From: an uncultured Actinomycetes bacterium
GTDB taxonomy: Bacteria; Actinomycetota; Actinomycetes; Actinomycetales; Bifidobacteriaceae
Assembly: GCA_900314875.1 (NCBI GenBank)
Contig: OMWX01000003.1
Coordinates: 47,151-111,150, forward strand
Length of the DNA: 64,000 bases
Direction: 5' to 3'
The notes beneath the pieces were generated by a model. The model did not search any database, had not been told where the DNA came from, and saw only the letters and a program-made list of their open reading frames with translations. Below are positions 1-64,000 of the stretch, one piece after another (position 1 is the stretch's first letter; each line of letters starts with the position of its first letter). Made by a program: the position numbers and the translations under genes.

Positions 1-69
<69 letters not shown>

Positions 70-87
70 CTCCACAATCAAAAAATC

Positions 88-531
88 TTACTTCTTCCAC
101 TCATAAGTCGAAGCTTTTGAAGTATATATATAATTTTCACCCGTTACATTCGCATGATTTCCCTTAACAACAAAATTATTGTCACCGTCAGCAGTAAGAG
201 TCAAAGTCACACCAGCTGTGCAGTTAACAACAGTCTTTTCATCATCCTTCAGTTCGATTTTGCCTCCGGTTTTCTTTCCCTCACAAGAAGCAACTTGAGA
301 CAAAGACTTTGTGGCACCATCATTTGCCACAGCAGTAGAAACAGCAATAGCAGCAGATTTCACATCGCTCTCAACAGCTGACTTCCAACCTTTTTTGCGC
401 TGATTCATGTAAATCGGAATTGCTACGGCAGCGAGGATACCGACGATAACGATAACTACAAGCATTTCAACAAGTGTAAAACCTGCTTCGCCGTTCTGAC
501 GGCGGTTAAGCGCTTCACGAACACTCTTCAT
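88..531 (-). CDS. major type IV pilin (prepilin with GFTLVE site)
   Basis: A 147-residue prepilin, probably the major structural subunit of a type IV pilus. A short basic leader (residues 1-17) ends in a glycine followed by FTLVE, the class III signal cut and N-methylated by a PilD-type peptidase. A hydrophobic helix of about 20 residues follows (LVEMLVVIVIVGILAAVAIP), including the conserved Glu5 of mature pilins. The C-terminal domain has two cysteines (C83, C104) that could form the usual pilin disulfide. The ATG at 531 has AAGGAG 8 nt upstream. It is the last of three prepilin genes read leftward, but it has its own possible promoter and a strong terminator, which fits high separate expression. 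Assigning it as the major pilin is inference from its compact size, its own transcription signals and classical sequence. Confidence 0.9.
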   Translation of the reverse strand: MKSVREALNRRQNGEAGFTLVEMLVVIVIVGILAAVAIPIYMNQRKKGWKSAVESDVKSAAIAVSTAVANDGATKSLSQVASCEGKKTGGKIELKDDEKTVVNCTAGVTLTLTADGDNNFVVKGNHANVTGENYIYTSKASTYEWKK

Positions 532-627
532 AATTTCTTCTCCTTATTTCTTCTAGGCTTAAAAGAGTTTTTAGCTTTTATCCGGCTTTTCAGCCTTTGT
601 AAGCCTTCTCTTTTTTGCAACAAAATA

Positions 628-657
628 AATATATCATACTTCTTTAATGAAACGCAA
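628..657 (-). promoter_or_regulatory. possible pilin promoter
   Basis: On the minus strand TTGCGT (657-652) and TATATT (633-628) are spaced by 18 nt, about 97 nt upstream of the pilin start. The match is moderate and judged by eye only. Confidence 0.35.
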
Positions 658-754
658 ATTATTTTTTAATGTTTTTTACATAATTCTTTCAGATTATTTT
701 AAGACAACATTCAGGTTAAGAGGCTTTATCGCATGAAAATAAGAGAAAACAATG

Positions 755-795
755 TTTTTGGGCATGTTTAACATTTGTTAAACATGCCCAAAAAA
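755..795. repeat. long palindrome between two prepilin genes
   Basis: A perfect 14-bp inverted repeat (760-773 with 776-789) is extended by TTTTT/AAAAA flanks to about 19 bp. The flanks place T before and A after the hairpin on both strands, so it does not look like an intrinsic terminator. It could be a processing or stabilising hairpin, or a protein-binding site, between the minor prepilin and the major pilin. Confidence 0.8.
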
Positions 796-811
796 CAAAA
801 AATATTACAGC

Positions 812-1537
812 TTACAGGGGTGAAAAACATTTTTCGACTTTTTTATCCGAGGAATAGTTCCTTAAAGTATAGGAAACATTCGTATCGGAAACTACGTCTT
901 TTCCAAAAACTTTTTTCCCTGTTTTAGGAGCAAACTGCAAATTTTGTCCGTTATATGTTTTCAAAACAGGTTCTCTGTCGCCATTAAGCAAGTTGGTCAA
1001 ATACACTTTAGCGTTCGACCAAATCGGACTGCCGGATTCAACAGGTTCGGCCGTGCTTATTTCAAGTCTCGTCCCGCGTTTCCTTTCTTCTTCTTTGGAA
1101 TCGTTCGATGAATCTATCACTTGAAGCCTTACGCATTGAGCGGGTTCGGAAGAAATAATTGACGAACGATCCGATGCGCCGGGTTTAACGTAGATGTATA
1201 CAGTCTGGCACACGCCGCCGGTGCCATCGCATTTAACATAAGGATCATCTGCGGAGGGAGTCTGGTAGAGGGACTGACCGTAACGCATATACGAATCAAT
1301 CGACTGCCCCGCAAGAAGAATTTCATTTGAAGATTCGGCACGCGTTTTAGTTTCAGCCGTCGATTTAAGAAAACTTATCAGCGAGCTGAGAACAAGCCCC
1401 ATGACAATAGTAAGAACCGCCATAGCGACTATAAGCTCCGTAAGAGTCATACCGCTTTGTCCGTCATGAAAATTTCCGGCAAATCCGGAATTTATTTTCT
1501 TTGAATGTTTCTTTAACCTGTTTTTTAAAGCATTCAT
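812..1537 (-). CDS. prepilin-like protein (minor pilin, PilW-like)
   Basis: A 241-residue protein with a long basic leader, then G|MTLTEL at about residues 29-35 and a hydrophobic helix (about 36-55). This is the N-terminal cleavage/methylation motif of type IV pilins and type II pseudopilins. The mature part has no repeats; cysteines occur near 104, 110, 135 and 237. Larger size than the downstream pilin and position in the same minus-strand unit suggest a minor pilin that helps initiate the fibre; PilW/PilJ-like is only an architectural label. The ATG at 1537 has AGAGGG about 8 nt upstream. The gene ends 22 nt before the palindrome at 760-789. Confidence 0.8.
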   Translation of the reverse strand: MNALKNRLKKHSKKINSGFAGNFHDGQSGMTLTELIVAMAVLTIVMGLVLSSLISFLKSTAETKTRAESSNEILLAGQSIDSYMRYGQSLYQTPSADDPYVKCDGTGGVCQTVYIYVKPGASDRSSIISSEPAQCVRLQVIDSSNDSKEEERKRGTRLEISTAEPVESGSPIWSNAKVYLTNLLNGDREPVLKTYNGQNLQFAPKTGKKVFGKDVVSDTNVSYTLRNYSSDKKVEKCFSPL

Positions 1538-1631
1538 TTCTTTTCCCTCTCTATTTTTCTGCTTTTCAGCGATCTTTGTTCTTATACGCCATTCTCTTGC
1601 AATTCTCTGTACTGCAAATACAAAAAGACGG

Positions 1632-2369
1632 TTAATTCAGTTTTCCATCATCGCTTAAGTCAATAAGTTTCGTCACGCTGTAAATGCAGTCGTTTGATTT
1701 GGAATTATTATGCCACTTGGCAAAAACAGTAAGGCGAAGCATGGGATAATACGTTTTTCCGCTTGAATCGGAAAAACGTCCTTCAACATAGTCTGCAGGA
1801 CTGTTCAACGCTTTATCATCCACACTTGTTTTCTTATCCAAGTCCAAGTATGTATAAGTTCCGGAAGGCATTGAAGTCAGCAAAGTCATTGAATCGCTGC
1901 TTCTGAAGCATTTTGCCACAACCGCATAAAGAGTATAGTCCGTATCAGATTTTCTTATCGTTTTGACTGCAGGAACACCACCGCTTTCAATCGTTCCGTT
2001 GTTATATACAGAAATGCCGCCCACCGCATTTTGAAAATCAGGCAATACGCTTCCATTCAAATCACTATTTACTTGTTCATAACCGCCTTTACTGATATTC
2101 TTCACAAAAGCGTTAAAATACGATTGCGCATGTCCGGAAGTTTCAGCATTGCTGCTTATTTGAGATTGAAGTTTTTCAAGCTGATCCTGAGCAAGCGAAG
2201 CAGCTGCGGCTCTTTGCTGCATTTCTCGAGAAGTAACCAGGGAACGCACAGCAAAGTTAGCGGCAGTCATTCCCACAACAGTTAATATCACGACAGCAAC
2301 TATTACTTCTATGAGCGTGAAGCCGGATTCGCTGCGGACGCGCATACGGCTTAAAAGTTTTTTTCGCAT
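1632..2369 (-). CDS. prepilin-like protein (minor pilin, PilV-like)
   Basis: A 245-residue prepilin. The start is placed at ATG 2369 because it gives a short basic leader (MRKKLLSRMRVRSESG) directly before FTLIEV, and AGGGAT lies just upstream. A longer reading frame to 2564 would add 65 residues that do not resemble a prepilin leader. A hydrophobic helix (IVAVVILTVVGMTAANFAV) follows the cleavage site. A predicted helical stretch rich in Ala and Gln (about 50-75) is the usual N-terminal alpha-helix extension. It is first in a leftward unit with 94 nt before the next prepilin gene. Role inferred: minor pilin or pseudopilin at the tip of the fibre. Confidence 0.8.
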   Translation of the reverse strand: MRKKLLSRMRVRSESGFTLIEVIVAVVILTVVGMTAANFAVRSLVTSREMQQRAAAASLAQDQLEKLQSQISSNAETSGHAQSYFNAFVKNISKGGYEQVNSDLNGSVLPDFQNAVGGISVYNNGTIESGGVPAVKTIRKSDTDYTLYAVVAKCFRSSDSMTLLTSMPSGTYTYLDLDKKTSVDDKALNSPADYVEGRFSDSSGKTYYPMLRLTVFAKWHNNSKSNDCIYSVTKLIDLSDDGKLN

Positions 2370-2837
2370 AATATCCCTATTTCTCTCTTGCGGACACAAA
2401 CCGGCGGCGCGACAGCCGGAAGCGAAGCGGTTCGCGCGCCATAATGCGGACAGCGCGATATGCAATACAGCTTCGGCCGCGCATTGGAAATCGATGCCAA
2501 TACCTCCGAAGTCTCTCAAGAATCCCTCCGGAATCACTTTTAAACGCGTTTCAAGCCGGTTCATGCCGCTGTTTCTCTCAAGTTATATTCTCTGCTTACT
2601 TTACTCCATCAAAACGCGGCACACAACCTGAAAACAAGTTGAAAATACGCGCATTGCGCAAGGGCGGCAGTTCGCCGCAGGAGCGGCGGCAATATTGTAT
2701 AATTAATACAAGGTGAGGCTTTACAGCAATTTCAAGCCCCGAGAGCCGCAACGCATTTTTTAATGAGAACGTGTCGGGCGGCTGCGTTTGCTTTTGCCGT
2801 GCCGAGCGAGAAAAGAAATAAGAGAGGAAAAGGAAAA
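2370..2837. other. divergent intergenic region between prepilin and pilB units
   Basis: About 470 nt with no convincing gene. It is visibly more GC-rich than the pilin genes on its left, with several GGCGG/CGCC inverted stretches around 2661-2690. It must hold promoters for both pilus units; a consensus -10 for pilB is at 2698-2703. Short open frames here lack family resemblance and good ribosome sites. Confidence 0.6.
2698..2703 (+). promoter_or_regulatory. -10 box of the pilB-pilT promoter
   Basis: A perfect TATAAT preceded by TTG lies 134 nt upstream of the pilB start. No good -35 element is visible at the expected distance, so the promoter may depend on an activator or the extended -10. 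Confidence 0.5.
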
Positions 2838-5270
2838 ATGAGCGAGAAATCAGGATTCTTTTCATTCAGGAAGAAAAACAAGAAAAACAAGGGGGACGGC
2901 AAAGACGGCAAGTCGAACGAGCCTACGCTCGTAACAGGCGAGCTTAATCAGATTTTCACGCCCGCGAAAGCAAGATCGGCTCAGACAGACGACTCGCAGG
3001 CAGACGGCGGACAGGACAGAACGCAGCCGGGCAATGCGCAGGCAGGCGGAACACAGCCCAGAACCGCAAATATGCAGGGCGCGGCTTCAGCCGGCACAGC
3101 TTCTGCGGGAGCTGCTTCAAATCCGTTTGCCGGCAGTTCCAATGTGCCTCCGGCTCCGGCGGGCGCGCAGAACCGCGATTCTTATAAGGCAGCGCATGCG
3201 CAGGCAAGTTCGCAGGCTAATACTCAAGCAGGTTCTCAGACTGCTTCCGCAAATTCCGACGCAGGCGCGTTCAATCCCCCGTCGCCCAAGATTCCAAGCG
3301 TGTCCGAAGACAGTCTGGCATTCCCGGTTTCCGAGGGAACAGGTTCTCGCCGCGCAGCGAATGCGGGCGAAAGCGCAGCGGTTTCAGGCGCGACTGCTTC
3401 AGGAACAACCGGCAACACAAGCGCGAACAGCGCGGCAAACAGCTTTACGGCAGCCGTGACGGCTTCGGTGTTCCCCGACGCGCAGACAGGAAATAACGGA
3501 GCTTCGGCTGCGAATGCCGCTGCGGGAGTCGCTGAAACTGCGGGAGCAAGCGCGTCCGGCGCAGCCTCGGCAAATACGGTTTCGGCTTCGACTGAAATTT
3601 CGGCATTCCAAGCCGCTTCCCAAGATGTGCAAGTAAGAGATCAGAGCGGCGAACAAGTTGCAAACACTGCCGAATCCGCTCAATTTTCACAGGAAACTTC
3701 AGGCACAGAGCTTGTCGTTATCTCAGAAAAAGACCAGGAACGCCAGGATGCGATGGCTCTTGCAAAGTCCATGAGCCTTCCGTTCGTGGATTTGAACGAA
3801 TATCAGATTGACACGGACGTGTTCGCGCGAGTTCCCGACGAGCTTTGCCGCAAGAACACTCTTCTGCCTCTGTCGATTATCAACGGACGGCTTGCGGTCG
3901 CAATGGCAGACCCGGGCAACTTTACGGCAATCGACGATTTGGCAGCCGCCACAGGAATGCCGATCCTGCCCATGGTCGCAATACCGGCGCAAATTACGAC
4001 GTCAATCAACCGTTATCTGCGAGCAAACGCGGAGCTTGACGAGATTTCAAGCGAAATCGCGGCAGCGGCAGAACCGGAATTCAACCTTGAAGAAAGCGAG
4101 TCGGAAGACTCCTCGCCCGTAGCAAGATTCGTAAGCCTGCTTATAAATCAGGCAATCGACGATCACGCTTCGGATATCCACATCGAGCCGGGAGAAGACG
4201 GACTTCAGGTCAGATACCGAATCGACGGCGTTCTGCATATTTTCCAGGAAGCGCCCAAAGCCATGGCAGCCGGCGTTATCAGCCGAATCAAGGTTATGAG
4301 CGAAATGGACATCGGAGAACGCAGAAAGCCTCAGGACGGACGAATCACGGTACGCCACAGCGGCAAGAAAGTTGACCTTCGAGTCGCTTCCCTGCCGACA
4401 GTCTGGGGCGAAAAAATCGTTATGCGAATCCTGAGCACGCCGGCCGGAAATCTTAAAGTGTCCGATTTGGATCTTTCCGAGAGAAACTACAAGGTCTACC
4501 ACGGCGGATACGAGCGTCCCTACGGCATGGTGCTTATCACAGGACCTACAGGTTCGGGTAAGTCAACCACGCTTTACGCGACGCTTGGAGACATCGCAAG
4601 ACCGGAAATCAACATTATTACCGTTGAAGATCCTGTCGAGTTCCGCATGAGCGGAATCAACCAGGTGCAGGTAAACGTCAAAGCCGGGCTTACGTTCGCG
4701 GCTGCATTGCGTTCGATTCTGCGAGCCGACCCGGATGTCGTGCTGCTCGGAGAAATTCGAGACGCGGAAACCGCGAAAATTGCAGTCGAAGCGTCGCTTA
4801 CGGGACACTTGGTTCTTTCGACGCTGCACACGAACGACGCGCCCAGCGCAGTCAGCCGACTGGTCGAAATGGGCGTAGAGCCGTTCCTTATCAGCTCGTC
4901 GCTTGCAACCGTCATGGCGCAGCGACTGGCTCGCCGCCTGTGCAACGACTGCAAGAAAGCCGACACTGCAACCGAAGCAGACCTGAAGCTTCTGGGAATC
5001 GAACACGAGCCCGGCACTCCGATGCCGACCATATATCGCGCAACAGGATGCCGCGAATGCTCTGACACAGGATACCGCGGTCGAGTGGCAATCCACCAGA
5101 TTATGGATGTCACGCCCGAAATTCAGACGCTTATCTCAAAGAATGCGACAACGCACGAAATCGAGGAAGCCGCGAACAAAGGCGGAATGACCGACCTGCG
5201 CACCGACGGATGGCAAAAAGTGCTTCAGGGAATCACTTCCGTAGAAGAGATTCTGCGAGTCACCGTCTGA
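2838..5270 (+). CDS. pilB: type IV pilus assembly ATPase PilB
   Basis: PilB/GspE-type hexameric ATPase that powers pilus extension from the cytoplasmic side of the membrane; 810 residues. Start chosen at ATG 2838 (AGGAAAA immediately upstream). Domains: a basic N-terminus, then about 260 residues of Ala/Ser/Gly/Gln/Thr-rich sequence without obvious fold (about 25-285). An MshEN-type N-terminal domain follows (about 300-390), then the N2 domain (SDIHIEPGEDG near 445). The ATPase core has Walker A GPTGSGKST at about 569, Asp box VEDPVEF, Walker B DPDVVLLGE near 632, and His box LVLSTLHTNDA. A tetracysteine zinc site is CNDC (about 702-705) and CREC (about 738-741). The family is usually 550-600 residues, so the disordered tract explains the excess. 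pilT follows 196 nt downstream on the same strand. Confidence 0.95.
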   Translation: MSEKSGFFSFRKKNKKNKGDGKDGKSNEPTLVTGELNQIFTPAKARSAQTDDSQADGGQDRTQPGNAQAGGTQPRTANMQGAASAGTASAGAASNPFAGSSNVPPAPAGAQNRDSYKAAHAQASSQANTQAGSQTASANSDAGAFNPPSPKIPSVSEDSLAFPVSEGTGSRRAANAGESAAVSGATASGTTGNTSANSAANSFTAAVTASVFPDAQTGNNGASAANAAAGVAETAGASASGAASANTVSASTEISAFQAASQDVQVRDQSGEQVANTAESAQFSQETSGTELVVISEKDQERQDAMALAKSMSLPFVDLNEYQIDTDVFARVPDELCRKNTLLPLSIINGRLAVAMADPGNFTAIDDLAAATGMPILPMVAIPAQITTSINRYLRANAELDEISSEIAAAAEPEFNLEESESEDSSPVARFVSLLINQAIDDHASDIHIEPGEDGLQVRYRIDGVLHIFQEAPKAMAAGVISRIKVMSEMDIGERRKPQDGRITVRHSGKKVDLRVASLPTVWGEKIVMRILSTPAGNLKVSDLDLSERNYKVYHGGYERPYGMVLITGPTGSGKSTTLYATLGDIARPEINIITVEDPVEFRMSGINQVQVNVKAGLTFAAALRSILRADPDVVLLGEIRDAETAKIAVEASLTGHLVLSTLHTNDAPSAVSRLVEMGVEPFLISSSLATVMAQRLARRLCNDCKKADTATEADLKLLGIEHEPGTPMPTIYRATGCRECSDTGYRGRVAIHQIMDVTPEIQTLISKNATTHEIEEAANKGGMTDLRTDGWQKVLQGITSVEEILRVTV

Positions 5271-5466
5271 CGGAATTGCTTTTATGCTGCCGGATATGCT
5301 CTGTGCCGCCGGTTTGCGCAAGAGAGAAATGCGAGAGCGAAATACGAGAAAAAAGCGCAAGCCGGCAGCATCAAATCTGAAACGGCAGGTTTTAAGCAAG
5401 TTCGCAGCAAAACATTAAAATTTAAAACATCGAAAGAAATAAGAGAGAAAAAGAAACGGAGTCATC

Positions 5467-7413
5467 ATGACTGACACACCGCAGGCAGGAACACAGCCGG
5501 GAATGCCGGCATCCGACTGGGAAAACCAGGGAAACGGTTCTGTTCCCGGCTTCCCCGCTCAAACATACAATGCGACCGAAAGCGACGCGGCGATTGCAGC
5601 GGGAACAAATGAAGCGTTCGATTCAGCGGCATTCGCTGCAGAGGATGCGGACGGCAGCGTATTAAACTTCGCTCCCGCCGGAGTTTCCCTGCAAAAAGAA
5701 AACTTTTCATTCCCGAAAACTCCCGTAGAGATGGAACAGGAAAACATCCCCACGAAAGACGATATCGCGTCCGCACTGGCAGAAGCACAGGCTAAAGCCC
5801 AAGCAGAAGCAGAACAAGCCGAACAGGCGCGAATCGCAGCCGCAGCCGCACAGGCTCGCGAACACGCGGCACAGTCCGCAGCTCAGGCAGCAGCAAGAGC
5901 AGCAGCGCAGCAGCAGGAAGCCGCAACCGCACAGACCGCTCAAACTGTCCCGGCATCCCCCGCTTCCTCGCAGGAAACGGCGGCGACAGTCGCAGAAACT
6001 CCTCTCGAAGCTGCAAACGCGTCTTCATTCGACACTTCAGCCTTCGATTCGTCGGCGCCGAATTCGCCGGCTTTCAACTCGCAAACATACATGTCGCCGC
6101 TCGATACGCCGGCTGACAACACAAATCAGGAAAATAATTTTATGAATAATACGCAAGATTCTCAGGCGAACGCGCCCACGCAGCAAATGGACGCAATTCC
6201 GGTCGCAAACAATGCTCCGGTACGCAAGAAGCCTGTTTTTGACTTCGTAGTGCCTGAAGGAAACGAAGGCGACGATACCGTAACCGACGAGCGCCGCAAA
6301 AAAGCAAAGCTCGTAGCGGAAACGCTTATGACCGAGCATCCGGAAATCGAGCGCGATCTGGTAATCGCCATGACACAGCTGGTTTTGCACAACTCTTCCG
6401 ATATGCACCTGGTTGTCGGAGCGCAGCCGATGCTGAGAACCGACGGAAAAATCGGACCGGTTCCGGGAACAAGCAAGTGGAACAAGGACAACACTTGGGA
6501 AGCCGTAAAAGTCATGACAAGCGAAGAAGACCGTCACCGCTTCGAAACGGATTTGGAGCTTGACGTTTCATTTGCAATCGGAGACCTGCTCCGTTTCCGT
6601 GTAAACGTTTACCACGACCGCCTGGGAGTTGCTCTCGCATTGCGTACCATTCCCATGGAAATCAAGACTGCGCAGCAGCTCGGACTTGACGCTTCCATTA
6701 CAAACCTGGCACTCGAGCCGCGAGGACTGGTGCTTGTCTGCGGTCCTACAGGTTCAGGTAAGTCTACAACCCTTGCGGCAATCGTAGACAGAGCCAACCA
6801 GGAGCGTCACGACCACATCATCACAATCGAAGACCCGATCGAGTTCGTGCACCAGCACAAAAACTGCGTTATGAGCCAGCGAGAAGTCGGAACCGACACA
6901 AAGAGCTTCGCAGAAGCTCTTAAGCGCGCTCTGCGAGAAGATCCTGACATCATCGAGGTCGGAGAGCTTCGAGACCTGGAAACAATTTCGACAGCAATCA
7001 CAGCTGTTGAAACCGGACACTTGGTATTCGCCACGCTGCACACGCAGGACGCTGCCTCGACCGTTGACCGTATGATCGACGTATTCCCCGAAAACCAGCA
7101 GCAGCAGGTGCGAATCCAGGTTGCTTCCACGCTGAAAGCCGTTATCATTCAGACGCTTGTCCCCCGCGCGACAGGACACGGACGAGCGCCGGCAACCGAG
7201 GTTATGTACAATACGGCCGCTATATCCGCACTTATTCGAAGCGGAAAGATCCACCAGGTACGCACGCAGCTTCAGGCCGGCGGCGACTTGGGAATGCACA
7301 CGCTCGACCAGGATTTGGCGCGTCTTGTAAACTCCGGAACAATCAAGTACGAAGACGCTCTGAAGAAAGTACAGATTCTCGACGAGTTCAACAAGCTCGT
7401 CGGAGCGCGCTGA
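5467..7413 (+). CDS. pilT: type IV pilus retraction ATPase PilT
   Basis: PilT-type ATPase for pilus retraction; 648 residues against about 350-380 for the family. The first 275 residues or so are Ala/Gln/Ser/Glu-rich, including a long helical Ala-Gln-Glu stretch (about 100-155). The PilT fold begins near 280 (VIAMTQLVLHNSSDMHL). Visible motifs: Walker A GPTGSGKST (426-434), Asp box IEDPIEF, Walker B DPDIIEVGE, His box LVFATLHTQDA, and a C-terminal IRSGKIHQVRTQLQ segment matching the AIRNLIRE region needed for retraction. No tetracysteine zinc site is present, as expected for PilT and unlike PilB. GGAG lies 5 nt before ATG 5467. A strong terminator ends the unit. Retraction capability suggests twitching or DNA uptake rather than static pili only. 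Confidence 0.93.
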   Translation: MTDTPQAGTQPGMPASDWENQGNGSVPGFPAQTYNATESDAAIAAGTNEAFDSAAFAAEDADGSVLNFAPAGVSLQKENFSFPKTPVEMEQENIPTKDDIASALAEAQAKAQAEAEQAEQARIAAAAAQAREHAAQSAAQAAARAAAQQQEAATAQTAQTVPASPASSQETAATVAETPLEAANASSFDTSAFDSSAPNSPAFNSQTYMSPLDTPADNTNQENNFMNNTQDSQANAPTQQMDAIPVANNAPVRKKPVFDFVVPEGNEGDDTVTDERRKKAKLVAETLMTEHPEIERDLVIAMTQLVLHNSSDMHLVVGAQPMLRTDGKIGPVPGTSKWNKDNTWEAVKVMTSEEDRHRFETDLELDVSFAIGDLLRFRVNVYHDRLGVALALRTIPMEIKTAQQLGLDASITNLALEPRGLVLVCGPTGSGKSTTLAAIVDRANQERHDHIITIEDPIEFVHQHKNCVMSQREVGTDTKSFAEALKRALREDPDIIEVGELRDLETISTAITAVETGHLVFATLHTQDAASTVDRMIDVFPENQQQQVRIQVASTLKAVIIQTLVPRATGHGRAPATEVMYNTAAISALIRSGKIHQVRTQLQAGGDLGMHTLDQDLARLVNSGTIKYEDALKKVQILDEFNKLVGAR

Positions 7414-7432
7414 TTCGGCTGAAAGTCCAACA

Positions 7433-7472
7433 AAACAGACCGCCTGCATATTCGCAGACGGTCTGTTTTTTA
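7433..7472 (+). terminator. terminator after pilT
   Basis: Stem ACAGACCG/CGGTCTGT (7435-7442 with 7459-7466), extended past one mismatch by CTGC/GCAG and followed by six T. It closes the pilB-pilT unit 19 nt after the stop codon. Confidence 0.93.
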
Positions 7473-7670
7473 TGTTCGACTTTGTATTTTGTATGTCAGG
7501 CTTTGTATGTCAGGCTTTTCAGTTTATTGCAATGCGGCTTGTTGCAATGCAGTTTGAATGCGATTTATGAGGATTGTTCAGCATTAAAAGCATTAAAAGC
7601 AAAGGTTTTCACGGCTTTAACAGTCTGCGCAATTTGCATAAATTGCACTGCCTGCACGTTATTTGCAGCG

Positions 7671-8462
7671 TTACTTTTTAACGCCGCCGAAACGCCGGTC
7701 GCGGCTGACATATTCGTCAATCGAACGCCACAAAACCTCGCGTCCGCATTCGGGGAAAAGCTCGGGAGCGAAACTTAACTCCGCATAAGCTGCCTGCCAT
7801 GGCAAAAAGTTGGACGTGCGATGCTCGCCTGACGTGCGTATAACCAGATCGCAGTCGGGAATATCAGGATTGTACAAATGATCCGAAATCATTTTCTCAG
7901 TAACCTTATTCCCCTTGATTTTCCCGTCGCGGGCGGCTTGCAAAATATCGGAGCAGGCATCTGCAATCTCAGCTCTTCCTCCGTAATTAATGCAGAAAAC
8001 AACGTCGATGGTTTTATTGCTTTTAGTGCGTTCCATCGCGGATTCAAGCTCGGCTATAACCGACTTCCACAAGCGGGGACGGCGGCCCGACCAGCGCACT
8101 CGCACTCCCCATTCGTCCATCTGCGCAACGCGGCGGCGGATAATATCGCGCGAAAACCCCATAAGAAAACGCACTTCGGACGGGGAACGCTTCCAGTTCT
8201 CGGTCGAAAAAGTGTAAAGGCTGAGATACCGCACGCCGGCTTCAATCGCGCCGGCAATCGTGTCGAAAACGACGGGTTCGGCAGCCTGGTGACCTCTCGT
8301 GCGTTCAAGCCCTTGCAGCTGCGCCCAGCGGCCGTTTCCGTCCATAATCACGCCGATGTGACGCGGAACCTTGTCCGCGGGAAAATCGGGGATAATCGAA
8401 GGGTTTGAAAAAGGAGCAGCGGGAATGTTCAGCGATGTATAGTCGACGTTTTCAAAGCTCAT
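7671..8462 (-). CDS. uppS: isoprenyl transferase (undecaprenyl diphosphate synthase)
   Basis: cis-Prenyltransferase that condenses isopentenyl diphosphate onto an allylic primer to make the C55 lipid carrier for cell-wall synthesis; membrane-associated. 263 residues from ATG 8462; the frame continues upstream but those residues are a low-quality hydrophobic stretch translated from the pyrimidine-rich side of a simple-sequence region. Motifs: IMDGNGRWA with the catalytic Asp, RTRGH, YTFSTENWKR, and RTSGE...SNFLPWQ..YAEL near the C-terminus. The order dxr-ispG-...-recO-uppS puts it in the same block as two MEP-pathway genes. No strong ribosome site is visible; a 457-nt repeat-rich gap separates it from recO, so it may have its own promoter. 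Confidence 0.95.
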   Translation of the reverse strand: MSFENVDYTSLNIPAAPFSNPSIIPDFPADKVPRHIGVIMDGNGRWAQLQGLERTRGHQAAEPVVFDTIAGAIEAGVRYLSLYTFSTENWKRSPSEVRFLMGFSRDIIRRRVAQMDEWGVRVRWSGRRPRLWKSVIAELESAMERTKSNKTIDVVFCINYGGRAEIADACSDILQAARDGKIKGNKVTEKMISDHLYNPDIPDCDLVIRTSGEHRTSNFLPWQAAYAELSFAPELFPECGREVLWRSIDEYVSRDRRFGGVKK

Positions 8463-8919
8463 AGTAACGAATTTACCAATACAGCTGCCCCGGAAGCAAA
8501 AAAGCGCAAGAATTAACGTATGGAATAACGGAAGAAACAACGGAAAATACAGAGAAATACAGAGAAATGCAAGGAACGCAGGTAAGGCAGAGAAAACAGA
8601 GGGATACAAGGGATACAGGAATTGCAGATAAATGCAAGGGACGCGGGGAAATCAGACAGATTCAAACAAATTCTGCAGAAACGCCAAGAGGAAGAGAGAA
8701 AGAAAGAGAGAGAGAGAGAAAAAAAAAAAAAAAAAAAAAAGAAAAAAAAGGCAGTCAGAGAAAGCATTCACCGGAGAAAAGCAGACAGGGACAGTATCCA
8801 AAGAAAGCAGACATGAGAAAACCCGGAAGAAAACCCGGAAGAAAACCCGGGAAAACAGGCGGAGACAGTATTCAGAGAAACCGGCAGGAAAAGCAGCAAG
8901 ACAGACTGAAAAATTCAGT
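8463..8919. repeat. simple-sequence intergenic region between recO and uppS
   Basis: A 457-nt gap rich in purines on the plus strand. It contains an uninterrupted 66-nt purine tract (8686-8751) with a run of 22 A (8719-8740) and alternating GA before it. Three copies of the 12-mer GAAAACCCGGAA lie at 8817-8852, and AATACAGAGA-type near repeats around 8548-8570. No supported gene. As transcribed with recO and uppS (minus strand) it is a long pyrimidine tract that could affect read-through. Confidence 0.85.
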
Positions 8920-10623
8920 CTAAGAAATGCGCAGAGAGCGCAAAGGATGCTCCAGGTAGTATTCGCACCAGCGAGCGACGGCGGCGGGCACAGAAGGACT
9001 TAAAACCGGGGTTAAAACACGGGGGTGACGGGTTTGCGGGTTTTGCGCGGTTTGCGATGTTTGCGCGGATTGCGCGGCAGCAGAATTTTTCCTGCAAATC
9101 CGCAGATAATCCCAGTCTCCGTTAAGCAGAGCCGTCATATGAGGAATAAAAAATTCGTCGGCAGGATAGATATCAGCCGAATAAAAGCCCGTCGAGCAAT
9201 TGTCTGCCGAGCAATTGTCTGCCGAGAAATTGCCTGCCGAATAAACATCGATCGAGCTTGCGCCGGTCGAATAATTGTCAGTCGGATATGTGCCGGTCGA
9301 ACTTGTGCCGGTCGAAGAAGCGTCAGAAGAACCGGCAGCGGATGAACAAACAGCAGAAGAATGAGCAGCGGAAGAATGAACAGCGGAAGAATGAACATTG
9401 CCAAAACGGGAATCAGCTGAATATAAACCCGCAGAATCAGAACCCGCAGAATCAAAATCGCCCCGAAATGAGTTCTGAGACGAGTTCTGAGACGAATCCT
9501 GCGATAAGTCCTGAGACAAACCTTCAGATAAGTTTTGAGACGATTTCTGCGAAGAATTGCTCTGTAAAGAGTCCCGCGATGACCTTTGAGGCAAATCTTG
9601 AGACAAACCTTGAGGCAAATTCTGCGATAAATTCCGCTGCGAACCCTGATGCGAGCTTCGAAGCGAACTTTGCTGCAAGCTCTGCTGAGAATTATGCTGA
9701 GAATTATGCAACAAACTCTGCGATGAGCCGCGTAACGAGCCGGATGAGCCGGATGAGCCGGATGAGCCGGAATACGGCAAATTTGAGTGCAGCGAGCACA
9801 GCATTCCTCCCCCGGATACCGAAAACGCATTCAAAACAGCGCCCTGCTGCTTTGTCCGTCCGCATATAACGCACGAATTCAGGCGCGGAAGCCAGCCCGC
9901 AGCAGCCATAGACCGCAGAGAATAAGACAGGCGGATATCCTCGGCCGGGTTGCGTTTGCGAGCCAGTGCCGACAGAGCCGAACCGAAAAGCAGATACTGA
10001 CGTTCAGAGTCAAAAATTGCGACTGCAGAAGGATTCGAGGAAACGGCAGAATGCGAGGAGACGGAAGAATACGAAGAAGCTGAAGGGTTCGAAGAGTCAG
10101 CGAAATTCGAGGAAGCAGAGGAATCCGACAAAGCAGCAGAATCCGGAGAGGCAAAAGTATTGAAAGAACCCGAAGAAGCATCTGAACCGGGAGCGGAATT
10201 TGAAGCGAAATGCGAGGATTTTTGCCGGCTTTGAACAGATGAACGAAAAGCATGCGGCTTCGATGCGCAATTCAAATAATTTCCGGCAGAACTTTCGGGA
10301 GAACATCCCAGAATAATCCTCTCTGCAATTTCGGCAATCACATTTGCGCAAACATACAAATCATAATCCGAACAAATCGCTTCAGAAAACGCGTCCAAAG
10401 TCACAGCCTGCGAAACAACGTCAAAACCGCGCCCTGAAGCGATTAAAAAATCATTTCGCATGAAAGGTTCAAGCCGACCTCCAAAACGCGTTTTAATGCG
10501 CCTTACTCCCCTCACAGCGGCACGCACTGCCCCGTGTCCGCGAGTAAGAATCGTCACCAGCCTGTCCGCCTCGCCCCAGTCTGTCGTGCGGATAACAATG
10601 CCTTCGTCGCGATATGACGGCAT
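8920..10623 (-). CDS. recO: DNA repair protein RecO with two large low-complexity inserts
   Basis: RecO loads RecA at gaps with RecR and anneals single strands. The N-terminus (MPSYRDEGIVIRTTDWGEADRLV) is the OB-fold of RecO, and the C-terminus (ARWCEYYLEHPLRSLRIS) is also typical. The protein is 567 residues; RecO is usually about 240-270. The excess is two inserts: about residues 108-203 (Ser/Ala/Asn-rich) and about 284-490 (Ser/Gln/Asn repeats, then Ser-Ala-Asp-Thr-Gly pentad-like repeats). The core helical segment (RQYLLFGSALSALARKR...) sits between them. The second insert starts right after the zinc site (CVIC at 251-254, C276, possibly H279). The frame stays open throughout, so the inserts are translated unless frameshifted by length variation. 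Ribosome site AAAGGA before ATG 10623. Confidence 0.93.
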   Translation of the reverse strand: MPSYRDEGIVIRTTDWGEADRLVTILTRGHGAVRAAVRGVRRIKTRFGGRLEPFMRNDFLIASGRGFDVVSQAVTLDAFSEAICSDYDLYVCANVIAEIAERIILGCSPESSAGNYLNCASKPHAFRSSVQSRQKSSHFASNSAPGSDASSGSFNTFASPDSAALSDSSASSNFADSSNPSASSYSSVSSHSAVSSNPSAVAIFDSERQYLLFGSALSALARKRNPAEDIRLSYSLRSMAAAGWLPRLNSCVICGRTKQQGAVLNAFSVSGGGMLCSLHSNLPYSGSSGSSGSSGSLRGSSQSLLHNSQHNSQQSLQQSSLRSSHQGSQRNLSQNLPQGLSQDLPQRSSRDSLQSNSSQKSSQNLSEGLSQDLSQDSSQNSSQNSFRGDFDSAGSDSAGLYSADSRFGNVHSSAVHSSAAHSSAVCSSAAGSSDASSTGTSSTGTYPTDNYSTGASSIDVYSAGNFSADNCSADNCSTGFYSADIYPADEFFIPHMTALLNGDWDYLRICRKNSAAAQSAQTSQTAQNPQTRHPRVLTPVLSPSVPAAVARWCEYYLEHPLRSLRIS

Positions 10624-10684
10624 TTACGCGTCCTTTCCCGCTGTCTGTCCGATTGCAGCAATGCCGGCGCAAAAGTCGCACAAA

Positions 10685-12478
10685 TCACCAGAAAACATAA
10701 ATACCCCAGAAAGCCATCAGCAGCAGAACCGAAAACATCGCAAGCGAAAAAACAGCGAAATAAACCCGCCCCAGACGCGTCGAAGCGAAAACAGGCTCAA
10801 AAGCCCTGGCAGCCCGTTTTTTCTCAAGCTTGGGATTGCGGGCAAGACGTTTCGCGGCCGCAACCGTGTCCATATAGTCGAGAACAGGAATATTCGGGAA
10901 AGGAATTTTGCCCCGGCGCACGCCCGTTTCAACGAAAGAAACCAGCACTCGCGACCAGACCCAGACAAGCGAAACGCAAAGAATCTGAACAATATTCCAG
11001 CTCCAGACAATATAGCCCGGCTTAGAAGGCGCAGCTCCCCAGACCAGTTTGACAATTTCATATGCGCATGTGCCGAAACCCGTGCCCAGCGCGGCCGCAC
11101 AAACAACCGTTGCGGCAAAAAGCGCGACAATCGACATTCGCAGCTTGTAAGTCAGCCCCAAAACATCGCGCACGCGCAGACCCGGCTTGAAAAAATAATA
11201 AACATATTTCGCAAACACAAGCAAAGACACCAGAACAGCAACTGCAATCATAACGAACGCGAACAAGTGAACCGCAAACATTGAGTAAGTAAAAATGTCA
11301 TGCCCGGCCGCCTCTGTCGGAACTGAAATCGACTGAACAATCTTGCTGCCTGCGATTGCGGGCGTGGTCTGCTTAAGATTTCTGACCGTTCCGACCGCCC
11401 AGGAAACCATGTCATTCTCGTATTTGTCGACGAAAGGCGTGCCTTCCTCAGCTTCGTCGCCCAGACGCAGAACATGGTTGCCGATCGGATAATTGCGGAT
11501 TGTTATGTCAGAATTTCCGCACTCTTTCGCGGTGTTTACGATTTTGTACGTTCCGCCGACCTGAGAGGTCATAACGTCTTTAGCGCCCCATGCGACAAAA
11601 GTCGGAACATATGCCGCCAATTCCGGATGCGGGTCAAAATCAAAATTGTCAAGCCCTATTTTCGATGCGGAAATGCTTAAAATTCTGGGGAAAATCTGTC
11701 TGTATCCCGTGTGCGCTCCGATAATCGACATGTCCTGAGACATCATGAAAGCCAGGGATTGTCTGGGATTGTATGTCATCGGACTTAAAAGAATCTGAAA
11801 TGCGAGGCGTCCGTCTTCGCGCGCAACCGCAGGCGAAATCCAGGCGCTTTCGGAAGTCGCGTAAATTCCCGCGCGATCCGGGTCGACATCCGCGCGGTTT
11901 CGCAGGTATTGAATGCACTGTTCATAAGCATGAGCCGAAGCCGGATAGTCGCGAGTCAGGTCGTTCGTCGACCAGACGGGCTTGTCGACCGTAAGAGCAA
12001 CAAAACCTGCGGAAGCCAAGTCCTCGGAAACATCGCCGAATGAGTTGTCAGCAGTGCCGTATCCCGCTCCGTGCATGAAAACGACTGCCGGGAGTTTGGC
12101 ATTTTCTTCAGCATTTTTCGGGAAACGCACCAAAATCGCCGCATTCTGTATCTCTCCCGTGCCCGGGCGTTCCAGCGCAATCGTGTCTCGAATCTGCGCA
12201 ACCTCATAAGTTCCGCGCTTCGGGAGAACCTGCCCGCCGGGATTTTCAAATTCAACGTCGGTCCTGTCCGACATCGTGCTGATTGACTGCTCGTAAGGCT
12301 TCAGCTTCCAGACGATATCGGTAAGACCGGAAACTGAAGCGAAAATAAACATTAAAATCGCGAAAACGGGAACGGAAGAAATAATTCTGCGCCCGTAGCT
12401 CCACCTTTGATTTTTCGCCGCAAAAACAAGGTTTTCAAGCGTTTCCGAACGCAGGCGATCAGTTTGTGAGGTTTGCAT
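10685..12478 (-). CDS. membrane-anchored alpha/beta hydrolase
   Basis: A 597-residue protein with a transmembrane helix near the N-terminus (about 35-58), a catalytic domain on the far side, and about four C-terminal transmembrane helices. The hydrolase part shows an HGAGYG oxyanion-hole motif, a nucleophile-elbow-like ATSESA segment, an acidic WGAKDVM segment and a GNHVL histidine. The elbow is non-canonical, so substrate and activity are open; an envelope esterase or acyltransferase is reasonable. Start placed at ATG 12478: upstream frame residues overlap ispG in another frame. The 20-nt overlap with ispG suggests translational coupling. Bifidobacteria often carry hydrolases of this kind in the recO-ispG interval (from memory). 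Confidence 0.75.
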
Positions 12479-13775
12479 GATTCGCGCCGAAAACGGGAAA
12501 GACTTCAGGTTTTGTTTTCTGAGAGCCGGTTTTTTCCGCTCCTGATTTGCCGGATTCTGTTTTGTCAGCTTCTGATTTTTCCGCTCCTGATTTTTCCGCT
12601 TCCATTTTTTCGGCGATAATGTGCGCCTGTTCAAGCAGAGTCGGAACAATCTCGTCTTCGGGAACGGTTTTAATAACTTCGCCTTTAATGAAAATTCTGC
12701 CTTTTCCGTTGCCGGAAGCCACGCCCAAATCCGCTTCTCGCGCTTCTCCCGGACCGTTGACAATGCAGCCCATAACAGCAACTCGAATCGGAGCTTGCAC
12801 ATCTTTCAGCCCTTCGGATACTTTCTGAGCCAGATCAATCACGTCAACCTGAGCGCGGCCGCAGCTCGGGCAGGAAATAATGTCAAAATGCCGTTCGCGC
12901 AGACCGAAATATTCGAGAATCTTGCAGCCGGTCTTCACTTCCTCTTCAGGAGGCGCGGACAGAGAAACGCGAATCGTGTCGCCGATTCCCTCAGACAGCA
13001 AAGCTCCGAAAGCCAGACAGGTTTTCACTGTCCCCTGCCAGGCCGGACCTGCCTCGGTAACGCCCAAATGCAGCGGCCAGTCGCCTTTGGAAGCCAGAAG
13101 CCTGTATGTTTCGATCATGGTTATCGGATCGTGATGTTTTACGGAAATTTTGAAATCCTCAAAACCGCAGTCCTCAAAAAGCCGGGCTTCCTTCAGCGCA
13201 GACTCGACAAGAGCTTCAGGCACGGCAGCGCCGTATTTTTCGTATATCTCTTTATCCAGCGAACCGGCATTGATTCCGATCCGCAGGCTGATTCCGGCAT
13301 CTTTTGCCGCTTTGCACATATCCTGTCCGACAGTTTCAAAATTGCGAATATTTCCCGGGTTTACGCGCACTGCTGCGCAGCCGGCCTCAATCGCTTCGAA
13401 AACATATTTCGACTGAAAATGAATATCGGCTATGACAGGTATGGGAGAAGCCTTGCAAATAGCCGCAAGAGCATCGCTGTCTTCCTGATTGGGAACAGCT
13501 ACGCGCACGATGTCGCAGCCGGCCTGAACAAGAGTGCCGATCTGGCTTAAAGTCGCGTTCACGTCGGCCGTGCGCGTGTTCGTCATAGATTGCACGGAAA
13601 TCTCGGCGCCGCCGCCCACAGGAACTTTTCCGACGTTGATTCTCCTGGTTTTATGTCTTGCGTGCAGAGGGCTTTGACAGATGTCTGCCGCAGCCGCCTT
13701 TTGCTTTTCTGCATTTGCGCTCTGCCGTCGCTCAGCCGCGCTCTGCCCTGTTTTTCTGAAGCCTGATTCGCTCAT
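12459..13775 (-). CDS. ispG: 4-hydroxy-3-methylbut-2-enyl diphosphate synthase (IspG/GcpE)
   Basis: [4Fe-4S] enzyme converting methylerythritol cyclodiphosphate to HMBPP, the penultimate MEP-pathway step. 438 residues. Visible are VQSMTNT near the N-terminus, ADIHF, and the iron-sulfur cysteines in SCPSCGR and in GCIVNGPGE, followed by the family end ...[13 protein letters not shown]. Two additions are seen: a Gln/Ala-rich N-terminal extension of about 45 residues, and a C-terminal tail of about 45 residues made of Glu-Lys-Ser-Gly/Ala repeats (about 390-425). dxr lies 93 nt upstream on the same strand, so two MEP genes are co-transcribed, and uppS is three genes downstream. Confidence 0.96.
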
Positions 13776-13868
13776 GTCAATTCGCCGCTTTCCGATTTTT
13801 CAGCTCTGTTTTATCTGATTTGTTTTTATTTGTTCTGTCCTGATTTTTTTTGCGCTTTTTGCTTTGTT

Positions 13869-15062
13869 TTAACGCTTTTTTGATGTTTTGTCCGCAACAG
13901 AATCGGCAATCCGTCTTGCTTTTCTCTCGACATATCCGACCTGTTCGACCGACTCGAACAGCGGTTCGCCGCGCAGCTTATCGTCAAGCGTTTCTATTGT
14001 TTCTGCAACTGTATCGACTATGTCGAGATATCCTATGCGGTTTTCGATAAAAGCTTTGACAGCCTGCTCGTTTGCCGCGTTCATTGCCGCAGTATGCTTT
14101 TCGCTCGCTGCCAGACATTGCAGCGCAAGTTTCACGGCGGGGAAAGTCTGATTGTCAACAGGCTCGAAAGTCCACGAAACGGGGCTTGTCCAATCGCAGG
14201 CGGCCGCTACATTGTCAAGACGATCGGGAGCGGAAAGTCCCAACGCCAAAGGCAAATGCATGTCCGGCGGAGAAGCCTGGCAAATCACGGCTCCGTCGCA
14301 AAATTCGACCATAGAATGAACAACGGACTGCGGATGAACCGCAACCTCGATTCTTTCCGGAGGAATATCGAAAAGTCTGGAAGCCTCGATTACTTCAAGC
14401 CCTTTGTTCATAAGCGTCGACGAATTAATCGTCACGACCGGTCCCATATCCCAGGTCGGATGCGCAAAAGCTTGCGAAACAGTCACATTTTTAAGCTCTT
14501 CGCGCGTTTTGCCCCTGAAAGGACCTCCGGAAGCAGTGATAATAAGTTTCGCGATTTCTGAGCGTTTTCCGCTTCTCATAGACTGCCATACGGCCGAATG
14601 CTCTGAATCTACAGGATTAATCTGGTTTTCGCGCACTTGAGCGTCAAAAAGCAGATGCCCGCCGGCAACAACAGATTCCTTGTTTGCCAAAGCAAGCTGA
14701 GAACCGGACTGCAAAGCGGCAATCGAAGGTTTTAATCCCACAGATCCCGTTATTCCGTTCAAAACAACGTCTGCGCCTTGAGAAGCCATATCGGACACAG
14801 ACTGCTCTCCGGAAGAAATTTCGACCGCTTTGCCCTCTGCTCCCATGCAATCGAGCGCGTCTCGCACAGATTGAACATTATCGGGATTAAAAACCGAAAC
14901 GCGCGGAACATTAAATTTTATGGCCTGCTCGGCCAAAAGTTTCGGGCGAGTTCCTGCAGCCGAAAGACCGGAAACGCTGAATTTATCGCAGTGACGGGCA
15001 ATAATATCAAGCCCCTGAGTGCCGATTGACCCCGTAGAGCCCAGAACGATAACAGAGCGCAT
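13869..15062 (-). CDS. dxr: 1-deoxy-D-xylulose 5-phosphate reductoisomerase
   Basis: Catalyses the NADPH-dependent rearrangement and reduction of DXP to MEP, the committed step of the MEP pathway. 397 residues, normal family length. Motifs: NADPH-binding GSTGSIG at 8-14, ALANKES near 130, and metal/substrate loop segments ASGGPFRG, MNKGLEVIEA and HPQSVVHSM. ATG 15062 has GGAGG about 10 nt upstream. It is followed by ispG on the same strand and preceded by the DivIVA-repeat gene 54 nt away. Confidence 0.97.
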   Translation of the reverse strand: MRSVIVLGSTGSIGTQGLDIIARHCDKFSVSGLSAAGTRPKLLAEQAIKFNVPRVSVFNPDNVQSVRDALDCMGAEGKAVEISSGEQSVSDMASQGADVVLNGITGSVGLKPSIAALQSGSQLALANKESVVAGGHLLFDAQVRENQINPVDSEHSAVWQSMRSGKRSEIAKLIITASGGPFRGKTREELKNVTVSQAFAHPTWDMGPVVTINSSTLMNKGLEVIEASRLFDIPPERIEVAVHPQSVVHSMVEFCDGAVICQASPPDMHLPLALGLSAPDRLDNVAAACDWTSPVSWTFEPVDNQTFPAVKLALQCLAASEKHTAAMNAANEQAVKAFIENRIGYLDIVDTVAETIETLDDKLRGEPLFESVEQVGYVERKARRIADSVADKTSKKR

Positions 15063-15116
15063 TGGCGCAAAACCTCCGATAATGCCGTATCAGACAATAT
15101 TTTGAAAGGAATTTTT

Positions 15117-16850
15117 TTAAAACTCGATTTCAGGGAATGACAAATCCGGGATGGAAACGTCGGAAACAAGAGTTTCCTGACCGGCAGTCGGATTGTTTAC
15201 AGTCACAATCGGAAGCGCAGAACCCGGATGTTTTTCGGGTTTGTCGCTCTGTTTGCGGTCTGTTTCGGGCGCATTTCCGGCAATATTGGAAAAATTAGTA
15301 AGAGCGTCTCCGGATTTTGCGGCCGGGCTCGGATGCTGCCCGGCTGTCGGCTCGGGGAATGCGGACGTTTGATCGTCTGCAAAACTGCCGTTTGCAGTCT
15401 CGCTGTCTGCGGACTGCCCTGATACGCTCTGAGGCTGAACGGCTGCGGGATGAACGGCTGCGGACTGAACTGACGCAGGCTGAACTGACGCGGGCTGCGA
15501 TGTTTCAGGCTGAACAAATGTCTTAAACGGCTGAGCCGCAGGCTCTTGAGAAACTGTTACGGGATGCGCAGTCTTGCTCGAAGCAGTCTTGTTCGAAGCA
15601 GTCTGAATCGGCTGCGTTTCGGCAGCGGCTGCCGCATTTTCAGCATTATCGCCGTTTTTCGGCTCGCTTCCGTAAGTGTAAACGGTCGGCACAGACTGAC
15701 CGAAAATAATCGGACTGAGATCCAAATTTTCGTCACCTTCAAGAGACGGCTGAATATTGCTGCGAGTCTGAGCATTAAAAAGCTTTTCTTCCGCAGACTG
15801 AACCTTAGAATAAGGCTTGTCAGAATCGCCCTGCCCGGAAACATCCGCAGCAGAATTAACAGAAGAGTCCGCAGCAGAAGCAGCTTTCACGGCTGAATAT
15901 TCGCCTGTCGGCTCAGATGAAAGCGAAACCGGATGACTTGGCGGCGCAGCCGGAACTTCGGGAGTCTCAGGAACCGAGAAAACCGGCGGAATAACGGGAA
16001 TCTGTCCCGCAAGCGTCGCTTCAGAATCGCTCGAAACAGCATTATTCTGCGAAGAATCATTGTCATTTGCAGAAGATTCGGGAGCAAAAGACGGAAGTTT
16101 CTGCTGCGAAACAGATGAAACGGCCGCAGCCGCCGCAGAGGAAACAGCAGGAGACCCCGCAGGCGGAACCGAAGAGGGCATTTCAGAAGAAGAATTTTCA
16201 GAAGGCGCAGAATCATACGAAACCGAAGCCTCTTTTTCTACGCGAGAGAAAGACTCCAGACGCGTAAGAATCTGAACTACACGGTTAAGATACGCGTCAA
16301 CCTGCGCTTCAGAATAGCCTTTTGCGCCCGTTCTTTGCGTAAACACAACATTTTCGACATAGGAAGAATTGATTTCATTTGCTTCAGAAACCGTATTGTT
16401 CAACTCGTCTTCCACAGCATCCGAAATCTCGCGAATCAGTTTGTCAACCTGTTTGCGGTCATATGAAGGACTGCCCTTTTCTCCGTCGGAAAAACGCTCG
16501 TTGTCCGCTCTTTTGACGCGGCCGCGAATAGTATTCACAAGAGCTTCGGTCTGAGCTCTCCACGCAACACGGCCCATGCGCTGCAAATCCCAAAGAGTGC
16601 GTCTGTCCACAACAGCGCGTTCCAGACGCGACAAAGCAGCGTCAATTTGAGGAATCGAGTAGCCGCCTTTTTGCAAGCCGAAAGAAACATTCTGTATGTC
16701 TTCCTGCTTAAGAAGAGGTTCTAAACTGTCGTAAGCCTTGTGCGCCCTGTCCAAAAACTCGTCGACCTGGGCAATATCGTAACCCCACTTGCGGGGCGCT
16801 TCATATTCGGCTATGGCAGTGTTCTTGCCTTTAGTGACCTGAGCAGCCAT
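15117..16850 (-). CDS. DivIVA-repeat protein with long disordered tail
   Basis: A 577-residue protein. The first 210 residues hold four copies of the short DivIVA-type motif with pattern GY-x-x-x-QVD-x-x-L: GYDIAQVDEFLDR, GYSIPQIDAAL, SYDRKQVDKLI and GYSEAQVDAYL. These motifs occur in actinobacterial DivIVA-domain (often one-copy) proteins; the rest (about 215-577) is Ser/Ala/Pro/Gln-rich and looks disordered, with Gln-Pro-Ala-Ser-Val repeats. Start set at ATG 16850 because GGAGG lies 8 nt upstream; an in-frame TTG at 16865 overlaps that ribosome site. It is not Wag31 itself, which has a single N-terminal domain plus coiled coil. A role in cell division or polar growth is inferred from the motif only. 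Confidence 0.8.
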   Translation of the reverse strand: MAAQVTKGKNTAIAEYEAPRKWGYDIAQVDEFLDRAHKAYDSLEPLLKQEDIQNVSFGLQKGGYSIPQIDAALSRLERAVVDRRTLWDLQRMGRVAWRAQTEALVNTIRGRVKRADNERFSDGEKGSPSYDRKQVDKLIREISDAVEDELNNTVSEANEINSSYVENVVFTQRTGAKGYSEAQVDAYLNRVVQILTRLESFSRVEKEASVSYDSAPSENSSSEMPSSVPPAGSPAVSSAAAAAVSSVSQQKLPSFAPESSANDNDSSQNNAVSSDSEATLAGQIPVIPPVFSVPETPEVPAAPPSHPVSLSSEPTGEYSAVKAASAADSSVNSAADVSGQGDSDKPYSKVQSAEEKLFNAQTRSNIQPSLEGDENLDLSPIIFGQSVPTVYTYGSEPKNGDNAENAAAAAETQPIQTASNKTASSKTAHPVTVSQEPAAQPFKTFVQPETSQPASVQPASVQSAAVHPAAVQPQSVSGQSADSETANGSFADDQTSAFPEPTAGQHPSPAAKSGDALTNFSNIAGNAPETDRKQSDKPEKHPGSALPIVTVNNPTAGQETLVSDVSIPDLSFPEIEF

Positions 16851-17179
16851 GGTTTTATCCTCCAATGATGATTCCGCCTGCAGATACTCTTATCTACAAC
16901 GATAGACGCACGCCGGGAGAAAACAGAATCAGGCGCAAAAATGCAGAGTTTTAAGCGGATAAGCAAAATCGGATTCGGACGAATTCGGGGCTTCTTTGCA
17001 GTTTTAAGCACAACTGACTGCCGTTCAGACAATTTTGCGGGTTTTATGCTAATTTTTTGCGAGTTTATGCCGGCTCACACCGACTCATGCCTTCTTAGTG
17101 ACGAAAAAACCCAGAAATCCTTCAAATCCGGGCTTTTCAGTAAGTCTTACAGTTTTTTAACGCATAGAAATTAATTTTG
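16851..17179. other. intergenic region between tRNA-Val and the DivIVA-repeat gene
   Basis: About 330 nt without a supported gene. It holds the tRNA-Val terminator (17104-17136) and presumably the promoter of the DivIVA-dxr-ispG unit, for which I see no clear consensus. Confidence 0.6.
17104..17136 (-). terminator. terminator after tRNA-Val
   Basis: On the minus strand CCCGGA pairs with TCTGGG (one G-U pair; 17132-17127 with 17115-17110), followed by six T. It lies about 45 nt beyond the 3' end of the tRNA. Confidence 0.7.
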
Positions 17180-17253
17180 TGGGCGATAAGGGACTCGAAC
17201 CCCTGACATCCACGGTGTAAACGTAGCGCTCTAGCCAACTGAGCTAATCGCCC
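17180..17253 (-). tRNA. tRNA-Val (anticodon TAC)
   Basis: Full cloverleaf on the minus strand: acceptor GGGCGAT/ATCGCCC, D arm GCTC...GAGC, anticodon stem CTACG/CGTGG with loop TTTACAC (anticodon TAC), and a TTCGAGT T-loop. The discriminator is A; CCA is not encoded. Confidence 0.97.
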
Positions 17254-17435
17254 GCCGCAGTTCCGACAGATTATCTGCTTTGCAATGTCCGCCGAAAAGC
17301 AACAGATATCACTATACACCATACAGCGAAAAAAGCAAAAAATTACTGCAAATAAAGGCGTGTCGGGCGTGTCGCAAATCATCGGATTTGCGTTTGACGT
17401 CTCAAAATTTCATCCCGCGTTTTATCTGCTGTTTT

Positions 17436-18539
17436 TTATCTGCTGCCCGTGCGTTTCACAAAAGAAACAATGCGGTCAATCGTGCTTAAAGACTGCGGTT
17501 CGAACGGGTTGGTAAGCGCAAAACCGTGCCCCAGCGGATGCCCGGGCAAAGCGTATTCGTCAACAAGTTCGACATCAGCGCCCTGACCGATTGCAGCCGC
17601 AGCCAAACGAATGCTGTCAGCGCGAAGAAAATCGTCTGAACAGGTAGCGATGAAAAGCGGCGGAAAATGATTGTTTTCAGCCAGAGCAGCAAGAGAAGAC
17701 CAGCGCGGAACGGCTTTGCGGCTTGCGGGTTCGAAAAAATATTTTTCGCAGATATTCATTATTTTCAGCAGATCATGCTTGCAGGAATCATTTATCGGAT
17801 CAGCCGGGAAAAAGCTGCTCATATCAAAAAATCCGCTCACCAGAACAAAACCTCGAACGCGAATTCCCGCAGGATCGATAACAAAATCGCGAGCCATTTC
17901 GTCATTATTTTCAATTAATCCCGCATAAAGAGCCAAAGTCGCGCCCGCAGAATCCCCTGCAAGGAAAATCTTGTTCGGATCGGCGGGGAAATTGTCAATC
18001 TTGCTGGAAAAATGCTTCAAAGCTGCCGTAACATCGCTGATTTGTTCCGCAAGATTTACAGAAGGCATAAGCCTGTAATTAAGCGAAACGACGACAAGAC
18101 CGCCAGAAGCCAGCTCGGAAGCGTAACAGCGGTTCACTTCCTTGGAGCCGAACGTAAAACTTCCTCCGTGCATTTCGACAATCACAGGCAGTTTTTCGCC
18201 TTTTTTCGCCGATTTCGGCCAGCAGACGTCATAAGTGTGCATGGGATTGCCGCCGGGCAGATAAACAAGATCGCATTCGCGTTCAACGTCGTCGCGAAGT
18301 TTGAAAACCCGATTGTCGATATCGTATTGAGCGCAGCGTTTTCTAAAATCGATGACTTCGTTTCGCACGGCAGAGTCGATATCGCCGCTTAAATCTTCGT
18401 CGATAAGCGTCAAATCGCGGTAATTTTCATGCTTTGCGCAAGTCGAATAGCTGACGCCGGCACAGCTGACGCCGGCACAATCGGCATTGTCATAATCGGA
18501 ATTGCCGCAGCAGGAATTTGCATTGCTTTCGCTGTTCAT
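17436..18539 (-). CDS. alpha/beta hydrolase (hormone-sensitive-lipase-like esterase)
   Basis: A 367-residue cytoplasmic esterase/lipase. Motifs of the HSL-type family: oxyanion-hole HGGSF, nucleophile elbow GDSAG, acid in TCSDDFLR and histidine in GHGFA, in the right order. No signal peptide or transmembrane segment. The first 40 residues are a Cys/Asn/Ser-rich extension with a CAGVS-CAGVS duplication, followed by NYRDLTL. ATG 18539 has AAGGA about 9 nt upstream. Neighbours (tRNA-Val downstream, DUF3052 upstream) give no functional hint. Substrate unknown. Confidence 0.88.
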   Translation of the reverse strand: MNSESNANSCCGNSDYDNADCAGVSCAGVSYSTCAKHENYRDLTLIDEDLSGDIDSAVRNEVIDFRKRCAQYDIDNRVFKLRDDVERECDLVYLPGGNPMHTYDVCWPKSAKKGEKLPVIVEMHGGSFTFGSKEVNRCYASELASGGLVVVSLNYRLMPSVNLAEQISDVTAALKHFSSKIDNFPADPNKIFLAGDSAGATLALYAGLIENNDEMARDFVIDPAGIRVRGFVLVSGFFDMSSFFPADPINDSCKHDLLKIMNICEKYFFEPASRKAVPRWSSLAALAENNHFPPLFIATCSDDFLRADSIRLAAAAIGQGADVELVDEYALPGHPLGHGFALTNPFEPQSLSTIDRIVSFVKRTGSR

Positions 18540-18713
18540 TGCGAGATTTTCCTTTCTTATTTTAATGATTTTTCTGATTTTACCGACCCGAATCTGCAGC
18601 AGATAAAATTTAACGGCCGCGTATTATTGCGACCGTTTTCGCTTAATAATTCGAATTTATCGCGCTTAAATTTGAGTTCCGATTCAGCTTGATTTTAAAA
18701 GCCAAAACTCAAA

Positions 18714-19127
18714 TCAGCGCCCTCTGCCGAATGCGCGCAACAGAATGCCGTTCCAATCCTGAGCAATCGAAACGGGCGAAGCCGCGTTCATTCCGGCAGT
18801 TTTAGCCGCGTTTGCAACCGTGACAGGCGAAGGAGCGCCCTGTCTGCCGGGTTTGGCGGCAAAAATCCAAAAAGCTCCGCCTTCGTTAAGAGTCGAATTG
18901 GCGTCGACAATCGTGTCCGCCAGCTCGTCTTCGTCATCGCCGTCGCGCCACCATATAATTGCGCCGTCAGCACACGAAGAATAATCCTCATCCGCAAGCT
19001 GTTCTCCGGTCAGAGACTCGATCGACTCACGAACATGCGAATCGACATCCTCATCCCACAGCCATTCCTGAACGATATCTCCGGCCTGAAAACCGAATTG
19101 TTTTGCTTCTGTTATTGTTTCAGCCAC
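18714..19127 (-). CDS. DUF3052 family protein
   Basis: A small (137-residue) acidic protein matching the actinobacterial DUF3052 pattern: FGFQAGDIVQEW.WDEDVD near the start, then IIWWRDGDDEDELAD and a final SVSIAQDWNGILLRAFG-type segment. Function unknown in the family. Start set at GTG 19127, because the family begins just before the FGF..G segment; an ATG at 19175 would add 16 unrelated residues. TATGCT lies exactly 6 nt before the GTG, so a leaderless transcript is possible, although no -35 box is visible. Confidence 0.85.
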   Translation of the reverse strand: MAETITEAKQFGFQAGDIVQEWLWDEDVDSHVRESIESLTGEQLADEDYSSCADGAIIWWRDGDDEDELADTIVDANSTLNEGGAFWIFAAKPGRQGAPSPVTVANAAKTAGMNAASPVSIAQDWNGILLRAFGRGR

Positions 19128-19225
19128 GTTTCTAGCATAACAAGCAGAACGCAACACGCCGGCATTTGTGCGCAAACATTTGGGAAAATTGCCTAAAATC
19201 TTGCGAAAAAGACAAAACCTGAAGT

Positions 19226-19264
19226 TTATCGCAGCTAACTTATCGCAGCTAACTTATCGCAGCT
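19226..19264. repeat. 14-bp tandem repeat
   Basis: Unit TTATCGCAGCTAAC, two perfect copies and most of a third, followed by looser CGCAG(C/T) copies up to about 19283. It is in the gap between the S16 protease gene and DUF3052. Confidence 0.85.
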
Positions 19265-19319
19265 TACCGCAGTTTTTCGCAGCTTTGCGCGGGAAGCTTA
19301 AAAATCTGACTTCACAGCA

Positions 19320-20249
19320 TTATTTGACTTCACAGTGAGGAAGAGACTCTCCTTCCCCCTGAGAAATCGCGCGAAGAGCCTCGTAAGCCTCGTCGAGAGT
19401 CGATACCGAAACATCGCGAAGTCCTTGCGGAACATGCCCGACAACCGAATCGCAATTCGACTCGGGAGCCAGAAACCATGTCGCTTTATTGGCGGCCGCC
19501 GCAATCATTTTCAGCCTGATTCCTCCGATTGCGCCTACCGTTCCGTCGCTTTCCATAGTTCCGGTTCCGGCAATAATCTGTCCTGCCGTAAGGCTTTCTT
19601 CCGTAAGCAGATCAATGGCTCCGAGCGTATACATAAGACCGGCGGAAGGACCTCCGATATCGTCTGCTTTCATTTCTATTTTGATATTTTCCGCATCGAT
19701 TCCGCGATTTTTCGCAAACTGCAAAGCCTGAGAAATCGCATTGCTCTGAGCCTGACTCATCTGCCTGTCGGAACGCTGCTTGTATTCGTCGGACGACTGC
19801 CCTATGGGAGAAACGGCTTCGCGCGGCAAAACTATTGCGGAAGGCGAGAAATAAGCGAAAGCCGTCTGCCAGACGCTTATCGGATATCCGGGAACTCCCT
19901 GCGCGGAAACTGTGGTCAGAAACAGTTTTCCCGAATCCTGATAAGTTTTTGCTCCGTCGCCCGAAATGCTTATCATCGGCTCGTCTGAAGGTTCAGAAGC
20001 TGACGAATCGGCAGATTTTTCAGCATTTTTTTCAGCCTGATTAACCGTCGACAAAACATCTCTGACAGGCCCCGGAGTTTCGACTGCATACGCTCCCGGC
20101 ATGCTCATGCACATAATGCACAGCAGAACCAGAAACGTTCCGGAAAGATAACCGCCCGGCCGCGTTTCCAGATAACGCGACAAACCGTAAAGCAGGGTTT
20201 TTTGCCCGTCGGACGCGGTTTTCGAAGATTTTGTCGAATCATGTGCCAT
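19320..20249 (-). CDS. membrane-anchored Lon-like serine protease (S16) lacking a PDZ domain
   Basis: A 309-residue protein with one N-terminal transmembrane helix (about 36-55) and an extracytoplasmic S16 (Lon-type) protease domain. The catalytic Ser202 is in DDIGGPSAGLMY and Lys247 in IGGIRLKMIAAA. The segment GKLFLTTVSAQGVPGYP...SPSAIVLPRE (about 107-143) is the signature N-terminal part of YlbL-type proteins. In that family a PDZ domain sits between it and the protease; here only about 50 residues separate them, too few for a PDZ. It is divergent from the DUF2342 gene, an arrangement known in other actinobacteria. A role in quality control of secreted or membrane proteins is inferred. Confidence 0.88.
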   Translation of the reverse strand: MAHDSTKSSKTASDGQKTLLYGLSRYLETRPGGYLSGTFLVLLCIMCMSMPGAYAVETPGPVRDVLSTVNQAEKNAEKSADSSASEPSDEPMISISGDGAKTYQDSGKLFLTTVSAQGVPGYPISVWQTAFAYFSPSAIVLPREAVSPIGQSSDEYKQRSDRQMSQAQSNAISQALQFAKNRGIDAENIKIEMKADDIGGPSAGLMYTLGAIDLLTEESLTAGQIIAGTGTMESDGTVGAIGGIRLKMIAAAANKATWFLAPESNCDSVVGHVPQGLRDVSVSTLDEAYEALRAISQGEGESLPHCEVK

Positions 20250-20325
20250 GTCTCCAATATTATAGAAGCAGTACGGAACTCAAACGGCACTGTTCGAAAA
20301 TGCGAAAAACGGGAGTAAAAAGAGC

Positions 20326-22062
20326 ATGAGCGAAAACGAAATACACAAATGGATGATCGAGTGTTTCGGACCGATTCAAGGCGAAATGCTCTGGAAAAAT
20401 TTTAATGAGCAGGTGCCCGATTTTATTCGCGAAGAAATTATGAATCAGGGACCGGGAGGACTGCCGGATCCGGCTCAGATGAGAGCGATGATGAGCGCGT
20501 TTGCATCCGGAGAAATGGCCGGAGCTGCGAATATTCAAGACACTCTTGACGAAGGCCCGATCAACAAAAGGCTTGCGATGAATCTGGCGGCCGAAAAAAT
20601 ACGCGAAGGCGGAGCCGCAGGCATTGTAAGCGCACAGGAAGCGCAGGAAGCGCGAGACGCGATGTCGCAGGCAAATCTGTGGCTTGACGCGGTTACGGAT
20701 TTCAATCCTCCGTCGCAGACTCCCGAGGCGCTGACCCGCGAACAATGGGTTGAGAAGATTTTGCCGCAGTGGATTAAAATCGCTTCCCCGGTCGCCGATT
20801 CGATGAACCGAGCGATGGCCGACGTATTCACGGAACGTCTGGGAGAAATGACCGACGGGAAGATTTCCGGGATTTTTGCAGGTCCGATTTCAATTCCCGT
20901 GCCTGAAGATTTGAATGACACTTCCAAGATTTTCAAATTGCTCGGCAATACGAGTTATGCGATTCATATGGGAGAAGCGGCAGGAAATCTGGCTGCGGAA
21001 GTGCGAGGAAGTTTCGATCAGGGAATCGCGCTTACGGACAATCCGGCGGGAGCTTTGATTGTTCAGAATGCCGATGCTTACGCAGCCGAGCTTGACATCG
21101 ACAAAACAGAAGTGCGCAATTTCCTGGCTCTTATCGAAGCCGCGCACGCAAGGCTTTTCGCGTCCGTACCCTGGCTTATGCCGCGTTTTGAGGCTCTTAT
21201 AAGCAAGTATGCGCGCGAAATCAAGATTGACTTGGATGCGATGGAAGAACAGCTCAGAGAGGCTGAGAATATCGATCCGTCGTCCATTTCTGCGGCCGTA
21301 AACCTGTCGCAGGTGGCAATGCGGGACACAGACGAGCAAAAACACGCTCTGGCAACGCTTGAAACAATGATGACACTTACCGAAAGCTGGGTTGACTGCG
21401 TTACATGGCGAGCCGGAATGCCTTATCTGCCGCATATTGAACAGCTAAGGGAAATGCGCAGACGCGAGCGCGCAATCGGAGGACCTGCGGAACATACTTT
21501 CGAAGCGCTGCTGGGATTGTCTCTTCAGCCGAAAACTTTGCGGGAAGCGGCTGAAAAATGGGAAGAAATCACCGCGAAAGAAGGCACGAAAGCAAGAGAC
21601 AAAATGTGGTCGCATCCGGATTTGCTTTTGCCTATCGAGAACGAAATTCGCGCTTCCGGCAAAGATTCTGACGCAATCTCAGCTTCAGACGCAGATTCGG
21701 TTTCAAACGCAGGTTCGAGTCTCGAAAGCAGTCTGACAAAAAATGCCGATTCTGCCGCAGACAGCAATTCCAAAGAGACTTTAAGCGGCAATTCAAACGA
21801 TTCGGGCGAGGTTTCCGGCTCAAATTCGCAACAGGCTGGAGAAAAAAACAAGCCGCGCGGAGTCGACTGGGATTCGGAATTGTCCAAGCTGCTTGAAAGA
21901 GAAACTGACGCGGGTCTCGGCATCAGTTCTGACGATTCATCCGATTCCGACAATGCCGGCAACACTGACGGCACGGGCAAAACTGACAATGCTGACGATA
22001 CCGAAAATGCTGACGGCACTGACAATGACAGCACTGACAATGACGGCGATCGCAACGAATAA
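20326..22062 (+). CDS. DUF2342/TIGR03624 zincin-like protein
   Basis: A 578-residue protein of the actinobacterial family usually annotated as a zinc-dependent metalloprotease or putative hydrolase. Recognised by LGNTSYAIHMGEAAGNLA, SFDQGIALTD, the EAAHARLFASVPWL segment (E271, H274) and ESWVDCVTW later on. A canonical HExxH is not present, as in the family as I recall it, so proteolysis is not proven. After about residue 430 the sequence becomes Ser/Asp/Asn/Gly-rich, ending in a Thr-Asp-Gly/Asn repeat tail. Divergent from the S16 protease with 76 nt between starts; convergent with the helicase at a strong bidirectional terminator. Confidence 0.88.
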   Translation: MSENEIHKWMIECFGPIQGEMLWKNFNEQVPDFIREEIMNQGPGGLPDPAQMRAMMSAFASGEMAGAANIQDTLDEGPINKRLAMNLAAEKIREGGAAGIVSAQEAQEARDAMSQANLWLDAVTDFNPPSQTPEALTREQWVEKILPQWIKIASPVADSMNRAMADVFTERLGEMTDGKISGIFAGPISIPVPEDLNDTSKIFKLLGNTSYAIHMGEAAGNLAAEVRGSFDQGIALTDNPAGALIVQNADAYAAELDIDKTEVRNFLALIEAAHARLFASVPWLMPRFEALISKYAREIKIDLDAMEEQLREAENIDPSSISAAVNLSQVAMRDTDEQKHALATLETMMTLTESWVDCVTWRAGMPYLPHIEQLREMRRRERAIGGPAEHTFEALLGLSLQPKTLREAAEKWEEITAKEGTKARDKMWSHPDLLLPIENEIRASGKDSDAISASDADSVSNAGSSLESSLTKNADSAADSNSKETLSGNSNDSGEVSGSNSQQAGEKNKPRGVDWDSELSKLLERETDAGLGISSDDSSDSDNAGNTDGTGKTDNADDTENADGTDNDSTDNDGDRNE

Positions 22063-22150
22063 CAACGGCTGCCCGTTCTGAAGATTCGGTCGTTTCTGAA
22101 AATTCGGGTAAAAATAGTTTTATCCGTTTTGTCAAATTCATTCGTTTTGC

Positions 22151-22184
22151 AAAAAAGCAGAAACTCTTGTTTCTGCTTTTTTTC
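22151..22184 (+). terminator. bidirectional terminator between DUF2342 gene and helicase
   Basis: Perfect 14-bp stem (22151-22164 with 22169-22182, loop TCTT) with a T-run on the plus strand and a matching A-run giving T on the minus strand. It can end both convergent transcripts. Confidence 0.95.
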
Positions 22185-22244
22185 ATTATTCGGCGTTTTG
22201 AACGCCCCGATTATTTTTCAGCTTTTTTTACGTCAAAAACCTTT

Positions 22245-23849
22245 TTACGTCAAAAATCTGCTCGGGCGGCGATTTGCAGCTCCGTCAATATTTTTCGCCT
22301 GCGCATAAGACAGATTAAGAACGTCTTCCGCACGAGTCACGCCGACATACAAAAGTCTGCGCTCCTCCTCCAAAGTCTGAGCATCGCGAATAAAACCGTA
22401 AGGAATAAGCCCTTCAGAACAGCCGATTAAGAACACGTGCTTCCATTCCAAACCCTTTGCGGCATGAATCGAAGAAATCGTTACTCGCCCTAATGAAAAC
22501 TTTGTATCCGAAGAACGCGCGGCCGCAGAATTTACATCATTGTTTTCTTTGGAATCCCCGGATCCGAAAAGCTTGAAATCATCGGCATCAAACATATATC
22601 CGGCAGAATCGAAAGCCGGATTTTTTCTGATTTGAAAAGGAATCTGCGCTTTGCGAAACTCTGCAGCAACCGGACGAGCCTGAGCATTTATGCGCATAAG
22701 AACCGCAATATCATCTGCCGATACCCCGCTTCGCAGAAGATTTTTAATTTTGGCAGACACGCTTGCGGCTTCCTCAAAATCGTTTTTGTAAACCGTTCGA
22801 GATATGCGTTTCCCGTTCTCGCGCACTGTGACAAGAGAAAGATAATCTTCGCTTAAAGGAGAAGATTTGAGGATTTTGTTCGCATAATTAATAACCTGCG
22901 GAGTAGAGCGGTAATCCCTGTCAAGCCGCAAATCTGCGCTTATCGGAGCAAATTCATTAACAAAATCAAGCAGATACCAGCTCGTGGCTCCGGCAAAAGA
23001 ATAAATCGTCTGCCCGGGATCTCCTACAACGCATACGGACGGCATATCGGATTTTTTCGGTTTTGCTTTCTCCTCTTTAAGCCCCAGCCACATGCGCATA
23101 AGCCTGTGCTGAAGAGGCGAAACGTCCTGATACTCGTCAACGCTTAAATAAGCTATGTTTTTGCATATTTTTTCCGCACACTGCGGAAATTCGCGAATAA
23201 TATGACAGACGATAAGCAGAATGTCGTCAAAATCGATTTGATTTAATGCTGTTTTTGACATCTCATAATTTTTTATAATCTGAGACATCGTATCCGGTTC
23301 AAGACCGGCAGGAGGAACGCGTTTCGTTCTTTCGCACACATACGCATAACTGTCGGGATTAATAAGCGAAACCTTTGTGCGGTTAATTTCTGCCAGGATA
23401 TCCCTTACTTCCATGTGCGAATAATCATCTTTGCAAGTGACGGTTTTCGCAGCCGAGAAAGCCAGACGATGCGCGTCTTCGACAACATGCGGAAAAGGCG
23501 ATTCAGCGACATCTCGCCATACCATGCGAAGCTGACGCAGCGCGGCCGAATGAAAAGTTGCGACATTGATCTGAGTTTTGTCTTCAAGCCCTAAAGCAGA
23601 CAAACGTTTGCGCATTTCTCCGGCGGCTTTTACAGAAAACGTCACGGCCAGGGTTTTCTGCGGATCCCAGTTCCCGGTTTTGACGGCATAGGCGATCCTG
23701 CGCGTAATCGTGCGGGTTTTTCCGGCTCCCGCGCCTGCGAGAATCCGCACCGGTCCGGAAAGAGAACATACGGCTTCGCGCTGATTATCGTCCAAACCTT
23801 CAAGCAGTTCGTCGGCTTTGCTTTTCTCGGCGAACGCGCTTTTGCTCAT
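22245..23849 (-). CDS. UvrD/PcrA-type ATP-dependent helicase (UvrD2-like, short)
   Basis: Superfamily 1 3'-5' DNA helicase, 534 residues. Motifs: DNQREAV (Q motif), Walker A GAGAGKTRTI, motif III-like VVGDPGQTIYSFAGA, motif II VDEYQDVSP, DRDYRST and LLYVGVTRAE (motif VI). Location next to DUF2342 and an APH-type gene matches actinobacterial UvrD2. UvrD2 usually carries an HRDC domain and a tetracysteine tail; here the protein stops soon after motif VI with no HRDC. Between 425 and 450 is a Ser/Asn/Asp-rich loop. Start set at ATG 23849 with GGAGAG upstream; the longer frame to 23939 lacks a ribosome site. Confidence 0.9.
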   Translation of the reverse strand: MSKSAFAEKSKADELLEGLDDNQREAVCSLSGPVRILAGAGAGKTRTITRRIAYAVKTGNWDPQKTLAVTFSVKAAGEMRKRLSALGLEDKTQINVATFHSAALRQLRMVWRDVAESPFPHVVEDAHRLAFSAAKTVTCKDDYSHMEVRDILAEINRTKVSLINPDSYAYVCERTKRVPPAGLEPDTMSQIIKNYEMSKTALNQIDFDDILLIVCHIIREFPQCAEKICKNIAYLSVDEYQDVSPLQHRLMRMWLGLKEEKAKPKKSDMPSVCVVGDPGQTIYSFAGATSWYLLDFVNEFAPISADLRLDRDYRSTPQVINYANKILKSSPLSEDYLSLVTVRENGKRISRTVYKNDFEEAASVSAKIKNLLRSGVSADDIAVLMRINAQARPVAAEFRKAQIPFQIRKNPAFDSAGYMFDADDFKLFGSGDSKENNDVNSAAARSSDTKFSLGRVTISSIHAAKGLEWKHVFLIGCSEGLIPYGFIRDAQTLEEERRLLYVGVTRAEDVLNLSYAQAKNIDGAANRRPSRFLT

Positions 23850-24062
23850 TTTATGCTCTCCTTTCGCTTTTATTCTGATGTTTTTCACTATTTTGCCGGA
23901 AACGCAGACCGAATACGATATCGAAAAACAAATGTGCATAAATATTCAAAACGCAGCCCGCTTCCCCGATTGGCAGTCTGATTCGCAATCCGGTCAGCAG
24001 CACTGTCAGCAGCCGAATTCGCGCATAATACGCAAGGTCGCGCGAAATGCGAGTGAAAATAT

Positions 24063-24079
24063 ATACACCGGTGTATTAA
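24063..24079 (+). promoter_or_regulatory. palindromic operator-like site at the start of the APH-type gene
   Basis: Perfect 14-bp palindrome ATACACCGGTGTAT at 24063-24076 overlapping a -10-like TATTAA (24074-24079), only 14 nt before the GTG start. It is the kind of site a dimeric repressor would use; it also lies in the gap shared with the divergent helicase gene. Confidence 0.5.
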
Positions 24080-24089
24080 ACTGGCAATC

Positions 24090-25694
24090 GTGAATGAAAA
24101 TACCGTCTTCGAAATTGCAGCTTTAACGTCGGCGTTACTGCCGAAATTGTCCGTTGCTGGCGCACAGATATGCAGCAAAAACTTCTCTGAAACCGACGAA
24201 AGATTCGAACTGGTTACGGCTGTCATATCAGATGCCGCGGGACGCAAATTCGATGTTACGGTAACAAAAACAGCCGAAGGCGAAAAACTTCTGGCAAGAA
24301 GAGCAAAAGCAGCCAAAACGATATATGCACAAAAAGAGCCGTCGGGACTGGGTTTTGCGCTGGAAAATGCGGTCGCTTTTCATTCGGCAGACAAGTCTAC
24401 TTCAGGAAAAGCCATTCTGGTCACTCGTCATTCGGACGGAAACCCCGTTCGGCTGGACAGTCTGACAGAAAATCAATGTGCGGCCGCAGGCACAGCAATC
24501 GGCGCGATTCACTGCCTTAATGCGGATTTCCTCAAAGATGCCAAATATCCGGCTTACGATGCGAATCATATTAGAAATCAGCTTATTTCCTGGGTCAAAC
24601 ACTTGAAAACCACGGGGCATATTCCTGAGGAAATAACGGACAACTGGGCTAAAATTACAGAAACTGCGGGAATGTTCAATTTTTCGTCCGTGCTTGTTCA
24701 CGGCGGTTTCGACGACGGAGACATTCTTTTCTCGACAACAGGAACGGCTGCTGTAAAACATTGGGAAAACATGCAGATAAGCGATCCGGCAAGAGATTTG
24801 GCATGGATTTTCACAAGACTGGATTCCCAGGCTCGCACGCGCGTTTTGTCCGCATACGGACGCATTCTCGGCTCCCGCATGGACGACATGATTATGCTGC
24901 GCGCGGGACTTTGGGTTCAGATGGAGCAGGTCGGCGAACTGATGGACGCGTTAAGCCGCGCGGATACCGAGCGGATTATGATTTTCCGCGCAGAAGTCGA
25001 AAGACTTGCGCACGATATCGCGCAAACCTCGCATTCTCATGCGAAAAAAACCTGTCTGCAAAAGAAAAAACGAAATTCTTCGACTCTGACTGTGGGAGAT
25101 TTGCTTGACAATGCGCAGGCTGCGGGAATCAGATCCGAAAACTCAAACGAAAACAGGGAATCGAAAAACAAGGATTCAAAGCCGGAATCGCGCAAAAAAA
25201 CAGAACGGCCTGATAATGCGCGGCAGAACGGCGAATCGCAAGATGCCCGGCCGCAATATGAGAACGACGACACGCAGGCGTCGGCAGCGATAATAAAAAC
25301 CGAAACTTCGCAGAACGAAAACGGTTCAAAAAACAGCATAAGCAAAAATGAGAATGCGACTGCCGTCGATTCTTCAGCTGAAAAATCGTCAAAATTGCCG
25401 GCAGACAGACCGGCTTCAGACGACATGCCTACCGAAGTTTTGCAGAAAGTATCGAAAGATAATGCGAAAAACACTGCAAAAAACGCGGATGCAAAGAATC
25501 TCGGCAATGATGTCATGACTGAAATTTTGCGCAGCGGAGATTCTCATATCGACGACTCTTATATCGACGATTCGCAAGACTTTCAAAACACTGAAGTCAT
25601 TGCAAAATCGGAAATAACAAAATCCGGGAAAGCGAAACCTGAAGCCGAAGAGTCTGAATCGGAAGAGCCGGAAACCGAAACTCAAGCCGTATAA
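24090..25694 (+). CDS. aminoglycoside-phosphotransferase-fold protein with disordered tail
   Basis: A 534-residue protein whose first 310 residues resemble the APH kinase-like fold: a mid-domain AGTAIGAIHCLN helix, LVHGGFDDGDILF in place of the catalytic HGDLHxxNxLF loop, and a following ISDPARDLAW segment for the metal-binding Asp. The loop is degenerate (HGGFDDGD), so kinase activity is doubtful. From about 330 the sequence is Asn/Ser/Lys/Glu-rich and low complexity. It starts with GTG at 24090; a nearby ATG at 24094 is out of frame. It is unlikely to be a drug-resistance gene: related proteins are a conserved chromosomal neighbour of UvrD2 in actinobacteria. Its role is unknown. Confidence 0.75.
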   Translation: MNENTVFEIAALTSALLPKLSVAGAQICSKNFSETDERFELVTAVISDAAGRKFDVTVTKTAEGEKLLARRAKAAKTIYAQKEPSGLGFALENAVAFHSADKSTSGKAILVTRHSDGNPVRLDSLTENQCAAAGTAIGAIHCLNADFLKDAKYPAYDANHIRNQLISWVKHLKTTGHIPEEITDNWAKITETAGMFNFSSVLVHGGFDDGDILFSTTGTAAVKHWENMQISDPARDLAWIFTRLDSQARTRVLSAYGRILGSRMDDMIMLRAGLWVQMEQVGELMDALSRADTERIMIFRAEVERLAHDIAQTSHSHAKKTCLQKKKRNSSTLTVGDLLDNAQAAGIRSENSNENRESKNKDSKPESRKKTERPDNARQNGESQDARPQYENDDTQASAAIIKTETSQNENGSKNSISKNENATAVDSSAEKSSKLPADRPASDDMPTEVLQKVSKDNAKNTAKNADAKNLGNDVMTEILRSGDSHIDDSYIDDSQDFQNTEVIAKSEITKSGKAKPEAEESESEEPETETQAV

Positions 25695-25796
25695 AGCGGA
25701 CAAAACAGGCAAAACAGCCAGAAACAGTCCGGCTGCAAATCCGTCGGAATTTGAGCATTCGCACGCGCGCATATTCGGCGAAATGCCCGACACTGA

Positions 25797-25802
25797 TATA
25801 CT
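25797..25802 (+). promoter_or_regulatory. possible -10 box of the DUF3107 gene
   Basis: TATACT 32 nt before the DUF3107 start, with a poor -35 (TTCGGC) at 17 nt spacing. Confidence 0.4.
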
Positions 25803-25834
25803 CGTAGAATACTTGTGTTTGAGAAAGGAAGAAA

Positions 25835-26062
25835 ATGAGCACGGATATCGAAATTTGGTTCCGTCAGGTGTCGCAGCCTGTGACAATCAGCACGAATGCG
25901 GCTTATGAGCAGCTTAATGCGCAGATTAAAGAAGCTATGAAAGAAAAAACCGTTCTTTCGATTAAAGATATTTACGATAAAGAATATTTTTTGAATACCG
26001 AGTCGGTAAATCTGATCTCAGTCGGCGCGGACGAACAGAATGCCCGTCATTTGGGATTCTGA
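25835..26062 (+). CDS. DUF3107 family protein
   Basis: A 75-residue protein matching the actinobacterial DUF3107 family: IEIWFRQVSQPVTIST at the start, a helical middle, and SVNLISVGADEQNARHLGF at the end, where the family shows I.YVEIG..E.R.VGF. Function unknown. AAGGAAG lies just before ATG 25835. It is a single gene converging on the PHP gene 51 nt away; no clear terminator is seen between them. Confidence 0.88.
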   Translation: MSTDIEIWFRQVSQPVTISTNAAYEQLNAQIKEAMKEKTVLSIKDIYDKEYFLNTESVNLISVGADEQNARHLGF

Positions 26063-26113
26063 TTTAATTACTGTTTTTAAGCTTCACATTCCGGGAATTT
26101 ATATTCTGACGAT

Positions 26114-27049
26114 TCACATTCCTGCGACGGTCAGAAATGAGCGTTTGACGATTTCGCGCACCGTTTCGCTGTCGGAAGCGTTCTCTCCCATGCGATTTAT
26201 TTTTCCTTTGCCGTGCCAGTCGGATCCTGCGGTTGCCAACAGATTCAGGCGGCCGGCAATTTTTTTTAGCCTTATCCTCTGCTCTTCAGGATTGTCTCTG
26301 TGGAAGATTTCCAACGCATCCAAGCCCGCGTCGGCAAGTTCTTCGATTTGTTCCTCAGACAAAACCGGTCCTCGCGAATAAATTGCTCCCGAATGTGCGA
26401 TTCCAACCGCTCCGCACGCATTTTTAACCGCTTTTATGACTTGTACCGCGTCAGGTGAAGAAGCCGGCACATAATAAGGGCTTTTCGGGGAAATTATGCC
26501 GGCAAATGCCTGCGAACGATTTTCGCAGACGCCGGCTGCAACAAGCGCGTCCGCTATATGAGGACGACCCGGGGTCGTTTCGTCTCCAGATTTCATGCAG
26601 GCAAAAACAGCTTCGCGATCAATTGGGTAATCTTTGCTGATTTTGTCGGTCATAAGCAGGATTCGCTCTTTTCGCATTTTTGTCAGATTATCAAAAAGAG
26701 CGCAGATTGCTTCGTTTTGCGGATCATAAAGCCATGCGAGAATATGCACCGAAACGCGACCGAAATGAGACGTAATCTCTGTGCCGCGAATAAGAGGAAA
26801 ATTCAGTTTTTGAGCCGCTGCAGCCGCCTGCTGCCACCCCGCCGTCGTGTCATGATCCGTAATCGCCACGCCCGAAAGTCCGATTTGAGCGGCTTTTTCA
26901 ACCAGCTCGGCAGGAGAGCAGGTTCCGTCGGAAAAAGACGAGTGACAGTGCAAATCCCAGCCGAAACCGTCATATTCTGCTCCGGTTTTGCTTATTCCGC
27001 AATTATCCGCTTTGCTCGAAAAATCCGATTTTTGAATGTCGTTCATCAC
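26114..27049 (-). CDS. PHP-domain phosphoesterase (RNase AM / YciV-like)
   Basis: A 311-residue PHP-fold metal-dependent phosphoesterase. Motifs: DLHCHSSFSDG (metal ligands), AITDHDTTAG, EITSHF, and a terminal SDWHG. The long insertion after IRGTEI (KMRKERILLM...GRPHIADALV) is typical of the YciV/TrpH group, which in other bacteria hydrolyses 3',5'-nucleoside bisphosphates and trims RNA 5' ends. 311 residues versus about 290 for the group. Start at ATG 27049 or the adjacent ATG; AGGTTGTG lies just before. Confidence 0.9.
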   Translation of the reverse strand: MMNDIQKSDFSSKADNCGISKTGAEYDGFGWDLHCHSSFSDGTCSPAELVEKAAQIGLSGVAITDHDTTAGWQQAAAAAQKLNFPLIRGTEITSHFGRVSVHILAWLYDPQNEAICALFDNLTKMRKERILLMTDKISKDYPIDREAVFACMKSGDETTPGRPHIADALVAAGVCENRSQAFAGIISPKSPYYVPASSPDAVQVIKAVKNACGAVGIAHSGAIYSRGPVLSEEQIEELADAGLDALEIFHRDNPEEQRIRLKKIAGRLNLLATAGSDWHGKGKINRMGENASDSETVREIVKRSFLTVAGM

Positions 27050-27207
27050 AACCTCGCTTGTTAAAAATATTTTCGCAGCATATTTTCGCCGCGAACCGAG
27101 CTTTCCCGCGTTTCAACTGTTTACGCAAGACGTTTTTAAAGCGTTTTAAAGATGTTCTTATAAACAAGCATAACCGCAAAACAGCCGAAATTTTGCTTTC
27201 TTGCGTG

Positions 27208-27213
27208 TATAAT
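27208..27213 (+). promoter_or_regulatory. -10 box upstream of the VKOR gene
   Basis: Perfect TATAAT preceded by TG, 114 nt before the VKOR start. No convincing -35 at the usual distance. Confidence 0.5.
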
Positions 27214-27327
27214 CGGATGTAATTGTCACATTGCGAAAACCTGCCCGATTCGCGAGAAAAACGTCAAAACCGAAAAAACGCAAAATCGCGCTCTGCCGGC
27301 AATTTTTTTAAAGAATATGAGGAAATA

Positions 27328-28059
27328 ATGACCGCGAAAAATAAAAAAGAATCTTCGAATGATTCGCAAACTTCAAAAGTTTCGACAGTTTCAGAAGAAA
27401 ATGCGGCGCGGACATTCTCGGATATTCTTCTTCCCAAAACAAAACGCCACAGCGCTTCGGTCACTTATCTTATCGCTTTGCTCGCTTCAGTGTGCGCAAT
27501 CGCTGCTTCGCTTATTTTAAGCGCGGAGACGCTTTATTCGGCGCGGCACCCGGGAGTTACTCTCAGTTGCGACGTAAATGCGGAAGTATCGTGTTCCACT
27601 GTTGCTCAGTCGTGGCAGGCCGAAGTAATCAAGCTGGGAAATTTAAGCTTTCCGAATGCGTTTTTCGGAATCTCGGCAGAATCGGTTTTCATTACGATAG
27701 CGGTTCTCGGGCTTGCGCACGCGAAATTTCCCCGCCGGTTTTCGATATGCGCGTGGTTCGGCTCTCTGTCCGCACTGGCATACGCTTATTGGCTTTTCAC
27801 GCAATCTATGTATGTGATTAATGCTTTGTGCCCGTGGTGTCTGCTTCTTATGTTTTCCACTACGATTCAGTTTATGGCATTTTCGCATGCGACCGTCACC
27901 GCGCAAAACATTCCGGAACATAACGGAAAATATGCGAAATTGCGCAATTTTCTCAATACTTACTACCGTCTGAATTGCGATTTGGCAGTCGACACGGCAT
28001 GGATCGGAATCGTAATCCTGCTTATTTTCTTAAAGCACGGTTCTGCAATCATCAAATAA
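27328..28059 (+). CDS. vitamin K epoxide reductase family protein
   Basis: An integral membrane quinone-linked disulfide-bond former that reoxidises a DsbA-like partner outside the cell; 243 residues. The N-terminal 35 residues are cytoplasmic and polar; about five transmembrane helices follow. Catalytic pairs: loop cysteines in LSCDVNAEVSCSTV and the membrane CPWC motif, preceded by the conserved helix SMYVINAL. The start ATG 27328 has GAGGAAATA directly upstream; a longer frame to 27223 is not supported. The thioredoxin-like partner is not in this window. Bifidobacterial-type VKOR is inferred to support folding of secreted cysteine-containing proteins, possibly including the pilin disulfide. 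Confidence 0.92.
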   Translation: MTAKNKKESSNDSQTSKVSTVSEENAARTFSDILLPKTKRHSASVTYLIALLASVCAIAASLILSAETLYSARHPGVTLSCDVNAEVSCSTVAQSWQAEVIKLGNLSFPNAFFGISAESVFITIAVLGLAHAKFPRRFSICAWFGSLSALAYAYWLFTQSMYVINALCPWCLLLMFSTTIQFMAFSHATVTAQNIPEHNGKYAKLRNFLNTYYRLNCDLAVDTAWIGIVILLIFLKHGSAIIK

Positions 28060-28132
28060 AGCTGCTGATAAAGCTTACTCATAAAGCCCTGTCAGAGTCC
28101 GCTGTTGAAACCGCAGATGCGGCATAAAAGAT

Positions 28133-28176
28133 AAAACCGGATGAGAAACTCGAAAGGCGTCGCATCCGGTTTTTGC
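28133..28176 (+). terminator. bidirectional terminator between VKOR gene and dapF
   Basis: 11-bp stem AAAACCGGATG/CATCCGGTTTT (28133-28143 with 28163-28173) with T after it on the plus strand and T-rich sequence beyond it on the minus strand. Confidence 0.9.
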
Positions 28177-28214
28177 AAAAATCCGTTTAGTTCGAAATCC
28201 GTCAGGTCAGATTT

Positions 28215-29138
28215 TTACAGAAGTTCAATTTTTGCGACAATTGTCGCAGAACCCGTCAGGAATACTTTTTCATCTTCGACATCAATGCGCAAAACGCCGC
28301 CGCGAACCGTGATAATCCAAGATCTCACGCCGGTTTTGCGGTAAAGAGTCACTGCAGACGCGCACAGCCCGGTTCCGCATGAAAGCGTCTCTCCGACTCC
28401 GCGCTCGTGAACGCGCATGAAAGCCCTGCCGGGCGCGGAGTTGCAGAACGCGTTCTCGCAGACCGTATTTTCAGACCCGTCCGGCAGCGATTCGATTGCA
28501 ACAAATTCGACATTCTGACCGCTTTCCAAAACGGGAGCGACGGCGGGCGCGGCGGAAAGATCCAAATTTTTTACGGTTTGAAGCGCATCTTCTTCCAAAA
28601 CGGAGACAATATGCGGGTTTCCCATGTCGACATACGTTCCGCTCAGCTTAATATCGGGCGAAACCGAGATTTTATATTCGTCGATTTCTCCCGATTTCCA
28701 CTTCCCCATGTCAAGTCTGTAAATATTTTCACCCAAAACAGGGTCATTTTCGAGTCGCTCGACGTGTTTTATACCCGCCCGGGTTCCGATATCAAAAGAA
28801 CCGCTTTCAGTACCTTCAACGCCGAGATATTGCGCAAAAAATGCAGTTGCGCGCAGTCCGTTGCCGCACATCTGAGCAAGAGACCCGTCGCGATTGCGAT
28901 AATCCATAAACCACTTGACGCCCGCAGCTTCAAATTCCTCAACCTGTTCTTCAGTCAAATCCGGAACGTGACGGGGATGAGCAAGCCTGATAATCCCGTC
29001 GCCGCCGATACACCTGTTTCGGTCGGTCAAAAAACAAACTTCTCGCTCTTCGGGAACATACTTTCCTTCCGGATCGGCATAAATTACGAAATCGTTGCAT
29101 GTTCCGTGCGCTTTATAAACAATCGAAGGCACTGTCAT
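28215..29138 (-). CDS. dapF: diaminopimelate epimerase
   Basis: Interconverts LL- and meso-diaminopimelate for lysine and, in many bacteria, peptidoglycan. 307 residues, close to family size. Motifs: KAHGTCNDF at the start, the first catalytic cysteine in MCGNGLRA, and the second in SCGTGLCASA. ATG 29138 has AAGGAG 6 nt upstream. nhaA ends 18 nt before it, so nhaA-dapF are co-transcribed. Confidence 0.97.
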   Translation of the reverse strand: MTVPSIVYKAHGTCNDFVIYADPEGKYVPEEREVCFLTDRNRCIGGDGIIRLAHPRHVPDLTEEQVEEFEAAGVKWFMDYRNRDGSLAQMCGNGLRATAFFAQYLGVEGTESGSFDIGTRAGIKHVERLENDPVLGENIYRLDMGKWKSGEIDEYKISVSPDIKLSGTYVDMGNPHIVSVLEEDALQTVKNLDLSAAPAVAPVLESGQNVEFVAIESLPDGSENTVCENAFCNSAPGRAFMRVHERGVGETLSCGTGLCASAVTLYRKTGVRSWIITVRGGVLRIDVEDEKVFLTGSATIVAKIELL

Positions 29139-29156
29139 TGCATTCTCCTTTTCAAA

Positions 29157-30446
29157 TCAAATCTGAGACAAAGTTTCTGCGCGAAAATTTTCCGAATGAG
29201 TTTTGCCTATATGCGTCGGATTTTTATCCGCATGTTCGCGTTTTCGTCTTTTTACCTGCGCATTGAGCAAAAATGAGGCAACCGCGGCCGAAACGACAGA
29301 ACCGATCAGAACCGCAAATCTTGCAATATCGATTAACTCATGATCTTTGTAAGCCAGGGAAGCAATCAGGAAAGATACGGTAAATCCGATTCCGCAAGCA
29401 GTTCCCGCCGGGATAAAATCGCGAACTTTCAAGCCGTCGGGCAATTTCAGGCGCAGAATATGAACGCTTATCCATGACGAAAGAAGAACGCCCAAAGGTT
29501 TTCCCAAAAGAAGAGCTGACGCGATCGCCAGGAAAACCGGGGACAGGAAAAGCTGCGCATTCACGGTTTCGAAATGTATTCCGGTTGCAAACAGCGCAAA
29601 TACGGGCAGCGCGACAAGCACGGAAAAAGGCTGCATTATTTCGCAGTAACGCTGCGAGCGCGACTGTTTTTCGCCCCATATCGGCAGCGCGGGAGTCAGC
29701 AGTCCGACCAAAACGCCTGCGAGAGTGGGATGAACTCCGGCCTCAAACATCATCGTCCAGGCTGCAAGACCGGTAAAAGCGACAAGAATTTTGGGAACTT
29801 TTTCAAGCCGCACCAGATAATACCAGATCAAAGCGCAGACAGCGATTCCGACAAACCAGTACCACTCGTTCAAATCAGAAAAGCAGATTGCTATAACAAG
29901 AATCCCGAGCAAATCGTCAACGGTTGCCAAAGTCAGCAGGAACGCGCGAATAGATCCCGGAAGCCCTTTGGCAAAAAGAGCCAGAACAGTCAGCGAAAAA
30001 GCAATATCGGTCGCAGTGGGAATCGCGCATCCGGGAACAATCTGCGAAAAATCAGCGTTCGGCGGGAGGAGATTCGCAAAAAAATCAATTTTGAACGTCA
30101 TTGACGAAACGCCAAGAAAAATAAGCGGAGGCACTGCCATTCCCCCCGCAGCTGCAACCATGGGAACCGCAGCCGCGCGAACGTCGCTTAAACTGCCGGT
30201 CGTCAGCTCCTGCTTGAGTTCAAGCCCGACAACAAAGAAAAATACAGTAAGCAGACCGTCCTGAACCCAGTGTCCCACAGGCATGACGATATCGGTTTCG
30301 GGAATACCGATATGAAATTCCGAAACATGCTCGAAAAACGGATAAGTTGCCGGCAGATTCGCCAGCAAAAGCCCGAGAAAAGCAAAACTGAGCATGATAA
30401 TACCCGACACGCGATCAGAGGACGCAAGACGGCGAATATTGTTCAC
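29157..30446 (-). CDS. nhaA: Na+/H+ antiporter NhaA
   Basis: Twelve-helix sodium/proton antiporter of the inner membrane, 429 residues. Family segments: FFFVVGLELKQE, CAIPTATDIAFSL with the first ion-site Asp, TLATVDDLLGI with the double Asp, and a final GxxxG-rich FIPAGTACGIGFTVSFLIA. Start is GTG at 30446 with AGGTTGCC just upstream. The C-terminal tail is basic. Coupled to dapF in one unit. Confidence 0.96.
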   Translation of the reverse strand: MNNIRRLASSDRVSGIIMLSFAFLGLLLANLPATYPFFEHVSEFHIGIPETDIVMPVGHWVQDGLLTVFFFVVGLELKQELTTGSLSDVRAAAVPMVAAAGGMAVPPLIFLGVSSMTFKIDFFANLLPPNADFSQIVPGCAIPTATDIAFSLTVLALFAKGLPGSIRAFLLTLATVDDLLGILVIAICFSDLNEWYWFVGIAVCALIWYYLVRLEKVPKILVAFTGLAAWTMMFEAGVHPTLAGVLVGLLTPALPIWGEKQSRSQRYCEIMQPFSVLVALPVFALFATGIHFETVNAQLFLSPVFLAIASALLLGKPLGVLLSSWISVHILRLKLPDGLKVRDFIPAGTACGIGFTVSFLIASLAYKDHELIDIARFAVLIGSVVSAAVASFLLNAQVKRRKREHADKNPTHIGKTHSENFRAETLSQI

Positions 30447-30651
30447 GGCAACCTGCTTTCGTTGTTCTTTGCTTTTATTTCAGTTTTTTGTTTCTTATTC
30501 TTTGTCCGTTCTTCTTTTAGCTGCTTAATCGCTGTCTGTTCGCTGCGCAAAGCAATAAACGGTATTAAGGATTTTACACTTCTTTGCATACATAACCGCA
30601 ACCCGATTTATCCGGCAGATTTTTCGCGAAATATCGCGCGACACGCCGAAG

Positions 30652-30681
30652 TTGCAGGAGACAGGAAACCGTGTATATAAT
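30652..30681 (+). promoter_or_regulatory. tRNA-Arg promoter
   Basis: TTGCAG (30652-30657) and TATAAT (30676-30681) with an 18-nt spacer, 35 nt upstream of the mature tRNA 5' end. Confidence 0.8.
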
Positions 30682-30715
30682 ATATGAGTTGCTTGAAGCT
30701 GATTGCTTTGAGATT

Positions 30716-30789
30716 GCGCTGGTAGCCCAACGGATTAGAGCATCTGACTACGGATCAGAAGGTTGCAGGTTCGAATCCTGTCCGGCGCA
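30716..30789 (+). tRNA. tRNA-Arg (anticodon ACG)
   Basis: Cloverleaf with acceptor GCGCTGG/CCGGCGC (one G-U), anticodon stem TCTGA/TCAGA and loop CTACGGA (anticodon ACG, to be edited to ICG), and a TTCGAAT T-loop. Discriminator A; CCA not encoded exactly. Confidence 0.97.
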
Positions 30790-31247
30790 CCCTTTCTTTT
30801 TTTATTTTATGTAAAAGGTCAGTCCTTTCGGATTGACCTTTTTCATATACTGCTTTAATATTCGATTATTCAGTCTGACATTTGTTTTTATGCGCTCAGT
30901 CTTTTATTTTTCATCCCTTTATTTTATCGACGCGCTTTCCCTTGTTTTCCCTATTTTCTGACATTTCCGGGTTCAATATTTCAAACCGGCATACCATGCA
31001 CAGAACTCAAAGCTGAAACAATTCAAAGCGCAAAACAATAAACTGCAAAAGCGGAATATATAAAAGAGCTTTTTATTAAAGCAGCGCTTTCCATCGTTTC
31101 AAAACTGCGCGTTTTTAAGTCTGACATCACTTGAAAATGCATGTTTTCCGACATCTCCGAAAGATTTTCAATCAGCAAAAAGCCTGCCTGCAAAAACTGC
31201 CTGCAAACCCCGCCCGGAAAGACCGCCCGAAAAAACTCTCAGACAGC
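30790..31247. other. intergenic region between tRNA-Arg and malic enzyme
   Basis: About 460 nt between convergent units. It holds the tRNA-Arg terminator; beyond it I see no gene, only AT-rich sequence and near the right end short direct repeats (GCCTGC and CCGCCCG). An open frame on the plus strand from 31131 is antisense to malic enzyme. Confidence 0.6.
30813..30843 (+). terminator. terminator after tRNA-Arg
   Basis: 13-bp stem (30813-30825 with 30830-30842; one G-U) and loop TTTC, ending in a T-run. Confidence 0.92.
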
Positions 31248-32420
31248 TCAGATTCTTGCTACTGCAGTCTGCCTTGCCGCATTTGCAACAGCTTCGGCCA
31301 CGGTCTTTCCGACGCGAGGATCGAAAGCCTTGGGAATAATATAGTCCGCATTCAGCTCGTCGTCGGAAATCAAATCGCACAAAGCCTGCGCGGCAGCAAG
31401 CTTCATCTGCTCATTAATGTCCTTCGCACGCACGTCGAATACTCCCCTGAAAATGCCGGGAAAAGCCAGAACATTGTTAATCTGATTGGGAAAATCGCTT
31501 CTTCCCGTCGAAACCACGGCCGCGCCCGCAGCTTTTGCTTCGTCGGGATAGATTTCCGGAGTCGGATTCGCGCACGCAAAAACAATCGGCTTGTCATTCA
31601 TCGATCTGACCATGTCCTGCGTAAGAACGCCGGGAGCAGACACGCCGATAAACACGTCTGCGCCTTTAATAACGTCCGCAAGAGAACCCTGAAGACCGTG
31701 AGGGTTCGTCTGCTCGGACATTTCTTCTTTAATCCAGTTAAGTCCCTCGCGACCCTTGTATATCGCGCCTTTTCTGTCGCACATGACCACATTCGAAATG
31801 CCTGCGGACAGCAGAAGCTTGGCAATCGAGGTAGCTGCCGCGCCGGCTCCGTTTACGACAACGAAAATATCTTCTTTTTTCTTTCCTACGACCTTAAGCG
31901 CGTTCGTGACTCCGGCAAGAGTGATGATAGCAGTGCCATGCTGGTCGTCATGGAAAATCGGAATATCGCATTTTTCTTTCAGTTTGCGCTCGATTTCAAA
32001 ACATCTCGGAGCTGCAATATCCTCCAGATTAATGCCCCCGAAAGAGCCTGAAATATTGTAAACTGTCTGCACGAACTCGTCGACATCCTGAGTCTTTACG
32101 CACAGCGGGAACGCATCCACGTCCGCAAAAGCCTTAAACAGAAGGCTTTTGCCCTCCATAACGGGCATGGAAGCTTCAGGACCTATATCCCCCAGTCCCA
32201 AAACGGCCGAACCGTCCGAAATAACCGCGCAAAGATTCCAGCGTCTTGTCAAATCGTAGCTTTTTTCCGTATCCTTCTGAATTTCCAGACACGGCTGAGC
32301 AACTCCCGGAGTATAAGCAAGAGAAAGATCCTGACCGTTTTCAACGGGAATCGCAGCCGTTACTTCGATTTTTCCTTTCCACTGTCCGTGAAGACGCAAT
32401 GATTCTTTGGCATAATCCAT
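31248..32420 (-). CDS. NAD(P)-dependent malic enzyme (oxaloacetate-decarboxylating)
   Basis: Converts malate to pyruvate and CO2 with NAD(P)H. 390 residues, the short bacterial form without a phosphotransacetylase domain. Motifs: [35 protein letters not shown], metal region FHDDQHGTA, nucleotide loop VNGAGAAA, and [12 protein letters not shown] 32420 follows GAGGGAAAG. fumC lies 58 nt upstream on the same strand, so fumarate can be routed through malate to pyruvate by one transcript. Confidence 0.95.
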
Positions 32421-32478
32421 ATTGATTTCTTTCCCTCAAATAAACGAAATTTCACGCATTTAAAACGCAAAACAAATT

Positions 32479-33846
32479 TTAGACCATATTTTCCGGCTTC
32501 ACGCGCATGTCGAACGTTTCCTCATCGACAAAACCCGATTCGAGAGCCGCCTGTTTCAAAGACAATCCGTTTTTATGGGCATATTTCGCTATTTTTGCGG
32601 CCTTGTCGTATCCGATTGCGGGAGAAAGACATGTGACAAGCATAAGAGAATTTTCCAGATTTGCTTTCATTTTCTCTTCATTCGCACGGATTCCCGAAGC
32701 GCAATTCTTTTCGAAAGTCTTAATTCCGTCGCTTAAAAGCCGCACGGACTGCAAGAAATTGTGAGCGCATACGGGCATAAAAACATTGAGCTGGAAATTT
32801 CCCTGACAGGCAGCGAATGCCACAGCCTGATTGTTGGACATGACCTGAGTGCAGACCATTGTCATCGACTCGCATTGGGTCGGATTGACTTTCCCCGGCA
32901 TAATCGAACTGCCCGGCTCGTTTTCCGGAATAAAAATTTCGCTGAAACCGCAGCGAGGACCGGAAGCCGACCAGCGTACGTCGTTCGCGATTTTCATCAT
33001 ATTGCACGCCAGCGCAGTCAGAGCTCCGTGAGCGAAAACAAACGCATCCTTGCTTGTAAGAGCATGGAATTTGTTGGGAGAAGTCACAAACGGAAATCCC
33101 GTGATTTCGCTTATCATCTTTGCCGATTCGCGATCGAATCCTTCAGGCGCGTTAAGACCGGTGCCTACAGCCGTTCCGCCCAAAGCGATTCTGTACAGAT
33201 GAGACAGACTTTCTGTAAGCATTTTCCTGTTTTCGCGCAGCATTTCCGAATATGCGCTTATTTCTTGAGAAAATTTAAGCGGGGTCGCATCCTGAAGATG
33301 AGTCCGTCCGATTTTTATTACATTCTCATATTTTTTCTCAAGATTTTTAAAGCACGACTCAAGCGAATCGATTGCCGGAATCAAGTTTTTTCGTATCGAA
33401 CAGACCGCCGCAATATTCATTGCAGTCGGGAAAGTGTCATTCGAACTTTGAGACATGTTCGCATGGTCGTTGGGATGAAGATTCAGCCCGGGTTCGCGTT
33501 CATTCGCAAAATGCGCGATAACCTCGTTCATGTTCATATTCGACTGGGTTCCGCTGCCTGTCTGCCAGACTTTCAGCGGAAATTCGCTCATATGCTCTCC
33601 GGCGATGATTTCGTCGCAGATTTCGCTTATAAGACCGGCAGATTTTTCGGGCAGTTTCCCAAGTTTTGCATTGGCAAGCGCAGCGGCTTTTTTAAGCACT
33701 GCAAAACCGACAATTATTTCTTCGGGCATTTTTTCGCAGCTTATCGGGAAATTTTCCAGACTTCTCTGAGTCTGAGCTCCCCAATGCCGCGAATCGTCCA
33801 CGCGGACTTCGCCCATAGTGTCTTTTTCGATTCTGTACATTTTCAT
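32479..33846 (-). CDS. fumC: class II fumarate hydratase
   Basis: Iron-independent fumarase catalysing fumarate/malate interconversion; 455 residues, normal. Motifs: SRHWGAQTQRSLENF, GSGTQSNMNMNEV, GRTHLQDATPL, signature GSSIMPGKVNPTQ, and SPAIGYDKAAKIAK at the end. FumC rather than aspartase is favoured by HWGAQTQRS and the final SPAIGYD. Start ATG 33846 or the ATG two codons on; the ribosome site is weak. Co-directional with malic enzyme. Confidence 0.94.
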   Translation of the reverse strand: MKMYRIEKDTMGEVRVDDSRHWGAQTQRSLENFPISCEKMPEEIIVGFAVLKKAAALANAKLGKLPEKSAGLISEICDEIIAGEHMSEFPLKVWQTGSGTQSNMNMNEVIAHFANEREPGLNLHPNDHANMSQSSNDTFPTAMNIAAVCSIRKNLIPAIDSLESCFKNLEKKYENVIKIGRTHLQDATPLKFSQEISAYSEMLRENRKMLTESLSHLYRIALGGTAVGTGLNAPEGFDRESAKMISEITGFPFVTSPNKFHALTSKDAFVFAHGALTALACNMMKIANDVRWSASGPRCGFSEIFIPENEPGSSIMPGKVNPTQCESMTMVCTQVMSNNQAVAFAACQGNFQLNVFMPVCAHNFLQSVRLLSDGIKTFEKNCASGIRANEEKMKANLENSLMLVTCLSPAIGYDKAAKIAKYAHKNGLSLKQAALESGFVDEETFDMRVKPENMV

Positions 33847-33908
33847 CTCAGTTGATTTTACAGCGCTTCAAACCGTTTTGCACCTGCATTGAATTAACAT
33901 GCATTGCA

Positions 33909-36900
33909 TTACAGCGCAGCTCGAAGAAGCGCAATAGTGTTAAGTACGTTCATGTCGGGCATATATGCTTCTCCGACTGCTTTGGCAATATGCATAAGCC
34001 TTGCTTCATCGGGGAAACACATGTAAACATGCTGCTCGGACGGCTGGAATTTCTTTTTGAAATTGAACAGCGACTTAAAGCCGTAGACCGGTTCCATTAT
34101 ATCCGACACAAGCTGCAAAACGTGCACTATGGCGACACTTTGCGAGTTATTGACATCCATGCCGGACAAAGGCGCGGCCGAAAGACTTATAAATTCGACT
34201 TCGGGGAAATCGTCGCGCATGCGTTCCGCCATGCGGGCAATAAGAAATTCCATGATTCCGTTCATAACATTCGGCGCATGACGCATAAAATCAAGCGTCC
34301 ATCCGACTATGACCCCGTCGCGATACGCAGGCATCCAGCTTGTTACTGCCATAACAATGTTATTTTCATCAACCGCATACAGGAGTATAACGTGCGGATC
34401 TTTAATTTCGTCCAGACCGCCGAGCGTGAATCCCATTTCGGGAAGAGATTTTCCGGATGTCCATTCTTCGGAAATTTCGGCAATCTGAGCGCGAACAAAC
34501 GGAGAAGTCTGCTCGAAAGTTTCAAGAACGTCTTTGATTCCTTCGCGCTTAGCTCTGTTGATTGCAGTTCGAATGTCCTGCCATTTCTTGCCTTTTGTAG
34601 CGAAATTCCTCGTATCGACAACCATTTCAACGCCCAAATCTATGGAAGCCCAGCCTTGAGATTCCAGGTATTCCTTAGTTTCTTCATGAACATCGAAGAA
34701 AACCGGGTTTAAATCATTGTCGGCACAGTAATGCGAGAAAGACTTAATGTCATTTTCGTATTCTGACGTATCGCCGAAAGGACCGGTCAGCGCAAGAGCC
34801 GTAGAACCGTTGATCCTGTATGCGATACCTGAATCTTTCGTTTCGGAAAACCAGTATGAATTTCCTTCCCAGGTCGTCATCCAGCTCATGGATTCTCCGT
34901 TTTCGCAGATAAGCGAAACGGCTTTGTCGCGTTCGGCAATGCCCAAATCCGATTTAGGCGAGAACCATTTGGCAAACACGATACATATAACAACCCACAT
35001 TGCCGGTCCTATTGCCTGATAAATAAACTGCGCCCATGTTTCTTCGGGCATTAAGCCGATTCGAAGAGAATTGACGTAACGCGCGGGGAAGAAATGTCCG
35101 GGAAGAAGATTTATCGTTTCTTTTAAGCTCATGACATGACCGCGAAGATTCTGCGTATGCGTCAGCAGCATTGCGTATGCCAGCGAAAACAGAAGAGCCG
35201 ATCCGGCAATAATTAATGCTCCCCTGTATATCAGATTTGATTCTGTGCGCTTCGAAAAAGATTTCCAGAGCACGGCTACCGCGATTATAAGAGCCAGAGG
35301 CGGGATCGAAGTCGACATAAACGACGCAAATGAGTCGGAAGGCACGCCGAATATTTTGCCCGCTGACGATCCCGAACTGTTCGAAGCCGAACGCGCATGA
35401 AGTATGAAAGTATAGAACGACATTCCGATATAAACGGTATTAAAAATAATCGATATAATCGCTGCCGAACGCAAGCCTCGGTAAAGACCGTTGGAAACGA
35501 TAATCATTGCCAAAATAAACAGGAAAAACAGCGCAACTGCTCCGAGTGCGCCCTGCTGATACAGACCGTAAGTCTTCAAGCACTGCGACACGGTTTTATA
35601 TTTGTCGCAAGACTGAAGGTTATCGGGAGAAACAGTGACAGAACTTATCAGGAGTCCCATTCTTGACATGGGTCCCATCGGAAGATCCGCGTCGACTGCA
35701 ATCAGCGGTCCTAAAGAAAATACGGCTGAAACAATAGATGTAAAACGTCTGGCTTCATGCGAGGAAACAGATTCAAAACGCTTGATTTTTCCTTTGCGGA
35801 AGAATGCCAGCCCGATAAGATTTCCGCATACGGCCGAACAGACTGCAACATAGTCTCCCGGATCCACGCGGTAAAGAAGAAATGCCGCAAGAATCGAATA
35901 ACCCCAAAAATAAATGCGTCTGCGCCAAACCGAGGAACGGTACATCGGAGCTGCAGCCATAAGCATGGAGATGATTATGATGCGAGGACCGAGAGAAAGC
36001 GACATGTCAGTTATTCTGTTCCAAAAAGAGGAATCCGAATAAAACACGTACATAAGTCCCAGTCCGGAAGCAACGCCCGCAAGAGTCGAAATCACGGACA
36101 CGAAGAACATTCTTGAAAATGAAAGTTTGTGTTCCGCAATGCTTCCCCCGATAAGAATAATCAAAAAGTTCGTAAAAACGCTTATCGGACTTTCAGCAAT
36201 GAAAAGAGAAATGATGATATCGAAAATATTGCCGGCAGCGAAATCTTCCAAACGGAGATCGAGACATTCACTGTCGGACCACGTATGACCGTGCGCTTGC
36301 ACCCATATTCGCACACCGATATTCAGCAAAATAAGCAAAACGGCAAAAGCTGCCGTTGCGGTATGGGTTGAGAACCATTTGCGAACATCCGAAAAGAAAC
36401 TTTTCAGAGTGCGAACCCACATATTTTCGTTTTTCTGAGGTTTTTTGGCAGATTTTGCCTGTTTTGCGGATTTGTCCGATTTGCCGGACACTGATTTATC
36501 TGATTTTGCGGATTTGCCGGAATCAGATTGCTTAGAATCAGTCAGCGGTTTTGCTTTCTTCTCAGACTGAGCAGATTTCTGAGCAGACTTCTCGGAATTG
36601 ACCTGCTTGGAATCCTTCGAGGGTTTGGAATCTTTCGAAGGTTTTGACGGCCTTGCAAACTGAGCAGATTTCTCGGCTTTCTCGGCTTTAGCCGGCTTGT
36701 CTGCTTGTTTCTGAGTCTGCTTATTCTGTTCATTCTGATTGCTCTGATTGTTTTTTTCAGCCGTCTTGTTCTGTTCTGACTGTTCATTCTGTCCGGTCTG
36801 CTCAGACTGCTGTTTTACAGGCTGTTTCACTGTTTTTGCATCGTTCAAATTCGGAATCACGCCTTTCTCTGTTTTTGAAACTTTCGACCCCGATGCCCGA

Positions 36901-37025
36901 TTCTGCGACTTCACAACCTGCTGTGACTGACTCTGCTCTGCTTCAGCTTGCTCTGACTGAATTTGCTCTGTCTGCTGCCGCTCCTTCGACGGCTGCAGCT
37001 TTTCGTTTTCCTGCGGTTGTTTCAT
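33909..37025 (-). CDS. MprF-like DUF2156 membrane protein (putative lipid aminoacyltransferase)
   Basis: A 1038-residue protein. The first 205 residues are a hydrophilic Gln/Lys/Ser/Glu tract with short repeats (KPSKDSKPSKDSK, GKSDKSAK). About 8-10 transmembrane helices follow (about 220-660), including a rhomboid-like WSDSECLDLRLEDFAAGNIF region. The C-terminal 340 residues are the DUF2156 double-GNAT domain (ENGESMSWMTTWEGNSYWF, FFDVHEETKEYLESQGW, GFTLGG). In MprF this domain transfers an amino acid from aminoacyl-tRNA to phosphatidylglycerol. Bifidobacteria carry similar proteins. The gene follows a membrane esterase by 12 nt. The specific lipid and amino acid are not knowable here. Confidence 0.85.
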   Translation of the reverse strand: MKQPQENEKLQPSKERQQTEQIQSEQAEAEQSQSQQVVKSQNRASGSKVSKTEKGVIPNLNDAKTVKQPVKQQSEQTGQNEQSEQNKTAEKNNQSNQNEQNKQTQKQADKPAKAEKAEKSAQFARPSKPSKDSKPSKDSKQVNSEKSAQKSAQSEKKAKPLTDSKQSDSGKSAKSDKSVSGKSDKSAKQAKSAKKPQKNENMWVRTLKSFFSDVRKWFSTHTATAAFAVLLILLNIGVRIWVQAHGHTWSDSECLDLRLEDFAAGNIFDIIISLFIAESPISVFTNFLIILIGGSIAEHKLSFSRMFFVSVISTLAGVASGLGLMYVFYSDSSFWNRITDMSLSLGPRIIIISMLMAAAPMYRSSVWRRRIYFWGYSILAAFLLYRVDPGDYVAVCSAVCGNLIGLAFFRKGKIKRFESVSSHEARRFTSIVSAVFSLGPLIAVDADLPMGPMSRMGLLISSVTVSPDNLQSCDKYKTVSQCLKTYGLYQQGALGAVALFFLFILAMIIVSNGLYRGLRSAAIISIIFNTVYIGMSFYTFILHARSASNSSGSSAGKIFGVPSDSFASFMSTSIPPLALIIAVAVLWKSFSKRTESNLIYRGALIIAGSALLFSLAYAMLLTHTQNLRGHVMSLKETINLLPGHFFPARYVNSLRIGLMPEETWAQFIYQAIGPAMWVVICIVFAKWFSPKSDLGIAERDKAVSLICENGESMSWMTTWEGNSYWFSETKDSGIAYRINGSTALALTGPFGDTSEYENDIKSFSHYCADNDLNPVFFDVHEETKEYLESQGWASIDLGVEMVVDTRNFATKGKKWQDIRTAINRAKREGIKDVLETFEQTSPFVRAQIAEISEEWTSGKSLPEMGFTLGGLDEIKDPHVILLYAVDENNIVMAVTSWMPAYRDGVIVGWTLDFMRHAPNVMNGIMEFLIARMAERMRDDFPEVEFISLSAAPLSGMDVNNSQSVAIVHVLQLVSDIMEPVYGFKSLFNFKKKFQPSEQHVYMCFPDEARLMHIAKAVGEAYMPDMNVLNTIALLRAAL

Positions 37026-37037
37026 GATTTTATTATA

Positions 37038-38612
37038 TTACCTTTCAGCCGTAACGTTTTTCTTTCTTGTGCCTTCTGAAAACGGAATAACCTTGCTCGA
37101 ACACAGTTTGTCAAACCGGGATCTGTCAACATTTTCCGATGATATTCCGCTTTGCTTTCCCAGCAAAGCAAAGAAGTATTCGAAACACCTGCTGGTCATA
37201 CGCCAGTCATGCCCCGCATCCGAAGCCAGTGCAGACGAGACAGTCATGCCTGACTGCACGGCTGCTTGACCGATAGTTGCTTCGTTTTTTTCCGATATGA
37301 TGTCCAAAGTGCCTGCTGCCAAAAACAGATTCTGCTCGGACGGAGCTGCCTTTTTCATCAGTTCAGTCGGGTAATAAGATTTATACTTTTCAACGTCGCC
37401 GCCAAAATAATAATCTGCCGCTTCTTTTTCGGTAATGTTTTCTGCGGGACGTCCTTCAGACGAAAAAGCCATAAGATTGCCCCAGATTTGCGGATAAAGA
37501 GACCCTAAAGTCACAGTGCATGTTGCTCCCATGGAAAATCCGCCCAAAGTCCAGTCGTGCGAGTCGGAAGAAACAGGAAGATTATCTTTCAGCCAGTTAA
37601 TCACATCAACTGTCAAATAAGTTTCCACATTCCCGTTAACGGTATTCAAGCATAAAGTATTGTCTCTTTTTTCATTAAGCTGATCGGGAACGACAACAAT
37701 CGGAGAAAGACCGTCATGCTCTTCGGCATATTTGGCTGCAATTTGGTCAATTTTTCCTCCCTGGAAAGCCTGAACCGGATTGCCCGGCTGTCCGGTAAGC
37801 ATTACCACGACCGGCAAATCCGGAGGTGCGGAGGACAATGCGGCCGCAGGAATGTAAATTTGCGTATCTTCGGCTTTAAAACCGGAAACAGTGCCCTCAA
37901 TGTGAATGGTGCTAGAAATTCCGGATGACGAATCAGTCTGCTTTTGTTCCTGAGAACCTTTCCAGCGTGCAATTGTCATGCGCTCGTTTTCCGGCTTTTC
38001 GCGATTGCGTTTCGCTGCATTTTTTATGTTTTCTAACTCGTTGTCGCTTAATTGAGCCAAGGTCGATTTGCCCAGAAGCGCTCCGATTGTCGGGTATTGA
38101 CCGTACACGTTTGAAACTGCAAGAGCAGTATTCAAAGTTAAAACTGCTACTCCGAATATTATTGCGATTCGACGCGCCGAACGGAACAGAAAAACTGATG
38201 CAATCATCCAAAATACAAAAAATCCGCCTATTGCAGCAGTGCGAATAACTTTACATCCGAGACTGACTCCGAAAACAATCCACACATCTGATGCCATATA
38301 AAGCAGGAACAGCCATACAAGACACAGCGGAACAGACACGGAAAGCTGGATTATCAGCGTTTTTTTCGGAGAGAAACGCATAACAGGCTTTTTTGACGAA
38401 CGCTTTTTCGCCAAACGATGTCCTGTCGAACGCTGACCGGAATTTAAAACTTCTTGCGGCTGAGAATCGGATTTTGTTCTGTTTTTCTTAAGGAACGGGA
38501 AAAATTTAGAGATTTTAGGCAGAAAAGGTATCGTAATCGCAAAGAAAACAACCGAAAGCGAAAAAAACAGGATCGGAACCCAGCCTTTTTCAAGACTCAC
38601 ATCATAGAACAT
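37038..38612 (-). CDS. membrane-anchored esterase (esterase D-like alpha/beta hydrolase)
   Basis: A 524-residue protein with one N-terminal and three further transmembrane helices (about 1-35, 85-165), then an extracytoplasmic hydrolase domain. Nucleophile elbow is GGFSMG (about 373) and the histidine is in DAGHDWRM near the end, as in esterase-D/mycolyltransferase-like enzymes. It lies 12 nt upstream of the DUF2156 gene and is co-transcribed with it. A pair of aminoacyl-lipid synthase and hydrolase is an attractive reading, since such pairs exist elsewhere, but substrate is unproven. ATG 38612 has AAAGGAATAG upstream. Confidence 0.85.
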   Translation of the reverse strand: MFYDVSLEKGWVPILFFSLSVVFFAITIPFLPKISKFFPFLKKNRTKSDSQPQEVLNSGQRSTGHRLAKKRSSKKPVMRFSPKKTLIIQLSVSVPLCLVWLFLLYMASDVWIVFGVSLGCKVIRTAAIGGFFVFWMIASVFLFRSARRIAIIFGVAVLTLNTALAVSNVYGQYPTIGALLGKSTLAQLSDNELENIKNAAKRNREKPENERMTIARWKGSQEQKQTDSSSGISSTIHIEGTVSGFKAEDTQIYIPAAALSSAPPDLPVVVMLTGQPGNPVQAFQGGKIDQIAAKYAEEHDGLSPIVVVPDQLNEKRDNTLCLNTVNGNVETYLTVDVINWLKDNLPVSSDSHDWTLGGFSMGATCTVTLGSLYPQIWGNLMAFSSEGRPAENITEKEAADYYFGGDVEKYKSYYPTELMKKAAPSEQNLFLAAGTLDIISEKNEATIGQAAVQSGMTVSSALASDAGHDWRMTSRCFEYFFALLGKQSGISSENVDRSRFDKLCSSKVIPFSEGTRKKNVTAER

Positions 38613-38718
38613 TCTGCTATTCCTTTCTGCGGTTTAATATTTCAGCTGCTTCGTTTCGACCGCTTTTCTTTACCTTTTATCCTGTCGAAGATTAGCGCGA
38701 ATCCCAGGGTTTCAAGTT

Positions 38719-38761
38719 AAAAACCGAACACCGGCACGAGCATAAAATTCGCAAACCGGTG
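38719..38761 (-). terminator. possible terminator after tsaD
   Basis: On the minus strand CACCGG and CCGGTG (38761-38756 with 38734-38729) enclose a 21-nt loop, followed after 5 nt by TTTTT. The short stem and large loop make it moderate. Confidence 0.45.
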
Positions 38762-38900
38762 ACCCTATTTTACAATATGCACGCGGGACGACACAATTTC
38801 AAACGCGAAAACAACACCGGACGGCAGCCGCATAATCGTCTTATTCCCGGCGCATTTGCCGTTGCGGTTCCGCCGCAATTCCCCGCGCATTCTGCGAAAT

Positions 38901-39983
38901 CTACATGACAATTTGTTCCAAAGACATAGACGAATCTGTGCGAAAATCAATCGGAGACGGTTTTATTCCCGATTTTGCGAGACTTGCTCCCAGCACGGCT
39001 ATCATAGCGCCGTTGTCTGTGCATAATTTCACTTCCGGAATCCTGACATTTATGCCGTTTTTCTCGCCCGCCTGCGACAAAGCCTGACGAAGCTGACTGT
39101 TTGCGCTGAACCCTCCTCCGACGACAACGGTTTTTGCGTCCAAGTTTTTCGCGGCTCTAATCGTTTTTTCAGACAAAACCTGCGCAACCGAATCAGCCAG
39201 AGAAGCGCACACGTCTTCGACGGGAATCTCTCTGCCTTCGGCTTTCAAAGATTCGACAAACCGCGCCACAGACGTTTTTACGCCCGAAAAGCTGAAATCA
39301 TAAGGATGAGCAGCAGCCGTTCTGCCCTGAGTCAGACCTTTGGGAACTTTGAAAGCAGCGGGATTTCCGAGCTTGGCATAACGATCTATGAAGGGGCCTC
39401 CGGGATAAGGAAAGCCCAAAAGTCTGGCAATTTTGTCAAAACATTCGCCGGCTGCATCATCGAGAGTCGAGCCTACGGCAGATATATCGCGGGCAATGTC
39501 GCGCACCTGCAGAAGCGAAGTATGCCCCCCCGAAACAATAAGAGCAAGAGTATTTTCGGGGAATTGTCCGAATTGAAGCTGCGTAACCGCAAAATGTCCG
39601 ATGACATGATTAACCCCGTAAAGCGGTTTGTTTGCAGCCCATGCAAGCGCTTTCGCCCCGGAAACGCCCGCAACCAGACATCCGGCAAGCCCCGGACCTG
39701 CCGAAACCGCGATTGCATCCAAATCGCTTAAATCAACGTTCGCTTCCGCAAGAGCTTTCGAGACGACCGGCACTAATGCCTGCGCGTGCGCCCTGGATGC
39801 AATTTCGGGAATCACTCCCCCGTAAATCGCATGTTCGTCCATCGAAGAAGCTACGACATTGCTTAAAAGCTGCGTGCCTTTTACGACTGCGGCAGCTGTT
39901 TCGTCGCATGTGGATTCAATGCCCAAAACAAGAGGCGAATCCGATTCAAATACGTCTGTCTTCCTGTTTGCTTTTTCGTTCAT
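38901..39983 (-). CDS. tsaD: tRNA N6-adenosine threonylcarbamoyltransferase TsaD
   Basis: Catalytic subunit that transfers threonylcarbamoyl to A37 of ANN-decoding tRNAs. 360 residues. ASKHA fold: LGIESTCDETAAAVV at 20-34, metal-binding histidines H126 and H130 in NHVIGH, SGGHTSLLQV, and C-terminal TDNGAMIAVLG. The second position of the NHxEGH motif is Ile rather than Glu, but both histidines are kept. Last gene of the leuS-to-tsaD block, 79 nt after rimI. Confidence 0.96.
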   Translation of the reverse strand: MNEKANRKTDVFESDSPLVLGIESTCDETAAAVVKGTQLLSNVVASSMDEHAIYGGVIPEIASRAHAQALVPVVSKALAEANVDLSDLDAIAVSAGPGLAGCLVAGVSGAKALAWAANKPLYGVNHVIGHFAVTQLQFGQFPENTLALIVSGGHTSLLQVRDIARDISAVGSTLDDAAGECFDKIARLLGFPYPGGPFIDRYAKLGNPAAFKVPKGLTQGRTAAAHPYDFSFSGVKTSVARFVESLKAEGREIPVEDVCASLADSVAQVLSEKTIRAAKNLDAKTVVVGGGFSANSQLRQALSQAGEKNGINVRIPEVKLCTDNGAMIAVLGASLAKSGIKPSPIDFRTDSSMSLEQIVM

Positions 39984-40062
39984 TCTTTATTTCTCTCAAT
40001 CTGTTTTTCCCGAACTTTTTATCAGAATCCGCTTAGCAGGATCTGTTTTGTCTCAGCCTTTT

Positions 40063-40806
40063 TCAGCCTTCGCTATTTGAGCCTTCGCTATTTGAGCCTT
40101 CGCTATTTGAGCCTTCGCTATTTGAGCCTTCGCTATTTGAGCCGTCTCTGCCCGAGTCACCTTTGTCCGAATCACCCTTGCCTGACTGCACTTTGCCTGA
40201 TTGCATTCTGCCGGAGCAAAAACCGATCTGCGAAGATTCCATCGCAAGATTTAAAACCATCGTATATGCGTCCTTATTTTCGGGATAATAATATCGTTTC
40301 CGAATTCCTATTCTCATAAACCCCCGGCTTTCATACAGCCGCAACGCCGGAACATTGTCTGTTCTGACTTCCAGGTAAACCCTTTCCAAATGTTTTTCTT
40401 TAAGCATTTTTATTATTTCGTCCAGAATTTTTCCGGCATATCCCTTTGACTGTTTGCTCTTCGCTGTGCCGATTGTCATTATTTCGGCTTCCCGGTCGTT
40501 AAATGCGCAGCCTGCATATGCTGCTATATCTGTATCAGAAGAACGGGAAACAAAATCAGAGTCTGAGCCGAAACCGGTCTTTGAATCAAAATCGGCAGCA
40601 GAATCGGCGGCGCAAACCGAGCGTTTTTCAGTCCGGCATTTTTCAGTTTGGCATTCTTTAATCTGACATTCTTGAACCAGATATATTCTGTTTGCGTTTT
40701 CAAGTTCTTCTTTTACGGCTTTCTCGCTCCATGCAGAAGAGCCGAAAAGCTGTTTTTCCAGTTCCGCAATTATTTTTGAATCCGACGGCTTCGCTTTGCG
40801 AATCAT
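40063..40806 (-). CDS. rimI: ribosomal-protein-alanine N-acetyltransferase RimI with insert and repeat tail
   Basis: GNAT-fold N-alpha-acetyltransferase usually linked to tsaB and tsaD. Core: MIRKAKPSDSKIIAELE, SAWSEKAVKEEL, acetyl-CoA motif IGTAKSKQSKGYAGKIL, LEVRTDNVPALRLYESRGF and RKRYYYPENKDAYTMVL. It is 247 residues versus about 150-170. The excess is an internal Cys/Ser/Asp-rich insert between beta strands (about 46-93) and a C-terminal tail (about 197-247) ending in five SNSEG pentapeptides. Starts within tsaB by a 4-nt ATGA overlap at 40803-40806. Confidence 0.9.
   Translation of the reverse strand: MIRKAKPSDSKIIAELEKQLFGSSAWSEKAVKEELENANRIYLVQECQIKECQTEKCRTEKRSVCAADSAADFDSKTGFGSDSDFVSRSSDTDIAAYAGCAFNDREAEIMTIGTAKSKQSKGYAGKILDEIIKMLKEKHLERVYLEVRTDNVPALRLYESRGFMRIGIRKRYYYPENKDAYTMVLNLAMESSQIGFCSGRMQSGKVQSGKGDSDKGDSGRDGSNSEGSNSEGSNSEGSNSEGSNSEG
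40066..40140 (+). repeat. 15-bp tandem repeat, five perfect copies
   Basis: Unit GCCTTCGCTATTTGA repeated five times without a mismatch, inside the 3' end of rimI. On the coding strand each unit encodes Ser-Asn-Ser-Glu-Gly. The unit length is a multiple of three, so copy-number change keeps frame. Confidence 0.98.
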
Positions 40807-41573
40807 TGTTTTTTCTCCGCGGCAGACAATGGCAGAACAGACTTGACAGGTCCCGGCTTTTCAACGTCGGGACGGCGAAGATACATGGGTTCGGTCGATT
40901 CGCGAAAACAGGTTTCTGTTCTGTTAATCGCTATATCGGCAAACAGTTTCAGCCCTTCCGCGCTTTCATGCACTGCGGAGGATTCTTCGAAAAACTCAAT
41001 CGAAGGCAATTTTTTCAAAGCCTGCTCATATTTTCCAACCCCGTGTCCGACAACTGCAATCGAAGAGTTTTGCTTATCTTCAATTTTTTCGCAGACCCTC
41101 TGCGCAATCGAATCCGGATAGTCTATATCCGGACAAATCACATATTCGAATTCGTATTCAGAAGCCATTTTTTCCGCATCATACAGACTGAAATACAGCT
41201 GACGGCGTCTGGCATCGTTTACGGACAGCACATATCTGACCGGAATTTCGAGTCTGTCGCATTTTTTCTTTGCCCAAACCGCCTGAGGGCTTAAAATATC
41301 GGTTCCGGAAAGCTTTGCATTCAACGCAAAGGCAGTTGCACGCGCAGCGACTACCCCGGCGCGCAATCCCGTAAAAGGAGCAGGGCCTATTCCGGCGACC
41401 ACATCGGTAATATCCGCCGCCTTTATTCCCGCCTGTTCCGCAGCACGGGAAACAAGAGGCTGAATATGCTCGACATGCGAGCGCGAATCAGGGTCATAGA
41501 GCGGTTCATGTCCCACAATTCCGACCGTAAGACCGTATGAAGTGTCGATTATCAGAATCGTTTTTTCTGTCAT
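40803..41573 (-). CDS. tsaB: TsaB, partner subunit of t6A synthesis
   Basis: ASKHA-fold, non-catalytic platform that binds TsaD and TsaE. 256 residues. TILIIDTSYGLTVGIV, GIGPAPFTGLRAGVVAARATAFAL and SVNDARRRQLYFSLY match the family. The C-terminal tail EPMYLRRPDVEKPGPVK is typical. Follows tsaE after 48 nt; overlaps rimI by 4 nt. Confidence 0.95.
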   Translation of the reverse strand: MTEKTILIIDTSYGLTVGIVGHEPLYDPDSRSHVEHIQPLVSRAAEQAGIKAADITDVVAGIGPAPFTGLRAGVVAARATAFALNAKLSGTDILSPQAVWAKKKCDRLEIPVRYVLSVNDARRRQLYFSLYDAEKMASEYEFEYVICPDIDYPDSIAQRVCEKIEDKQNSSIAVVGHGVGKYEQALKKLPSIEFFEESSAVHESAEGLKLFADIAINRTETCFRESTEPMYLRRPDVEKPGPVKSVLPLSAAEKKQ

Positions 41574-41621
41574 CTTTTTCCTTTTGTATTCCGATTCACA
41601 CGTGTTTTATATGCTGTTTTA

Positions 41622-42281
41622 TCATATTCGCCATTTTGCCAGCGATTGACAAAGCTGCGGCATTCTTTCAGACCAGTTTCGGCCGACCGGCTTTATTTTA
41701 AGCAAGCGGCTTCCTTCGCTTGTAAGCTGCGCGAATTCGCGGCGATCATTTGTCTGCGAACTGCGAACAGTGCGGTCGATTGTTATTTCCAGACGCTCGT
41801 CAGACAGAACAGATGCCATGACAGACGCCCATTCAAGCAGGACAACCGTGTTTTCTGACGGAGATTCTATCTGCTCGTCCAATCCCAGAGATTCAAGTTC
41901 GTCCATAATAACGGACATTGCAGTTCTCGAATCCGATGCAAGCGATGCATTATTGTCGGATCCCGGCAGACGGTATGCATCAACATGCACCAGATTCACG
42001 TCTGTTCCGTCGTCGAACTTTCCTTTCAGTTCGCGCGCTATGGTGAATGTGGGAGACACGACCGGTTCCGAAATGTTAAGACCTTTGCCGAAACCTTGCG
42101 CAAAAGAGGTTTTTCCCGCTCCCAGAGAACCCGATAAAACGATAATATCTGCCGAGCGGACGCTTTTGGCAATGCTCTGCCCTATTTCGCGCATGTCTTG
42201 CGCGGTTTTGGCTTCAATATCAATCGAATTTTCCGCTGTTTCGGTTTGCGCGCTGAGCGGCGATACGTTCTCGCTTTTCAT
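41622..42281 (-). CDS. tsaE: TsaE, ATPase of t6A synthesis
   Basis: P-loop ATPase of the t6A pathway, 219 residues. Walker A GSLGAGKT (about 53-60), SPTFTIARE, VHVDAYRL and LLEWA (Walker-B-like). The C-terminal extension after LEITI (about 60 residues, SSQTNDRREF...) is longer than usual. ATG 42281 has GGAGC upstream and overlaps holA by 4 nt (ATGA); a longer frame to 42344 would overlap holA substantially. Confidence 0.95.
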   Translation of the reverse strand: MKSENVSPLSAQTETAENSIDIEAKTAQDMREIGQSIAKSVRSADIIVLSGSLGAGKTSFAQGFGKGLNISEPVVSPTFTIARELKGKFDDGTDVNLVHVDAYRLPGSDNNASLASDSRTAMSVIMDELESLGLDEQIESPSENTVVLLEWASVMASVLSDERLEITIDRTVRSSQTNDRREFAQLTSEGSRLLKIKPVGRNWSERMPQLCQSLAKWRI

Positions 42282-43315
42282 ATTTTTGCTCCGTTTTCGG
42301 CTTTGTTTCCTGTTGCAATTTCTATTCCGTCCCGATAATCGCATTTTTCTTCAGTCATATTCCGGCCGCGCAATGCAATCGTTTCAATCGCATATTCCAG
42401 CGCGGTCATCGAATCTGTTTTTCCCGCCTTGTTCTGCTCATCCGCCCATGCCAGAGTTCGCACTGCATACGACATTGTTTCACTGTTCCATCCGCGAAGA
42501 TTTCTTTGTGCTTTTTCCAGCTGCCAGGGAGCGCTTTTGATTTCAGAACGGGAAAGAGCGCCCGAATGCAAAGCCGCAGCCTGAGCAGAAAGACGCAGAT
42601 TCATTGCCAATGCGGCAATAATCGCAACAGGCGCGGTTCCGGTTTTAACTGCAGTTCTTGCCTGAGCTATCGCCCCGGCCGAATCGCCTGCCATCGCTCT
42701 GTCTGCAATGTTAAAACCCGTAACGGAAGGATATGCGGTCATAAAAGATTCGACCGTTTTAAGCGATACAGGATTTTCGTCAAAGTCAAAACAAAGCTGA
42801 CAGCACATCGCATACAGCTGCCCGATATCTTCCCCTAAAACAGATACGAGCAGCTGCGCCGCTTCGGCGTTTACTCTTCTTTTTCTGTTTTCAAAACATT
42901 GAAACACGAAGTTCAGCCTGTCTTTTGCTTTTTTAAGATCAGGCACTGATTCGACGGCAGCACCGGCTTTTTTAAGCCGGTCGAACAGTCTTTTTCCTTT
43001 GATTCCGGCAGCTTTTCGGCATATCAATATCGTGTCGCACGTTTCTTCTGCGCTCTGTTTTGCCAGGACTGTCAGAAAATCGCCCGCGCTTTCGGAAGCA
43101 TTTTGAATATTGTCAACGAAAAGAATCGTTTTATCGGAAAGCAGAGAAGGACTTGAAGCCTGCATAAGCTCATTTTTGCCGGCATGCGCAGCATCCAAAG
43201 AAACAACCTGAGCATCGGGAAAACGTTTAAGCGCACTGTTTATGCAGTCTTTAACCGTTTTTTGCGAAAGAAACTCGTTTCCTCCGTTTACAATGCATGC
43301 GCGCGCCTTACTCAT
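42278..43315 (-). CDS. holA: DNA polymerase III subunit delta
   Basis: Clamp-loader delta subunit that opens the beta clamp. 345 residues. Segments: SLLSDKTILFVDNIQNA, KKAGAAVESVPDLK, AAQLLVSVLGEDIGQLYAMCCQLCF, and ALAMNLRLSAQAAAL.S..... LRGWNSETMSYAVRTLAWADEQNKAG. Sits 2 nt after comEC and overlaps tsaE, matching the conserved actinobacterial comEA-comEC-holA order. Confidence 0.92.
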   Translation of the reverse strand: MSKARACIVNGGNEFLSQKTVKDCINSALKRFPDAQVVSLDAAHAGKNELMQASSPSLLSDKTILFVDNIQNASESAGDFLTVLAKQSAEETCDTILICRKAAGIKGKRLFDRLKKAGAAVESVPDLKKAKDRLNFVFQCFENRKRRVNAEAAQLLVSVLGEDIGQLYAMCCQLCFDFDENPVSLKTVESFMTAYPSVTGFNIADRAMAGDSAGAIAQARTAVKTGTAPVAIIAALAMNLRLSAQAAALHSGALSRSEIKSAPWQLEKAQRNLRGWNSETMSYAVRTLAWADEQNKAGKTDSMTALEYAIETIALRGRNMTEEKCDYRDGIEIATGNKAENGAKI

Positions 43316-43317
43316 AA

Positions 43318-45108
43318 TTACAATTTCCTTTTATCGCCGGACAAATCGGGAAAAATCATTTCGCATGTTTCTTCATACCATCTTACGCATCTTTGCCGAA
43401 AGGAAAGTCTGAAACGTTTTCCGGCATAATTTTCCGCGTGTCTTCCCCGTCCGAATGCCGCTGCCGATATTTTGCGGACAAACAGGCGCGCCGACAGCAG
43501 GAAAACAGTAAAACAGACATATGCCAGACACACGCAAACTGCTCCGAGAAAACCGTCAGGCCAGCTTAAAACGCCGAACGGAATATTGTTAAGCATTCCG
43601 ACAGTTTTCTCCATGAAAGACGTGAAAAACGATGAAATCAGAATCAGAATTTCGGCAGCCTGCGGGAAAAATGCGGAACATACAAGAGCTGCAAGTCCGA
43701 ATATTGTTGCGAATTCGGCAGCAGGAAGTTCAATAAGATTGGCAAGCGGAGACAAAAGCGGTATTCCTCCTCCCATAATCGTCTGCACCGGCAGACTGAA
43801 AATCTGCGCAGAAACTGTGACAGACAGAGGTTCGGATATGATTTTCGGCAAAAACCGAGCGAAAAATGCGCTTGCCGGACCGTTCAAAAGCAGAATACCG
43901 AAAACAGATGCGACAGAAAGCGCAAATCCCAGACTCAAAGACAAAGAGGGCTTGAAAATAATTGCTGTTATAACGGCAATATTAAGGCAGGGCAAAGCTC
44001 GAGGACGTCTTCCGATCGCGCAGGCGCCCAAGCCGACAGTTCCCATTATTGCGGCGCGGATTACAGAATCAGACGGATACATCAGATATATGAGAACCGC
44101 ATAGAAAAACAATGTCAGAAAAATTCGGATATTTCTGTGCGCCAAAAACGCGGAGCAAATGCGGCGAGCACAGTCTGCCGCAAGAACAAAATGACTTCCG
44201 GACACGGCAGTCAGATGCATAAGTCCGGCGTTTTTAAACGAATTTTCGACGCGTTTCGAATAAACCGAGTCGATATCCAATTCGCTTCCCGGCGAATTTG
44301 AGGGCGAACCCGGATTTGCGGACGAGTTTTCGTACAAAGCTCCGAAATACGCGTCCTGTCCCATAACTCCCAGCGTAAGACCCGGAACGAGAATTCTTCC
44401 CTGATCGCTTAGAGATCTGCAGGCGTTAAAAAATCTGTTTTGAATATCATTCGATATTTTCCGAACAAAAGACGGTTCTGCCGCCGAAATCGAAGCCGAA
44501 TTGACGGTCTGAGTCAGCCAGATTTTTTGCATTCCGTATTCCGCCTGCGAAATATCCGCTTCAACGCGATATTTTCCGCCCTGAACGAAGTTGCATTGCC
44601 CGCCCGAAGAATAGAGCCTGGCGGTAACGGCAGACGGCGAAATTACGGAATTTTGCGATTGAACATCATAAAGTTCGGCCAAAGAAACAGAAACGTCGGT
44701 TTTGCAGTCGCTTTCGCGCCTGTCCGAAACAGACATGGGCGCAATCGCTTCAACTTCAAATACGCCCTTGGAATTTTTCTTTCCTGCCGCAATGCTTGCA
44801 GGGTCTGACGATTCGCGCAGAATATCCAGCCCCGACGAGATTGCCGACGCAAAAGAAAAAGCTGCGCACAATGTCATGCACAAAACAGAAAAATGCATAA
44901 TGCGTTTTATTGATTTTCCGCTTTTTTTGCGTATATGAATGCCGAGAAGAAAAACCGCGAGCGCAAAACATGCAAGAGAAGCAAAAATAAAAACAGCTGC
45001 CGCAGACGGACCGCATGTTTTGCAGACAAGAGACGAAAGCCATGCGCATATTGCGGCGGGAAAAAGCCGCATATCAAGATTTCCGTTTTCGCGCGCTGCA
45101 TCCGTCAT
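43318..45108 (-). CDS. comEC: ComEC/Rec2 DNA-uptake channel (without metallo-beta-lactamase domain)
   Basis: Polytopic membrane protein expected to pass single-stranded DNA across the cytoplasmic membrane. 596 residues. Two N-terminal helices, an OB-like soluble region (about 105-225) and a competence core with GLMHLTAVSGSHFVLAA and PSDSVIRAAIMGTVGLGA. C-terminal helices follow. The protein ends without the beta-lactamase-like domain that many ComECs have; actinobacterial forms are often short. Starts 4 nt inside comEA (ATGA). Confidence 0.93.
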   Translation of the reverse strand: MTDAARENGNLDMRLFPAAICAWLSSLVCKTCGPSAAAVFIFASLACFALAVFLLGIHIRKKSGKSIKRIMHFSVLCMTLCAAFSFASAISSGLDILRESSDPASIAAGKKNSKGVFEVEAIAPMSVSDRRESDCKTDVSVSLAELYDVQSQNSVISPSAVTARLYSSGGQCNFVQGGKYRVEADISQAEYGMQKIWLTQTVNSASISAAEPSFVRKISNDIQNRFFNACRSLSDQGRILVPGLTLGVMGQDAYFGALYENSSANPGSPSNSPGSELDIDSVYSKRVENSFKNAGLMHLTAVSGSHFVLAADCARRICSAFLAHRNIRIFLTLFFYAVLIYLMYPSDSVIRAAIMGTVGLGACAIGRRPRALPCLNIAVITAIIFKPSLSLSLGFALSVASVFGILLLNGPASAFFARFLPKIISEPLSVTVSAQIFSLPVQTIMGGGIPLLSPLANLIELPAAEFATIFGLAALVCSAFFPQAAEILILISSFFTSFMEKTVGMLNNIPFGVLSWPDGFLGAVCVCLAYVCFTVFLLSARLFVRKISAAAFGRGRHAENYAGKRFRLSFRQRCVRWYEETCEMIFPDLSGDKRKL

Positions 45109-46076
45109 TTTACAGTCACCGCATTTCTTAATTTTTCAACGGTTTTTGTGCCGATCCCGGGAATTTCGATCAAGTCGTCGACGCTTGAAAACGCGCCGTG
45201 AGATTTGCGGTATGAGATTATTTTTTCGGCGGTAGACGGACCGATCCCATCCAAAGTCTGAAGCTGTTCGCTTGTTGCTTTGTTTATGTTTATCAGTTTG
45301 GAAGAGGAAGACTGTTCCGAGTTTTCCGACGGGATTTGCGATGAGGATTGCGACGATGATTTATTTTCGGATTCTGATTCGAATCCTGATTCGTCGGTTT
45401 CGGTCTGAGCAGAAGATGAAGGAGACTGCGGCGATGCGGACTGTGAATTTCCCGACTGTGAATTTCCCGACTGTGTGCCGGAAGACGATTTTTCCGTGTC
45501 TGACACGGAATTCCAAGCCATGCCGGCCGTGAGCCGGTTCATGTTCTGCGACTGAGAAATAAGCATTGCAATGCAGGCGCACAATGCGGCAACGAGAACA
45601 GTTATCGCCAAAGCCGCCTGACCTGTCGTAATATGCAGTCTTAATCTGTCGCGTTTTTTGCGCTCTGCAGACGCGTTCTCGCTGTAAGATGATTCGCATT
45701 CCGATTCCGAAGCCGCTGCCGGAACCGATTCGCAGGTTCCGCGCAAATCGAAATGCGAATCTTCGCAAATGCCTGAAATTCCCCGGCTTTCGGCAATCTG
45801 CCGAACGGATTCGCCGGCATCATTCTCGGCATCGTTTTGTTTAACGCCGGAAAGACGGGCGAGAATCGAGACGGTTTCTGATTTTGATTCTGATTTTGAT
45901 GCGCTGTCCGTCCTCTCAGACGATTTCGACATGTCGCTCTCTTTTAACGCGTTTAACGTGCCCGACTCATCTGATATGCCGGACACGTTTACCGCATTAT
46001 AAGGGACGCAAGCCGCGTGTTTCGCTTTATGAGCCGCAAAACGCTCAAATAAGTGTTTCGTATCCGTTGTGTTCAC
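45105..46076 (-). CDS. comEA: ComEA-type DNA-binding protein
   Basis: Membrane-anchored DNA receptor for uptake. 323 residues. One transmembrane helix (about 151-174), Ser/Gly/Gln-rich linker, and a C-terminal helix-hairpin-helix pair (ININKATSEQLQTLDGIG, LIEIPGIGTKTVEKL). The N-terminal 145 residues are cytoplasmic, Ser/Glu-rich and poorly conserved. Start is GTG 46076 with a weak ribosome site; an internal ATG at residue 49 is possible. leuS ends 78 nt upstream. Confidence 0.9.
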   Translation of the reverse strand: MNTTDTKHLFERFAAHKAKHAACVPYNAVNVSGISDESGTLNALKESDMSKSSERTDSASKSESKSETVSILARLSGVKQNDAENDAGESVRQIAESRGISGICEDSHFDLRGTCESVPAAASESECESSYSENASAERKKRDRLRLHITTGQAALAITVLVAALCACIAMLISQSQNMNRLTAGMAWNSVSDTEKSSSGTQSGNSQSGNSQSASPQSPSSSAQTETDESGFESESENKSSSQSSSQIPSENSEQSSSSKLININKATSEQLQTLDGIGPSTAEKIISYRKSHGAFSSVDDLIEIPGIGTKTVEKLRNAVTVK

Positions 46077-46154
46077 ATTTCAAGTCTGCCGTTTTTCGCA
46101 AAGCGGATGCAAAGCAGAATGAAAATGTGCATCAATGCGACCCCCGAGTGAAGG

Positions 46155-49118
46155 TCACTCTCCCGGAACAATCGAAACAATCTTAGGAGCTTTGACAATA
46201 ACCTTGCGCGGAGGAACGCCGCCCAGACGCGACTGAATCTCAGGCAGCGCGAGAGCAAGCTTTTCAAGCTCATCGGCCGCAATATCCGCACTTACTTCCA
46301 GTTTTCCGCGAACTTTGCCCTTAATCTGAACAACCGCAGTCACCGAATCCTGCCCCGTGTATCGCTCGTCGGCAACAGGCCATGAAGCATAAGTCAGAGA
46401 CTCTTCATATCCGAGTTTTTCCCACAGCTGTTCGCAAATATGCGGAGCAATCGGGGCAAGCATGAGAACAAGAGGCTCGACAGCTTCGCGCGGAACGCCC
46501 TGCCCCTTGTTTGCAATCGAAGTCAGATGATTGTTAAGAACAATCAGCTTGGAAATTGCAGTATTGGGACGCATTGCCTCCATTTCTTCGGTAACGGAAG
46601 CAATCGTATTATTTACAAGCTTTCGAGTCTTTTCGTCTGCTTCAGCGTCGGTCACGGTAAGCTGTCCGGTATTTTCGTCAACCGCATTCCTCCAAAGACG
46701 CTGCAGGAATCTCATGCTTCCGATCACATTGCGCGTGTTCCACGGACGCGACTCGTCCAGCGGCCCCATGCTCATCTCGTAGAGACGGAAAGTATCCGCG
46801 CCGTAAGTGTCATACATATCGTCAGGCGTAATAATATTCTTAAGACTCTTGCCCATTTTGCCGAATTCGCGGTTCACAGTCTGCCCGTTCCAAGTGAAAA
46901 TTGCTTCTCCGGACTCTCCCGCCGATTCTTCGACTTCAGCCGCAGGAACATACTGTCCGCGCGAATCCGTATAAGCGTAAGCCTGGATATATCCCTGATT
47001 GAACAGCTTGCGGAAAGGCTCGGCTGAATCCGCATAACCCAAATCAAACAGAACCTTATGCCAGAATCGGGCGTAAAGCAAATGCAAAACTGCATGTTCC
47101 ACGCCTCCGACATACAAATCGACGCCGCCGGAAGCCCCTGCAGAATCATTGTGGTCAGGACCGAGCCAGTAGTCGTATTCTTCTTTATCGACAAGACTGT
47201 CGGCATTGGTCGGATCGATATAGCGCATGTAATACCAGCATGAACCCGCCCAGTTGGGCATTGTGTTGGTCTCGCGATAATAAGTTTTTTCTCCGTCGCC
47301 CAAATCAAGACGAACCTTCACCCAGTCCTCATTGCGACTCAAAGGAGCTTCGGGACTGCTGTCAGCATCCTGAGGATCGAAAGTTCGCGGAGCATAGTCG
47401 GGCACGTCGGGAAGAGCGACAGGCAAAAGCGAATCGGGAAGCGCATGCGCGACTCCGTCCTCATCGTAAACAATCGGGAACGGCTCTCCCCAGTACCGCT
47501 GACGGCTGAAAAGCCAGTCGCGCAGACGATACGAAACTTTGCCGTATCCGATGCCTTCGGTTTCAAGCCAGGCTGTAACCTTTTCAATCGCTTCATCAAC
47601 CGAAAGGCCGTTCAAATCCAAAGCTTTTCCGCCGACATGAGCTGCCTGAATACAGGAATTAATAACTGTTCCGTCATGAGACACATAAGGCTGCCTGCCT
47701 TCAAAATCAGCCAAATCAAGTCCTGATTCTTCAGTCGGCTTAACCGTATAAATAACCGGCAATCCGTAAGCTTGCGCAAAATCAAAATCGCGCGCGTCTC
47801 CGCCGGGAACAGCCATAATCGCGCCGGTTCCGTAGCCGGAAAGAACATATTCTGCGGTAAAAACAGGCAGTTTTGCGCCCGTAATCGGATTCACTGCATA
47901 AAGACCGGTAAACAGACCGGTTTTCTCGCCCGCAGACTCGGCTCTTTCCTGCGCAGTTTTCGCTGCCGCAGCCTTTGCGTATTCGCTCACTGCCTGAACC
48001 GGACTGTCAAAACCGCCCTTCCAGGATTCGGGAACGTTGTCCGGCCAGCGAGCGGGCACATGCGCAAGCAGAGAATGTTCGGGAGAAACAACCGCGAAAG
48101 TCGTGCCGAAAAGAGTGTCCGGACGGGTCGTATAGACCTCCAGATCTTTCGCTCCGTCGCCTGTGGGAACCTCAAAATGCACTCCGGCTCCGTGAGATTC
48201 TCCAATCCAGTTCTCCTGCATCGATTTGACTTTCTGAGGCCAATCGATAATCTTCAAATCTTCCGCAAGCCTGTGACCGTAGGCTGTGATTCGCATCGAC
48301 CACTGTCGCAGCTCGCGACGGAAAACCGGATAGTTTCCGCGCTCCGACTTGCCTTCGGCAGTAACTTCCTCATTTGCCAGAACAGTTCCCAGTCCCGGAC
48401 ACCAGTTGACCGGCGACTTTGAAATATAAGCCAGACGGAACTCGTTCAAAACATCGCTTTGCTCGGATTTTGAAAGCTGCTCCCATTTTTTGCCTTCAAA
48501 ACCAGGAATCGGCTTAATCCCCTTTTCAAATGCATTTACAAGCTCGCTTATCGGACGAGCGCTTCCTTTTCCGCCGTCCGGCCGCACAAAATCAGGATCG
48601 TACCAGGATTCGTATATGCGAAGGAAAATCCACTGAGTCCAGCGAATGTATTCGGGATCGATTGTGGCAAAACTGCGCCTGGAATCAAGACTGAGTCCCA
48701 TACGGTAAAGCTGGCGGCGCATATTGGCAATATTCGCTTCAGTCGTAACGCGCGGATGCTGTCCGGTCTGAACCGCAAACTGCTCGGCGGGAAGTCCGAA
48801 AGCGTCATATCCGAGCGCATGAAGCACATTTTCGCCTTTCATGCGGTGATAGCGGCTGACCACATCGGTTGCGATATATCCCAAAGGATGCCCCACATGA
48901 AGCCCCTTGCCCGAGGGATAAGGGAACATGTCCATAACGAAATAAGGAGTGCGTCCCTCAGCATTTCTCCCCTTGCCGTCAGTAAGATTTCCTTTCTTGT
49001 TCGCAGCATGGAAAGTGCCTTCTTTTTCCCACTTTTCCTGCCAGCGCTCCTCAATCTGACGGGCAAGTTCGGCATTATACCTGTATTTCGGATTATCCGA
49101 CGAGTTCGGCTGATTCAT
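46155..49118 (-). CDS. leuS: leucyl-tRNA synthetase
   Basis: Class I synthetase, 987 residues, bacterial LeuRS. HIGH region is HVGHPLGY, KMSKS region is KMGKS. An editing domain inside and a zinc/leucine-specific insert are consistent with length. Start set to ATG 49118 (AAGGAG about 12 nt upstream); a longer frame adds 31 poor residues. First housekeeping gene of the block leading to comEA. No T-box-like element was recognised in the short gap upstream. Confidence 0.97.
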   Translation of the reverse strand: MNQPNSSDNPKYRYNAELARQIEERWQEKWEKEGTFHAANKKGNLTDGKGRNAEGRTPYFVMDMFPYPSGKGLHVGHPLGYIATDVVSRYHRMKGENVLHALGYDAFGLPAEQFAVQTGQHPRVTTEANIANMRRQLYRMGLSLDSRRSFATIDPEYIRWTQWIFLRIYESWYDPDFVRPDGGKGSARPISELVNAFEKGIKPIPGFEGKKWEQLSKSEQSDVLNEFRLAYISKSPVNWCPGLGTVLANEEVTAEGKSERGNYPVFRRELRQWSMRITAYGHRLAEDLKIIDWPQKVKSMQENWIGESHGAGVHFEVPTGDGAKDLEVYTTRPDTLFGTTFAVVSPEHSLLAHVPARWPDNVPESWKGGFDSPVQAVSEYAKAAAAKTAQERAESAGEKTGLFTGLYAVNPITGAKLPVFTAEYVLSGYGTGAIMAVPGGDARDFDFAQAYGLPVIYTVKPTEESGLDLADFEGRQPYVSHDGTVINSCIQAAHVGGKALDLNGLSVDEAIEKVTAWLETEGIGYGKVSYRLRDWLFSRQRYWGEPFPIVYDEDGVAHALPDSLLPVALPDVPDYAPRTFDPQDADSSPEAPLSRNEDWVKVRLDLGDGEKTYYRETNTMPNWAGSCWYYMRYIDPTNADSLVDKEEYDYWLGPDHNDSAGASGGVDLYVGGVEHAVLHLLYARFWHKVLFDLGYADSAEPFRKLFNQGYIQAYAYTDSRGQYVPAAEVEESAGESGEAIFTWNGQTVNREFGKMGKSLKNIITPDDMYDTYGADTFRLYEMSMGPLDESRPWNTRNVIGSMRFLQRLWRNAVDENTGQLTVTDAEADEKTRKLVNNTIASVTEEMEAMRPNTAISKLIVLNNHLTSIANKGQGVPREAVEPLVLMLAPIAPHICEQLWEKLGYEESLTYASWPVADERYTGQDSVTAVVQIKGKVRGKLEVSADIAADELEKLALALPEIQSRLGGVPPRKVIVKAPKIVSIVPGE

Positions 49119-49201
49119 TGTTTCGCTTATCTCCTTCGCATTCCTCAAATATCGCCGCCGGCCGGGCAGCGAAAAATATTCTGTATCAATTATCGTTTTT
49201 C

Positions 49202-50224
49202 TTAGGGACATAAGTTCTGCGGAGTTTTCTCTTCAAAATTCATGTCGGCGGGCAAATCGGCTTTAAGCTTGTCGATTTGCTTTTTCCAAGTTCCGTCGGC
49301 AACCATTTTCCGCAATGCGGATTCGACAATTCTTTTCAGCTGCGGCTGTCCGGCTTTCAGCGCAATCCCGTACTCGCTCGTTTCTCCCGGCACATTGATT
49401 ATTTCCAGTCCGTCATGCCTGTGAGAAGATTCGAGCCCTGCAAGCACAAGACTGTCCCCGACAATCGCGTCCGCATTCGCGCCGAGCAGCGCAGTTTCGC
49501 ATTGGGAATACTCGACATGAGAAAATGCATTGACTTCGCCGTGCAAATTCATCTGCTCAAGTTCTTGAGGGATTTGCGAATCCGCTACGCACACGTTCTT
49601 CCCTTTGAGCATCCGGTATCCGCTGTCCGCAGAAAAATCGTCTTGAGAAACACTGTTTTGAGAAAACGCATTTTTTTTGACAAGAATGCTTTTGCGCATG
49701 TTTATGTAAGGTCCGGCAAATGTAATGCCGTCATCGTCCGAGCCGTTTTCGCCGCCGGAATCTTCGCTGTCCGAATTGCCGGTTCCGGACGCCGAACTGC
49801 CCGATTTTTCGAGATGCGCTCCGAAAATCATATCGATTCCGCTTTGTATAAGCGTGTCCCGCTCGGTGTCCGATGCCTGCCGCCACTCAATCTGACGAAC
49901 GGAAAACCCAAGCTTTTCGGCAACATATTTTGCAACTTCAACATCAAAACCTGTCAAATCTCCGGCATGTCTGCTGCTTATCATGGGACGGTCGTATGCC
50001 ACGCCGATCACTATTTCGGGACCTGCGGTATCGGGAGTTTCGCGCGACTGACATCCGCAGAGAGTCCCCGAAAACACGGCAGTCAGAATCATTGCAAAAC
50101 ATATGCAGCCGACTCTTTTGCAAATTCTTTTGCAATTTCTCTCGCAAACTGTTTTTTGCGCTTTTTCAGGCATCTTTGTTGTGTTTTTCAGAACAGTTTT
50201 GCGCATATTATCCTGTTTTGCCAT
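49202..50224 (-). CDS. amino-acid ABC transporter substrate-binding lipoprotein (orphan)
   Basis: Polar amino-acid-type (SBP_bac_3) periplasmic-binding-protein fold, 340 residues. Lipobox-like LCGC at about 54-57 after a basic, Cys-rich long leader. EIVIGVAYDRPM...GFDVEVAKYVAEKLG is the usual N-lobe, and the C-lobe ends SALRKMVADGTWKKQIDKL. A Ser/Gly/Asp-rich insert (about 140-165) interrupts the N-lobe. No permease or ATPase gene is adjacent. ATG 50224 or, with a better AGGAT site, the ATG at 50206. The gene precedes leuS by 83 nt on the same strand. Confidence 0.88.
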   Translation of the reverse strand: MAKQDNMRKTVLKNTTKMPEKAQKTVCERNCKRICKRVGCICFAMILTAVFSGTLCGCQSRETPDTAGPEIVIGVAYDRPMISSRHAGDLTGFDVEVAKYVAEKLGFSVRQIEWRQASDTERDTLIQSGIDMIFGAHLEKSGSSASGTGNSDSEDSGGENGSDDDGITFAGPYINMRKSILVKKNAFSQNSVSQDDFSADSGYRMLKGKNVCVADSQIPQELEQMNLHGEVNAFSHVEYSQCETALLGANADAIVGDSLVLAGLESSHRHDGLEIINVPGETSEYGIALKAGQPQLKRIVESALRKMVADGTWKKQIDKLKADLPADMNFEEKTPQNLCP

Positions 50225-50356
50225 TTTCTTGTTTTGCAGTCTCCCGCTCTGTCGTTCTTTGCTTTATCATCTCCGGCCGCTTTGCGCATATTGCCGGCAA
50301 TCAGTTTTTGCAGCCGCATTGTCCGTTCTGTCCGAACTTACACAAATTTACCCGCA

Positions 50357-50386
50357 TTTATACGAACCTGTCTGAACTTATCTGAA
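50357..50386 (-). promoter_or_regulatory. possible promoter of the lipoprotein-leuS-tsaD block
   Basis: On the minus strand TTCAGA (50386-50381) and TATAAA (50362-50357) with 18-nt spacing, overlapping the end of corA and about 130 nt before the lipoprotein start. Match by eye only. Confidence 0.35.
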
Positions 50387-51331
50387 TGATTTCGATCGCG
50401 TTAAGAACCATCCGACGACTCCCGAAAGAACCATTGACGCCACAACGATCAAAATAAAACCCCATCTGCTTCCGGTCAGAGGCATTCCCAGCATTCCGCC
50501 GTCCTGAAAATTCATGCCGTACATGGAGAAAATAAGCGTCGGCACATCCAAAACAATGGATATAACGGTAAAGATGCGCATAACATTGTTGACATTATTC
50601 GAAACAATCGAAGCAAAAGCGTCGGTCATTCCCTGCAAAACGCTCTGATAAATCGATGCCATCTCAATTGCCTGCTTGTTTTCCACGATTACATCGTCAA
50701 GCAGATCCTCATCATCGGAATAACGTCGAATGCGCCCGATGCTCGTAAGACGTTCAAGCACTATTTCATTCGATTTAAGCGAAGTCGTAAAGTAAACAAG
50801 AGCTTTATTCAGCTCCATAAGGTGCACGATTTCCCGGTTTTGCATCGAGTCTCGCAAACGCAGTTCCAGCTTGTCGGTTTCTTTGTCGATAATCCTCAAA
50901 TACCGCAGATATTCGGTCGCGTTCCGGTAAAGAATCTGAAGCACGAATCGCGATTTCATGAAAGTATTAAAACCTCTGACAGAGCCTTCCATAAAAGGAC
51001 GCAGCAGAGAGGTGTCGCGAGAACAGACAGTAATTATCGCGTCGGAAGTAAGGATAATCGAAAGAGGAATCGTCTCATACCTGTCCCGTCCGTCGCGCTC
51101 TTCAACTGCGGGAATATCGACGATAATCATCGTATAATCATCTTCAACGTCAATTCGCGAGCGTTCCTCATCATCCAGAGGAGCGCGCAAATCCGCCAAA
51201 TCCACCGAACATGAATCGGCAATGCCGGCAAGTTCGGAATCCGAGGGATCGGTAAGAGACACCCAGCAGCCGGCAACAGGATTTTCCGTCTGCCGCGTTC
51301 GAGAGTTTTCGGTATTAAAAATGCGAAGCAT
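50378..51331 (-). CDS. corA: CorA-type magnesium channel
   Basis: Pentameric divalent-cation channel. 317 residues from ATG 51331, chosen because upstream residues have no CorA similarity and AAGGAG is nearby. A cytoplasmic funnel, a long helix, then two C-terminal transmembrane helices with the selectivity motif YGMNF (271-275). The extracellular loop after it (QDGGMLGMPLTGSR) is typical of the family. Confidence 0.95.
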   Translation of the reverse strand: MLRIFNTENSRTRQTENPVAGCWVSLTDPSDSELAGIADSCSVDLADLRAPLDDEERSRIDVEDDYTMIIVDIPAVEERDGRDRYETIPLSIILTSDAIITVCSRDTSLLRPFMEGSVRGFNTFMKSRFVLQILYRNATEYLRYLRIIDKETDKLELRLRDSMQNREIVHLMELNKALVYFTTSLKSNEIVLERLTSIGRIRRYSDDEDLLDDVIVENKQAIEMASIYQSVLQGMTDAFASIVSNNVNNVMRIFTVISIVLDVPTLIFSMYGMNFQDGGMLGMPLTGSRWGFILIVVASMVLSGVVGWFLTRSKSFR

Positions 51332-51520
51332 GCCGTTCGGCTTCTCCTTTCCGACTCTCCGGGGGACAAACAGTTTTCCCGCAAACAGTTTTCCGCCGCA
51401 TTCCGTTAAAAATCGTTCAAATCGCGCACCCCGGGAACAAGCCTGCGAGCGCACTGCCACCCATTATACTTGCACCGCATACTCACGGGATTCGCAATTT
51501 GCGCGCATTGCAAATTATAA

Positions 51521-51560
51521 AAAGAAAAACCGCATCTGCAAATTGCGCAAATGCGGTTTA
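51521..51560 (-). terminator. terminator after tRNA-Ala
   Basis: Stem AAACCGCAT/ATGCGGTTT (51527-51535 with 51551-51559) extended inward by TGC/GCA, then T-rich sequence on the minus strand. Confidence 0.88.
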
Positions 51561-51594
51561 TATACGCGACATCTTTTGTGCCACCTTTTACTTG

Positions 51595-51667
51595 TGGAGC
51601 TAAGGAGGTTCGAACTCCTGACCTTCTCCATGCCATGGAGACGCGCTACCAGCTGCGCCATAGCCCC
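51595..51667 (-). tRNA. tRNA-Ala (anticodon GGC)
   Basis: Cloverleaf on the minus strand with acceptor GGGGCTA/TAGCTCC (one G-U), anticodon stem TCTCC/GGAGA, loop ATGGCAT (anticodon GGC), and TTCGAAC T-loop. Discriminator A; CCA not encoded. Confidence 0.97.
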
Positions 51668-51828
51668 AAACAACAAATTCGATTGTACACGTTAATTTTC
51701 AGACATGCAAATTACGCGTGTCGAATTTGCGCGACAGTCGTCTGCTGCACAGGTTTCAACCGTCTGATTGTCTGACTGTTCAGTCATCAGACCGTTCGAC
51801 TGTCTTGCCGTCCGACCATTCACGCCGT

Positions 51829-52194
51829 TCAGCCGTTCATGCCCAGATCGATAATCGGACAGTCTTTCCAAAGCCCTTCAAGCGCATAAAATTCGCGCGA
51901 TTCCTCAGTCATCACATGAATTACAAAATCGCCGTAATCAAGCAGAATCCAGCTTTCGTCGCCGACGCCTTCGCGTTCGCGCGGCTTGGCATTTCCCTGA
52001 AGCGCAAGCTGTTTTTCTATTTCTTCGGCAATCGCATTCATATGCCGCGCAGAAGTCGCGCTTGCAAGCAAAAACGCGTCCGTTATTCCCAAAGCATCGC
52101 TTACGTCGATTGCGATAATATCCGACGCTTTCTGTTCGTCGGCTGCCGCAGCCGCAATGCGCAGCATGCGAACCGAATAATCCAATGCAGTCAT
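51829..52194 (-). CDS. rsfS: ribosome silencing factor RsfS
   Basis: Binds uL14 on the large subunit and blocks joining in poor nutrients. 121 residues. Typical core: KASDIIAIDVSDALGITDAFLLASATSARHMNAIA and LLDYGDFVIHVMTEESREFYALEGLWKDC. Start at ATG 52194 with GGAGG 5 nt upstream. 64 nt after glmU on the same strand. Confidence 0.95.
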   Translation of the reverse strand: MTALDYSVRMLRIAAAAADEQKASDIIAIDVSDALGITDAFLLASATSARHMNAIAEEIEKQLALQGNAKPREREGVGDESWILLDYGDFVIHVMTEESREFYALEGLWKDCPIIDLGMNG

Positions 52195-52258
52195 TTTTTC
52201 CTCCAAATTCTTAAGTATCATCCCTGAAGCCGGACTTCATTATTCATTGTTATTCGCG

Positions 52259-53671
52259 TTATTCGCCGCGTTCCCAGACCGGCTTCCAGTTTTCCACCGT
52301 ATGCTGAGAGTTTTCCGAATATGCCATGGCATTGTCGTTTATGTCCTTGCGAACCACGCTTCCGGCTCCCGTGGTAACGCCGTTTCCGACATTCACCGGA
52401 GCGACAAGCATATTTCCGGCTCCTATATGAACTCCCGAACCGATTTCAGTGCGAGATTTGTGCACGCCGTCATAATTCGCCGTAATCGTGCCGCCGCCGA
52501 CATTCGACTTCGAACCGATATGCGCATCGCCTATATAACTCAGGTGCGGAACTTTCGAACCTTCGTCAATAACGGCTTTCTTCATTTCGACAAAAGCGCC
52601 GGCCTTCGCATTTTCTCCCAAATCGCTGCCCGGCCGCAGATAAGTCCACGGTCCTATATTCGCATTTGCGCCTATATGCGCAGATTCGACGCGGCTTCTT
52701 TCCACGACGGCCGACTCGTCGACAGTCGCATCGATAAGCGTCGTATAAGGTCCGACTACAGCCGACTTGCCGACAACTGTTTTGCCTTTCAAAAAGCTTC
52801 CCGGCAAAATTTGCGCATCGGGCCCGATAACGACATCCTCTTCAATCCAAGTCGTCGCGGGATCTGCAATATCTGCCCCTTCGCGCATTTTCTGCTCGCA
52901 TATGCGCAGATTATGCTCTTTTGCAAGCCTGCACAGCTGCACGCGGTCATTCACGCCCGCAACCGAAAGAGGATCGGGCGCCGCATATGCTCCGACGCGT
53001 CCGAACTCGTTCGCAGAAGCCAGCGCATCCGTAAGATAAAACTCGTTTTGCGCATTCTGAGAATCCAGCCGGCTTATCGAATATTCCAAAGCCTGAGCAT
53101 TAAACAGATAAACGGACGTGTTTACTTCGCGAATTGCTTTCTGGCGGTCATTTGCATCCGCTTCTTCGACGATTTTCGCAACCGATCCGTCCTCATTGCG
53201 AATTATTCGCCCGTATCCGAACGGATTGCCGACTTCGGCAGTCAGAACGGTAGCAGCGTTGCCCGACTCTGCATGCTCGGCATACAAAGCGCGCAAAACA
53301 TCCGCGCTTAAAAGAGGCATGTCCGAAGCGGTTATCAGAACAGTGTTTCCCAAACCGCCGTTTTCGCCGAAAAATTCGACTGCGCACTGCACGGCTCTGC
53401 CTGTTCCGGGTTTTTCATCCTGTTTGACAATCTGAACCGCATCATAATAGGACAAAGCAGCCTGAGAAACTTTTTGCGCTTCATGACGGACGACAACAGC
53501 CGTTTTGTTGGGATTCAGCGCGCGAACATTGGATATAACGCGCTGCAAAAAAGTTTTTCCGCAAAAATTGTGAAGAACCTTCGGAATCGATGATTTCATT
53601 CTGGTGCCTTCGCCCGCTGCCAGAATAATCGCGGTCGACAATCTTATGTTTTTGCAATCGTTTGCGGACAT
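52259..53671 (-). CDS. glmU: bifunctional GlmU (N-acetylglucosamine-1-P uridyltransferase / glucosamine-1-P acetyltransferase)
   Basis: Makes UDP-GlcNAc. 470 residues. Uridyltransferase domain first (AAGEGTRMKSSIPKVLH, GTGRAV), then a left-handed beta-helix with hexapeptide repeats and acetyltransferase residues (LRPGSDLGENAKAGAFVE, GGGTITANYDGVHK). Start at ATG 53671 with AAGGAG 6 nt upstream. Followed by rsfS. Confidence 0.96.
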   Translation of the reverse strand: MSANDCKNIRLSTAIILAAGEGTRMKSSIPKVLHNFCGKTFLQRVISNVRALNPNKTAVVVRHEAQKVSQAALSYYDAVQIVKQDEKPGTGRAVQCAVEFFGENGGLGNTVLITASDMPLLSADVLRALYAEHAESGNAATVLTAEVGNPFGYGRIIRNEDGSVAKIVEEADANDRQKAIREVNTSVYLFNAQALEYSISRLDSQNAQNEFYLTDALASANEFGRVGAYAAPDPLSVAGVNDRVQLCRLAKEHNLRICEQKMREGADIADPATTWIEEDVVIGPDAQILPGSFLKGKTVVGKSAVVGPYTTLIDATVDESAVVERSRVESAHIGANANIGPWTYLRPGSDLGENAKAGAFVEMKKAVIDEGSKVPHLSYIGDAHIGSKSNVGGGTITANYDGVHKSRTEIGSGVHIGAGNMLVAPVNVGNGVTTGAGSVVRKDINDNAMAYSENSQHTVENWKPVWERGE

Positions 53672-53923
53672 CCTAAACTCCTTATCCGACCGTTTTCGCA
53701 AATGCTCTATTCGCAAATGCCTTAAAATGCTCTAAATGCTTTTTCAGGCGTTTTCTGCGTCTTTTCGAATGCGTTTCCCGTTTTCTCTGCGGCATTTTTG
53801 CATTACCGCTCTTTTCATGCGATTCTACCGGTTTCGCTTGAAAGAAACGCGGGAGAATTCTGAGCGAAACTCACAAAATCCGTCATATGCGCAAAAACGC
53901 ATTCGATTCGCAAAAATAAACAG

Positions 53924-53960
53924 AAAAATAAACAAAAGGCGAGCCGCGAGACCCGCCTTT
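53924..53960 (-). terminator. terminator after tRNA-Gln
   Basis: AAAGGCG/CGCCTTT stem (53935-53941 with 53954-53960) followed on the minus strand by TGTTTATTTTT. Confidence 0.8.
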
Positions 53961-53965
53961 CCCGG

Positions 53966-54036
53966 CTCCCCCACCTGGACTCGAACCAAGACAAAGGGTT
54001 CCAAAGACCCGTGTGCTGCCATTACACCATGGGGGA
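53966..54036 (-). tRNA. tRNA-Gln (anticodon TTG)
   Basis: Acceptor TCCCCCA/TGGGGGA, anticodon loop CTTTGGA (anticodon TTG), TTCGAGT T-loop; closely resembles the standard bacterial tRNA-Gln sequence. 71 nt. Confidence 0.96.
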
Positions 54037-54117
54037 TCAGACGCGTTTAACGCGTCAAGATTCAATTATACATACAACACGCAAAACGACGCGCCGCAAC
54101 AGATATTTTTTCGCGTT

Positions 54118-55134
54118 TTATGCGTAAACGATTCCCTGCTCTTTGTGATTTGCGGGATACGTTTCAAAAAGATCCGCCATAGAGCCGTTGGCAAATACGG
54201 CTTTAATCGCATCGGCGAGCAGAGGCGCAATCGAGAGAACGGTAAGACCGTCCCATCGCTTTTCTTCCGAAATCGGAACCGTGTCGGTAACGATGACTTC
54301 GCGCGCCCCGCAATTCTTCAGACGCTCAATGCACGGTTCTGAGAACACTCCGTGAGTAGCGACAATAGTTACGGATTTTGCGCCGGAATCTTTCAAAACC
54401 CTGCAAGCTCCGGCAATGGTTCCGCCGGTATCGATAAGGTCATCGACCAAAACGCAGTCTTTGCCTTCCACATCGCCCACAACGCGGTTTGAAGTAACAT
54501 GGTTTGCCCGAGTAATGTCGTGAGTTTTGTGAACAAAAGCCAAAGGACCGCCGCCCAGACGGTGAGCCCACTGCTCTGCCACGCGAATTCGACCCGCATC
54601 GGGAGAGACAACCGAAATATTATCCAAATCCATTTTTGCGCGAACATAATCAATCAAAACAGGCATAGCAGCAAGATGATCGACCGGACCGTCAAAGAAT
54701 CCCTGAGACTGAGAAGCGTGCAAATCGACGGAAACAATGCGGTTGGCGCCAGCCGTTTTAAGCAGATCGCACATAAGGCGCGAAGAAATAGGTTCGCGTC
54801 CCAAATGTTTTTTATCCTGCCTGCAATAAGGCATCAAAGGACATACTGCCGTAACGGATCTTGCCGAAGCGCGCTTAAGAGCGTCAATCATAATCAGCTG
54901 TTCCATAATGTTTTTATTGGTCGGCGACGTGGACGTCTGAAGAACAAAAACATCAGAACCTCGAACCGATTCGGTATAGCGAACATAAATCTCGCCGTTG
55001 GCAAAATCGTATGCCGTAGTTTCAAGAACATCAATTCCCAGTTGCGCGGCAACATCCGAAGCTAATTTCGGATGAGATCTTCCTGCCACCAAAACAAGGC
55101 TTTTATCGGGATTTCCTGCAAGTACTGCGCTCAA
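54118..55134 (-). CDS. prs: ribose-phosphate diphosphokinase
   Basis: Makes PRPP from ribose 5-phosphate and ATP. 338 residues. VAGRSHPKLA at the N-terminus, DLHASQSQGFFDGPVDH (metal loop), and PRPP loop VLVDDLIDTGGT. Start is TTG at 55134, well supported by GGAG 5 nt upstream and by the conserved N-terminus; no in-frame ATG gives the full fold. Lies between tRNA-Gln and nadD on the same strand; glmU-prs proximity is common in actinobacteria. Confidence 0.97.
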   Translation of the reverse strand: MSAVLAGNPDKSLVLVAGRSHPKLASDVAAQLGIDVLETTAYDFANGEIYVRYTESVRGSDVFVLQTSTSPTNKNIMEQLIMIDALKRASARSVTAVCPLMPYCRQDKKHLGREPISSRLMCDLLKTAGANRIVSVDLHASQSQGFFDGPVDHLAAMPVLIDYVRAKMDLDNISVVSPDAGRIRVAEQWAHRLGGGPLAFVHKTHDITRANHVTSNRVVGDVEGKDCVLVDDLIDTGGTIAGACRVLKDSGAKSVTIVATHGVFSEPCIERLKNCGAREVIVTDTVPISEEKRWDGLTVLSIAPLLADAIKAVFANGSMADLFETYPANHKEQGIVYA

Positions 55135-55308
55135 TGTTTCTCCAAACCTGAGTTCCTTCGGACAATTTCCATGCTACATCCCGCCGAAGACCTCGCGCGG
55201 AAAATTCGGCGCGGGCGCAAATATTTTCAGCAGATATTTTCATCAGCTGCAAAGTTATATGCAAAATCATTGCGCTTCAAACCGCAGCATGAGCAATATG
55301 CGCAGCGC

Positions 55309-56040
55309 CTATTCGTAAAGTCCGTGCTTGTTTATGTACTGAACCACGCCGTCGGGTACCAGATACCATACGGGTTTCCCCTGCCGCACGCGGTTTCGCA
55401 CATCGGTCGACGAAATTGCAAGAGCCGGAATTTCCAGCACGTCCGCGCATTGCTCGTCTATTCCGTCAATTTGAGGTCTGAGAACGTACCCAGGACGGGA
55501 CACGCCGACAAAATGCGCGGCTTTAAGCATCTTTTCGTAATTTTTCCAGCGAGGCAGCTGCGCGACGACATCGGCTCCGGTAATGAAAAACAGTTCCGCG
55601 TCGGGACGGAGAGCGCGAATATCGTTAAGCGTGTCAATCGTATAAGTAGTTCCCGGACGGTCTATATCGACTCTGGAAACGGTAAACATCGGATTTGAAG
55701 CCGTCGCGATAACGGTCATAAGATAACGGTCTTCGGCGGCGGCAACCCTCTGCTCGTCTTTAAATGCCGGACGCCCGACAGGAACGAATATCACTTCGTC
55801 CAAATCGTAAACCCACGCGACTTCGGAAGCAGCGACCAAATGTCCGTTGTGTATAGGATCGAACGTTCCGCCCATGATTCCCACTCTTGCGGTCGCATGA
55901 CGGTTTCCTCTCGCCGATCTGCGCATTGTAAAGTGCGAGGAGCGGTCTTTTTCGCGCTGCTCGTTTTGAAACGTTTTTCCGCTCCCGTTTTTCAGTCCCG
56001 ACATTCGTCTGGGCCGCGCAAATTCCTGATTTTCAGACAT
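55309..56040 (-). CDS. nadD: nicotinate-nucleotide adenylyltransferase
   Basis: NAD biosynthesis. 243 residues. Catalytic [12 protein letters not shown], and [13 protein letters not shown] near the C-terminus. A basic N-terminal extension of about 50 residues precedes the Rossmann core. ATG 56040 has AAGGAA close upstream. Third gene after proA and a hypothetical gene. Confidence 0.95.
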
Positions 56041-56102
56041 TTTTCCTTATTGAACTTATTGAATGTTTGCTGCTTCGATTCGAATTGCGAACAGACCTGC
56101 GA

Positions 56103-56717
56103 TTAAGACTGAGACCCGGCTTGAGCTCCGGATTGAGATCCGTTCTGAGACTCGGATTCTATATACATTTCGGCATTCACGAGTCCCGTTTCGTCGTCAG
56201 AATTGACCATCCTGTCGCTTTCCGAAGCAATGCGATCCATATCTTCGCTCCATTCGGCCTGAACGACTCTGCTGATTTCCGCAAAAGTAGGCAGAGGAAA
56301 TCCGGGCTGATATGCTTTGCGAACAGCCGCAACCGCGCCGCAAACCGCAATAATGGAATCGGTCATCTCTTTAACGTCGTTTCTTTTTTCCGCCGCCCGG
56401 AAGGTGCCCATATGCTTTTCCATGCTTTTGAACGCATCCTCGGCTTTTTCCGCCTCGGAATGATTCGGTTTTACCACATCAGAAGCATCGGAATCGGGCC
56501 ATCCGATAAGAACCGCGTCGGCATATTCAAGGGCAGCTCGGGAAGCGGCAGACGGTATTCCGCTCTCTATATGAACGATAAAAACATAGCGGACGGTGCT
56601 CAGTCTCTCGCTTGCAATGCGAAGCATGTCTTGCGCGGTCCGAGCTGACACATTTTTTTTCGCATAATCTCGGGAGGAATTCTTCATATTTGACATATCA
56701 TCCGACATATCACACAT
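56103..56717 (-). CDS. hypothetical protein between proA and nadD
   Basis: 204 residues, no family recognised. No signal peptide or membrane helix. The middle shows a Rossmann-like alternation (RYVFIVHIESGIPSAASRAALEYADAVLIGWPDSD) followed by a charged, mostly helical region. The C-terminus is a Ser/Gln/Gly/Ala tail (GSQSGAQAGSQS). The start is translationally coupled to proA: the GAGGG ribosome site is inside the last codons of proA and the start lies 1 nt after its stop region. Position in a proA-nadD operon suggests a conserved lineage-specific gene. Confidence 0.7.
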   Translation of the reverse strand: MCDMSDDMSNMKNSSRDYAKKNVSARTAQDMLRIASERLSTVRYVFIVHIESGIPSAASRAALEYADAVLIGWPDSDASDVVKPNHSEAEKAEDAFKSMEKHMGTFRAAEKRNDVKEMTDSIIAVCGAVAAVRKAYQPGFPLPTFAEISRVVQAEWSEDMDRIASESDRMVNSDDETGLVNAEMYIESESQNGSQSGAQAGSQS

Positions 56718-56718
56718 T

Positions 56719-58092
56719 TTATTCCCTCACCTGACCGCTTCCGTAAGCAACCCAGCGCACGCTTGTAAGAGCTTCCGGCCCCATAGGACCTCTGGCATGA
56801 AGTTTCTGCGTAGAAATTCCCACTTCCGCTCCGAAACCGAAAACGCCGCCGTCGGTAAAACGCGTCGAAGCATTAACATTGACAACAGCCGAGTCCACCT
56901 CTGCAACAAAACGTTCTATCGCATTGTAGTCGCGAGAAATAATCGCATCCGTATGATGAGTCGAATATTTGTTTATATGCTCTATGGCCTGTTCGCAGTC
57001 GTCGACAATGCGCACGCCGAGAACATAATCGAGATATTCTTTTCCCCAGTCGGACTCGTCGGCTTTTTCAAAACGCAGCAAATCGTCTCCCGAAGCGGCC
57101 AAAATAGAATAAGCGGCTTCATCCGCGCGCAAAAGAACTCCTTTTCCGCAAAGGTCGGCCGCAATCGCGGGCAGAAAATCATTAGCTGCATCTTTGTGAA
57201 TAAGCAGCTTTTCCGCCGCATTGCACACTCCGACGCGCTGAGTTTTCGCATTTGCGACAATCGGAACGGCAATATTGATATCAGCTGCCGAATCTATATA
57301 AATATGAACATTTCCGGCGCCGGTCTCGATTACGGGAACCTTCGCGCTCTGACATACTTTTTCTATAAGAGAAGCGCTTCCTCTGGGAATAAGCACATCG
57401 ATATACCCGGCGGCTTTCATGAGAGCATCCGCGCCGGCTCGGCCGAACTCGTCAACAGAAACTATAAGAGATCTGTCAAATCCGTGCTTTTCCAAAACGT
57501 CTCCGATAACGCGCAAAACAGCTTTATTCGTATTTTGCGCTGCGTGTCCCCCGCGAAGAACCGCAGCATTGGACGATTTAATGCAAAGACTTGCTATATC
57601 GGCCGTAACATTGGGACGGGCTTCGTAAATCATGCCGACAACGCCCAGCGGAACGCGCGAACAGACAAGCCTGACTCCGTTTTCCAAATTGTGTCCGCCG
57701 ACAATTTTTCCCGTCGGATCCGGCAAATCCGCAACGGACAGGACAGATTCGGCAGTATTTTTTACTCTCTGCGAATCAAAAAGGAGACGATCGAGCAGCC
57801 CTTGACTCATGCCTTCCTCTTTCGCAATCCGCATGTCTTCGCGATTGGCGGCTTCTATAAAAGAAGCATTGCCGCACAGAGCCGAAGCGATGTCTTTAAG
57901 AAGCGCATTTTTTTCTTCGGCAGACGCGCGGGCAAGCTTGCGCTGAGCCTTTCCGGCGGCAGCAGCCAGAGCATTCACTTTGCAGCATGCGTCATCGCAA
58001 AGCATGTCAGAACAGCATGCGTCATCGTTTGAATTTTCCGCATTTATGTTTATTTCGGCGCATTTTTCTGCCTGCAATTTTCCGGAGCTCAT
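56719..58092 (-). CDS. proA: gamma-glutamyl phosphate reductase
   Basis: Proline biosynthesis step 2, reducing glutamyl phosphate to the semialdehyde. 457 residues against about 415. Motifs: [49 protein letters not shown], and [13 protein letters not shown] with the catalytic cysteine. The first 35 residues form a Cys/Asp-rich extension with two DDACC units. Start ATG 58092 with GGGGG(A) directly upstream. Divergent from thrC. Confidence 0.95.
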
Positions 58093-58142
58093 CTTTCCCC
58101 CGTTTCCGTTCTTTTCTTCATTAAAACAATTATTAATCAACC

Positions 58143-58208
58143 ATTCTATAAAACATCGGAACGAAAGCGTCGTCCGGGCAGCAAATAATCGCGGCGGCAA
58201 TATAGAAT
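58143..58208. promoter_or_regulatory. mirrored -10-like elements between proA and thrC
   Basis: TATAGAAT occurs at 58201-58208 on the plus strand (toward thrC) and, on the minus strand, at 58150-58143 (toward proA). The distance to the starts is about 45 and 50 nt. No good -35 boxes at standard spacing are visible. Confidence 0.4.
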
Positions 58209-58253
58209 TGCAAATCAGGATCATGTGTTTGAAGAGCCGTCGAAAGGACAATC

Positions 58254-59759
58254 ATGGCAATGTTATTCCACAGCACGCGCGGAAAAAACGTCAATGTGAC
58301 CGCAAAACAGGCAATTCGCAAAGGCATCGCCGACGACGGAGGGCTTTTTGTGACGGACTCGCTGGGTGAAAAAACCGTCGATGTCGCAAACCTGCCCGGC
58401 AAGTCTTATCAGCAGATCGCGAAGGAAGTTTTGGGGATTCTTCTTGACGATTTTTCGGCAGAAGAGCTTGACGAATGCATTAACAGCGCTTACGGCAGCA
58501 ATTTTTCCGATTCGAAAATCACTCCGGTGCGCGAGGTCGGAGATGATTATGTTCTCGAACTTTTTCACGGTCCGACAAGCGCTTTTAAGGATATAGCTTT
58601 GCAGATCCTGCCTGAATTCATGGCAAGAGCGGGTTCTGAAAATTCCAAGAAAGCCTGCGAGCGCATTATGATTCTAACCGCAACCTCGGGAGACACCGGC
58701 AAAGCGGCTTTGGACGGTTTTGCCGGCACTGAAGGAACGGGAATAACCGTTTTCTATCCGGAAGGCAAAGTTTCGGAAGTTCAGCGCATGCAGATGGTTG
58801 CGCAGCAGGGAGACAATGTTGCGGTTTGCGCGGTTCGCGGCAATTTTGACGACGCTCAGTCTTCGGTTAAAGAAATTTTTGCAGACAAAACTCTTGCCGA
58901 TGAGCTTGAGAAAAGCGCGGAAACGGTTTTGTCCAGCGCAAATTCGATTAACGTAGGCCGACTGGTTCCGCAGGTCGTATACTATTTTGCGGCTTATTCG
59001 CAGCTTTTGGAAAAGCAGATCATAAATGTCGGCGACGAAGTGCAGTTCTGCGTTCCCACAGGCAATTTCGGCGACATTCTTGCCGGATATTATGCGAAGC
59101 GCATGGGTCTTCCCGTGTCTAAGCTGATTGTCGCAAGCGATAAGAACAATGTGCTTTTCGACTTTTTCAAGACCGGAGTCTATGACCGCAATCGTCCGTT
59201 TTATACTACGACGTCTCCGAGCATGGATATTCTTATTTCTTCCAATTTGGAGCGCATGCTTTATTATTTCTCCGACGGCGATTCGGCTTTGATTTCTTCT
59301 CTTATGAATGATTTGAAGACAACGGGCCGCTATGAAGTTCCCGGCGAGATTATGGATAAAATAAGACAGCTTTTCGAGTGCGGATGGGCTGACGAAGAAC
59401 AGGTTGCGAATGCAATTGCAGACTGCCGCGACGAGAACTCTTATGTGCTCGATCCGCATACGGCTTGCGCTTACCATGTTTTGTCGCATTCGCAGGCCGA
59501 TCCGATGATTCCGCGCATTATGCTCAGCACTGCAAGTCCGTATAAGTTCCCTCGAACCGTGCTTCAGGCTTTGGGAGAGGAATGCGACGGAAGCGATTTT
59601 GAATGCATGGACAGACTGGAGAAAATAAGCGGCGTGCCGACCGTGAGGGCTCTGCGCGAGCTTGAGAATGCAAAGGTGCGTTTTGCGGACGCAATTGACG
59701 TTAAAGACATGCCGCAGTACGTGCTTGAAGCCGCAAAGCGCATGGCGAATCGCGAATAA
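58254..59759 (+). CDS. thrC: threonine synthase
   Basis: PLP enzyme converting O-phosphohomoserine to threonine; 501 residues, the long bacterial type. FHSTRG at the start, PLP lysine K113 in HGPTSAFKDIALQ, TATSGDTGKAAL, and CVPTGNFGDILAGYYAKRMGLP. ATG 58254 has AGGA 6 nt upstream. A terminator follows about 130 nt downstream. Confidence 0.97.
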   Translation: MAMLFHSTRGKNVNVTAKQAIRKGIADDGGLFVTDSLGEKTVDVANLPGKSYQQIAKEVLGILLDDFSAEELDECINSAYGSNFSDSKITPVREVGDDYVLELFHGPTSAFKDIALQILPEFMARAGSENSKKACERIMILTATSGDTGKAALDGFAGTEGTGITVFYPEGKVSEVQRMQMVAQQGDNVAVCAVRGNFDDAQSSVKEIFADKTLADELEKSAETVLSSANSINVGRLVPQVVYYFAAYSQLLEKQIINVGDEVQFCVPTGNFGDILAGYYAKRMGLPVSKLIVASDKNNVLFDFFKTGVYDRNRPFYTTTSPSMDILISSNLERMLYYFSDGDSALISSLMNDLKTTGRYEVPGEIMDKIRQLFECGWADEEQVANAIADCRDENSYVLDPHTACAYHVLSHSQADPMIPRIMLSTASPYKFPRTVLQALGEECDGSDFECMDRLEKISGVPTVRALRELENAKVRFADAIDVKDMPQYVLEAAKRMANRE

Positions 59760-60082
59760 GCCGTCAGGTCGGGCGACGGCATGCCGGCTGACCGAATGTC
59801 TTGCAGACTGAATGTTTGACTGACTGATCAGCTGACTGACTGATTAACTTACAGCCGGACAGCAGCTGCAGCCTCTGCAAAACATTGAAAAAAGAACCGT
59901 GCAGAAAGCAAAACCGCGCGGTTCTTTTTATTTTTACTTTTATGCCGAAATGCTGATGATGAAATATGCGGCAGGGCGATTTGACATTGCCGCGACGCCT
60001 GCGCTGCAACACCTGTATCGCTTCGCCCGCGCTGTCGCACATGCGACAGCGCACATGCCGCAACATTTTATTGTTTTTTATT
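59760..60082. other. intergenic region between thrC and the HAD phosphatase
   Basis: About 320 nt, convergent genes. Contains two copies of TGACTGACTGAT (around 59818-59846), the thrC terminator (59891-59935) and an 11-bp perfect inverted repeat (60029-60039 with 60042-60052). No supported gene. Confidence 0.75.
59891..59935 (+). terminator. terminator after thrC
   Basis: Stem AAAGAACCG/CGGTTCTTT (59891-59899 with 59919-59927), extended inward, followed by a T-rich tail. Confidence 0.9.
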
Positions 60083-60877
60083 TTACTTATTCTGCAGTTT
60101 TGAATATTCGCAGGAAGGCAGAATTGCAGGCGCCTGAGAATAGTCGCTTATCGTAATGTCTGCAATTTTGCATATTTTTTCCCAATTATGCAAAGACGAA
60201 GGATTATGAACGCCGCACGCGCTCATTCCCGCGCGTTTTGCCGAAGAAATGCCGTAGAAAATATCCTCAAAAACAATGCAGTTATCAGGTTCCGCTCCCA
60301 GCTGTTTTGCCGCATAAAGATAGATGTCAGGATGGTTTTTGTTTACCATGTTCACTTCTTCAAGTCCGACCCGGACATCTATCAAATCCGTCAGATTCAG
60401 GGATTTGAGAGCCGGCTCCCTTAAAGACGGCACAAGAGTGGAGGCAACGGCTGTCTTTGCGCCCGAATTGCGCAAAAAATAAAGATATTCGCGCGCATAG
60501 GGTTTTAATTTGACGCGAGAATAATCTTCCAAAGCAAGTTCTCGAAACTCTTTCATAAGCGATTCGGGAGTATCCGACGGGTTCGCGAAAGTCGCAGCCA
60601 TGTACTGCGCAATTTCATAGAAACTCATATGTTCTATGTTCTGCACATAATTTGCGGGTATTTCCATCCCTCTGCGTTCGAAAAGAATGCGGTCGACTTT
60701 CTCCCACACATGCAGGGATTCAAGAAGAGTGCCGTCCAAATCGAAAATCGCGACCTTGGATTTGTTCAGTTCCGAAATATCCGCAATATCAGAAATATCT
60801 GCAATATCTGCCGAGCCGGCATCGGGATATTTTTTGCAGACATCGGGATATTTTTTCAAAAAATCGCCAAAAATCAT
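60083..60877 (-). CDS. HAD-family phosphatase (beta-phosphoglucomutase-like)
   Basis: A 264-residue HAD hydrolase. FDLDGTLLES (motif I nucleophile) at about residue 46, VASTL (motif II), K and E in the motif III/IV region (NKNHPDIYLYAA, VFEDIFYGI). A helical cap between motifs I and II indicates subclass I. The N-terminus carries two in-frame duplications: KKYPDVC/KKYPDAG and ADIADIS/DIADIS. Substrate not inferable. Start ATG 60877 with AAAGG upstream; a longer frame to 60952 is not supported. Confidence 0.85.
   Translation of the reverse strand: MIFGDFLKKYPDVCKKYPDAGSADIADISDIADISELNKSKVAIFDLDGTLLESLHVWEKVDRILFERRGMEIPANYVQNIEHMSFYEIAQYMAATFANPSDTPESLMKEFRELALEDYSRVKLKPYAREYLYFLRNSGAKTAVASTLVPSLREPALKSLNLTDLIDVRVGLEEVNMVNKNHPDIYLYAAKQLGAEPDNCIVFEDIFYGISSAKRAGMSACGVHNPSSLHNWEKICKIADITISDYSQAPAILPSCEYSKLQNK
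60774..60856. repeat. short tandem duplications in the HAD gene 5' end
   Basis: An 18-bp unit (GAAATATCxGCAATATCx) occurs at 60774-60791 and 60792-60809. A 16-bp direct repeat (CATCGGGATATTTTTT) occurs at 60820-60835 and 60841-60856 (period 21). Both periods are multiples of three. Confidence 0.9.
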
Positions 60878-60977
60878 CCTGCCGCCGCCTTTCCGCCGAA
60901 AAACTTTCAAACGAAAGCAGAATCTGATTCGGCTGTTATTCGGCATTGTCATGCCGTTATTCGACCTTTATTCGGTT

Positions 60978-62159
60978 TTATTCGATAATATACGACAATC
61001 CGACCGTAAGAACAAGGAAAAATATGTTAATAAGACTGTAAACCGTCAGATAACGCTTCTTTTGGTTCGCATAATGTCCCACGACAATTTTGTAGGTCAC
61101 AAGAGACGCCATCGAAGCGATAAGAGTGCCCAGACCGCCAAGATTCGTGCCGATTATCAGCGGACGCCAATTGTCGCTGAAGCCTGACAGAAGAAGCGTG
61201 GTAGGCACATTCGAGATAATCTGGCTGGAAACCACGCCCAGCTGAAGCGGGTATTTGCCGACGAAGTGAGAAGCGATATTGGCAAACTCCGGCACACGCG
61301 CCATATTGCCGATGAAAATAAAGAATGCGCAGAAAGTAAGCGGCAGGCACCAGTCAAGCCCGATAAAAACTCTGCGGTCGCATATGATAACCGCGACAAA
61401 AACGAGCGCAGTCATAACATAAACGTGCATAAAACCGGAAACTGCGCAAACGCAGACAAGGAACAGAATGCAGTAAATGAAGGTTTTGGAAGCGCTGAAG
61501 TCCATAGCTTTGAATTTGTCCGGCTTTTCAGTCTCGTTCGACGGAGCCGCAACGCCGCGCTGAAGGCTGTTTTCGTCCATTTTTTCAAATGCGCGCACTT
61601 TCTTTTTCGGCACTGCGAAAAAGATGACGGCGAGAAGCCCGACTGCAGAAATCGCCGTATAAGGCCCCATAATCTGCAAAAACTGAGTCACGGAATAATG
61701 TGACAAATCTCCCAGATAAAGATTATGAGCGTTCCCGACGGGAGTAAGCATGGCTCCGGTGTTCGCCGCGATCGTCATAAGCGTTCCGGCCAGACAGACG
61801 TAGTTTTCTTCGCGCGCAATCATTAAAACCGCTATGGCAAAAGGCACGAACGTGACGAGAGCGACATCGTTTGTCACGAGCATTCCGAAGAAAAACGGCA
61901 AAAACACCAGAATCGCGAAAAGCCCGCGCAGAGATCGGACATGAGTCAAAAGTTTCACGCCGATTATTCTGAACACGCCCAGACGCTGCAGACCGCCCAC
62001 GACAGTCATCAGACAGACGAGCTGCGCAATAGTGTTCACGTGAATATACGACGCGTATTGTGCATCGGGACGAACGATAAAACACGAAATGACTGCCAAT
62101 ACAACGGCAATAACCAGAATAGTTTCACGCTTTAAAACGTCGATAAGCCAGCGCAGCAT
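60978..62159 (-). CDS. CitM/ArsB-type anion permease
   Basis: A 393-residue membrane protein with about 10-11 helices and the IT-superfamily two-repeat pattern: TNDVALVTFVPF in the first half, SNVPTTLLLSGF and GTNLGGLGTLIASMASL in the second. This is the anion-binding signature region of citrate/arsenite/NhaD-type carriers. Substrate unknown. A central cytoplasmic loop is charged. Start at ATG 62159 with GGAGG 5 nt upstream. Confidence 0.88.
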   Translation of the reverse strand: MLRWLIDVLKRETILVIAVVLAVISCFIVRPDAQYASYIHVNTIAQLVCLMTVVGGLQRLGVFRIIGVKLLTHVRSLRGLFAILVFLPFFFGMLVTNDVALVTFVPFAIAVLMIAREENYVCLAGTLMTIAANTGAMLTPVGNAHNLYLGDLSHYSVTQFLQIMGPYTAISAVGLLAVIFFAVPKKKVRAFEKMDENSLQRGVAAPSNETEKPDKFKAMDFSASKTFIYCILFLVCVCAVSGFMHVYVMTALVFVAVIICDRRVFIGLDWCLPLTFCAFFIFIGNMARVPEFANIASHFVGKYPLQLGVVSSQIISNVPTTLLLSGFSDNWRPLIIGTNLGGLGTLIASMASLVTYKIVVGHYANQKKRYLTVYSLINIFFLVLTVGLSYIIE

Positions 62160-62309
62160 CCATTCCTCCGAAAAAATAACAACCTGTGCAATCATACAAA
62201 ACGGTATGCACCTTTTGAAAACGTGCCGGTTTCGACTTGATTTTAAGCTGATTTTAAGCCGATTCCAGACAGACTTCGTTCAGGCTTCGCGCAGACTTCG
62301 CGACGCGTC

Positions 62310-64000
62310 TTAAATTTTCGAATTCAGAAGTTCGCGAGCATGTTTTATCGACGTTTCAGACACGCTTCCGGACAGCATTCGAGCAATTTCCTTTTCGCGT
62401 TCAGATCCCGAAACTTCGCATATCTGCGTGCGCACAGACGGTTTGGAAGAATCGCCGGTTTCGCCGTTTGGGCTTTTTTCATTCTGTTTGACAACCGTAT
62501 ACTGTTTATTCGCCTGACACGCAACCTGCGGCAAATGCGTTACGACGATTATCTGAGCCGATTCGGCAAGCTTTGCAAGGCGTTTTCCCAGTTCGGCCGC
62601 AGCTTTTCCTCCTACGCCGGCATCGATTTCATCAAAAATAAGCGTTCGCCGGGAGGTTTGAGATTTTCGCGTTTCATCGCAGCTTTCGGCATTGCCTGCA
62701 TTGTCGGAAGATTTATCGGAAACATTATCAGATTCGTTATCAGATTCGAAAGCTGCAAGCTCCAAAGCAAGCATAAGACGGCTTAATTCGCCGCCCGAAG
62801 CGCTTTTGCCCAATTCCATTGCCGGCGCGTCGGGAAAAGGTTTGAAAAGAAAAGAAATATCATCGCATCCGAAAGAATCCGCCTGTTCGCTCTTTTCGTC
62901 AAAATCGTTTTTCTCCCGTTCTTTTTCTTCCGCGCTTTTCCTGAAAGCAGCCAAATCCGCTTTTGAAATTCGCGGTTTAACCTCAACGGCGAGAGCCGAA
63001 CCCGACATTGCCAGAGACTTAAGTTCATGCGTGACTTTTTCAGACAGTTTCTTTGCAGCTTCAACTCTTGTTCTCGACAATTTCAAAGCTGCCTCGTACG
63101 CTGCAGCGCGATTTTCAACAGTTTCGCGTTTCAGCTTTTCAATGCGTTCAGGACCGGCATCCGACTCTTCGATTTCCGCTTCGGCTTTGTCTCGCCATTC
63201 AATCACATCGTCAAGATCGGGACCCCATCGCCTCGTAAGCTCGGACAGCGCATAGATCCTCTCATTTATCGCATCCAAATCAGCCGGAGAAGACAAATCA
63301 TCATCCTCGTATCCCGCAAGCTGATATACAATGTCCCCGATTTCAGCCGAAACCGACTCGAGCCGCGACGCAAACTCTTTCGCTTTCTGTTCAGGGACGT
63401 CTTTCAAAGACATAATTGCTTCGTCGATAAGATTGACGACGCTTCCCTTTTCCGGCGAGTCCTCGCTGCCGTTTTGAGAAGAATCGAAAGATGAATCCAA
63501 AGAAACCAAAGCATTCTTTATGTTGCGAGAAATGTCCGCCGCGTTTTCTATGCGTTCGCGGCGTTTCAGCAGCTCTTCATCCTCATTTTTCGCAGGATTT
63601 ACAGAATTAATGACAGAAACGGCGTCTTTCAGATAATCCAATCGTTCCAGCGCATCATGACGCCGATCCATCGCGGAAGTCAAAGCAGAAAGCGAATCAG
63701 AATATTTTTTCCAAGCCGCGCGATATTTTTCAAAAATCTGCTCATTGTGCGCATAACGGTCGAGAAACTGTCTCTGCCGCACTTCGGAAGCCAGACGAAG
63801 CTGATCCGCCTGACCGTGGACGGAAACAAGATTTGCAGAAATATCACGCAGCAAAGATTTCGGAGCAGTTCGGCCGTTAAGCATTGCCCGAGACCTGCCC
63901 GAGGCAGGAACCTGTCTGCTTAAAAATATTTCTCCGTCGCTTAAATCCGCGCCGGCCGCCGCAGCCAAAACCGCGCTTTGCTCGTCTTGAGAAATCGAAA
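62310..64000 (-). CDS. recN: DNA repair protein RecN (3' portion, cut by the window edge)
   Basis: SMC-like repair protein; the reading frame is open to the right edge (64000), and the Walker A end lies outside the window. Visible: VSVHGQADQLRL, coiled-coil region, KSASGGELSRLMLALELA signature and Walker B TLIFDEIDAGVGG. A Ser/Asp/Asn-rich insert (about 30 residues) sits between the signature and Walker B, and another before ICEVSGSE. At least 563 codons are present. The translation at 63968 (TTG) is not a start: upstream codons SISQDEQSAVLAA continue the RecN fold. Confidence 0.93.
   Translation of the reverse strand, partial: SISQDEQSAVLAAAAGADLSDGEIFLSRQVPASGRSRAMLNGRTAPKSLLRDISANLVSVHGQADQLRLASEVRQRQFLDRYAHNEQIFEKYRAAWKKYSDSLSALTSAMDRRHDALERLDYLKDAVSVINSVNPAKNEDEELLKRRERIENAADISRNIKNALVSLDSSFDSSQNGSEDSPEKGSVVNLIDEAIMSLKDVPEQKAKEFASRLESVSAEIGDIVYQLAGYEDDDLSSPADLDAINERIYALSELTRRWGPDLDDVIEWRDKAEAEIEESDAGPERIEKLKRETVENRAAAYEAALKLSRTRVEAAKKLSEKVTHELKSLAMSGSALAVEVKPRISKADLAAFRKSAEEKEREKNDFDEKSEQADSFGCDDISFLFKPFPDAPAMELGKSASGGELSRLMLALELAAFESDNESDNVSDKSSDNAGNAESCDETRKSQTSRRTLIFDEIDAGVGGKAAAELGKRLAKLAESAQIIVVTHLPQVACQANKQYTVVKQNEKSPNGETGDSSKPSVRTQICEVSGSEREKEIARMLSGSVSETSIKHARELLNSKI

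Follow-up and report, generated by a model that had tools for sequence, protein, structure and literature searches.

Repeat Growth in Three Loops of RecO in a Genome of the Family Bifidobacteriaceae

Introduction

RecO proteins (PF11967/PF02565, TIGR00613), recombination mediators that bind DNA, RecR and SSB and assist in the loading of RecA, have in common an OB-like N-terminal domain, a helical core, a CxxC...CxxH zinc site and a C-terminal helix. Their size is given as 200-270 residues, and their zinc ligands follow the consensus CxxC...C/HxxC/H/D (PMC9456098). Departures from this compact form occur within the Bifidobacteriaceae: the RecOs of Bifidobacterium stellenboschense, B. aesculapii, B. 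avesanii and one further genome (G001/L014) show low-complexity growth of surface loops, as does the RecO described here, but their inserts, at most about 90 residues long, are smaller and lie in the sites referred to below as loop A, the zinc knuckle or loop C. Low-complexity regions of prokaryotes have also been surveyed more broadly (PMC6821194), and the Ser/Gly/Gln/Ala-rich tract considered here is of the type that has been attributed to slippage or recombination. In contrast to the regions of that survey, however, it is situated within a repair protein that is normally compact, and the adjoining noncoding spacer has grown as well.

The gene was analyzed in a window of 64,000 nucleotides, to which all coordinates refer unless a contig is named; the relatives found put the genome within the family Bifidobacteriaceae. 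The RecO encoded here has 567 residues, against 227-354 in the compared relatives, and it carries three low-complexity loops, one of which (loop B) is without counterpart in the relatives found. An earlier note on this DNA had drawn attention to this tract and had suggested either a tolerated disordered loop or a gained function, such as contact with single-strand-binding protein (SSB) or DNA. We present it as a striking case of repeat growth and not as proof of a new function, and the explanation that we regard as quite probable is a lineage-specific, in-frame repeat expansion tolerated in the loops of a RecO that is itself probably functional.

The Conserved RecO Core

Identified by its open reading frame and by family models, recO (8920-10623, minus strand) runs for 567 codons from an ATG at 10623 and is stop-free along its entire length. 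The product matches the Pfam models RecO_N (77.3 bits, 9e-22) and RecO_C (41.8 bits, 1e-10), and it scores 86.5 bits with NCBIfam TIGR00613, for which the cut-off is 48.7. The gene is single-copy in the 1.47-Mb genome, which also encodes RecF, RecR and SSB, and it neighbors uppS, as in relatives. With 567 residues, the protein falls outside the range of 200-270, which is typical but not defining, and the surplus is found in the three low-complexity loops.

The anatomy of the protein was read from an alignment to the RecO of Pseudoscardovia radai. The N-terminal OB domain, together with the first long helix (residues 1-106; 10306-10623, minus strand), is identical to that protein at 66 of 106 positions (62%). 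Residues 206-286 belong to the core and hold the ligands C251, C254, C276 and H279, all of them invariant between the two proteins. This zinc site (C251-x2-C254 ... C276-x2-H279; 9787-9873, minus strand) matches the RecO consensus, and zinc binding itself is predicted from the motif. C276 and H279 are indeed located where the earlier note had placed them, and the CxxH pair is common to the Pseudoscardovia protein; since the published consensus allows CxxH (PMC9456098), H279 is unremarkable as a ligand. Beyond loop B, the core resumes with residues 487-505 (9109-9165, minus strand), which align without gaps to ATDRRVLDELTQLLTGDW of P. radai; identity is weaker here (7/20), and the segment ends in the conserved LLxGDW. 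The C-terminal helix (residues 547-567; 8923-8985, minus strand) is again well conserved, with 13 of 20 residues identical to P. radai. In an AlphaFold2 model, the core has mostly high pLDDT, and a fold search of this model against the PDB returned RecO structures as all of its ten best matches (TM-scores by target of 0.61-0.71).

These features bear on the possibility that recO is decaying, in that repeats pile up in a gene whose product has become dispensable. The loops interrupt what is otherwise a compact protein, the overlap with uppS that is seen in some relatives has been lost, and the genome is smaller and lower in GC content than that of the related genus, all of which could accompany such decay. 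However, 567 codons have been maintained without a stop or frameshift, the N-terminal domain, the zinc ligands and the C-terminal helix are kept, and the partners RecF and RecR are still present, which makes decay very unlikely.

Three Expanded Loops and Their Repeat Structure

Loop A (residues 107-205; 10009-10305, minus strand) consists of 35% Ser and has an 18-bp periodicity. Loop B (residues 287-486; 9166-9765, minus strand) comprises 200 residues of Ser, Gln, Asn, Gly, Ala and Asp, which come after H279, the last of the zinc ligands, and before the next helix of the core. Its bounds were set by the Pseudoscardovia alignment, and they bear out the repeat tract of about 205 residues that had been reported at 9154-9774. 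Within loop B, 9-bp units encoding SGS are followed by 12-bp SQ[ND]L-like units and then by 15-bp units resembling [YF]SADN or HSSAV. Loop C (residues 506-546; 8986-9108, minus strand) is of low complexity as well, with a 9-bp periodicity. The expansion of loops A and C, as well as a 457-bp repetitive spacer 3' of recO, goes beyond what the earlier note had described.

The repeat structure was assessed against dinucleotide-preserving shuffles. The best single-lag self-similarity of loop B is 0.457, compared to 0.302 +/- 0.009 in the shuffled sequences (z 17, 0/300); loop A lies 8 SD and the recO-uppS spacer 4 SD above its shuffles, and two recO core segments gave no repeat signal in the same test. 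Matches between the units of the tract are about equally frequent at all three codon positions, the third included. In the 15-bp part, the synonymous share of differences is 0.25-0.41, depending on the threshold, with 0.26 expected, and is thus near neutral. In the Ser/Gln-rich 12-bp part, 14 of 28 single differences are synonymous (0.50, with 0.23 expected), which may be a hint of some constraint on the amino acids, although such an excess could also stem from overlaps among the comparisons and from transition bias.

Could the tract be an artefact of assembly? The assembly comprises 12 contigs, and the repetitive nature of the tract could favor such an error. Yet it lies in the interior of a 318-kb contig, it is in frame and continuous, as the earlier note had stated, and it is unique in the genome. 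Moreover, its units are degenerate and the exact repeats within it are short. An assembly artefact is therefore highly improbable. A mobile or phage origin of tract and spacer was considered and dropped, because neither has a second copy elsewhere in the genome and no match to the tract was found in phages.

The earlier note had also pointed out that the tract is open in another frame. This is correct: besides the recO frame, the coding strand has one further frame without stops over 204 codons, and the antisense strand has one as well (codon shuffles: P 0.012 and below 0.001), which could suggest that an overlapping sense or antisense frame is a gene too. Codon shuffles overstate the surprise of these open frames, however, since in-frame repeats copy units that are already free of stops, and neither alternative frame matches any Pfam family. 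We give dual coding next to no weight.

At the protein level, AlphaFold2 assigns pLDDT values below 50 to residues 337-488 and nearly throughout 108-202. The helices that it places at 295-332 were discounted: the next helix of the relatives is partly aligned there (L304 is near-invariant), and these helices are probably an artefact of misaligned relatives in the modeling. Of the two suggestions made earlier, a tolerated disordered loop fits these observations, given the conserved core, the pLDDT of mostly below 50 and the lack of the tract in relatives; from this, we infer that the loops are disordered in the cell and that RecO activity is retained.

RecO Across the Family

A single-protein scan of genome contigs found no relatives, whereas an alignment-based scan did. 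The comparison covers about 88 other genomes, including Pseudoscardovia radai, P. suis and many Bifidobacterium species, and their RecOs have 227-354 residues. None of these about 88 proteins has a counterpart of the tract, so that at the level of the family it does not represent an ancestral domain of constant length.

Site B is about 24 residues long in nearly all relatives, while the neighboring loops vary. The only relative with a small insert at this site, of about 14 residues, is B. moraviense; two high values for site B in the table of loop lengths (L060, L133) are anchor errors, and for one relative (L062) the true B loop is longer than scored. The site of loop A has about 7-25 residues in most relatives, against residues 107-205 here. 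The maxima reached in particular other species are 58 residues in loop A, 89 in the zinc knuckle and 81 in loop C. Loop growth thus recurs in the RecOs of the family, and the protein described here is the extreme case, at a site that is otherwise of near-constant length.

Repeat Growth Beyond the Reading Frame

Downstream of recO, a spacer of 457 bp (8463-8919) separates the gene from uppS (7671-8462, minus strand), which encodes a polyprenyl diphosphate synthase and likely starts at the ATG at 8462. The two genes overlap by 4 bp in Pseudoscardovia and Aeriscardovia and are 1-12 bp apart in most Bifidobacterium, and a gap of about 394 bp is found in one Gardnerella. The spacer is repetitive and purine-rich: no other 400-bp stretch of the 318-kb contig is as strand-asymmetric as the one starting at 8493, in which purines make up 0.78 of the plus strand, and an A-rich run lies at 8719-8749. 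As this spacer replaces the short junction of relatives, growth has not been confined to the reading frame. Four terminator-like sites are present on the minus strand at 8822-8942 (0.9 expected), one of them partly within the end of recO.

Other enzymes of this genome show in-frame growth as well, on a smaller scale, among them RimI, RecF and IspG (the last described below). RimI (TIGR01575; 40063-40806, minus strand) has 247 residues, compared to 132 positions in the model. An insert rich in Ser and Asp lies within the protein, and its C-terminal tail of GSNSE repeats is encoded by a 15-bp array matching at 98%; this expansion is apparently young. RecF (contig C2, about 48.5-49.7 kb) contains a Ser-rich loop (YSEKSESAKSESADFYSAELESAESEE) that is reminiscent of the RecO tract.

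The favored explanation, a tolerated in-frame expansion, could be outlined as follows. Short repeats of 9, 12, 15 and 18 bp would have multiplied in frame in three surface loops of RecO, above all in loop B, ahead of the core helix that follows the zinc site, adding about 310 mostly disordered residues and bringing the protein to about twice its usual size. Because the adjoining noncoding spacer grew too, the process is placed at the level of the DNA, where it would have given rise to the 457-bp, purine-rich repetitive spacer and would have enlarged other genes, most likely by strand slippage or unequal exchange between short repeats. Within the gene, selection would have needed to maintain only the frame and the core, and repeats would have persisted where they remained in frame and in loops. 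The core, judging from its conservation, presumably binds zinc and does the usual work of RecO together with RecR, RecF and SSB.

Alternatively, the Ser/Gln/Asn loop might have taken on a function as a disordered region, for example by gathering RecO on single-stranded DNA coated with SSB or within SSB condensates, or by making weak contacts to DNA. RecO binds SSB and DNA (PMC10018359), SSB condensation is reported to involve disordered regions of SSB, and the synonymous excess in the Ser/Gln sub-tract, as well as the place of RecO among the contig's proteins richest in low-complexity residues, while the RecOs of relatives are compact, would be compatible with such a role. On the other hand, similar growth has occurred in adjoining noncoding DNA, in RimI and in RecF, units match at every codon position, the 15-bp part is near neutral, and the tract is shared with no relative. 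Moreover, in E. coli it is a pocket in the helical core of RecO, and not a loop of this kind, that binds the SSB tail (PMC10018359). There is little positive evidence for a gained contact with SSB or condensates, and this second suggestion of the earlier note appears unlikely. A more specific version is slightly less likely still: in it, the lineage-specific loop next to the zinc site would draw RecO into SSB condensates or hold it at gaps of single-stranded DNA, with mediator activity tuned by the number of repeats.

The locus illustrates the extent to which repeat growth can stretch a compact, conserved repair protein while frame and core are kept. A genome without detectable MutL, in which loops of RecO, RecF and RimI are swollen, provides a natural test of whether such sequence is neutral ballast or raw material for disordered functions. 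As RecO helps to handle single-stranded gaps, a repeat hotspot in recO itself also raises the question of feedback.

Genome Context

The genome (1.47 Mb in 12 contigs) has a GC content of 48.6%; the genome statistics rest on sampled stretches, mainly of contig C3. It encodes NucS, and no match to a MutL-type mismatch-repair domain was found in it. Since NucS does not correct indels (PMC8228993), products of slippage would be left uncorrected. The contig has 24 bp/kb of tandem repeats, and two genomes of the related genus have 46 and 11-14 bp/kb; its density is therefore ordinary for the clade. To our knowledge, MutSL is generally lacking in Actinobacteria, so that neither mismatch repair nor repeat load explains why recO is extreme. 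Only a CRISPR-like array exceeds the recO region, which is otherwise the contig's densest 1.7-kb stretch of repeats. The array itself, on contig C3 at about 203.3-204.5 kb, has a period near 66 bp and is the densest tandem-repeat window of the contig.

A screen for inserts relative to orthologs gives insert sizes in other proteins only, recO being excluded by the coverage filter, and some of the length excesses across the contig are false (fused permeases, wrong starts), as gene starts were left unrefined. Several further proteins have repetitive or low-complexity segments. IspG (12459-13775, minus strand) has a repetitive C-terminal tail of Lys, Glu, Ser and Ala, with a 15-bp array at 12531-12602. 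The first SSB ends in DEFGSEDMPEF, whereas a second SSB (contig C3, 240226-240525) has a repetitive Ser/Gln/Thr/Asp-rich tail without an acidic tip. ATPases of the type II/IV secretion or pilus type (2763-5270, corresponding to 49913-52420 on contig C3, and 5467-7413) carry long Ala/Ser-rich N-terminal regions of low complexity.
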